Positions 1 to 23,806 of a stretch of DNA of 23,806 bases are shown in pieces. A program made the translations under genes and the position numbers. The notes below the pieces were generated by a model. It made no database searches, was not told the DNA's origin, and saw nothing but the letters and a program-made list of their open reading frames with translations. Each line of letters opens with the position of its first letter. Within the stretch, counting starts at the first letter, position 1. The DNA comes from a virus: positions 1 to 23,806 of IMG/VR virus record IMGVR_UViG_3300001533_002172, one strand, 5' to 3'.

Positions 1-167
1 ATTTCATTTAAAAGATAAGGATACAAATATACTCCTTTTACTTCCCATTCAGGAGTTTGAATTGTCCACTCCTTTTCATAGAATTTTAAAGCCCTGATCA
101 GGTGACTCATGGTAATTGAGTCTTCTACTTGAATAATTTTTTCTTTTGTGTCAATTTGTAATTTCAT
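1..167 (-). CDS. Hypothetical phage protein, N-terminal part, runs off the left edge
   Basis: This reading frame begins with ATG at 167 and continues leftward past base 1, giving at least 55 residues (begins MKLQIDTKEKIIQVEDS). The start overlaps the stop of the Rad50-like gene as ATGA, which favours this start and suggests translational coupling. I see no recognisable motif. The visible part is a soluble protein with alternating charged and hydrophobic residues. The product is unknown, and the missing C-terminus could carry an identifiable domain. Confidence 0.6.
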   Translation of the reverse strand, partial: MKLQIDTKEKIIQVEDSITMSHLIRALKFYEKEWTIQTPEWEVKGVYLYPYLLNE

Positions 168-1222
168 AACTTAATCTCCTTTTTAGGAGTTCCACAGAGA
201 GGACACTCTGAAGGGAATACCCGTTTAAATTCCTTTTCCATTGTAACCGCGTTTTCCTGGGTTTTAATAAGTTTTTTGTCTAAGTAATATATTTTATCAA
301 CTAATTCATTTAACGCCCGGAAATCGGCTGTAATCACCCTTCTTTTTTCGATTTCCGCTAAAATGTTATTGATTAGTGACTCATGCTGGATTTTCTCATT
401 AAATTCTTTGGTTTTATACTCTATCATCTCAATATCGGTTATCAATCCGTCAAGCTGAAGAATTTGATCATTCATTATATTCATCTCGTTGATTTGAGAA
501 AGCAATCCATCAACTTCTTTTTCAAACACCAGTAACCGGGAATCTTCCTCAATCCTATCATTGACTACATCAATATGTCGAATCATCATACTCAAATCAC
601 TTATCCCTTTTGAGATCTGATTTCTTTTGGTTTCTAAATCTTCAAGTACCTCTAACTCAATCTCTATTTTTTTGAGATCCGGGAATTCTTTCAACTCCTG
701 GTTATATTTCTTGATATCACTTTTATGCTTTTCAATACCTCGATTTATTCCGGAAATCCAACTATTGATAGTTCTTTCTGTTTTATGAATTGAGTCAATC
801 TTTGCAATTTTACTGAAATGTCTCGCCACCTCACCTGGAGATTCCGTCATCAGGAATGGCAGGTTGAGTTGCTGATGAAAATTTATTTTTTCAGAAATGT
901 TGAGAATCTTTTGAACTTCTTCTGGAACATCCGCTCCAACCAATGGTTCGTTGTCATTGATTTGATAGAAGTTTTGAGATTTTGTTTTTGTTTTGGTAAT
1001 AGTGATTCCTTCTGCTAAATCAACAGAGACAATCATATCCCCTCCATTCCAATTACGAAGTTCATCTCCCAGCGGTTTATTCCAAATTAACCATTTCAGA
1101 GCATTCATGATAGCAGATTTACCATGGTCACTTGTACCGGTTATTACATTCACTCCCGGGGTGAGTTCAAAGACGGTATCTACATGACTTTGAAAGTTTT
1201 TTATTGAGACTTTATTTATCAT
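164..1222 (-). CDS. Rad50/SbcC-like half protein: Walker A head, coiled coil, C-terminal zinc hook
   Basis: The 352-aa product opens like a Rad50/SbcC/SMC ATPase: 'KVSIKNFQSH' followed by Walker A GTSDHGKS at residues 29-36. A long charged heptad-rich region (about 150-335) follows and should form a coiled coil. The protein ends with CPLC at 340-343, the Rad50 zinc-hook pattern, only nine residues before the stop. In full-length Rad50/SbcC or T4 gp46 the hook sits mid-protein, and a second coiled coil leads to the signature motif and Walker B. That half is absent here, so the protein alone should not form a complete ATPase site. It lies in the recombination block with RecA, SSB and a RuvC-like resolvase, which fits DNA-end processing or repair. 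The start is ATG at 1222, just after a terminator-like hairpin, with no clear Shine-Dalgarno. Family assignment is good; role is inferred. Confidence 0.75.
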   Translation of the reverse strand: MINKVSIKNFQSHVDTVFELTPGVNVITGTSDHGKSAIMNALKWLIWNKPLGDELRNWNGGDMIVSVDLAEGITITKTKTKSQNFYQINDNEPLVGADVPEEVQKILNISEKINFHQQLNLPFLMTESPGEVARHFSKIAKIDSIHKTERTINSWISGINRGIEKHKSDIKKYNQELKEFPDLKKIEIELEVLEDLETKRNQISKGISDLSMMIRHIDVVNDRIEEDSRLLVFEKEVDGLLSQINEMNIMNDQILQLDGLITDIEMIEYKTKEFNEKIQHESLINNILAEIEKRRVITADFRALNELVDKIYYLDKKLIKTQENAVTMEKEFKRVFPSECPLCGTPKKEIKL

Positions 1223-1238
1223 CTTTTTAATTTTTAAA

Positions 1239-1271
1239 AGAACTCCCGCGCAACCACGCTACGGGAGTTCT
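1239..1271 (-). terminator. Terminator-like hairpin upstream of the Rad50-like gene
   Basis: A perfect 10-bp inverted repeat pairs 1239-1248 (AGAACTCCCG) with 1262-1271 (CGGGAGTTCT) around a 13-nt loop. Read leftward, the GC-rich stem runs straight into TTTT and then an A/T tract, as in a Rho-independent terminator. It ends the operon from the resolvase and basic-protein genes before the Rad50-like gene. The 118 bases at 1272-1389 hold no gene I can support. Confidence 0.65.
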
Positions 1272-1389
1272 ACTATGGAAAAAAACAAGAACGCACAAGA
1301 TAACCGCCTTGCTACGGACAACCGGAATTTTAGAATGTGTATTTTTCAAAACTTGTGATGGTAATGAAAAGGACATTCCAGTTATATTT

Positions 1390-1695
1390 TTAGGATACTT
1401 TACGGTATTTACGGTTTTCCCGCTGCCAACCTTTCAATTTTTTACGTTGAGGAGAATACACCGCTCCTGAATCCCAATTAACTCCCATAATACGACCAGT
1501 TCCTAATAATTTTCCATCTGGTCTGTATTTTGCATCCTTGTTTTTTCTTGCCCGTTTAATTCGACGGAAGCCTTTTGGGATTGGTACCTTTTTTGAAATT
1601 GATGGTTTTTCAACTTTGACGGCTTTTGGTTTTGGTTCCCGGGCCAATACCGGTTCGCCTCTCCTCAGTTTAGTAGTATGTTTCATAGTATTCAT
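1390..1695 (-). CDS. Small, very basic hypothetical protein
   Basis: The 101-aa product is dominated by Lys, Arg and Pro ('KKVPIPKGFRRIKRARKN' in the middle, 'RKKLKGWQRENRKYRKVS' at the end). It has no membrane segment and no cysteines. Such composition fits nucleic-acid binding, but no fold is recognisable. The ATG at 1695 shares ATGA with the stop of the RuvC-like resolvase, so the two are probably translated together and it may act near DNA junctions. An in-frame ATG three codons later is an alternative start. Function unknown. Confidence 0.6.
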   Translation of the reverse strand: MNTMKHTTKLRRGEPVLAREPKPKAVKVEKPSISKKVPIPKGFRRIKRARKNKDAKYRPDGKLLGTGRIMGVNWDSGAVYSPQRKKLKGWQRENRKYRKVS

Positions 1696-2255
1696 TTTAA
1701 ATTCATTTTTAAAAGTGGACTTTGACTTTTTGCTACATGGTAAATTGCCATTGCATCAGCTACAGCTTCATCATGGTATTTGATTCCTTTCCATGGTACT
1801 TCATATATATTTGATATAGCATTAACGATTTCCGTCTTGGTTACTGATTTTTTACCTGTCAGATGTTTCTTAGCATCTTGCTCACTATACCAATCAATCG
1901 GTAATCCTTTACAATCAGCAAGGGTTTGAGTTATACCCGCTACAGCCCCAATCATCACTGCAGCTTGTGCATTTTGACTTCCGTGAGGCAATTCGCATAA
2001 TATTATCTGAACGTTGTGCTCACCTATCACAGATAATAAAACATTATTTATTTCTCCTATTCTCCGGACTGTATCATCTCCTTTCCGGATTCGTCTTTTT
2101 TTGCTTTCCGGTTCCGTCTTAATACAACCAACCTTTATAACATTTCCTTTCATATCAATCACCGCCCAACCCCATGCTGTAAATGATGGATCATTAGTGA
2201 GTATTCGTATATCATCTATAAAATGATGAGCTTCTGGTTTTCTTATTCTTTTCAT
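1692..2255 (-). CDS. RuvC-like Holliday junction resolvase
   Basis: The 187-aa product has the order of acidic residues expected of the RuvC/RNase H-fold resolvases. The first strand 'ILTNDPSFTAWGWAVID' contains D22. The motif 'IILCELPHGSQNAQAA' contains E88. A C-terminal 'YHDEAVADAMAIYHVA' (residues 160-175) contains D162, E163 and D167. RuvC-type enzymes are metal-dependent, cut four-way junctions and resolve recombination or replication intermediates before packaging. Length is close to bacterial RuvC (about 170). It overlaps the genes on both sides by ATGA, placing it in the recombination operon with RecA. Residues 1-15 are basic and may be an extension. The exact substrate preference cannot be read from sequence. 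Confidence 0.8.
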   Translation of the reverse strand: MKRIRKPEAHHFIDDIRILTNDPSFTAWGWAVIDMKGNVIKVGCIKTEPESKKRRIRKGDDTVRRIGEINNVLLSVIGEHNVQIILCELPHGSQNAQAAVMIGAVAGITQTLADCKGLPIDWYSEQDAKKHLTGKKSVTKTEIVNAISNIYEVPWKGIKYHDEAVADAMAIYHVAKSQSPLLKMNLK

Positions 2256-2611
2256 ATTATTTTAAGTTCTTCTCCGGTTAAAGCGAAATAAAGGTTTTGG
2301 AGTTGGTGGACGTATTTAATCTCTATTTTATGCATTATGCTTATAACCCACTCATACCCATTAGAAGATGTAAATATTCGCATCTGCCAATTATTAACAT
2401 CAGGAGATAGGTAGCTTATTTTAAAATTATCATCGAAAGTAAACCCAAACTTTTTTAGCCATTCTTCGGTTAAGGGGATAGATATAATACCATTATCATA
2501 TTTTGGCTTTGTATGTTCCATTTGTGGAATCATCATTGGATAAACTTGCATATCTTTTCCTGTTATTTCATTGTGTACCCAATTACCAATTCTCAATTCA
2601 TTTGGTTTCAT
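2252..2611 (-). CDS. Conserved hypothetical protein of Bacteroidota phages
   Basis: The 119-aa product starts 'MKPNELRIGNWVHNE', has 'IPLTEEWLKKFGF' in the centre and ends 'YVHQLQNLYFALTGEEL'. I recognise this combination from small proteins of unknown function that are frequent in Bacteroidota genomes and their phages. That makes it the best host clue in the window. No catalytic motif is apparent. Its ATG lies 12 bases after the previous stop, and its own stop overlaps the resolvase start by ATGA. Function unknown. Confidence 0.7.
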   Translation of the reverse strand: MKPNELRIGNWVHNEITGKDMQVYPMMIPQMEHTKPKYDNGIISIPLTEEWLKKFGFTFDDNFKISYLSPDVNNWQMRIFTSSNGYEWVISIMHKIEIKYVHQLQNLYFALTGEELKII

Positions 2612-2623
2612 TTTATTTATTTT

Positions 2624-2830
2624 TTAATCTGCAAAATCTATATCTAACGAAGCAGGATAAACAAAATTCTCATCTTGCTCTACCACAACCATTCCCGTTC
2701 CATTACAAGTTCTGCAAGTTTCGGGCGTCATGTCAGTAACAGGCCATTCATTTAAACCAATTGCGGTGTAAAAACCACTTGGTACATATCCTTGTCCATT
2801 GCAAACCGGACATCTAAACGGTATTTTCAT
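2624..2830 (-). CDS. Small DnaJ-type zinc-finger protein
   Basis: The product is 68 aa from ATG at 2830; an upstream in-frame TTG at 2863 would lengthen it but would deepen the overlap with the preceding gene. It has two CxxCxGxG repeats, CPVCNGQG and CRTCNGTG, separated by about 30 residues. This is the half-site pattern of the DnaJ central zinc finger. There is no J domain, so it is not a co-chaperone by itself. Such mini-proteins occur in many phages, where they may mediate protein or nucleic-acid contacts. Function unknown. Confidence 0.65.
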   Translation of the reverse strand: MKIPFRCPVCNGQGYVPSGFYTAIGLNEWPVTDMTPETCRTCNGTGMVVVEQDENFVYPASLDIDFAD

Positions 2831-3128
2831 TGGGAAATAATTTATTGTAAAACCACTCTTCAATTATCAATGTTCCTTCTTTTTCATTATACTCACACAG
2901 TGAATTTGGTATCCACTTTTCATCTCCGTCAATATCATACAACCTGGCTTTATCTGTAACTCCCCACATCACTGATTTGGCATTAACCTTTACAGCTCTT
3001 TTTCCGTGTAAGAATATATTTTCCATAATCACATAGGTATTTTTAACTATCGTTGGTTTATAAGGAAATATTGGAAAGTAACTATTAAATGACAATTCAA
3101 TACATTTCCTTGTTTTCTTAGATGACAT
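2814..3128 (-). CDS. Hypothetical phage protein
   Basis: The product is 104 aa if the ATG at 3128 is used; it overlaps the upstream stop by 11 bases. An in-frame ATG at 3026 (MENIFLHGKRA) would leave a 70-aa core, and this core looks better conserved in style: 'KSVMWGVTDKARLYDIDGD', 'WIPNSLCEYNEKEGTLIIEEW'. That core resembles small phage proteins with a 'W-I-P-x-S-x-x-E-Y' pattern, of unknown function. No cofactor or catalytic motif is visible. The start is uncertain; the gene itself is likely real because of its tight packing between neighbours. Confidence 0.55.
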   Translation of the reverse strand: MSSKKTRKCIELSFNSYFPIFPYKPTIVKNTYVIMENIFLHGKRAVKVNAKSVMWGVTDKARLYDIDGDEKWIPNSLCEYNEKEGTLIIEEWFYNKLFPNENTV

Positions 3129-3312
3129 ATCCTTGCCGTGTTAATTCCTCTAATATAAACTCCTGTATATTATCTAATTCACATCCTGTGTATATGTCAT
3201 CTGTCAAACCCCTGAGTAAACTTTTTGTTTCCTCAACTTCGTCAAATTGAATCTTTATAATAAAAGGTTCAAACGGTTTAATCTTTTGGACTTTCTCAAT
3301 TTCAATTTTCAT
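3118..3312 (-). CDS. Small hypothetical protein downstream of recA
   Basis: The 64-aa product (begins MKIEIEKVQKIKPFEPF) is acidic and soluble and has no motif I recognise. Its ATG at 3312 overlaps the stop of the recA C-terminal part by ATGA, so it is likely co-translated with RecA. The C-terminal helix 'NIQEFILEELTRQGY' could be a small interaction surface. Function unknown. Confidence 0.5.
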   Translation of the reverse strand: MKIEIEKVQKIKPFEPFIIKIQFDEVEETKSLLRGLTDDIYTGCELDNIQEFILEELTRQGYVI

Positions 3313-4058
3313 CTCTTTTTCTTTTTGCGTTCATGTTCAAATTTGCTTTCAATTTCTTCCCACAAATCAATAACCTGGTTTTTCAATTCTTCTTCTAAAC
3401 TTTCTTCTTCCACAACTTGAATTGATTTTTCCATGCTATTGTTCAACACATTATCATTCACGGAATAAACTTTGCTTCCTGTGTAGTTTTTAACGAATTG
3501 CAAATTGGCACGAATGTCATCTATTCCATAGTCATAGTAAATAACAATTTCAGCGGTGCGATGAGGTTTCCAAATTGAACTTTTATCCACCTCAATCTCT
3601 CCTTCAATTCCTACAACCCTTTCTACCTTTTTCCCTTTAACCAAAACACTTTCTTTTATTTTTTTGAAACGTGTAAATCGAAGAATAAGACTGGAATAAA
3701 ATTCAATTGCTTTTCCACCTGGATTGACATCTTTTCGTGCCCATGCTCCTCCATCCATGTTCTCACGGATTTGATTGGTGCAAAACAATATAATGTTACC
3801 ATGGCTAATAATTTGTTTGCTTTTACGCAAATACATACTAAATTCTTTTGCTCGTCTGCCTCCCATTTTATCCCCTTCTTCATTTTCCATTTCCAGAGAA
3901 GTAGACAACGCCGCCAAACTGTCAACAAAGTAACCATATAGTTGATCCTTTTCATGTTTTGTTTCCATGAGTGTTTTAAATGCCTCAGGAATAATGTCTG
4001 GTTTAGAATAAACCATTTGCTCAACATCTAAATCAAACACTTCTGCAAATGGTTTATT
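3309..4058 (-). CDS. recA: RecA-like recombinase, C-terminal part (gene interrupted by adapter sequence)
   Basis: From the codon at 4058 the frame encodes about 249 residues with RecA core features after Walker A. These are a Walker B-like strand 'LYGYFVDSLAALS', the 'ILFCTNQIRENM' strand that leads into loop L2, and 'NPGGKAIEFYSSLILRF', matching the RecA 'GGNALKFYAS' region. The C-terminal tail is charged ('VVEEESLEEELKNQ...EHERKKKKR'). RecA forms filaments on ssDNA and drives strand exchange; the neighbouring SSB and mediator candidate fit. The open frame appears to extend to 4157, but residues upstream of 4058 translate adapter sequence ('STLFPYTTLFRS') and are not biological. The matching N-terminus is at 4112-4309 in a different frame, and the Walker A segment between them is missing from this assembly. 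Confidence 0.85.
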   Translation of the reverse strand, partial: NKPFAEVFDLDVEQMVYSKPDIIPEAFKTLMETKHEKDQLYGYFVDSLAALSTSLEMENEEGDKMGGRRAKEFSMYLRKSKQIISHGNIILFCTNQIRENMDGGAWARKDVNPGGKAIEFYSSLILRFTRFKKIKESVLVKGKKVERVVGIEGEIEVDKSSIWKPHRTAEIVIYYDYGIDDIRANLQFVKNYTGSKVYSVNDNVLNNSMEKSIQVVEEESLEEELKNQVIDLWEEIESKFEHERKKKKR

Positions 4059-4111
4059 AGATCGGAAGAGCGTCGTGTAGGGAAAGAGTGTAGATCTCGG
4101 TGGTCGCCGTA
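4059..4111. other. Illumina P5/TruSeq adapter embedded in the contig (artefact)
   Basis: The plus strand starts AGATCGGAAGAGCGTCGTGT at 4059 and continues to GGTGGTCGCCGTA at 4111. This is the reverse complement of the Illumina universal P5 adapter lacking its last five bases. Its two out-of-frame translations give the familiar contaminant peptides STLFPYTTLFRS and DLHSFPTRRSSDL. The adapter sits exactly where the RecA Walker A segment should be, so native sequence was lost when the contig was joined here. Confidence 0.98.
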
Positions 4112-4309
4112 CGCTACAACCATGATTCCTGCAGGAATTCCTCCACCTCGAACACACCCTCCACTAATTGCTAAATCAAGCAAAGTGGAACCTGTGCTGA
4201 GAACATTTTCAGTATCTCCTTCATATTCCTTTCTGCGAGTTGGTTTCATTGTAGCGTGTCGTTTTGCTTGACTACCAAGATCAACATTCTTCGTTCGTTC
4301 TCTTTTCAT
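4112..4309 (-). CDS. recA: RecA-like recombinase, N-terminal part (truncated by adapter sequence)
   Basis: From ATG at 4309 the frame gives 66 genuine residues. These include 'VLSTGSTLLDLAISGG' and 'GGGIPAGIMVVA', which match the RecA region leading into Walker A ('STGS..LD.ALG.GG.P.G.i.eiyGP'). Translation beyond 4112 runs into adapter. The expected 'GP..SGKT' and the next 30-40 residues are absent, and the C-terminal part resumes at 4058 in another frame. An upstream in-frame TTG at 4324 exists, but ATG is preferred. The start overlaps the preceding gene by 29 bases. In the real genome this and 3309-4058 should be one gene of perhaps 350 codons. Confidence 0.85.
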
Positions 4310-4658
4310 TTTCAATGATTTCAATTATTTCATCAATACAATCTTCCAATCCTTTGAACTTTAATTCAATTGCCAATTCACTTTTGAAACTATTGAAGTT
4401 CTTTCTCCTTCCCTCAGGATTTTTCCAAACTTCAAATGCCTTGTGTGCAACGTTTTTAATAATAACATCTCTTGGAAGAGTTGATTTTGTCCTGTCCATC
4501 CATTCTAACAACATAGATTTTAGAACGAAAGATTTTGTCATCCCAATAGAGAGGCAATAAAGGGAGAAATAAGAGCCCATCCTCTTCGGGATGTAAACTC
4601 CTAAGAATTGGGCTTCCTCTCTACGAACTCTTTTTACTTTTCTCCTTAATATTGTCAT
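4281..4658 (-). CDS. Hypothetical protein between ssb and recA, possible ribbon-helix-helix
   Basis: The 125-aa product has a basic N-terminus ('MTILRRKVKRVRREE'), then 'GVYIPKRMGSYFSLYCLSIGMTKSFVLKSMLLEWMD'-type order: a short strand followed by two helices, loosely like a ribbon-helix-helix DNA-binding unit. The C-terminus is helical and acidic ('ECIDEIIEIIENEK'-like). The ATG at 4658 overlaps the SSB stop by 4 bases, and the 3' end overlaps recA by 29. Position suggests a role with SSB or RecA. The fold guess is weak and the function unknown. Confidence 0.5.
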   Translation of the reverse strand: MTILRRKVKRVRREEAQFLGVYIPKRMGSYFSLYCLSIGMTKSFVLKSMLLEWMDRTKSTLPRDVIIKNVAHKAFEVWKNPEGRRKNFNSFKSELAIELKFKGLEDCIDEIIEIIENEKRTNEEC

Positions 4659-5860
4659 TTTCTACTTTGTTTTTTCATTTCGTTGCATTCGTTCCAAAGC
4701 TCACAGTCATCGCAATCATCAAACCGGTCATTGTCTTTTCCAAATTTATGTCCAAAAGGGCATTCCAATTCGTCTTTTCCTCTTTTTGATTTTCTTCTTG
4801 CGGGTTCCGGTTCTGGTTCAGGTTCAGGTTCTTCTTCTTTTGTTAATCCTAACTCCTCTGCCATGTCTTGACGCAATTCATCTTCTTCATCCTCTTTGTA
4901 CTCGTAAGGATCAATTTTCAATTTGTTTTTCTCACAATAGTCTGTCAACTCGTCAATATCCATTTTGTCAAGTTCTTCTATTGTTATTCCTTCATCTTCA
5001 TCACGAGATTGCCTTTTCTTTCTGCGTGTTGTTCTTTCTTCTGGTTCCTCATCTTTTTCTACAGTTTTTGATTTCCTTGGTTTTTCATCTTCCTCATCGT
5101 CATCACCGGAATCAATATCTCCTGAGAAAAACATTTCTTTCAATTCTTCATAATCCATAATTTTCAAACAGTCATCAAGTTTGGGAATCTGTTCCAAATC
5201 TTCTTCTGTGTATTGTTCCTCACGTTTTTCAAACTCAAATCTCGTTGGACGAGCAAATTTAAAACCTCCAAAACTATCCTCGTCAAAACGGACATAAATA
5301 GAAACACCTTCGTACGGATCCGGGAAATAATCAAATTCTGGTTTGTCTCCTATTTGCTCCTCAAGTTTTTCTTGGAATAAAGCATCAGAGAAATCAAACA
5401 ATTGAAAATTCTTTTCTCGAACTGGTTTTCCGTCAATGCTTAGAATTCGAACACAATAAAGATTTTTGCGACTTGGACGGAGAGATGAAATAAGTTTTTC
5501 ATCCCCTTCATCTTTTCGTTGAGCTTCACGAAATTCACAAATAGGACATTTCTTTCCAATGCTTGCCAAACAAATTTGTGACGTGTGATTTGCTCCAACA
5601 TTCCTGTGAACTTTCAACGGACGTTTGTACCAAAGGGATCCTTCAGTTGCAATATCTTCTTCTTTGTCAAGATCCGGGTGATTTTTATCTGTTACAACAT
5701 AAGGCATTATATCCATTATGATTTTACACTCATTCTTTTCAAGTGTAAAAACATCAATACCTTTTGGAACTTGTAAATAACCGTAGGCATTGCCACGTTT
5801 CCTTTGTTCTGCATTTGTGCGAGTTTTTCCTCTAAAAACACTTTTCTTTTTCGTTCTCAT
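4655..5860 (-). CDS. gp32-like single-stranded DNA-binding protein
   Basis: From ATG at 5860 (an in-frame TTG two codons earlier is less likely) the product is 401 aa. Residues 1-35 are basic. The next part has the zinc ligand arrangement of T4 gp32-type SSBs, H92-x4-C97-x7-C105-x2-C108 ('NHTSQICLASIGKKCPIC'), inside an OB-like region to about 230. A long acidic linker (about 240-360) includes an EPEPEPEP run. The end holds a second His/Cys cluster, 'ECPFGHKFG' and 'CDDCELWNEC'. gp32 proteins coat ssDNA and recruit replication and recombination partners through an acidic tail. T4 gp32 is about 300 aa, so this is longer and carries an extra probable zinc knuckle. Neighbours (recA, mediator candidate, clamp loader) agree with this role. 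Confidence 0.8.
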   Translation of the reverse strand: MRTKKKSVFRGKTRTNAEQRKRGNAYGYLQVPKGIDVFTLEKNECKIIMDIMPYVVTDKNHPDLDKEEDIATEGSLWYKRPLKVHRNVGANHTSQICLASIGKKCPICEFREAQRKDEGDEKLISSLRPSRKNLYCVRILSIDGKPVREKNFQLFDFSDALFQEKLEEQIGDKPEFDYFPDPYEGVSIYVRFDEDSFGGFKFARPTRFEFEKREEQYTEEDLEQIPKLDDCLKIMDYEELKEMFFSGDIDSGDDDEEDEKPRKSKTVEKDEEPEERTTRRKKRQSRDEDEGITIEELDKMDIDELTDYCEKNKLKIDPYEYKEDEEDELRQDMAEELGLTKEEEPEPEPEPEPARRKSKRGKDELECPFGHKFGKDNDRFDDCDDCELWNECNEMKKQSRK

Positions 5861-5873
5861 AATCAATTAAATT

Positions 5874-6353
5874 TTAACGTTTTCTCATCCGAACTTTTCT
5901 GTTATATCTCTCTTTTACTTTATCTCTTTCCTCTCTCAGATTTCTTGGCATCTTCGGGCCTGCAAAGTATTGTTGACCATGCAAATCAACCAAATTTTCT
6001 AATGCCGCTTTTCGTGTAAAACTTATTTCATTTTTAACAATTTCAGCATCATTCATTTTTTTCATTGCATTCAACCAACGTTCTTTTGCCTCAAGATGTT
6101 TTGTGTGTGTGCGATAAGCAGCTTCAACTTTCGTGTCAGTTAGCTTCACATCTTTCCCAAGAAACTTTTCCGGGTCTTTGTTTATTTCCAAAATCAATTC
6201 ACTTCTTACAACCTTAACGTTCTCTTCAGCTCGTGTAAATTCATCTTTGCATTCGTTGTAATACATTCCCCAACGTGTTGCTAAAGGTGTTTGTTCTAAC
6301 CATTCAACGTCAAGTGAGGATTCGTCAATCATCATGTCTCTTTCGTAATTCAT
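5874..6353 (-). CDS. Candidate recombination mediator (UvsY-like role), coiled coil
   Basis: The 159-aa product is mostly helical and charged. Its pattern 'WLEQTPLATRWGMYYNE', 'KDPEKFLGKDVKLTDTKVEAAYRTH', 'TRKAALENLVDLHGQQYFAGPKMPRNL' matches a widespread phage family. That family is usually found beside SSB, RecA or helicase genes, and I associate it with a recombination-mediator-like role. It sits directly upstream of the SSB gene, only 13 bases away. In T4, UvsY loads the recombinase onto gp32-coated ssDNA; by position this protein could do the same for this phage's RecA. No enzymatic motif is present. The family resemblance is seen; the mediator role is inferred. Confidence 0.6.
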   Translation of the reverse strand: MNYERDMMIDESSLDVEWLEQTPLATRWGMYYNECKDEFTRAEENVKVVRSELILEINKDPEKFLGKDVKLTDTKVEAAYRTHTKHLEAKERWLNAMKKMNDAEIVKNEISFTRKAALENLVDLHGQQYFAGPKMPRNLREERDKVKERYNRKVRMRKR

Positions 6354-6357
6354 ACTT

Positions 6358-6639
6358 TTATTTTTTATGTATAATTATTTCTAAATCACGCCCTAAAAAT
6401 ACAATGTTTTCTAACCGTTTAGGTATTTCAAACTCATAACTTGTCATTTCATACATAATATTACCACTCAGAAGATCACATAACTTCCAATTTATTCTTG
6501 TGCCTTTTTCTGTTATATCGTAAGCACCAGCATTTATCAAAATGTAAACTTCCTTTTCATTACTTTTGTTAATAAACAAATCACCAGATTTGAACTTAAC
6601 TATTTCTACCGTGTGATCATATACAAAAATTTTATTCAT
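6358..6639 (-). CDS. Hypothetical phage protein
   Basis: The 93-aa product is probably a small beta-rich protein ('VEIVKFKSGDLFIN', 'KEVYILINAGAYDIT', 'NIVFLGRDLEIIIHKK'). I see no known motif. The ATG at 6639 overlaps the upstream stop by 4 bases, and the stop lies 4 bases before the mediator-candidate start, so it belongs to the same operon. Function unknown. Confidence 0.5.
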   Translation of the reverse strand: MNKIFVYDHTVEIVKFKSGDLFINKSNEKEVYILINAGAYDITEKGTRINWKLCDLLSGNIMYEMTSYEFEIPKRLENIVFLGRDLEIIIHKK

Positions 6640-6878
6640 CTTCTTTTCCTCCTTCTTATCGTTTCATCTACTTTTATATCAATGTCTTCAATCAAATTAA
6701 CTTTTTCACTTAGATTATTTTCTAATTCATCTTCCATTTCTTCAATCAATTTTATAGGATCTTCTCCTTTTTTGATTGTTTTACTGTAACCAACTTCATA
6801 TTTAATGTTGTTGAAATTACCCAGGTTAATGGTTCTAACCATTGTTACCCAAACTTTGTCTTCTTCGTTTTGTATCAT
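6636..6878 (-). CDS. Small conserved phage protein ('VWVTMVRTINLGNF' type)
   Basis: The 80-aa product carries 'KVWVTMVRTINLGNFNNIKYEVGYSKTI', a pattern I recognise from small phage proteins encoded near replication and recombination genes. It has an acidic middle and a strongly basic end, 'ETIRRRKRR'. No enzymatic residues are evident. ATGA overlaps on both sides place it firmly in the operon between the clamp loader and SSB. Function unknown; a role with ssDNA or SSB is conceivable from context only. Confidence 0.6.
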   Translation of the reverse strand: MIQNEEDKVWVTMVRTINLGNFNNIKYEVGYSKTIKKGEDPIKLIEEMEDELENNLSEKVNLIEDIDIKVDETIRRRKRR

Positions 6879-7027
6879 TTTTCATTTATTTTAAATTCCA
6901 GTTCACGAATTCTTCTTTCCAACTCTTTCAGTAAGTGTACAATCTTATCAGTGTTTTGTGATGCAAGAAATTCTGTAATTCCTTTTTCAAAATCAGCATG
7001 ATCATTTCTCATTCCTATTGTTTCCAT
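6875..7027 (-). CDS. Small hypothetical helical protein
   Basis: From ATG at 7027 the product is 50 aa (begins METIGMRNDHADF), mostly helix ('KIVHLLKELERRIRELEFKINE'), a probable short coiled coil. A strong purine-rich site, GAAGGAGAG, lies about 10 bases upstream and supports this start over a longer frame that would intrude into the clamp-loader gene. Its stop overlaps the next ATG by 4 bases. Function unknown. Confidence 0.55.
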   Translation of the reverse strand: METIGMRNDHADFEKGITEFLASQNTDKIVHLLKELERRIRELEFKINEK

Positions 7028-7032
7028 AATTC

Positions 7033-7947
7033 CTACTCTCCTTCTATTACACGATAGCAAGCCAACACCAATCCTGGAAATCCTATGTTGTAAAACGGAT
7101 CCTCAAAACATTCTAAAACCAATCCTGCTTGACTGTTCCCTCCTTTTAATAAAACACTTGTTGCATAACCTAAAACAACTCTTCGAACACCTTCTGCGTC
7201 TTGCCCTTTCAATCCTGTTAAAATTCTGCTAACTTCTCTCCATCCTTTTCTTCCTATCAATGCCCTGCAGAGTTCAATGCTTTCGGTTTGTTCAATAGCG
7301 GCTTGCTGAGCTGTTCTCAGCCTGCGTCCTGCAGGTGTGTTCAACACCTGCTCCAGTATAGTTAAGGCGTTACGAGGCAATCCCTGGCTGTCTGTAATAA
7401 TTTGGTCAACAACTTCTTTGTCTAACTTGTCATTTTCTTTTTCAACAATGTCAAGCAATAAAGCCTCCATTTCTGTGTCGTCAAGAGGTTCAACTTGGAA
7501 TTGACTACAACGTCCTTTGATAGTTGGTAACAAACTACCTGGTTCAGTCGTACACAAAATGAAGTAAACAGATTGTGGTGTGTCTTCCAAAATTTTCAAA
7601 AATGCGTTTTGAGCATCTGTTGTCATTTTGTGAACCTCATCAATAATGTACGTTCTTCTACCTCCACCCAGTGGTGTGTAAAGGCAATTTTTACGTATCT
7701 CACGAACTGTATCAATACCACGGAATTGTGCCGTATCTAATTCAATTGTGTTGTTTTCCGTACAACCTAATTCACGTGTTACAATTCTTGCCAATGTAGT
7801 TTTTCCACAACCTGTAGGGCCGTGGAATAGAAACGTGTGCGGACATTTTTCAATGTCTTTTAACATAGTTCTCAACGGAGCAATTATATGTCTGTTGCCC
7901 CTTACCTCTTTCAATGTCTGTGGTCGATGTTTTATGTATAAACTCAT
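7033..7947 (-). CDS. DnaX/RFC-like clamp-loader ATPase
   Basis: The 304-aa AAA+ protein begins 'MSLYIKHRPQTLKEVRGN', the DnaX/RFC small-subunit opening. Walker A GPTGCGKT lies at 43-50, Walker B IIDEVH at 101-106, the sensor-1 strand 'FILCTTEP' near 129-136 and the 'GRCSQF' (SRC-type) motif at 145-150. A helical C-terminal domain follows. Clamp loaders open the sliding clamp and place it on primed DNA using ATP. The zinc-binding cysteines typical of bacterial DnaX are missing, and there is no separate delta subunit in the window, so a homo-oligomeric or host-assisted loader is possible. A promoter-like element ends only 6 bases before the ATG (7954-7984). The phage clamp gene lies upstream at 11157-12185. 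Confidence 0.85.
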   Translation of the reverse strand: MSLYIKHRPQTLKEVRGNRHIIAPLRTMLKDIEKCPHTFLFHGPTGCGKTTLARIVTRELGCTENNTIELDTAQFRGIDTVREIRKNCLYTPLGGGRRTYIIDEVHKMTTDAQNAFLKILEDTPQSVYFILCTTEPGSLLPTIKGRCSQFQVEPLDDTEMEALLLDIVEKENDKLDKEVVDQIITDSQGLPRNALTILEQVLNTPAGRRLRTAQQAAIEQTESIELCRALIGRKGWREVSRILTGLKGQDAEGVRRVVLGYATSVLLKGGNSQAGLVLECFEDPFYNIGFPGLVLACYRVIEGE

Positions 7948-7953
7948 ATTATG

Positions 7954-7984
7954 TAAAGTTAATTAAAATCAAAATAATAACAAA
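7954..7984 (-). promoter_or_regulatory. Bacteroidota-type promoter candidate for the clamp-loader operon
   Basis: Read leftward, TTTG (7984-7981) is followed after exactly 19 bases by TAACTTTA (7961-7954), close to the Bacteroidota consensus TTTG-N19-TAnnTTTG. The predicted start of transcription falls only a few bases from the ATG at 7947, so the message would be nearly leaderless. The surrounding 55-bp gap is almost pure A/T, so chance matches are possible. Confidence 0.45.
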
Positions 7985-8002
7985 ATAAATTAAAACAATT
8001 TT

Positions 8003-8254
8003 TTAAAATTCAAATAAACCCTTTGCTGACGAGGGTTTCATTCTCATTCTTTTTGTTGCTGGCTTTGTTCTCACCCTTTTTCTTTCAGTTTTTCCAATCA
8101 TTTCTTGCCATTCTTGTGTGTCTCCTGCTTTGTGAACAATCCTTTCCAGCACACCAATTTCTCTTAATGCAATATCTTTATCAGGTGATTTGTAAAACTC
8201 ACTGACATACTTTTTTCTTGACTCCAGTATTTCAAATAAATAATCAGTGTTCAT
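8003..8254 (-). CDS. Small basic hypothetical protein downstream of the polymerase
   Basis: From ATG at 8254 the product is 83 aa (begins MNTDYLFEILESRKKY). The first two thirds are helical and the C-terminal third is very basic ('ERKRVRTKPATKRMRMKPSS'), ending 'AKGLFEF'. The final 'GLFEF' is reminiscent of short hydrophobic clamp-binding peptides, but I cannot establish this. It overlaps the polymerase stop by 11 bases. Function unknown; a replisome accessory is plausible from position. Confidence 0.5.
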   Translation of the reverse strand: MNTDYLFEILESRKKYVSEFYKSPDKDIALREIGVLERIVHKAGDTQEWQEMIGKTERKRVRTKPATKRMRMKPSSAKGLFEF

Positions 8255-10826
8255 ATGGTTTCTTTTCTGCCCAGCTTTTATCAACTGGACTTAATTCAAA
8301 ATCAACTTCCAGTGGTGTAACAATCCAAGGCCAATGTTGACGAACATCATTACACATGATACATTCTACAATATTTACAACATTGGATAATTCGTTAGGG
8401 TTGACATCAAAAACTATTGAGTCATGTATTTGTCCAACAGGAACAGTATCCCAATGTTCTCTCATTTGAGCTTTTGTAATTTGAATAAAACTCCATAGCA
8501 AACAATGAAATGCAGATCCTTGTATTGGAGAGTTTATCACTTTACGTAAATCCATTACTCCTCTCAATGCAAACCCTGTTTTTGTTCGTATAAATCCGTG
8601 CGTTTGATAGTCCTTCCAGAGCCTCTCTTTCCACTCTTTATACATATAATATTTTCTCCAAAACTCCCTTTCAACTTGTTTAACATTTTCTGTGAAGTCA
8701 TCAAATGATCTTATTCCCTCATTACGGAAATGATCAGACAAATTAGCATCTCTAAATTTGATCCCTTCCCCTCTCCCCCAAAAAGATTTAGAAAGTTTTC
8801 CCCATTCACAAGCCAATCCTTCTGCACAATTTTTGTACCAACTGCCATATAATTCTGGAAAAAAGAAACCGTTTTTGGTTGCTGAACGCAAAAGTTTGTG
8901 GTGAGGATTAGATGCATCATACCCGGCAAACTTAAACACTTTCATACACCATTCTGCATGAACGTCTCCTTCCAACACATCTTTAATTAAATTTTCATCT
9001 TCACTATAACAAGCTGCAATCCTTCCTTCCAATTGTCCATAATCCACTTCCATTAATTGATGCCCTGGGCGTGGATAAATAACACCTCGAATAATTCCAC
9101 CTAACTCTTTGTTTCGAATGGGGATATTCTGAAAATTCGGAGAATCTGAACTGCTTCTGTACGTACGAGCAATATGCAAGTTAAAGAATGGGTGAATGTA
9201 TCCATTAACTGCCTCCCTCTTTAGAGATGATAAATAAGTATTCTTAACCTTTTTTAATTGTTTTAATTGAACTAACAGGTTTAGATCAGGAATATTAAGT
9301 TTTTCTAAAGCATCTTCCCCTGTTGATCCTTGCCGTCCTCCTGAGGTTGTTTTATGTGGTTTGAGTCGTTTTGTTTTGTAAAGAAAATCACTCAATTGTT
9401 GAGGGCTGTAAATGTTCAATGTTTTTTTACTACTCTTCTCCCAGTCTTTTGCAAAATCAGATTCTAAGAATTCCTTTTCTTGCGTTCTAATCTTCCTCTC
9501 AATTTTCCGTTCCTGTTTTTCTACTTCTTTAGAATCAATTCTAATTCCTTGTTGCTCTGCTCTGGTTAATGCAAGAACTCCTTCGTGTAACAAATCGTAC
9601 GCTTCTTTATCTTCTGGACTCATACTATTGATTTGCTTCATAGCTAAACGATATTGATGTGTGCTGTCTTTTGCACAATATTTCATCAGTTTCTGTCTAC
9701 CGGAGTTGGTTTGAATGAGTTCTTTTATTCTATTTAATGAGTTTCCATTTTTGCTTTCAACAGCACTTAACCATTTATCAACATCACTACTGTAATCAAT
9801 AATTCCAAAATTAACATAGGTTTGAAACTTTAATCCAGATATTCCTCCCCTATTATCCAACACGTGAGCAGCCAGCATACTATCCCAATACCAATTCTTA
9901 ACTGTTGCTCCTAAAATCTCTTTGCTCCATTCATGTTCAAATCGCATATTGTGTGCCATTTTTTTAATTCTGCGATTTGTTAATGTTCTAATATAATATT
10001 GTCTTTGAGAAGGATCTTCTGGCATCATGAAAACATAAACATCATTTTCGTTCGTTGCAACACTACAACAAATGATTTCATGCCCTTCTGCTTGCGGTTT
10101 CAATCCTGTTGTTTCGTAGTCTATTGTTTCTTCATTTTCAATTTCATTTAATTCACTCAAGTCTGAGATGTATTTAATATTTGGTTCCTTATAAACTGGA
10201 AATCTGCTATCTAATTTGGCAAATGCCCTTTCCAAATCATTTTTCCAAACCGTAATTAATTCGTCTGCATTTGACCTCATTATAAAACTGGGATGGAAAA
10301 CAGGACAGATCCATGCTTTAAAATCTTGATCAGGAATAGTCCAACCTCTCCATTTGTTGATCCCTCCAATTGCTCCCTTCATCCAACGATGTCCTAAAAT
10401 AGATTCAATAGCCGTGTTCCCTAATAAAACAATAATTTTAGGTTTCCTTTCAGCAATCACTTGTAAAACTCTCCGTCTGCAACATTCTATTTCATAACTT
10501 GTTGGTGTACGATTTGTTCCTTTTTTTGTCATTGGACGGCAACTAACGGCATTGATGTTCAAACAATCTTCAAACAAATCCACTCCCAACTCTTTATACA
10601 TTTTTTGCAATGTTCGCCCAGCTTTTCCTTGCCAAGGTTCACCTCGTGCATCTTCTAATTCACCAGGTGCTTCCCCAATATTTAAAATTCCTTTACGAAA
10701 CTCGCCGTAGGGTTTCATCATAGGTGAATTTACTTTGCGGAATAATCCACAAGAGTGACAAGAACGGGACTTTCCATCAGGTCTTAAAACAGATTGTGTT
10801 TCACGTTTTGTGAAGAATCCTGTCAT
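8244..10826 (-). CDS. UDG-like domain / 3'-5' exonuclease / family A DNA polymerase fusion
   Basis: The product is 860 aa. Residues 1-205 form a family-4-type uracil-DNA glycosylase-like domain: CxxC (C23, C26), GEAPGELED (51-59), GEPWQGKAG, C115/C116, C174 and HPSF (178-181). The cysteines could bind a 4Fe-4S cluster. Residues 230-400 are a DnaQ-like exonuclease with D236/E238 ('DYETTG'), N293-F296-E297 and D387. Residues 410-860 are the polymerase: motif A DYGQLEGR (D595, E600), motif B R647, K651 and F655 ending ELYG, motif C QIHDSIVFDV (H801, D802). Motif C has Ser where E. coli Pol I has Glu883. This is the phage replicative polymerase, working with the encoded clamp and clamp loader. 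UDG-PolA fusions are known from some phages. Whether the UDG part is active cannot be told. Confidence 0.9.
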   Translation of the reverse strand: MTGFFTKRETQSVLRPDGKSRSCHSCGLFRKVNSPMMKPYGEFRKGILNIGEAPGELEDARGEPWQGKAGRTLQKMYKELGVDLFEDCLNINAVSCRPMTKKGTNRTPTSYEIECCRRRVLQVIAERKPKIIVLLGNTAIESILGHRWMKGAIGGINKWRGWTIPDQDFKAWICPVFHPSFIMRSNADELITVWKNDLERAFAKLDSRFPVYKEPNIKYISDLSELNEIENEETIDYETTGLKPQAEGHEIICCSVATNENDVYVFMMPEDPSQRQYYIRTLTNRRIKKMAHNMRFEHEWSKEILGATVKNWYWDSMLAAHVLDNRGGISGLKFQTYVNFGIIDYSSDVDKWLSAVESKNGNSLNRIKELIQTNSGRQKLMKYCAKDSTHQYRLAMKQINSMSPEDKEAYDLLHEGVLALTRAEQQGIRIDSKEVEKQERKIERKIRTQEKEFLESDFAKDWEKSSKKTLNIYSPQQLSDFLYKTKRLKPHKTTSGGRQGSTGEDALEKLNIPDLNLLVQLKQLKKVKNTYLSSLKREAVNGYIHPFFNLHIARTYRSSSDSPNFQNIPIRNKELGGIIRGVIYPRPGHQLMEVDYGQLEGRIAACYSEDENLIKDVLEGDVHAEWCMKVFKFAGYDASNPHHKLLRSATKNGFFFPELYGSWYKNCAEGLACEWGKLSKSFWGRGEGIKFRDANLSDHFRNEGIRSFDDFTENVKQVEREFWRKYYMYKEWKERLWKDYQTHGFIRTKTGFALRGVMDLRKVINSPIQGSAFHCLLWSFIQITKAQMREHWDTVPVGQIHDSIVFDVNPNELSNVVNIVECIMCNDVRQHWPWIVTPLEVDFELSPVDKSWAEKKPYEH

Positions 10827-11155
10827 CTTATTGCTTTTAATATTCCTTGTTTTACTCTCAATGCCATTGATAAATGAAATTGATATTTAGCATCACCTAA
10901 TTCTATAAAACACACATCATCTTCAATCCAAAATTTTAGATCATCAAATATACTCTCAGGTAATTTTTTAGGTATAATAAAGGAGCATCTTGGAAAAGAA
11001 TAGCTTTTATAAATTTCATTATGATAATATGCTTTCCCTTTTACTTTTTCTACTTCTATCAAGTTTAGGCAATTCGTGATATTCATTATAGCCCATTTTA
11101 GTTTATCATTAAAACCATGATTTTTTAATTCTGATTGTTTAAATAATCCTGCCAT
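10823..11155 (-). CDS. Hypothetical protein between clamp and polymerase genes
   Basis: The 110-aa product (begins MAGLFKQSELKNHGF) has mixed alpha/beta character and an acidic stretch 'DDLKFWIEDDVCFIELGDAKY'. I recognise no family. Its ATG at 11155 follows the clamp stop by one base, and its stop overlaps the polymerase ATG by 4 bases. It is therefore co-transcribed with, and possibly functionally tied to, the replisome genes. Function unknown. Confidence 0.55.
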   Translation of the reverse strand: MAGLFKQSELKNHGFNDKLKWAIMNITNCLNLIEVEKVKGKAYYHNEIYKSYSFPRCSFIIPKKLPESIFDDLKFWIEDDVCFIELGDAKYQFHLSMALRVKQGILKAIR

Positions 11156-11156
11156 T

Positions 11157-12185
11157 TTAATTCTGTTTTACATTTTCACGAAGTGTTGAAATATAAATCC
11201 AATCCTCACTTGAGAATTTTAACATACTTTCATAGACTTTACACGTACAAGTATCTTTCAAAATTCCTTGCAATAAATAGGGAGTTATGGAAAAGGAAAA
11301 ATCCTTTCCTTTGTGTTCTTCAATTTTAATTGATTCTTTGAACCAAGCTGTTTCAGATTCGCTTGACACAACTAATCTTGTTCCTGCAATAGAAACATTG
11401 ACTCCTTCTTCATTCATTTGTTTCATAAAAATTTCTGCTTTGTCCAGCACCTCAGTTGTTTCTTTTGGAAACACAAAGTCAAATGCCCCTTCATCTTTTG
11501 GTAATGCATCTGAAACATTAACATATTTTTCATCAAGTGTGCGGCAGGAAATTTCAGTGCCTTGTTCATTTTTAAAATGCAACCACCCTCTACCAGAAGA
11601 TACGTGTGTTGGTTTTATTTTCAAAACTTCTTTCATAGACACTCCAGGAATCAATGTTGAAGAAAAACTCAATTTCTCTCCCAGCTCATATCTAACAAGC
11701 CTAAAATTGTCTGTTGCTTCAACAACTCCTTTTTCATTTAAGTGAATGCAAACAAGTTTTGGATTGGACATATCCTTTGCAACACAAGGAATGGCAAATC
11801 CTAATGCTTTTAAGAATTTCTCAGGTAAAGGTTTCCAATCACTTTCTTTTTTCAACTCTTCTTCTAAAGGCAAAGAGATTTCCAACATTAAAGCAAATCC
11901 AGCTCTTGCCCGGCCAGCTTTCATTTGTATTTCATTTTCTTCAGTTGTGATAATGATTTCATCATTTTTCACTTTGCTCAAGAATTTATACAACTCTTCA
12001 GCCTTAATCACGCCTTGCAACTCTACATCTGGGAGTGGATGTGAAATACAAATTTCATCATTGTACGTAACAACCTTTCCTTCTGTGAATGCAAATGATG
12101 TGGTTTGTTCAATAATCTCTTTGTTTGCTAAACCAGGTTTCACAATTTCAAGTGCCTGTTTCAATTCGTCTTTTTTAATCTTCAT
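11157..12185 (-). CDS. DnaN-like sliding clamp
   Basis: The 342-aa product (E. coli beta clamp is 366) shows the three-repeat layout of DnaN. It opens 'MKIKKDELKQALEIVKPGL'. The most telling central motif is 'GVVEATDNFRLVRYEL', matching the beta-clamp 'ATDGHRLA' segment, and the third domain includes 'VNVSIAGTRLVVSS'. The clamp encircles DNA and tethers the polymerase; the phage also encodes its own DnaX/RFC-like loader. It overlaps the preceding 185-aa gene by 11 bases, which links the DNA-modification cluster to the replisome operon. Sequence similarity to bacterial DnaN is distant, so family assignment rests on the ATD motif, length and context. Confidence 0.75.
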   Translation of the reverse strand: MKIKKDELKQALEIVKPGLANKEIIEQTTSFAFTEGKVVTYNDEICISHPLPDVELQGVIKAEELYKFLSKVKNDEIIITTEENEIQMKAGRARAGFALMLEISLPLEEELKKESDWKPLPEKFLKALGFAIPCVAKDMSNPKLVCIHLNEKGVVEATDNFRLVRYELGEKLSFSSTLIPGVSMKEVLKIKPTHVSSGRGWLHFKNEQGTEISCRTLDEKYVNVSDALPKDEGAFDFVFPKETTEVLDKAEIFMKQMNEEGVNVSIAGTRLVVSSESETAWFKESIKIEEHKGKDFSFSITPYLLQGILKDTCTCKVYESMLKFSSEDWIYISTLRENVKQN

Positions 12186-12732
12186 CTTTAAATATTTTAC
12201 TGATTTTCTTCTTTAATTCTTCAAAGTTTTGAAAGTCATAATCTTCATATCCCGGGAAATGTATCCTGTCGAGTTTTTCTTTTTTCAGTCGATAAGTTAA
12301 TTTCCAATAATTCTCAGGAATATTTTCATACTTTTCTAACCAATACAAATCTCTGTCATTTGGTTTTTGCAATATAACAAGGAAATATAATTGATATTTT
12401 TTAGCAATATACCACATTTCCGTTAATTTTACATGATCACTCATAGATATGAAATCTTTCCTAACGTTCAGTCGTGGATAATCTGACAATGCTTTTACAG
12501 TTGTTTCCCCTGCTCTGTAAGGGCGGATCCACGGAACGATTAATAGTGAACGTTTTATTGACTTAGATGTTAAATATATTAAAACACCTGATCCTATCTC
12601 TGGAGCATCATGCAACTCTGCCTTATAATTTGTAGTTTTAAATTTAGGTAAAACACTTTCTAAAACTTTGTCTGCTATCTCATCAACACTTTTCTGTCGT
12701 TTAGGAGTTTCAAATGTAAATAAAGGTTTCAT
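12175..12732 (-). CDS. Hypothetical protein at the end of the dpdA cluster
   Basis: The 185-aa product has an N-terminal helix ('VDEIADKVLESVLPKF'), then beta strands 'GVLIYLTSKSIKRSLLIVPWIRPYR', a helical stretch and another strand 'YQLYFLVILQKPND'. The C-terminus is charged. I recognise no family and no cysteines or clear metal-binding signature; a nuclease-like alpha/beta core is possible but unproven. It is joined by ATGA to the small ORF that is itself joined by ATGA to dpdA, and overlaps the clamp gene by 11 bases. A link to base modification or its delivery to DNA is inferred from this coupling only. Confidence 0.55.
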   Translation of the reverse strand: MKPLFTFETPKRQKSVDEIADKVLESVLPKFKTTNYKAELHDAPEIGSGVLIYLTSKSIKRSLLIVPWIRPYRAGETTVKALSDYPRLNVRKDFISMSDHVKLTEMWYIAKKYQLYFLVILQKPNDRDLYWLEKYENIPENYWKLTYRLKKEKLDRIHFPGYEDYDFQNFEELKKKISKIFKDED

Positions 12733-12899
12733 TTTTCTTCAATTCTTTCAATTAATTTCTGAAATCGTGAATTTCCTTTATGACTTTTTGTTTTTATAGA
12801 CTTAAAGGATAAAAGTACACCCCAATTTTGGCTATCCATAGAACGCATTCTTCTGCTGTTCTCTTGTTTTTTTCCGTCTCCTGCAAAATAAATAATCAT
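12729..12899 (-). CDS. 56-aa protein coupled to dpdA, possible detached transglycosylase segment
   Basis: From ATG at 12899 (ATGA overlap with the dpdA stop) the product is 56 aa. It contains 'IIYFAGDGKKQENSRRMRS' and 'NWGVLLSFKSIKTKS'. This resembles the first strand and helix that precede the 'F(I/L)DSGA' motif in phage TGT-like proteins ('...YFAG...LLSYYYL...'). The neighbouring DpdA begins almost directly at that motif and lacks this piece. The two products might therefore form one fold in trans, with the order of the parts swapped in the genome. The resemblance is from memory and weak; an independent small protein is the alternative. Confidence 0.5.
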   Translation of the reverse strand: MIIYFAGDGKKQENSRRMRSMDSQNWGVLLSFKSIKTKSHKGNSRFQKLIERIEEK

Positions 12900-13756
12900 A
12901 ACGCAAATAATTTTTTTCTTAATGAGAATGACCAAGGCCACTTTGGTAAACTATCACATAGGTCTACGAAATACATTGCATTCGCATCGCTTCTCATATC
13001 TGTATCGTTAGACACACCTTTTTCAATAATTTCTCCTTTTTCGTTCGTTTCTCCTAAAACAAATCCTTTTTCTTTTAGATACCTTTCCACAATGTTTTCC
13101 ATGATATGGTTTGTAGTTCGCTTTTTGGTTTTGCTTGGATTGTTTGAAACACGAATTGCATGAAAAGGAACATCATAACGCCACTGATCTCCTCGAAGAT
13201 GGGGAACAATTAATTGACCGTACATAGACAATCTTAACCAGCTTGTACTGTCAACACTCCACCAAGGATACCTTGTCATTAGTCTGTGACTTGTCATAGC
13301 AAAACCGTGAACCTTGACAGCAGGAGTTCTGTCTTTTGTGTCACAAATGATGTCAAACATTTCGTCCGCCCACTTTTTATATCCACTATACGATCCTTTT
13401 TGACCAACACCTCCTAATGCTATATATTTGTACCCGTCTTTTAGATACCTAATCAAATATTTCCTATCTGTGTCTGCGTGAACAACAGGGATAGGATGCA
13501 ATCCATGTTCTTCTTCAAGGTACTTTTGAGATTTATATGTTAATTCTGGATTGAATATAACATCTACATTGGCATAATTCACAATTTTGCCATTCATATC
13601 TTTTACAAATTTAGCAAATAAATCCAAGTATTTTTTGAACTCGTCTGTTTCATACCACAGGTAGCCGTTTTTACCTCCTACATTTTTAACGAATTCGTTG
13701 TATAAACCATGGGCGCCTGAGTCTATGAATACAGGATTGACAAAACTTCTTTTCAT
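12896..13756 (-). CDS. dpdA: DpdA-like DNA guanine transglycosylase (TGT superfamily)
   Basis: The 286-aa product has the landmarks of the TGT/DpdA barrel. These are 'FIDSGAHG' with D12 as probable general acid/base, 'VVHADTD' (91-97), the base-binding glycine motif 'YIALGGVGQKG' (111-121), 'KVHGFAMTS' (148-155) and 'WWSVDSTSW' (165-173), where D169 is the probable nucleophile. The tRNA-enzyme zinc site (three Cys and one His) is not visible, as expected for a DNA-acting relative. DpdA enzymes exchange guanine in DNA for a 7-deazaguanine, blocking host restriction. FolE, a QueD paralogue, QueE and QueD encoded just upstream supply the precursor. It starts two bases after the QueD paralogue and overlaps the 56-aa gene by ATGA. 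Alternative: a tRNA-specific TGT relative, less likely in this context. The N-terminus is short. Confidence 0.75.
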   Translation of the reverse strand: MKRSFVNPVFIDSGAHGLYNEFVKNVGGKNGYLWYETDEFKKYLDLFAKFVKDMNGKIVNYANVDVIFNPELTYKSQKYLEEEHGLHPIPVVHADTDRKYLIRYLKDGYKYIALGGVGQKGSYSGYKKWADEMFDIICDTKDRTPAVKVHGFAMTSHRLMTRYPWWSVDSTSWLRLSMYGQLIVPHLRGDQWRYDVPFHAIRVSNNPSKTKKRTTNHIMENIVERYLKEKGFVLGETNEKGEIIEKGVSNDTDMRSDANAMYFVDLCDSLPKWPWSFSLRKKLFAL

Positions 13757-13758
13757 AA

Positions 13759-14076
13759 TTATTCTTTTATTATTTCTGCTCCATTTTCATCATCTTCAAA
13801 AACACTGACATAAACTGCCTTAAATGTTTTCATCAGTGTTTCTGCTATGTCTTCACAAGAAGTGTTTTCAAGATAATGATCAAGATAATTTATTTTTATA
13901 AATAAATCAACTTGCCACTTCTTTTTTATAAATTCAATTTCTCTGTCATTATGAGAAACTTCCCATTTCATTGTTACATAGAAAACGTGGCGGTGTTCAT
14001 ACTTGAGATAATTTTTTGCCTTTTTCCAACTGTGAGTTGCTGAAAAACTGGTTTTAATCACAACATATTTTTTCAT
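13759..14076 (-). CDS. QueD/PTPS-fold paralogue lacking the catalytic cysteine
   Basis: The 105-aa product aligns by eye with the second QueD-like protein of this window (17393-17752). 'FSATHSW' (11-17) corresponds to 'FCAAHQL'. 'YEHRHVFYVTMKWEV' (26-40) corresponds to 'VHGHNYKVKVEL', keeping the zinc ligands H15, H28 and H30. 'LDHYLENTSCEDIAETL' corresponds to 'LDHQFLNN...TAENIAKW', keeping the Asp-His pair. The position of the QueD catalytic cysteine (four residues before the second His) is Leu24. It probably binds zinc and a pterin- or deazapurine-like ligand but should not perform the QueD reaction. It lies between the glycosyltransferase (ATGA overlap) and dpdA (2-base gap). A role in altering 7-carboxy-7-deazaguanine, for example decarboxylation, is inference. 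Confidence 0.65.
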   Translation of the reverse strand: MKKYVVIKTSFSATHSWKKAKNYLKYEHRHVFYVTMKWEVSHNDREIEFIKKKWQVDLFIKINYLDHYLENTSCEDIAETLMKTFKAVYVSVFEDDENGAEIIKE

Positions 14077-15104
14077 AACATTTCATTAATCATATTTCCT
14101 ATCGCTTGTTTTCCCTTTTCAAGTAATACCTTTCTATTATAATGAACTAATTGTGGAATGTTTGGATATTGATCTATGTAATGTAAAAATTTAGAATATA
14201 TAGAATCTATATCACTTTTCTTATCGCCTTCATATAAAAATAAGTTATCATATAATTCACGATAACTTAATCTATTTGGACATAAAGGTATATTATATTG
14301 AAATAATGCCTCTTGCATTCCAATCCCCCAATTCTCATGTAAGGCAAACGATATTGCAATATAAGATCGATTTAAGAGGTTATAATATTCTTCTTTGGTT
14401 CGATGGATATCTTGAGTTCTAATAAATTGCCAACCAGTATTTTCTCCTCTTTCTTCTTTAAATCTTTTTTCAAGCTCTAAAAATAAATTGGGTTGTTTTT
14501 CAGAGTTTAATCTATGAGGAAATACAACAATTTTTTCCTTTTTTACCGGTTGGCATTTTGGAGGATAAATAGGAAATCCTGTGACTTTAATCTTTTCAGG
14601 GACTGCATCTCGATACTTTATCACGATCCGTTTGTGAAATTCTGTGGCAACGAAAACTTTATCTACTAATTTAAAAATAGAATTCTCAAACCCTTCTCCC
14701 CATTTCGCCATTCCTTTCAATGTTATGTAGTCTTGAGGCTCATAACTACCAGAATGTAAACAACCCATAATTCTTAGGTTCTTCCATTCCATTCCATCTC
14801 TAATATAACTAATCGCTTGTATTCCAGGAAACCATATATCGTGAAAGAATAAAACAAGTGGATAAGAATCATCGTATGTTCTAAGGTAAACCAATATTTT
14901 CTGCAATTGAGCCAGCTTGTATTCATTTGTGTCAATTAAATCAAGAAATCCTCCATGTTCAATCTCTCCACTACAATTATCACCGTAAATGGTGTGAACA
15001 AATAATTCTTTGTGATATCGGAATTGGGTGAGAAACCAAGTATCCCATTGCTTTGTGTATCTAATGTCTAAAGGTTCAATTGGAACATTTAATATTGTTG
15101 TCAT
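14073..15104 (-). CDS. GT-B fold glycosyltransferase inside the deazaguanine cluster
   Basis: The 343-aa product looks like a GT4-like glycosyltransferase. The N-terminal domain has '[16 protein letters not shown]' (81-96) and 'MGCLHSGSY' (113-121). The C-terminal donor-binding domain has '[16 protein letters not shown]' (193-208, with R198 and K203 expected near the nucleotide-sugar phosphates) and '[16 protein letters not shown]' (253-268), an E-x7-E motif (E257, E265). Such enzymes transfer sugar from a nucleotide sugar. It overlaps folE upstream and the QueD paralogue downstream by 4 bases each, so it is co-translated with the base-modification enzymes. This makes modified DNA base a likely acceptor. 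Glycosylation of a protein or surface polymer is the alternative, but no such genes are nearby. No membrane segment is seen. Confidence 0.7.
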
Positions 15105-15664
15105 TTGATTAAATGTAAAAATTCTTCTCTCACAGCTTGATTTTCACGGAAAACACCTTTGATGCTGGATGTTACCATAATAGAATTTTGTTTTGCCACA
15201 CCTCTCATCCTCATGCAGGTGTGTGTTGCTTCAATAATACAAGCGGCACCGTGCGGATTAAGGTATTGCATCAATGCATCTGTGACTTGCTCTCCGATTC
15301 GTTCTTGTATTTGCAATCTGCGAGCATACATATCAACAAGTCTTGCCAATTTACTTATACCTATAACTTTTTCATTAGGAATGTATGCAACATGAGCTTT
15401 ACCAAAAAATGGCAACATATGATGTTCACACATGCTGTAAAGCTCAATGTCTTTCAATAAAACCATTTGATCATATCCATCAGCTTCAAAAATAGTTAAT
15501 AAGTCTGCTGGGTTTTTATCGTATCCAGAATATAATTCTTGCCAACTTTTAAAAATTCTGTAAGGAGTTTTTTTCAATCCTTCTCTTTCAGGATCTTCTC
15601 CTATATATTCAATCATTTTTCTTAAATGATGTTTAATATTTGCTTCGTTTGATGTATCTGTCAT
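15101..15664 (-). CDS. folE: GTP cyclohydrolase I
   Basis: The 187-aa product is a clear type I GTP cyclohydrolase. It contains '[16 protein letters not shown]' (29-44), '[19 protein letters not shown]' (78-96) with zinc ligands C79 and H82, '[21 protein letters not shown]' (103-123) and '[12 protein letters not shown]' (145-156) with the third ligand C150. It converts GTP to dihydroneopterin triphosphate, the first step of both folate and 7-deazaguanine synthesis. Linkage to queD, queE and dpdA points to the deazaguanine route. Length equals the compact bacterial form. No Shine-Dalgarno is visible; a 12-bp hairpin (15687-15721) lies just upstream. Its stop overlaps the glycosyltransferase ATG by 4 bases. 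Confidence 0.95.
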
Positions 15665-15686
15665 AATGAATTTTTGTTTACAAAAG

Positions 15687-15721
15687 TGAGAAAGGAGAAA
15701 AATAATTAATCTCCTTTCTCA
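15687..15721 (-). terminator. Hairpin between the winged-helix gene and folE
   Basis: A perfect 12-bp inverted repeat pairs 15687-15698 (TGAGAAAGGAGA) with 15710-15721 around an 11-nt A/T loop. Reading leftward, it follows the stop of the 15733-16347 gene and is followed by CTTTTG, a weak U-tract. It could terminate that transcript or protect and regulate the folE message. A smaller dyad, TTTTGT-TT-ACAAAA at 15672-15685, lies between it and folE. Confidence 0.55.
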
Positions 15722-15732
15722 GCAGGAAAAAT

Positions 15733-16347
15733 TTAACCTTCAAATTTAAGAAATAAAGTTTTTGCCTCTTTGTCTTCAACAATGTGAAGATCCAGGCCGC
15801 GGTTCTTTTCCAAATGGTAAAAGTGAGACCGAACACGGGCTTTGCTTAGTCCTGTGTCTTTCATAACATCATCAATCGAGATTTTTTTGCCTTTGTTTGC
15901 AAGTAAACTCTCATCGATGTTTCCAGCTTGTGATCCAACTCTGTGTCCCAATTCCGTTTTTTCAAATTCCTTTTTCGGTTTCTTTTCTTTCTTCTCAGGT
16001 TTCTCTTTCTTTTCCTTTTTCTCCGGTTTAGCCTTTTCTTCTTTCACAGGCTTTCCTGATCTCTTTCTCGACTTTTCTTCCGGCTCAGGTTCATCATCCT
16101 GCTCTTCATCCTCTTTGTCATCCTCTTCTGGCTCTTCCGGTTCCTCTTTTAGTTGATCAAAAATCTCTTGTGTTGAATCAGTGAATTTGTCTCCAGGTTC
16201 AACCAGCTCTTCAACCGTCTCAAGCAATTCACGTGAAAACTCTTCAACTGAAAGATCTTCATAATCTATTGGAGGGTCAACTCCAATAACCTTGTCCAAT
16301 TCTTTGTAGGCAGCAACGAGTTGCCGCTTTGTCAATTTTTTTGCCAT
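15733..16347 (-). CDS. Charged-linker protein with C-terminal winged helix
   Basis: The 204-aa product has three parts. Residues 1-66 are helical ('LTKRQLVAAYKELDKVIGVDPP...'). About 67-135 is a low-complexity linker, first acidic (EEPEEPEEDDKEDEEQ) and then Lys/Pro/Glu repeats (KPEKKEKKEKPEKKEKKPKK). Residues 150-204 look like a winged helix: 'ISIDDVMKDTGLSKARVRSHFYHLEKNRGLDLHIVED'. A DNA-binding or regulatory role is likely. It is monocistronic-looking: a 109-base A/T-rich gap lies upstream and a strong hairpin downstream. It sits in the middle of the deazaguanine genes but need not belong to that pathway. No Shine-Dalgarno precedes the ATG. Confidence 0.6.
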   Translation of the reverse strand: MAKKLTKRQLVAAYKELDKVIGVDPPIDYEDLSVEEFSRELLETVEELVEPGDKFTDSTQEIFDQLKEEPEEPEEDDKEDEEQDDEPEPEEKSRKRSGKPVKEEKAKPEKKEKKEKPEKKEKKPKKEFEKTELGHRVGSQAGNIDESLLANKGKKISIDDVMKDTGLSKARVRSHFYHLEKNRGLDLHIVEDKEAKTLFLKFEG

Positions 16348-16456
16348 AGCATTGAAATTTTTAAAATTAAGTAAATCAAAATATTAAATTAATGTATGAA
16401 TTTACAAATAATAATTGATATTTGCAAATTTTTAAAGAATTATTTTAAAAAAAGTT

Positions 16457-17221
16457 TTAAACACCAACATTTTTATTCCACAAAACGATATGCTCTCTTG
16501 TGCAATACCTCACATTATGTTTCACAGCCATTTCAACAACCACATTTCTGTTTTCTTCCAACTCTTTTTGTGTTGCCCCAAGTGGCATCAAAATAATTTG
16601 ATTCTTTTTAATCAAACTTGGTTTAAGAAAAAGATTTTCAATCTCTCCCCATTCCTCTTCAAGCCAAACAACAAACTTAAACCAGGAATTTTCTAATTGA
16701 GCTGTCTTATAAATAGCATTTTCACGATAACGAATTTTTGGATTAACTCCAGAACTTGACAACTTTGGGGAATTGTTCCATTGACTAACAAATTGAATTA
16801 ATTTAGATTCTGGAACGATTGTGCATTCATTTTCAATTTCAACAAAAGGCAGAAATCCAAATCTGTTTACAAACCCCCATAGAAACTCTGCAATCGCTGA
16901 TTGTTGTAACAAAGGAGCGCCTCCTGTTATCACTAAATGTTGTCCGTCCCGTAGTTTGTCAACTAACAAACTTTCATTCATCATTTGATATAATTCCATG
17001 AACGTGTAAGGTTGATGGAAACGCCAAACTTCTGTTGTGTCGCAATACACACAGTTGACGTGACAACCGCCAAGACGAAGAAACGCTGCAGGACAACCTG
17101 TTGAAACTCCTTCTCCCTGAATTGTGTCAAAATAAAATTCTGATACCTTTAAATACTTTGAAGTATTTAGCTTTGGTAATTCTTTTCTTTCTGTAAAAGC
17201 CTTAATCAATTGTGTGCTCAT
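16457..17221 (-). CDS. queE: 7-carboxy-7-deazaguanine synthase (radical SAM)
   Basis: From ATG at 17221 (ATGA overlap with the upstream stop; a GTG three codons earlier is less likely) the product is 254 aa. 'FDTIQGEGVSTGCPAAFLRLGGC' (31-53) is the QueE signature around the substrate site, followed by the radical-SAM CX3CX2C cluster, C53-C57-C60 ('CHVNCVYCDT'). QueE converts 6-carboxytetrahydropterin to 7-carboxy-7-deazaguanine. The next motif reads TGGAP (99-103), where QueE and most radical-SAM enzymes have TGGEP; the Glu-to-Ala change is at the SAM-binding GGE motif. Otherwise the protein appears full length and intact. It lies in a tight cluster with queD and a 63-aa protein. Confidence 0.9.
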   Translation of the reverse strand: MSTQLIKAFTERKELPKLNTSKYLKVSEFYFDTIQGEGVSTGCPAAFLRLGGCHVNCVYCDTTEVWRFHQPYTFMELYQMMNESLLVDKLRDGQHLVITGGAPLLQQSAIAEFLWGFVNRFGFLPFVEIENECTIVPESKLIQFVSQWNNSPKLSSSGVNPKIRYRENAIYKTAQLENSWFKFVVWLEEEWGEIENLFLKPSLIKKNQIILMPLGATQKELEENRNVVVEMAVKHNVRYCTREHIVLWNKNVGV

Positions 17222-17409
17222 TTTATCCACTCCTCCTTTCCTATTTCTAATGCTTCCAATATAGATAGCTTTGGGTTGTTTTCCAATGCTTGAAAAGCGG
17301 AAGCAATTACTTCACATTTTAAGCCAAACTCTTGAGCTTCATGTAATACTTTGGCTATCTCAGGATCCAAGTCATTTAAACCTAAATTTGGACTATTTGT
17401 CTTCTTCAT
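17218..17409 (-). CDS. Small conserved protein between queD and queE
   Basis: The 63-aa product is helical with the C-terminal pattern 'ALENNPKLSILEALEIGKEEWIK'. I recognise this style ('ALK.M.ENP..SIEEAL..G..EW') from small proteins common in Bacteroidota phages. It overlaps queD by 17 bases and queE by ATGA, so it is translated together with them. That position does not prove a role in deazaguanine synthesis, because related proteins occur in other contexts. Function unknown. Confidence 0.6.
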   Translation of the reverse strand: MKKTNSPNLGLNDLDPEIAKVLHEAQEFGLKCEVIASAFQALENNPKLSILEALEIGKEEWIK

Positions 17410-17752
17410 ATCTTGCCCAGGTTTTATCAGTTTCAGAAACGTCTACTGCAGACAACAATGGATATCTTTGTTTCCATTTATAGAAAATCCATTTTGCAAT
17501 ATTTTCTGCGGTTGGATTACCGGGAATAACATTATTCAAAAATTGATGATCCAACGTAATATCAATCCAGTTTCCAATTCCTTTTAGTTCTCCATAATCC
17601 TGAACCATTCCTGCTGAATCAAGATCATTGCTTTTCAGTTCCACTTTCACTTTATAGTTGTGCCCATGAACACGACTGCAAGGGTGCCCTTCTCCCAATT
17701 CATTTAATTGGTGAGCGGCACAAAACGAAAATTCTTTTGTAATCTTAAACAT
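17393..17752 (-). CDS. queD: 6-carboxytetrahydropterin synthase
   Basis: From ATG at 17752, preceded by AAGGAAA, the product is 119 aa; a longer frame from 17779 lacks support. It has the complete QueD/PTPS site: 'FCAAHQL' with zinc ligand H14, 'PCSRVHGHNYKVKVEL' (24-39) with catalytic C25 and ligands H29 and H31, 'LDHQFLN' with the catalytic Asp-His pair, 'TAENIAKWI' and 'VSETDKTWARY' near the C-terminus. QueD turns dihydroneopterin triphosphate, the FolE product, into 6-carboxytetrahydropterin for QueE. Length matches bacterial QueD (about 120). The second copy at 13759-14076 is divergent and Cys-less, so this one is presumably the biosynthetic enzyme. Confidence 0.93.
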   Translation of the reverse strand: MFKITKEFSFCAAHQLNELGEGHPCSRVHGHNYKVKVELKSNDLDSAGMVQDYGELKGIGNWIDITLDHQFLNNVIPGNPTAENIAKWIFYKWKQRYPLLSAVDVSETDKTWARYEEDK

Positions 17753-17834
17753 AGTTTCCTTTTTTAATATATTATACAATTCTCAAATCAATTTCATGTA
17801 AAAAAACTTGCTTTTTTATTTTGCCAGCGTTGTC

Positions 17835-18017
17835 TCATTTTTTGCCTTGTTTCTTAAATTTAATTATAAAAGTTTTTTTGACCGTAGGGTGAGGAATACG
17901 AACTTCCTTTTTCCCTTGTTTCAATTGTTCTTCTTCCCACTTTTTTCTTTTTTCAACAAACCTCAAGGCAATGTCTCTTGAACCAACTTCCTTGTGAACC
18001 AAATCTTCTTTTTTCAT
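17835..18017 (-). CDS. Small basic hypothetical protein
   Basis: The 60-aa product (begins MKKEDLVHKEVGSRD) is Lys-rich, with 'EKRKKWEEEQLKQGKKEVRIPHP' and 'KKTFIIKFKKQGKK'. A purine-rich site AAAAAGGGAG lies directly before the ATG at 18017, supporting this start. It lies between the PP-loop ATPase and queD. The 82-base gap to queD holds only a 14-codon ORF that I do not accept. Function unknown; nucleic-acid binding is possible from composition. Confidence 0.5.
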   Translation of the reverse strand: MKKEDLVHKEVGSRDIALRFVEKRKKWEEEQLKQGKKEVRIPHPTVKKTFIIKFKKQGKK

Positions 18018-18036
18018 CTCCCTTTTTCCTTTCTAA

Positions 18037-18915
18037 TTATACCTCTTCAAATAATCTTTTCTTCAAATTTAGTGTTCCTTCAAAAACCATTCTAATAGCA
18101 TCTTTATATTTTACACCATTGTTTTCAATATTCATCATTATATTAAATCGTTTTGGTTCTCTTTGTTTTAACCTATAAAAACGACTTTGATCAAATTGAA
18201 TACCAAAACCACAATAAGCACATCCAGTCGTTTTCTCCCCTTTATTGTAAATATCACAATAAGGTATATTATTTTCCCTTATAAATCTCCATATATCCTG
18301 CTTCGTCCAAATAGATAAAGGTGTTACTTGTTTTTTATTTAGATTAATGCAACCTGTTTTTAAATAAGTTAATTTTCGCAATCTTGATTCTGTTGCAAGA
18401 GTCCCTACCAACATTCCATTTTTATTTATTTTATTAAATGGATATTTCTTCAAAAAGTAACAACATTTATGACAAATATCAAACTCAGCATCTAATAAAT
18501 ATTTCCATTTATCAGGAAGTTGAGCCATTCTAAGATTTCTTAATTTATCACTTTTGGTATGTTTTATTTCCCAAATAAATTGGCTAATTTCTTTACTAAT
18601 CAAAGGGAATCCATATTTTTGAACAACATCTACAAACGTGATTTTTGGATGAATTATTTTTACATTTTCTATAGACTTTACAAATTTGATAATCTCTGAA
18701 AATTCATTTGTTGTATTAACAAAACACCCCTCCTTATTTTTATCAATTATTCTTGTTAAATATAATAAAACGGTACTATCCAACCCTCCAGAAAAACTAA
18801 TAACGGAATTAGGATATTGAGCAATGAAAGCATCTATAACATATAGACTATGATCTATTTTTTGATTCAACGTCCAATTTAATCTTTTCTTTAACTCTTT
18901 TTCACTAATTTCCAT
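18037..18915 (-). CDS. PP-loop ATPase of the PAPS reductase/sulfurtransferase type
   Basis: The 292-aa product has a PP-loop 'SGGLDST' at 42-48 (preceded by 'NSVISF') and a central 'CHKCC' cluster. A C-terminal 'TPLSIWTKQDIWRFI' and 'GEKTTGCAYCGFG' match the PAPS-reductase-like family (W-T-x-x-D-I-W and GC-x-x-C-G). PP-loop enzymes adenylate a substrate with release of pyrophosphate. Many phages carry members of this family, with unknown substrate. It stands upstream of queD, and the window lacks a normal QueC, itself a PP-loop enzyme acting on 7-carboxy-7-deazaguanine. The QueC C-terminal four-cysteine site is not present in its usual form, so a QueC-like role is only a hypothesis; sulfur chemistry is the alternative. 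Its ATG is 8 bases from the helicase stop. Confidence 0.75.
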   Translation of the reverse strand: MEISEKELKKRLNWTLNQKIDHSLYVIDAFIAQYPNSVISFSGGLDSTVLLYLTRIIDKNKEGCFVNTTNEFSEIIKFVKSIENVKIIHPKITFVDVVQKYGFPLISKEISQFIWEIKHTKSDKLRNLRMAQLPDKWKYLLDAEFDICHKCCYFLKKYPFNKINKNGMLVGTLATESRLRKLTYLKTGCINLNKKQVTPLSIWTKQDIWRFIRENNIPYCDIYNKGEKTTGCAYCGFGIQFDQSRFYRLKQREPKRFNIMMNIENNGVKYKDAIRMVFEGTLNLKKRLFEEV

Positions 18916-18923
18916 AATCCTTT

Positions 18924-20453
18924 CTAATAAAAACTACCTAAAAACGGTTTCCCAATCTTCAATTGTTGTAAAACATTAACTTCTTGTGAGCTGTGAAAAT
19001 CTCCTTCACGCAACACAATTCTATTTATTCTCATCAAACCAATTTCTTTTTCCCGTCCTTCTTTGTCCTGGTTTAATCCAAAGGTTGCAGTAACGTGATC
19101 GTATTTGCGACGATCTTCTGTAAAGTTCCCCATGTCCAGTCGGTTTGACTTGTAACTTTGAGCATCTGTTTGAGTGGCAGTTATTAATAATGCATCTTGT
19201 GTCTGAGACAATCCACGAAGTCTTCTCCAAATGTGATCTTGTTGATGACGAAATTCCATTTTAACCTCAGGCACTAACAAATCAGCATAATCAACGATAA
19301 TAACGTCTGGCACAAAATCATCTTGTCGTTTCCAAACATCTAACACTCTTTCAATTTCACTAACCGTTAGACTGGAATTTGCATAAGAAGCCATCTTTAT
19401 CATTCTGCCTGCTTTAACAAAGAATTTACGAACAACTTTTTTTGCCTCCCTAACACCAAGTGGTTCAGTTATAATTTTCTTTTCTAACCAAATGCTCCCC
19501 CATTTGTTCCTTTGCCAGTCAACACAATTAAAACAGGGTTTGTAATCTGGATTGTCTTTTAAGGCTTCAATTAGATTTTGTTTCGTAATTTTATCCCTAT
19601 CCGAAACGTCTTCTAACACACCAAATCTGCATTCTCTAATCTTTTTATCACAAGTGTCGTTTTGATTTTTTAAACAATCTTGATGTGGAACGTAAATCTC
19701 ACCACAATCTCTTTGCTGAGTTGGTTTCTCTGCCAAGTAAGAGCAAATCCTGACTAACTGTTCTAACTCTGTCATGTCTCCTGCTTGAAAGAATGCAACT
19801 TTTCTTTTTTGTGCATAGGACCTCATCATGAATTCCAACAACCAAAATGTCTTTCCCATTTTTGCCCTGCCCATCAACGCAACGAATCCACCTCTTCTCA
19901 ACTCTTCATTCCAAAATTCACCTAATGCTCCAGGAAATTTTATAACAATGCGACGGTTTTTGTTGAACGCTTCAGTCACTCTTTCTAAAGTTTCAGGTTG
20001 AGACAAATCAAGCCCTTCATTCAAACCTCCTTCTTTCAGTTTAAATTGTTTTATCTCTTCTTTTGCTTTTTCAACATCTCCTTTTTCAAGCAAAGATTCA
20101 GTCAGTTCATTATGTAGTTTTATTTGTCGTTCAATGAAATATGCCCGAGTCTTTTTCAACAGCTTATCGATGGTAATGGTTTCTTTTTCGAACTCTGCAC
20201 TCAACTCGGGCAATATTTCTGTTTCAATTTCTTCCGCAATACTTTTATTCAGTCCTTTCTTTAATTTCTCAATATAAATAATATCAATTTCGTGCATTGG
20301 TGCATGACTAAACTCTGCAAAATATTCCCAACACCAGCTGGCAAGAATTCTTGCCGTAGGACTTTCTATGTAATCAGCATTCCACTCAGATTTTAACTGG
20401 GTGAGATAATCTGTGTTGGTGATTAATCCTATTAGTATTTTTCTTTCAATCAT
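18924..20453 (-). CDS. DnaB-like replicative helicase with a Cys-rich insertion
   Basis: The product is 509 aa. Residues 1-170 form a helical N-terminal region. The RecA-like motor starts with 'FPGALGEFWNEELRRGGFVALMGRAKMGKT', Walker A at 195-202. Walker B 'DVIIVDYADLL' is at 383-393, followed by 'ALLITATQTDAQS' (H3-like Gln) and a C-terminal 'LMRINRIVLREGD' region. Between Walker A and B lies an insertion with six cysteines (C250, C260, C268, C275, C307, C310) ending 'CFNCVDWQRNKW', a probable zinc or iron-sulfur site not found in E. coli DnaB. The protein should unwind DNA at the fork; a DnaC-like loader and an initiator are encoded just upstream. A 51-aa ORF overlaps its start. Confidence 0.82.
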   Translation of the reverse strand: MIERKILIGLITNTDYLTQLKSEWNADYIESPTARILASWCWEYFAEFSHAPMHEIDIIYIEKLKKGLNKSIAEEIETEILPELSAEFEKETITIDKLLKKTRAYFIERQIKLHNELTESLLEKGDVEKAKEEIKQFKLKEGGLNEGLDLSQPETLERVTEAFNKNRRIVIKFPGALGEFWNEELRRGGFVALMGRAKMGKTFWLLEFMMRSYAQKRKVAFFQAGDMTELEQLVRICSYLAEKPTQQRDCGEIYVPHQDCLKNQNDTCDKKIRECRFGVLEDVSDRDKITKQNLIEALKDNPDYKPCFNCVDWQRNKWGSIWLEKKIITEPLGVREAKKVVRKFFVKAGRMIKMASYANSSLTVSEIERVLDVWKRQDDFVPDVIIVDYADLLVPEVKMEFRHQQDHIWRRLRGLSQTQDALLITATQTDAQSYKSNRLDMGNFTEDRRKYDHVTATFGLNQDKEGREKEIGLMRINRIVLREGDFHSSQEVNVLQQLKIGKPFLGSFY

Positions 20454-20601
20454 TTAGTTTAAGAATAATTCTAAAAAAATTTGTTCTTGATAATTCTCGT
20501 GTAAAATGCAACCAAGCCAAATTTAATTTAAGTTTCTCTCCATACAAAGTATCAAAATATATTTCTTGTCTTTGTTCTCTATTTAAAATTGGTTTTTTCA
20601 T
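20446..20601 (-). CDS. 51-aa ORF overlapping the helicase start
   Basis: The frame runs from ATG at 20601 to TGA at 20446 and encodes MKKPILNREQRQEIYFDTLY followed by a helical, basic half ending 'FFRIILKLND'. AGGAAAAT lies about 6 bases before the ATG. The stop overlaps the helicase ATG by 8 bases, the usual coupled arrangement here, which favours a real gene. The 97 bases upstream (20602-20698) hold no gene I can support. Function unknown. Confidence 0.45.
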   Translation of the reverse strand: MKKPILNREQRQEIYFDTLYGEKLKLNLAWLHFTRELSRTNFFRIILKLND

Positions 20602-20698
20602 TTTAATTTTCCTGCGTTTTAAGCTATTTTCTTTATTAAGTTAGTAAATTGTATTACTTTACAGTGAACGTTAAGGAGAGGGCAAGAAAACGTGCTTG

Positions 20699-21268
20699 TC
20701 ATAAAGAATATGCTTTTGTTTTAACTTCTATTTTGCACATCCTGTTAATTCTGCTTGTTATTCTTTGATCCTGCAATCTCTTTTCCAATTCCTCCAGTGT
20801 ATAATTTGAAGTAATAATTGTTTTCTTCATATATTCATATCTGTGATTAATTAAATGATACAAAACGTCAGTGACCCAATCTGTTGGACGTGTTGTCAAA
20901 AAGTCATCAATCACCAACAAGTGTGCATCTAAATATTTCCTCATCACATCACTTTGCTTTTTGTCTTCACACTCAAAAGTTTCTTTCAATTCAGCTAACA
21001 AGTCTGAGAAACTCACAAACAAGATTTTGTCAAACAAACTTGGATCACCATATGTCAAATACAAATGTTTCAATTCCTGCATTATCATGAACGCGGCACG
21101 AATAGTTTTTCCACTTTGAATCTCTCCATAGATAAATGTGCTCTTTGCTTCATTCCCTCTCAAATCATCTGGAATTGGAAGTGTTCTTAAATCCTGAGCA
21201 ATTCGCGGAGGAAATTTTCTCAAATATTTTTCTTTGTATTGTATATTCCAACGTTGACTTGTTCTCAT
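20699..21268 (-). CDS. DnaC-like helicase loader (AAA+ ATPase)
   Basis: The 189-aa product shows the DnaC/DnaI AAA+ core. Walker A is GEIQSGKT (48-55) in 'STFIYGEIQSGKTIRAAF', Walker B 'HLLVIDDF' (116-123), the sensor-1 strand 'TIITSNYT' (150-157) and 'RITSRINRMC' (169-178), the box VII arginine region typical of DnaC. 'LFVSFSDLLAELKETF' matches the conserved strand-helix between Walker motifs. It loads the DnaB-like helicase encoded next. The family is usually 230-260 aa; here the N-terminal helicase-binding region is short (about 40 residues). The ATG overlaps the initiator stop by 4 bases. Confidence 0.85.
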   Translation of the reverse strand: MRTSQRWNIQYKEKYLRKFPPRIAQDLRTLPIPDDLRGNEAKSTFIYGEIQSGKTIRAAFMIMQELKHLYLTYGDPSLFDKILFVSFSDLLAELKETFECEDKKQSDVMRKYLDAHLLVIDDFLTTRPTDWVTDVLYHLINHRYEYMKKTIITSNYTLEELEKRLQDQRITSRINRMCKIEVKTKAYSL

Positions 21269-22236
21269 ACTGGTATTGATTTTTTATATTTCAAAGTTTG
21301 TTTTCCCTGGAACCCTGTTGTTTTAGAATTCACAGGTGTTGATTTGCTTCGTTCAATTGCACTTTCCAATCTTAGGAATTTGTCACGCAATGATTGTCCA
21401 CTTTCAATAACTGGAACGAAATCATCTCCCCAATGATGTTTGTACCAACGGAGGGCAATTCTAATTCGGCGGGATTCAACACCGTCACGTTCAACAAGTT
21501 GGCGGATAGAATTACTCCAGGTATTTAATTTTCTTTTATCAACCTTTATATTCTTTTTCTGTTGGATTATCATTGCCAATAATTCAGCTATTGGAATGTA
21601 AGTTTTATTTCTGTCTGTCGAGGTTCGTTTAGAACCTTCGACAATGTTATCTTTAGTTTTATTATTTAGTTTTATTTCTTTAGTATTATTAGTATTATTA
21701 TTTATAATAATAGAATTCTCAGGTTTCCTAATAATTAATTTTGAGGTTTCCTGAGAATTAATTCTCAGGTTTCCTAATAATAGAGATCGTAAAAATTGGT
21801 CTCTTTCTTTAATCAAATCATCCAAAAGTAATTCATCTTTTTTTAATTCTGACAACAATTCAAACCCTGTTTGTGCCGTTATATGTAATAAATTCAAATT
21901 TATTTTAAAATATTCTTTTGGAGGGGATCCACTCACTTTTCTTTCAATTAAATTATACTCACATAATTGATTTCTTGCAGTTCGATATTGAGAAATAGTT
22001 AAACCTGTCCAAAACAGAAGTAATGGTTGTTTACAATAAAACCAACGATTTTTATTTTGCCATAATGAACTTAAATCAATTAATTTTGAAAGAAGTAAGG
22101 TTACATTTGGGGGAAAAAATATCATTAGTCCATCACTAATTCTTGTATAATATTTTTGACCTTTTCCATCATATAATTGATGAGCTATTTCTTCTGATGC
22201 AAAATCAAAATATTCTTTTCGGGTATGATATTCCAT
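21265..22236 (-). CDS. Replication initiator / replisome organiser-like protein
   Basis: The product is 323 aa. Residues 1-140 include a likely winged-helix domain ('LLFWTGLTISQYRTARNQLCEYNLIERKVSG'). A low-complexity Asn/Lys/Ile linker follows (about 170-205). The C-terminal part has 'LNTWSNSIRQLVERDGVESRRIRIALRWYKHHWGDDFVPVIESGQSLRDKFLRLESAIERS', a pattern I know from phage initiator/DnaD-like proteins encoded beside DnaC-type loaders. Such proteins bind origin repeats and recruit the loader-helicase complex. The gene contains three 23-bp spaced repeats next to an A/T tract, resembling the origin inside lambda O. Its promoter region is 22237-22432. The next gene (loader) starts within its stop codon. 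Confidence 0.7.
   Translation of the reverse strand: MEYHTRKEYFDFASEEIAHQLYDGKGQKYYTRISDGLMIFFPPNVTLLLSKLIDLSSLWQNKNRWFYCKQPLLLFWTGLTISQYRTARNQLCEYNLIERKVSGSPPKEYFKINLNLLHITAQTGFELLSELKKDELLLDDLIKERDQFLRSLLLGNLRINSQETSKLIIRKPENSIIINNNTNNTKEIKLNNKTKDNIVEGSKRTSTDRNKTYIPIAELLAMIIQQKKNIKVDKRKLNTWSNSIRQLVERDGVESRRIRIALRWYKHHWGDDFVPVIESGQSLRDKFLRLESAIERSKSTPVNSKTTGFQGKQTLKYKKSIPV
21640..21713. other. A/T-rich tract beside the iterons, candidate DNA-unwinding element
   Basis: Immediately left of the iterons lie about 74 bases that are almost entirely A/T, including two tandem TAGTATTAT units (21681-21698) and TTATAATAATAG. The tract codes for the Asn/Lys/Ile linker of the initiator. Iterons next to an easily melted A/T tract are the usual layout of theta-type origins such as lambda ori. 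Function is inferred from this layout only. Confidence 0.5.
21714..21789. repeat. Three 23-bp-spaced iterons within the initiator gene (putative origin)
   Basis: The core AGGTTTCCT occurs at 21721-21729, 21744-21752 and 21767-21775, spaced exactly 23 bp. The outer copies share 22 identical bases (21714-21735 and 21760-21781, offset 46 bp). Between copies two and three lies a perfect 20-bp palindrome, 21750-21769, centred on AATT. Neither 23 nor 46 is a multiple of three, so the encoded peptide does not repeat; the DNA itself seems to be under selection. Position inside an initiator gene suggests initiator binding sites. Confidence 0.7.
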
Positions 22237-22253
22237 TTGTTGTAAAGTTAATA

Positions 22254-22292
22254 AAAGGCAGCACTCTGTAGGCTGCCAGAGTAACTGCCTTT
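22254..22292 (-). promoter_or_regulatory. Structured leader of the initiator mRNA with two alternative stems
   Basis: Two foldings compete. Fold A pairs AAAGGCAG (22254-22261) with CTGCCTTT (22285-22292) and stacks ACTCTG (22263-22268) on CAGAGT (22277-22282). Fold B pairs GGCAGC (22257-22262) with GCTGCC (22272-22277). They share bases and exclude each other. Read leftward, fold A is followed by TTTTATT and the initiator ATG 17 bases on, so it could be an attenuator, a weak terminator or a translation control element. Confidence 0.5.
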
Positions 22293-22377
22293 CTGTTCAA
22301 CTAAAACCTAAACGTTATGAAAACCAGGTTTTGATATACCAGCCTTTATATCAAAAATAGCTTTATAAAACATAGCG

Positions 22378-22408
22378 TAAAATTAATAAAAAAATTTGTA
22401 TTTACAAA
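22378..22408 (-). promoter_or_regulatory. Bacteroidota-type promoter candidate for the initiator operon
   Basis: Read leftward, TTTG (22408-22405) is followed after exactly 19 bases by TAATTTTA (22385-22378), seven of eight positions of the TAnnTTTG element. Transcription would start near 22372 and give a leader of about 135 bases that contains the paired-stem structure at 22254-22292. A second candidate has a perfect TATTTTTG (22359-22352) with a 3/4 upstream match at the same spacing. The gap is very A/T-rich, so chance matches are possible. Confidence 0.45.
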
Positions 22409-22433
22409 ATATTGTAACCTATTGATTTACAAT
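22395..22433. promoter_or_regulatory. Two dyads at the initiator promoter, operator candidates
   Basis: TTTGTA-TT-TACAAA (22395-22408) is a perfect inverted repeat that covers the proposed upstream promoter element. ATTGTAA (22411-22417) and TTACAAT (22427-22433) form a second dyad with a 9-base spacer. Both contain TTGTA/TACAA half-sites, as expected for a dimeric repressor or activator. A similar dyad, TTTTGT-TT-ACAAAA, lies upstream of folE at 15672-15685. Confidence 0.35.
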
Positions 22434-22873
22434 TATTTATGCAAAATCGAGAAATCAGTTTTGTCAAAAACTTCTTTGATTAACTGTTTCATGTCTTTTT
22501 TAACCTCAAAGATAAAATCATTTCTGTTTTTTCCTTTGCAGTAATCGTAATTGATTCTCAAGATTGCCATTATAAGACTTTCCACGGCTTGAGTCATTCT
22601 TCTAAATCCAACGACATATTTAACCTGAGGAATGTCATTCCGTTTGTTTGTCATTTCATAACAATCATTTTCAGGATTAAATTTTCCGTATTGATATTTG
22701 TCTACAACTTCATATACTTGAAATTTGGTAGGGCCGTCTTCCCAATCAATTTTAACTGCGGTTCCAAGATCCCAAGTGTCTGATTTTACAGAGAATTTAA
22801 TGTCTGGAAATTCGTAATTCAATTCTTTTTTGATTTCTTGAGCTGTTTCTGCAGCCACTGATAGTTTTTTCAT
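22433..22873 (-). CDS. Hypothetical protein resembling LPD29-type phage proteins
   Basis: From ATG at 22873 (ATGA overlap with the upstream stop) the product is 146 aa. It has 'ETAQEIKKELNYEFPDIKFSVKSDTW', 'VKIDWEDGPTKFQVYEVVDKY' and 'DIPQVKYVVGFRR'. These segments resemble the small LPD29 domain found in phage and plasmid proteins: a helix, then 'FP.IKFSVK', then 'V.W.DGPT', then 'PQVKYV.V.R'. I know no molecular function for it. It is the last gene before the regulatory gap, upstream of the initiator operon. The LPD29 assignment is from memory and moderate. Confidence 0.6.
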   Translation of the reverse strand: MKKLSVAAETAQEIKKELNYEFPDIKFSVKSDTWDLGTAVKIDWEDGPTKFQVYEVVDKYQYGKFNPENDCYEMTNKRNDIPQVKYVVGFRRMTQAVESLIMAILRINYDYCKGKNRNDFIFEVKKDMKQLIKEVFDKTDFSILHK

Positions 22874-23358
22874 TTTACAAATTTTGCATTGTTTGGAATG
22901 TCCTCTTTCCATATCTCAGGAATTTCTCCCTGATGCCACAGATTGCGGGTTGTTATAACGGTTTCAGGAGCATCATTTCTAACTATCTTAAACTCATGTC
23001 CTCCAAATCCCTTGAAATATGCTCCAGGATTATCTGGTTCAACATGATAGCTGTTTCCTTCTATGATAACCCTGTTCTTGTTTGTTTCAGCTTTTTCTTT
23101 TACTTGTCTAAAATGATCACACTTGAAACAAAGTTTATGCTTTTTCAAATCGTCAGCATTTGTGTAATTTAAACTAACTAATCCTCCACATTTACTGCAA
23201 ACGAAATCAGCAATTTCTCTCTTTTGTCTTAACTCCTCTTCTGAATCGTAAGGCCCAGAACAACTTGACCATTGAGGTAGGTTTTCTTTTTCACAAAAGA
23301 TTATTTTTTCAAATTTATCTTTTACTTTGTACTCAGAAATATACCAATACTTTTTCAT
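22870..23358 (-). CDS. Zinc-ribbon hypothetical phage protein
   Basis: The 162-aa product has a four-cysteine ribbon in the middle: CSKCGG (54-59) and CFKCDHF (77-83). Its C-terminal part is 'TRNLWHQGEIPEIWKEDIPNNAKF', a pattern shared by small proteins of Bacteroidota and phage origin ('NLWHQG.IP......LPDNA.F'). The N-terminus 'MKKYWYISEYKVKDK' is basic. It overlaps both neighbours by 4 bases. Nucleic-acid or protein binding is likely; the function is unknown. Confidence 0.6.
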   Translation of the reverse strand: MKKYWYISEYKVKDKFEKIIFCEKENLPQWSSCSGPYDSEEELRQKREIADFVCSKCGGLVSLNYTNADDLKKHKLCFKCDHFRQVKEKAETNKNRVIIEGNSYHVEPDNPGAYFKGFGGHEFKIVRNDAPETVITTRNLWHQGEIPEIWKEDIPNNAKFVK

Positions 23359-23516
23359 AACGTTTTACTTTTAGATTTTGAAACTTCTTCAATTAATAAT
23401 GTGAATTTTAATTGTTCTAATAAACCAACAAGTGTGTTGGTATCCAGCTCACTGTTTATTTCAGTTGTTGCTGTCTTTCCATCATCTTCAAAAATGATTA
23501 CTGCTTTCTTTTTCAT
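23355..23516 (-). CDS. 53-aa hypothetical protein
   Basis: The frame runs from ATG at 23516 to TGA at 23355 and begins MKKKAVIIFEDDGKTATTEI, followed by a helix 'TLVGLLEQLKFTLLIEEVSKSK'. Both ends show ATGA overlaps with neighbouring genes, the standard arrangement in this genome, which makes it convincing despite its size. A strand, a turn and an amphipathic helix suggest a small alpha/beta unit. Function unknown. Confidence 0.55.
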   Translation of the reverse strand: MKKKAVIIFEDDGKTATTEINSELDTNTLVGLLEQLKFTLLIEEVSKSKSKTL

Positions 23517-23716
23517 ACTCCAAAAACTTCATCTTGGCATTGTTGACACAATCCAGATATTTCATATTCTCTTTCTGATAAACTATCTCTAAATCCTGAG
23601 ATCTTTCTTCCGCAAGCAACACAAATTTTGCGTTCTTGAGCAGAAGATAGAGATGTGTGGAGATTCTTTTCTGCAAAATCATCCACAAATTTTTGTAAAA
23701 CTTTATTTCTTTTCAT
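23513..23716 (-). CDS. Small zinc-binding phage protein
   Basis: The 67-aa product contains 'QKFVDDFAEKNLHTSLSSAQERKICVACGRKISGFRDSLSEREYEISGLCQQCQDEVFG'. The CVACG and CQQC pairs are 25 residues apart and should bind one zinc. The 'LSxREYxISGxCQxCQD' pattern is familiar from small hypothetical phage proteins. It starts at ATG 23716 and shares ATGA with the 53-aa gene. Function unknown. Confidence 0.6.
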   Translation of the reverse strand: MKRNKVLQKFVDDFAEKNLHTSLSSAQERKICVACGRKISGFRDSLSEREYEISGLCQQCQDEVFGV

Positions 23717-23726
23717 AACTTTTACT

Positions 23727-23806
23727 TTAAAATAAATGATACCATTTACGTTCTTTTGAACGTGATTCTTCCAATTGTCTTTCAGTTTTTTCTAACTTCA
23801 GACTTA
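23727..23806 (-). CDS. C-terminal end of a gene running off the right edge
   Basis: An open frame enters at the right edge and stops with TAA at 23727. The visible 25 residues ('SLKLEKTERQLEESRSKERKWYHLF') are charged and helical, like the end of a coiled coil. It is 10 bases upstream of the next ATG and in the same direction as all other genes. Nothing more can be said without the rest of the gene. Confidence 0.4.
   Translation of the reverse strand, partial: SLKLEKTERQLEESRSKERKWYHLF

Follow-up and report, generated by a model that had tools for sequence, protein, structure and literature searches.

A putative QueC-less route to glycosylated 7-deazaguanine in phage DNA, marked by a QueD-like paralogue and a GT4-type glycosyltransferase

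The gene cluster described here appears to encode a 7-deazaguanine DNA-modification pathway that dispenses with QueC and probably ends in a glycosylated 7-deazaguanine, a reading that we modestly favor from gene content and sequence relationships. Its distinguishing combination, a QueD-like paralogue and a glycosyltransferase without QueC, recurs in more than 200 viral loci and a few cellular loci. The cluster lies in a 23.8-kb stretch of DNA (the window) that is an entire IMG/VR record and itself a fragment of a phage genome. FolE, QueD, QueE and a DpdA1-type transglycosylase are all encoded within positions 12896–17752, on the minus strand throughout and at coordinates that agree with the first-pass annotation (Table 1).

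Table 1. Genes of the modification cluster and the adjoining gene, in window coordinates
Feature	Coordinates	Strand	Size and evidence
DpdA1-type DNA guanine transglycosylase	12896..13756	-	286 aa; phrog_887 E 8e-39; D12/H150/D169
QueD-like T-fold paralogue	13759..14076	-	105 aa; phrog_17812 E 2e-20; alignments; predicted structure
Retaining GT4-type glycosyltransferase	14073..15104	-	343 aa; R198, K203, E257-x7-E265; alignments and model
FolE, GTP cyclohydrolase I	15101..15664	-	PF01227 252 bits, E 4e-75; TIGR00063 over cut-off
Acidic/lysine-rich protein, HTH-like C terminus	15733..16347	-	Similar protein at same place in relative L181
QueE-like radical SAM CDG synthase	16457..17230	-	phrog_2076 E 2e-47; CxxxCxxC; GGAP variant
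QueD, 6-carboxytetrahydropterin synthase	17393..17752	-	ATG start; TIGR03367 94.6 bits (cut-off 89.25); PF01242 E 5e-35
PP-loop/PAPS-reductase-like protein adjoining QueD	18037..18915	-	PF01507 82 bits

Gene content of the cluster

Family profiles and motifs place FolE, QueD (CxxxHGH, LDH, TAEN and SET) and QueE in their families. The first-pass annotation had recognized all three by their key residues, which is borne out except that QueE carries GGAP in place of the GGEP usual elsewhere (GGSP in phage phiST and in relative L181). Against TIGR04322, QueE scores 60 bits with a cut-off of 200, that is, under the equivalog cut-offs, and its phrog_2076 match spans its length. The QueE alignment, like the deep glycosyltransferase alignment, was too diverse for a pattern search. 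The protein encoded at 15733–16347 is probably non-catalytic; it had no match in a Pfam search and shares a TE(F/L)GH(K/R)VGSQA stretch with the L181 protein at 8596–9426.

The linked transglycosylase had been described as DpdA-like with two expected aspartates, D12 and D169. Both are present and, together with H150, are 94–100% conserved across 85 phage DpdA1 homologues of both gene-set types. The protein is 31% identical to the DpdA of phage CAjan, and a Pfam search with it returned no tRNA TGT family match at E ≤ 1. In a DpdA tree, the check that the first-pass annotation had proposed, it groups with CAjan/Bhz54-type DpdA1 and falls in a clade of ten DpdA1 proteins from loci with the paralogue (support 100/95). 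By profile and tree, then, it is of the phage DpdA1 type and not a tRNA TGT, and the view of the cluster as a DpdA-centered 7-deazaguanine DNA-modification system holds. Neither the window's DpdA nor its DNA polymerase found relatives when used alone as a query against viral contigs.

QueC is missing and a paralogue takes its place

No protein in the 23.8-kb record exceeds the QueC cut-off of PF06508, in line with the earlier remark that QueC is not recognizable there, and we reject a QueC hidden in the window. Because the window is a fragment, this absence alone proves little, and the relatives settle the point. Searches of whole records found no QueC over the cut-off in any of ten named phages with the paralogue, 20 further paralogue records or 20 records selected by the transferase (0 of 50 longer related records combined). 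QueC is truly missing from this pathway type.

We sampled 80 paralogue loci, 80 QueC loci and 152 transferase loci from IMG/VR; these loci are interrelated, so that the raw counts overstate independence. QueC occurred in none of the 80 paralogue loci, and neither the paralogue nor the transferase in any of the 80 QueC loci, so that paralogue and QueC were never found together in 160 sampled loci. The control phages CAjan, nt-1, Bhz54 and ZHS likewise have QueC and not the paralogue. The two have been swapped five or more times along the DpdA1 tree, on which at least five label changes between QueC-type and paralogue-type proteins are forced. We found no DpdA residues that separate the two types, except for a variable insertion near residues 21–23. 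The module is also paired with DpdA2 (nt-1 DpdA2 matches the p10773 profile) and with a DpdA2-related group (hhalign 96.6%).

Two readings would restore a QueC step. The phage or its host might supply QueC from elsewhere, leaving preQ0 or ADG in the DNA; the window is indeed a fragment and hosts often have QueC, yet the zero count in the longer relatives and the lack of any co-occurrence with the paralogue make this very improbable. Even harder to credit is that the PP-loop protein beside QueD stands in for QueC. It has an SGGxDS motif, but it scores as a PAPS reductase and reaches only 20.7 bits against the PF06508 cut-off of 22, with a match limited to the PP-loop stretch. Both YPDC and VPxRN, the signature of QueC (PMC13329287), are missing from it; YPDC is present in 75 of 80 phage QueC proteins. 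It is found in none of the 80 paralogue loci, none of the 152 transferase loci and not in L181, the closest relative. On scores, motifs and distribution, we reject this protein both as QueC and as part of the module.

The paralogue encoded at 13759–14076 has a predicted structure (pLDDT 95) that matches Escherichia coli QueD (4ntk) with Z 13.8. In alignments, it keeps the zinc ligands His15, His28 and His30 and the binding-site residues Glu75 and Glu94. Across the family, Leu24 invariably occupies the position of the QueD catalytic Cys, the Asp–His dyad is not conserved, and R45, E48, S73 and C74 are invariant. The protein thus has the T-fold and zinc histidines of QueD; because the catalytic Cys and the dyad are missing, we do not file it as one. 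Canonical QueD is also encoded in nine of the ten named paralogue phages, which makes the paralogue an additional protein and leads us to reject it as a replacement for QueD. We propose that it is a candidate CDG-converting enzyme in QueC's place.

A glycosyltransferase is linked to the paralogue

The protein encoded at 14073–15104 has the GT-B fold, EX7E motif and donor-phosphate Arg/Lys of a retaining GT4 enzyme. Alignments support the residues given in Table 1, and the predicted structure (pLDDT 91.6) matches MshA (Z 26.6) and BshA (Z 25.9). Its gene overlaps those of FolE and the paralogue by 4 bp each, and the transferase lies in or beside a FolE–paralogue–DpdA gene run.

The paralogue is present in 145 of the 152 transferase loci (70/77 window-type and 75/75 jumbo-type), and in five of the seven exceptions the transferase is truncated where the locus begins. 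The phages in which we found the transferase also have the paralogue; Paride, PA5oct, ACP17, X1, BUCT-ZZ01 and Phosso are among the phages with both. Conversely, the transferase occurs in 64 of the 80 paralogue loci; its lack in the other 16 indicates that glycosylation is not universal, and phiST, RHph_I1_18, Roos and MA9V-3 are paralogue phages of this kind. Relative L181 (55.8 kb) has the same gene order as the window and no QueC. Elsewhere, sugar-handling genes lie near the module (cytidylyltransferase/mannose-P isomerase, a second glycosyltransferase and dehydrogenases). An additional radical SAM enzyme occurs in many relatives (rSAM17 in 30/77, rSAM31 in 22/77), and the window has neither. 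A search for a further gene that is conserved with the module gave several families enriched around the paralogue, which we rejected as apparent lineage-specific neighbors or as unnamed. A Paenibacillus chromosomal cluster combines the paralogue with QueE, QueD, FolE, two glycosyltransferases, sugar-nucleotide enzymes and a carbamoyltransferase, with QueC outside this cluster in the same genome, which suggests that natural-product biosynthesis shares this route.

The first-pass annotation had the pathway stop at CDG and treated the two interleaved enzymes as separate oddities. Neither view is supported: the paralogue is mutually exclusive with QueC, the transferase nearly always accompanies it, and by this linkage and exclusion both are core parts of the module.

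Proposed pathway and alternative products

Judging by family function, FolE, QueD and QueE would convert GTP to CDG, an intermediate on which the paralogue, in QueC's stead, would act. Its reaction is probably a decarboxylation: lyase- or decarboxylase-type chemistry yielding 7-deazaguanine fits better than QueD chemistry, given the retained zinc site and base-recognition glutamates, the new invariant Arg and the lost Cys and Asp–His dyad. DpdA1 would then exchange guanine in phage DNA for the resulting base, as expected of its family, and the strict gene linkage suggests that the transferase adds a sugar, either after insertion or on the free base.

One chemical point runs against this pathway. 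Were the paralogue to decarboxylate CDG, C7 would be left with neither a hydroxyl nor a carboxyl to accept an ordinary O-linked sugar. Either a carbon or nitrogen atom would then bear the sugar, or the paralogue has another function. The sugar could, for example, be carbon-linked at C7, a position that would be unoccupied and nucleophilic after decarboxylation.

Two other products deserve weighing. Cui et al. (2023) reportedly described phages with dDG and dCDG and predicted that a decarboxylase, DpdL, acts on CDG; DpdL is possibly the QueD-like paralogue family, and no family model that we searched bears that name. Plain 7-deazaguanine (dDG) would result if DpdA inserts the product of CDG decarboxylation by the paralogue and the transferase has a different acceptor, such as a surface glycan or some other base. 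The existence of paralogue phages that lack the transferase fits this account. We nevertheless consider it unlikely, as in three transglycosylase groups the transferase goes with the paralogue, and it is missing from the 80 sampled QueC loci and sits in or beside the run of modification genes. A modification with CDG itself (dCDG), its carboxylate perhaps glycosylated and the paralogue merely binding or delivering it, seems to us more doubtful still. It would agree with a FolE–QueD–QueE set ending at CDG, with the lack of QueC and with an invariant R45 able to hold a carboxylate, and such a base has already been suggested for phage Bipper by Hutinet et al. 2019 (PMC6884629). In every locus of this type that we sampled, however, a conserved zinc-site enzyme replaces QueC, and a passive role for it is unlikely. 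The exclusion of QueC by the paralogue and the near-obligate transferase make it more likely that the base is a CDG-derived, QueC-independent 7-deazaguanine that is later glycosylated.

Extended to the relatives, this reading gives roughly even chances that hundreds of phages, including the cultured Pseudomonas phages Paride and PA5oct, carry an undescribed glycosylated 7-deazaguanine made without preQ0. Our literature search found no description of glycosylated 7-deazaguanine in DNA, and the passages that it returned from the Paride paper make no mention of modification of that phage's own genome.

Comparison with known systems

To our knowledge, the 7-deazaguanine modifications described in phages carry small substituents at C7. 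A 7-deazaguanine bearing a sugar, if true, would be the guanine counterpart of glucosyl-hydroxymethylcytosine, its bulk shielding the DNA from restriction and CRISPR nucleases. Our analysis names a QueC substitute as the missing step, provides a gene signature (QueD-like paralogue plus GT4 family) and points out cultured phages with the module.

The dPreQ0, dG+ and dADG clusters of phages 9g, CAjan, Rosebush and MED16 share FolE, QueD, QueE, DpdA1 and a neighboring sliding clamp and DNA polymerase with the window; they have QueC, whereas the window has the paralogue and GT4 transferase instead. The dDG/dCDG phages resemble the window in a QueC-independent 7-deazaguanine, and phage phiST has the same paralogue and no QueC; we know of no glycosyltransferase described for this group. 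The paralogue has the T-fold, zinc histidines and base-binding glutamates of the QueD/PTPS family (4ntk and 7v0f; Z 13.8 and 10.2), but it lacks the catalytic Cys and the Asp–His dyad and has the new invariant R45, E48 and SCE motif; it is distinct from the paralogue known as Acinetobacter 'QueD2' (7v0f).

Mycobacterium phage Bipper, for which CDG has been suggested as the base (Hutinet et al. 2019, PMC6884629), resembles the window in having DpdA, FolE, QueD and QueE without QueC; unlike the window, it has no paralogue, and the 49 kb of it that we searched contain no transferase. Huimycin biosynthesis likewise combines FolE, QueD and QueE homologues with a glycosyltransferase whose substrate is a 7-deazapurine base (PMC7439116). 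That pathway relies on a QueC homologue, and its product is a secreted metabolite rather than DNA (PMC7439116), whereas the window is without QueC.

Gene organization of the cluster

All cluster genes lie on the minus strand of the window, a linear 23,806-base fragment that is the whole IMG/VR entry, and DpdA is followed in transcription order by a sliding clamp and DNA polymerase I. Four-base overlaps join the FolE and transferase genes and the transferase and paralog genes, a pattern typical of translational coupling. Elsewhere, an Illumina adapter (ACGGCGACCACCGAGATCTACACTCTTTCCCTACACGACGCTCTTCCGATCT) at 4055-4112 (minus strand) breaks a RecA-like gene into open reading frames (ORFs) 4028-4324 and 3309-4157; it is an assembly artifact, not a biological insertion.

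Genes of the cluster in transcription order
Feature	Position	Strand	Remarks
PP-loop protein	18037-18915	minus	first in transcription order
60-aa ORF		minus	between PP-loop protein and QueD
QueD	17393-17752	minus	counted from its ATG; Pfam, NCBIfam or PHROG family match
63-aa ORF		minus	between QueD and QueE
QueE	16457-17230	minus	under NCBIfam equivalog cut-offs, yet full-length match to phage QueE family
Acidic/HTH protein	15733-16347	minus	between QueE and FolE
FolE	15101-15664	minus	Pfam, NCBIfam or PHROG family match
Glycosyltransferase	14073-15104	minus	between FolE and paralog
QueD-like paralog, 105 aa	13759-14076	minus	between transferase and DpdA
DpdA	12896-13756	minus	Pfam, NCBIfam or PHROG family match

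Family matches uphold the FolE, QueD, QueE and DpdA-type assignments of the first-pass annotation. The GGEP radical SAM motif reads GGAP or GGSP in QueE of the window, of its 55.8-kb relative L181 (7762-8538) and of phiST. DpdA has 31% identity to CAjan DpdA and contains D12, H150 and D169, which include the two catalytic aspartates noted earlier and are kept in 94-100% of 85 phage DpdA1 homologs. A tree of 86 DpdA1 proteins places it in a ten-member clade (support 100/95) within the phage DpdA1 radiation, and no tRNA-TGT profile matched it.

QueC is missing from this pathway type

The earlier report of no QueC in the window holds for the entire record and extends to relatives: full-length searches found no QueC over the cut-off in 10 named phages with the paralog, 20 IMG/VR records carrying it or 20 records with the window-type transferase. 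The last set includes L181, which shares the window's order (QueD-QueE-acidic-FolE-transferase-paralog-DpdA-217 aa-clamp). The same search recovers QueC in all control phages (CAjan, nt-1, Bhz54 and ZHS). QueC is really missing from this type of pathway. The PP-loop protein was rejected as a QueC: it scores as a PAPS reductase, its QueC match (20.7 bits) covers only the PP-loop, and it lacks the YPDC motif that 75 of the 80 QueC proteins from phages carry. With no homolog in any paralog or transferase locus examined, it is a bystander.

A QueD-like paralog in the place of QueC at related loci

The 105-aa protein is a distant PTPS/QueD relative that matches phrog_17812 (annotated in PHROG as function unknown) and reaches only 12 bits against Pfam PTPS. 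Its model (pLDDT 95; 40-sequence alignment) matches Pyrococcus PTPS (Z 14.1) and E. coli QueD (Z 13.8); it is not Acinetobacter QueD2, a poorer match (7v0f; Z 10.2). The family retains zinc histidines H15, H28 and H30 and two glutamates aligned with base-binding positions, and lacks both the QueD catalytic cysteine, replaced by invariant Leu24, and the Asp-His dyad. Its own conserved residues are R45, E48, S73 and C74, and an SCE motif is present in 236 of 236 homologs. Because canonical QueD co-occurs in nine of the ten named phages, the paralog is an additional gene. It is fused to an endonuclease VII/HNH-like domain in phage MA9V-3 and to a domain of no recognized kind in phage Bakedbeans (the two fusion loci being L010, 11452-12333, and L011, 11125-12276). 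Faecalibacterium phage Roos (L009, 12031-13219) has the paralog and DpdA only, with no QueD or QueE across its whole record, and may obtain 7-carboxy-7-deazaguanine (CDG) from its host.

Two independent scans found QueC in 0/80 paralog loci and the paralog in 0/80 phage QueC loci, each set having been chosen by one of the two genes and holding related sequences, such that the counts are not independent events. The DpdA1 tree requires six switches between the QueC and the paralog state, and branches with good support impose at least five of them. The paralog also occurs with DpdA2 (the gene matching the profile is YP_008125322, named nt-1 DpdA2 in PMC6884629) and with a third transglycosylase group related to DpdA2 (hhalign 96.6%). 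Phage Bipper has neither QueC nor the paralog.

The glycosyltransferase belongs to the module

The transferase occurs in 64/80 paralog loci versus 0/80 QueC loci and, among loci with FolE and QueE, in 41/47 versus 0/65 (nominal Fisher p 1.5e-24, uncorrected for relatedness). Conversely, the paralog accompanies 70 of 77 window-type and all 75 jumbo-type transferase loci, and QueC occurs at none of these loci. Of the seven exceptions, five have a transferase truncated at the locus start, so that its neighbor is out of view. The model (pLDDT 91.6) shows a retaining GT4 enzyme of the GT-B fold (MshA, Z 26.6; BshA, Z 25.9) with R198, K203 and the EX7E pair E257 and E265. The transferase is a member of the module. 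The dependence is one-sided: the transferase almost always comes with the paralog, whereas some paralog loci have no transferase. Most simply read, the paralog's product is the substrate of the transferase.

Relatives hold further enzymes between paralog and transferase: radical SAM proteins (loci L017, L018 and L031; also L180, L182-L186 and others), a fusion of a cytidylyltransferase with a mannose-phosphate isomerase-type cupin (L049), and a second glycosyltransferase with dehydrogenases (L030). Two radical SAM families absent from the window, rSAM17 (~450 aa) and the shorter rSAM31, occur in 30 and 22 of the 77 window-type loci and may further change base or sugar.

Proposed pathway and comparison with cellular clusters

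In the first-pass annotation the pathway appeared to stop at CDG. Its cluster and missing QueC stand, and the reading is probably incomplete, given the paralog and transferase in the module. The route from GTP to CDG is established by enzyme family. The paralog would then bind CDG in a QueD-type pocket, with zinc and R45 holding the carboxylate and S73/C74 or E48 donating a proton to yield 7-deazaguanine. Cui et al. reportedly predicted in 2023 a CDG decarboxylase, DpdL, for phages with the DNA 7-deazaguanine nucleoside dDG; the paralog family is a natural candidate. DpdA would insert the base and the GT4 enzyme attach a sugar, the weakest step. If CDG is decarboxylated, the sugar must be carbon- or nitrogen-linked; without decarboxylation, it could possibly be an ester on CDG or sit on a new hydroxyl. 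The module is a variant of the phage 7-deazaguanine system, and the prediction that it yields is strong and testable.

Cellular clusters suggest that the paralog probably serves small-molecule pathways too, in one case again with sugars. In Paenibacillus polymyxa ISL-58 (L337), which encodes canonical QueC outside the cluster, the paralog lies with QueE, QueD, FolE, a SPASM radical SAM protein, two glycosyltransferases, a GDP-mannose dehydratase-type enzyme, a nucleotidyltransferase, a carbamoyltransferase and a PLP decarboxylase, a probable natural-product cluster. In Streptomyces sp. SID13031 (L355) it adjoins QueD, FolE, a P450 and a SABATH-type carboxyl methyltransferase, with a deazapurine or pterin metabolite as a possible product, and in an archaeal cluster it is paired with a methyltransferase. 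Glycosyltransferase action on a 7-deazapurine base has a precedent in huimycin (PMC7439116).

Follow-up and report, generated by a model that had tools for sequence, protein, structure and literature searches.

A probable iteron origin of replication embedded in the initiator gene of an uncultured phage

Results

Organization of the initiator locus

The window analyzed here is the entire 23.8-kb virus record. Its minus strand carries an initiator gene (positions 21265..22236) coding for a protein of 323 amino acids, which we assigned as an O-like/DnaD-like replisome organizer on the basis of PHROG matches and an AlphaFold2 model. The matching families are phrog_2514 (3.1e-10), labeled DnaD-like, phrog_9773 (“replication initiation O-like,” 1.5e-7), and also phrog_391 and phrog_4880. 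Farther along the same strand lie the genes of a DnaC/IstB-like helicase loader (20699..21268; phrog_50, 1.4e-32; IstB_IS21, 2.3e-9) and of a DnaB-like replicative helicase (18924..20453; phrog_19, 1.1e-27). An earlier note on this DNA had placed both directly after the initiator. This holds for the loader gene, which overlaps the stop codon of the initiator by 4 nt, and only loosely for the helicase gene, which starts 245 nt past the loader gene. At the related locus L003 (5998–6001), the helicase gene comes right after the initiator gene with no loader gene between; the loader is therefore not a fixed neighbor.

The window holds several other gene sets. Positions 8244–10826 code for a family A DNA polymerase in which an N-terminal uracil-DNA-glycosylase-superfamily domain and a 3′–5′ exonuclease domain are fused to the polymerase. 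The genes at 12896–17779 encode a TGT-like protein (phrog_887), GTP cyclohydrolase I, a radical SAM protein, and 6-pyruvoyl tetrahydropterin synthase; this combination points to deazaguanine (queuosine-type) synthesis and possibly serves DNA or tRNA modification. A RecA-like gene (PF00154, 5.4e-19) is split between the ORFs 3309–4157 and 4028–4324. It contains a stretch (4061–4113) that we take to be an Illumina TruSeq adapter and that is probably an assembly artefact rather than biology.

Predicted structure of the initiator

The AlphaFold2 model of the initiator (mean pLDDT 78.7, 29-sequence alignment) comprises a winged helix at residues ∼35–112 (21901..22134, minus strand), more helices up to residue 154, a predicted disordered linker (residues 167–198, pLDDT below 50), and a confidently predicted helical C-domain (residues 206–298; 21343..21621, minus strand). 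To judge from the model and its fold matches, the winged-helix N-domain is the likely iteron binder, whereas the C-domain likely contacts the helicase or its loader. The C-domain is 51% identical to the L003 initiator over 91 amino acids.

When the N-domain was superposed with known structures by VIA-align 2, the best fold matches, within residues 25–135, were staphylococcal RepA_N plasmid initiators, namely 4pql (Z 10.0, rmsd 3.7, 108 residues aligned), 4pt7 (Z 9.7, rmsd 3.4, 103 aligned), and 5kbj (Z 8.5, rmsd 3.4, 106 aligned), with 4pta also among the matches. Other winged-helix regulators score up to Z 9.2; the margin in favor of the RepA_N fold is accordingly small, and Foldseek on its own returned nothing below an E-value of 0.001. 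Independently, the sequence profile of the family puts 5kbj, 4pt7, and 4pql first (E 0.004–0.005). The Pfam family RepA_N (PF06970) matched neither the window protein at E ≤ 0.1 nor the 29 family members at 0.01, and a Pfam search up to 0.01 gave no match tying the initiator to the lambda O protein family. By model and profile, the fold of the N-domain appears closest to that of RepA_N plasmid initiators.

An iteron array in the linker-coding DNA

The middle of the initiator gene contains three tandem units of 22–23 bp (21714..21781, minus strand), detected by tandem-repeat scoring against codon shuffles. As the earlier note had described, they share the word AGGTTTCCT, which is found on the plus strand at 21721, 21744, and 21767 with a spacing of exactly 23 bp. 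A fourth copy lies outside the array, at position 10440; the chance expectation is 0.24 copies in the window, and none of 100 shuffles contained four. The two outer units are indeed identical over 22 nt (21714–21735 and 21760–21781), and the middle unit is 82% identical. No other tandem repeat in the window scores as high as the array (score 110), the runner-up (61) being located in the adjoining A/T tract, and no repeat in 60 codon-shuffled copies of the initiator gene equaled it.

Each unit forms a dyad in which two arms of 8 bases flank a core of 3 bases; six of the eight arm pairs are complementary in every copy. On the plus strand, iteron 3 (21762..21780), the first in gene direction, and iteron 1 (21716..21734) both read TTCTCAGG-TTT-CCTAATAA, and iteron 2 (21739..21757) reads TTTTGAGG-TTT-CCTGAGAA; the core is thus AAA on the gene strand. 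There is one stronger half-site (TTCTCAGG/CCTGAGAA) per unit, and it alternates in side. The perfect 20-bp palindrome CCTGAGAATTAATTCTCAGG, which had been reported at 21750..21769, is present there and has no second site in the window, even allowing three mismatches. It is composed of the right arm of unit 2 and the left arm of unit 3, that is, of the facing strong half-sites of these iterons, and is no separate element. Triplets of 6-of-8 dyads with a 3-nt core, spaced 23 bp apart, occur at a single position in the whole window. A dyad test on the consensus of the window's units was not significant (p = 0.17), which we attribute to the consensus mixing alternating halves. A 14-base pattern derived from the iterons gave at least 119 single matches in viral contigs, and these were judged to be chance.

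The array proper encodes residues 152–175 of the 323, and array and A/T tract together encode residues 152–197. They overlap the stretch with pLDDT below 50, in agreement with the proposal that this DNA codes for the linker. The shared word is read in frames 2, 1, and 0 (contexts LGNL, QETS, and RKPE), and a peptide repeat is therefore excluded, as had been argued before. The same reading in three different frames speaks against the repeat acting as RNA or protein, be it an mRNA hairpin or a peptide repeat. The palindrome can be folded as RNA (−16.5 kcal/mol, z −1.84), but 12 of 200 shuffles fold equally well, on which grounds we rejected the hairpin, and the window has no Rfam match. We give hardly any credence to a function at either level.

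Directly downstream of the array in gene direction, an A/T-rich tract (21648..21713, minus strand) adjoins, with 89.4% A+T and imperfect 13–14-bp repeats, which by base composition and repeat scoring is a candidate unwinding element. Its presence had been noted correctly. The tract spans 66 nt; with 40 A and 19 T, the gene strand is rich in A. Among 23741 segments of the same length, 56 are equally A+T-rich, the richest others lying near 7930–7959 and 16350–16384. A 20-nt A/T stretch beside the array (21693–21712) is identical in the window and in the initiator gene of L058, despite differing iterons and N-domains of only 29% identity.

Repeats in related initiators

Used as the sole query, the initiator found no relatives in viral contigs or in the phage and plasmid collections. 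Because it is too variable for a direct search, we used the helicase as query, which led to 53 viral loci, and located their initiators by an iterated profile. An initiator profile search added 41 viral loci and two genome loci; the latter belong to Bacillota and Bacteroidales metagenome assemblies, and neither has a significant array. From 67 initiator ORFs with a minimum length of 450 nt, deduplication by shared 12-mers left 51, the window itself (L001) not being counted, and 577 other ORFs, reduced to 516 in the same manner, served for comparison. The significance of tandem repeats was judged against codon shuffles.

The earlier note had suggested looking for spaced repeats that are kept in homologous phages while their sequence differs, and this is what we observe. 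Significant arrays are present in 37 of the 51 initiators compared with 44 of the 516 other genes (Fisher p = 3.7e-24), and their sequences vary from phage to phage. They lie mid-gene in 36 of the 37 initiators, and the lag is 22–24 bp in 23 of them. The lag is not divisible by three for 18 of the 37 initiator arrays, as opposed to 7 of the 44 other-gene repeats (p = 0.0018). Since some of the “other” genes (at L009, L025, L038, and L047) are probably further initiator types with arrays, the comparison is conservative.

A neutral tandem duplication, or minisatellite, in a tolerant linker might explain an array in a predicted disordered region and its variation among phages, the more so as tandem repeats also occur in the other genes, many of them as acidic low-complexity stretches. 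The enrichment in initiators and the preference for 22–24 bp argue against this explanation, as does one word that is kept in several frames across an N-domain family whose members are 49–62% identical to L003 (six-member alignment; see below). We therefore regard a minisatellite as very improbable.

By the codon-shuffle measure, 14 of the 51 initiators lack a significant array; one of these, L029, is truncated by the end of its contig. L004 encodes the helicase nearest to the window's own (64%) and shows a weak 15-bp repeat only and no significant array. In lambda O, which served as a control, the procedure found a mid-gene match in the annotated iterons with a score that was reached by 5 of 300 shuffles. 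Such a weak pass indicates that the array test misses some true origins, its sensitivity to degenerate iterons being limited, and that it proves none.

Tests of A+T content, dyads, and array similarity covered the 37 significant arrays. The mean A+T content of the 60 nt downstream is 0.743 versus 0.639 upstream, and it is higher downstream in 30 of the 37 (p = 1.5e-5); other-gene repeats lean the same way, more weakly (25 of 44, p = 0.002). Few arrays show a clear internal dyad, with 5 of 37 reaching p = 0.05 (combined p = 0.0024). Words of the A/T tract are barely enriched above shuffles (9-mers: 12 sequences versus a shuffle maximum of 10), and we therefore claim no common unwinding word.

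These data also bear on whether the array is an autoregulatory operator for the initiator–loader–helicase operon, bound by the initiator or a repressor and without origin function. Dyad units and a winged-helix binder resemble such an operator, but the array is located mid-gene rather than at a promoter, this position is kept in nearly all arrays of the relatives, and the A+T content rises downstream. We consider a pure operator unlikely; a secondary regulatory role may exist alongside an origin.

A GC-skew shift at the array had been suggested as a further indicator of an origin. The sign of the skew does not change there in the window, and a change was seen in 0 of the 34 significant-array loci (out of 37) whose flanks were long enough for the skew counts. 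Skew is higher downstream of the array in 30 of these 34 loci, and for the 15 of 37 loci with flanks long enough for a split-point control, the step at the array is 0.048 versus −0.001 at other split points (p = 0.026). The skew step is weak evidence for an origin.

A DNA word that goes with one N-domain family

The more similar two N-domains are, the more similar their arrays tend to be (rho 0.19, p = 7e-7), a small effect with equal medians among 666 pairs that are not independent; for C-domain similarity, the same 666 pairs give rho 0.02 (p = 0.63). Many of the strongest array pairs come from one N-domain family, that of L003 mentioned above. A search with this N-domain alone yielded 59 loci (L245–L303), or 53 ORFs after deduplication; the N-domain of L245 is unmatched in the phage collection.

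The word AAATGCTTTAA, allowing up to one mismatch, occurs mid-gene in 47 of these 53 ORFs with 93 copies, compared with 11 copies on either strand of the flanks, which total 240438 nt. The usual distance between copies is 24 or 22 bp; 76 copies fall in frame 0, 11 in frame 1, and 6 in frame 2. In L286 and L290, a single gene reads the word in all three frames, as seen in the L286 ORF at offsets 494, 516, and 538. Variable repeats are found upstream of AAATGCTTTAA in the same linkers.

The C-domains were grouped by clustering, after a sorting by text patterns had left 46 of the 53 as “other.” Whereas 52 of the 53 N-domains fall into one cluster, the C-terminal parts of 51 ORFs form 15 clusters, the two remaining ORFs having C-terminal parts below 60 amino acids. 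AAATGCTTTAA was found in at least one member of each of the 15 C-terminal clusters. Its independence of the reading frame, together with one N-domain cluster facing 15 C-terminal clusters, argues strongly, at the level of sequence comparison, that these linkers contain DNA elements which go with the N-domain. AAATGCTTTAA may be the site that the N-domain itself recognizes or a different element of the origin.

Discussion

The array in the window very probably provides the iterons of a replication origin that is embedded in the initiator gene and works as in lambda O/ori. This reading is carried by the repeats that relatives keep at the same place, their independence of the reading frame, the arrangement of the genes, and the domain layout predicted for the initiator. 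The lambda-like layout proposed in the earlier note is borne out by the mid-gene position, the ∼23-bp spacing of dyad units, the downstream A/T tract, and the 4-nt overlap with the loader gene. The facts given in the note are correct, and so, to the extent that a comparison can show it, is their interpretation.

By analogy with known origins, we infer protein binding, DNA unwinding, helicase loading, and origin firing to proceed as follows. The winged-helix N-domain, probably as a dimer, would bind each 19-bp dyad, which on the gene strand presents TTCTCAGG- and CCTGAGAA-type arms around AAA with two mismatched pairs per copy. With all three units occupied at a distance of about two helical turns, the DNA would be wrapped or bent, and the neighboring A/T tract could melt as a result. 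Loader (DnaC-like) and helicase (DnaB-like), both encoded by the phage itself, would next be brought in by the C-domain. The flexible linker that joins the C-domain would simply be the peptide that the origin happens to encode.

The N-domain and its cognate DNA words could constitute a single specificity cassette, exchangeable as a whole and fused to many unrelated C-domains in a large group of uncultured phages, an idea for which we see the chances as about even. The TTCTCAGG/CCTGAGAA array of the window would then be one private “key,” and, if the cassette holds true, the position of an origin and the specificity of its initiator could be read straight from sequence.

Because relatives keep the layout while the letters of the sites change, a known kind of system becomes predictable in unstudied phages. 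The comparative result across relatives is a more useful outcome than the single window: it allows replication origins to be placed from sequence in uncultured phages whose initiators are unmatched in the phage collection, and it supplies many natural initiator/iteron pairs for studying site choice by winged-helix initiators.

Comparison with known systems

A plasmid precedent for a joint exchange of binding domain and origin is the chimeric initiator of pPR9, in which N-domain and origin are reported to have changed together while the C-domain was kept (PMC5703833), similar to what the N-domain families of the relatives suggest. In contrast to the phage system, pPR9 is a plasmid, and its N-domain is of the HTH_36 type (PF13730), which has no match in the window protein and matched 1 of the 29 members of alignment A6.

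Structurally, the window initiator resembles the RepA_N initiators of pSK41 and pTZ2162. Rep of pSK41, described as a protein of 319 amino acids, recognizes four Rep boxes that are situated mid-gene in rep itself, and its central part is a linker encoded by the origin (PMC5703833). With 323 amino acids, the window protein is of nearly the same length and shares the predicted order of winged-helix N-domain, origin-encoded linker, and helical C-domain. RepA_N iterons are reported as inverted repeats that converge on a poly-A tract (PMC7145576); the dyads of the window are likewise inverted repeats, with an AAA core on the gene strand. A helical, DnaD-like C-domain that contacts the host primase is a further trait of RepA_N initiators; in the window protein, the C-domain is helical in the model, and the protein matches phrog_2514, labeled DnaD-like. 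Staphylococcal RepA_N initiators, among them 4PTA and 4PT7 from Staphylococcus aureus (PMC7145576), provide both the top fold matches of the N-domain and the top profile matches of the family (E 0.004). The window protein differs in that it has no PF06970 match, is followed by phage replisome genes, and is unmatched in the plasmid collection.

In lambda, iterons and an A/T-rich tract that is crucial for unwinding are described in the middle of the O gene (PMC7466680). According to the annotation used for our control, the iterons lie mid-O with start spacings of 20, 24, and 23 bp, and O and P overlap by 4 nt. The window shares the origin in mid-initiator, iterons ∼20–24 bp apart, the A/T tract, and the 4-nt overlap of initiator and loader genes. 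It has three units as opposed to four in lambda, with an unrelated iteron sequence, its loader is DnaC/IstB-like, and the phage encodes its own DnaB-like helicase. A possible sequence kinship with lambda O is indicated only via the PHROG families labeled O-like (9773 and 391). The papers that came up on this subject include work on lambda, Stx phages, and plasmids; by title and the start of the abstract, none of them surveys iteron origins inside genes of uncultured phages. The window is a further case of an in-gene iteron origin, an arrangement long known from lambda.
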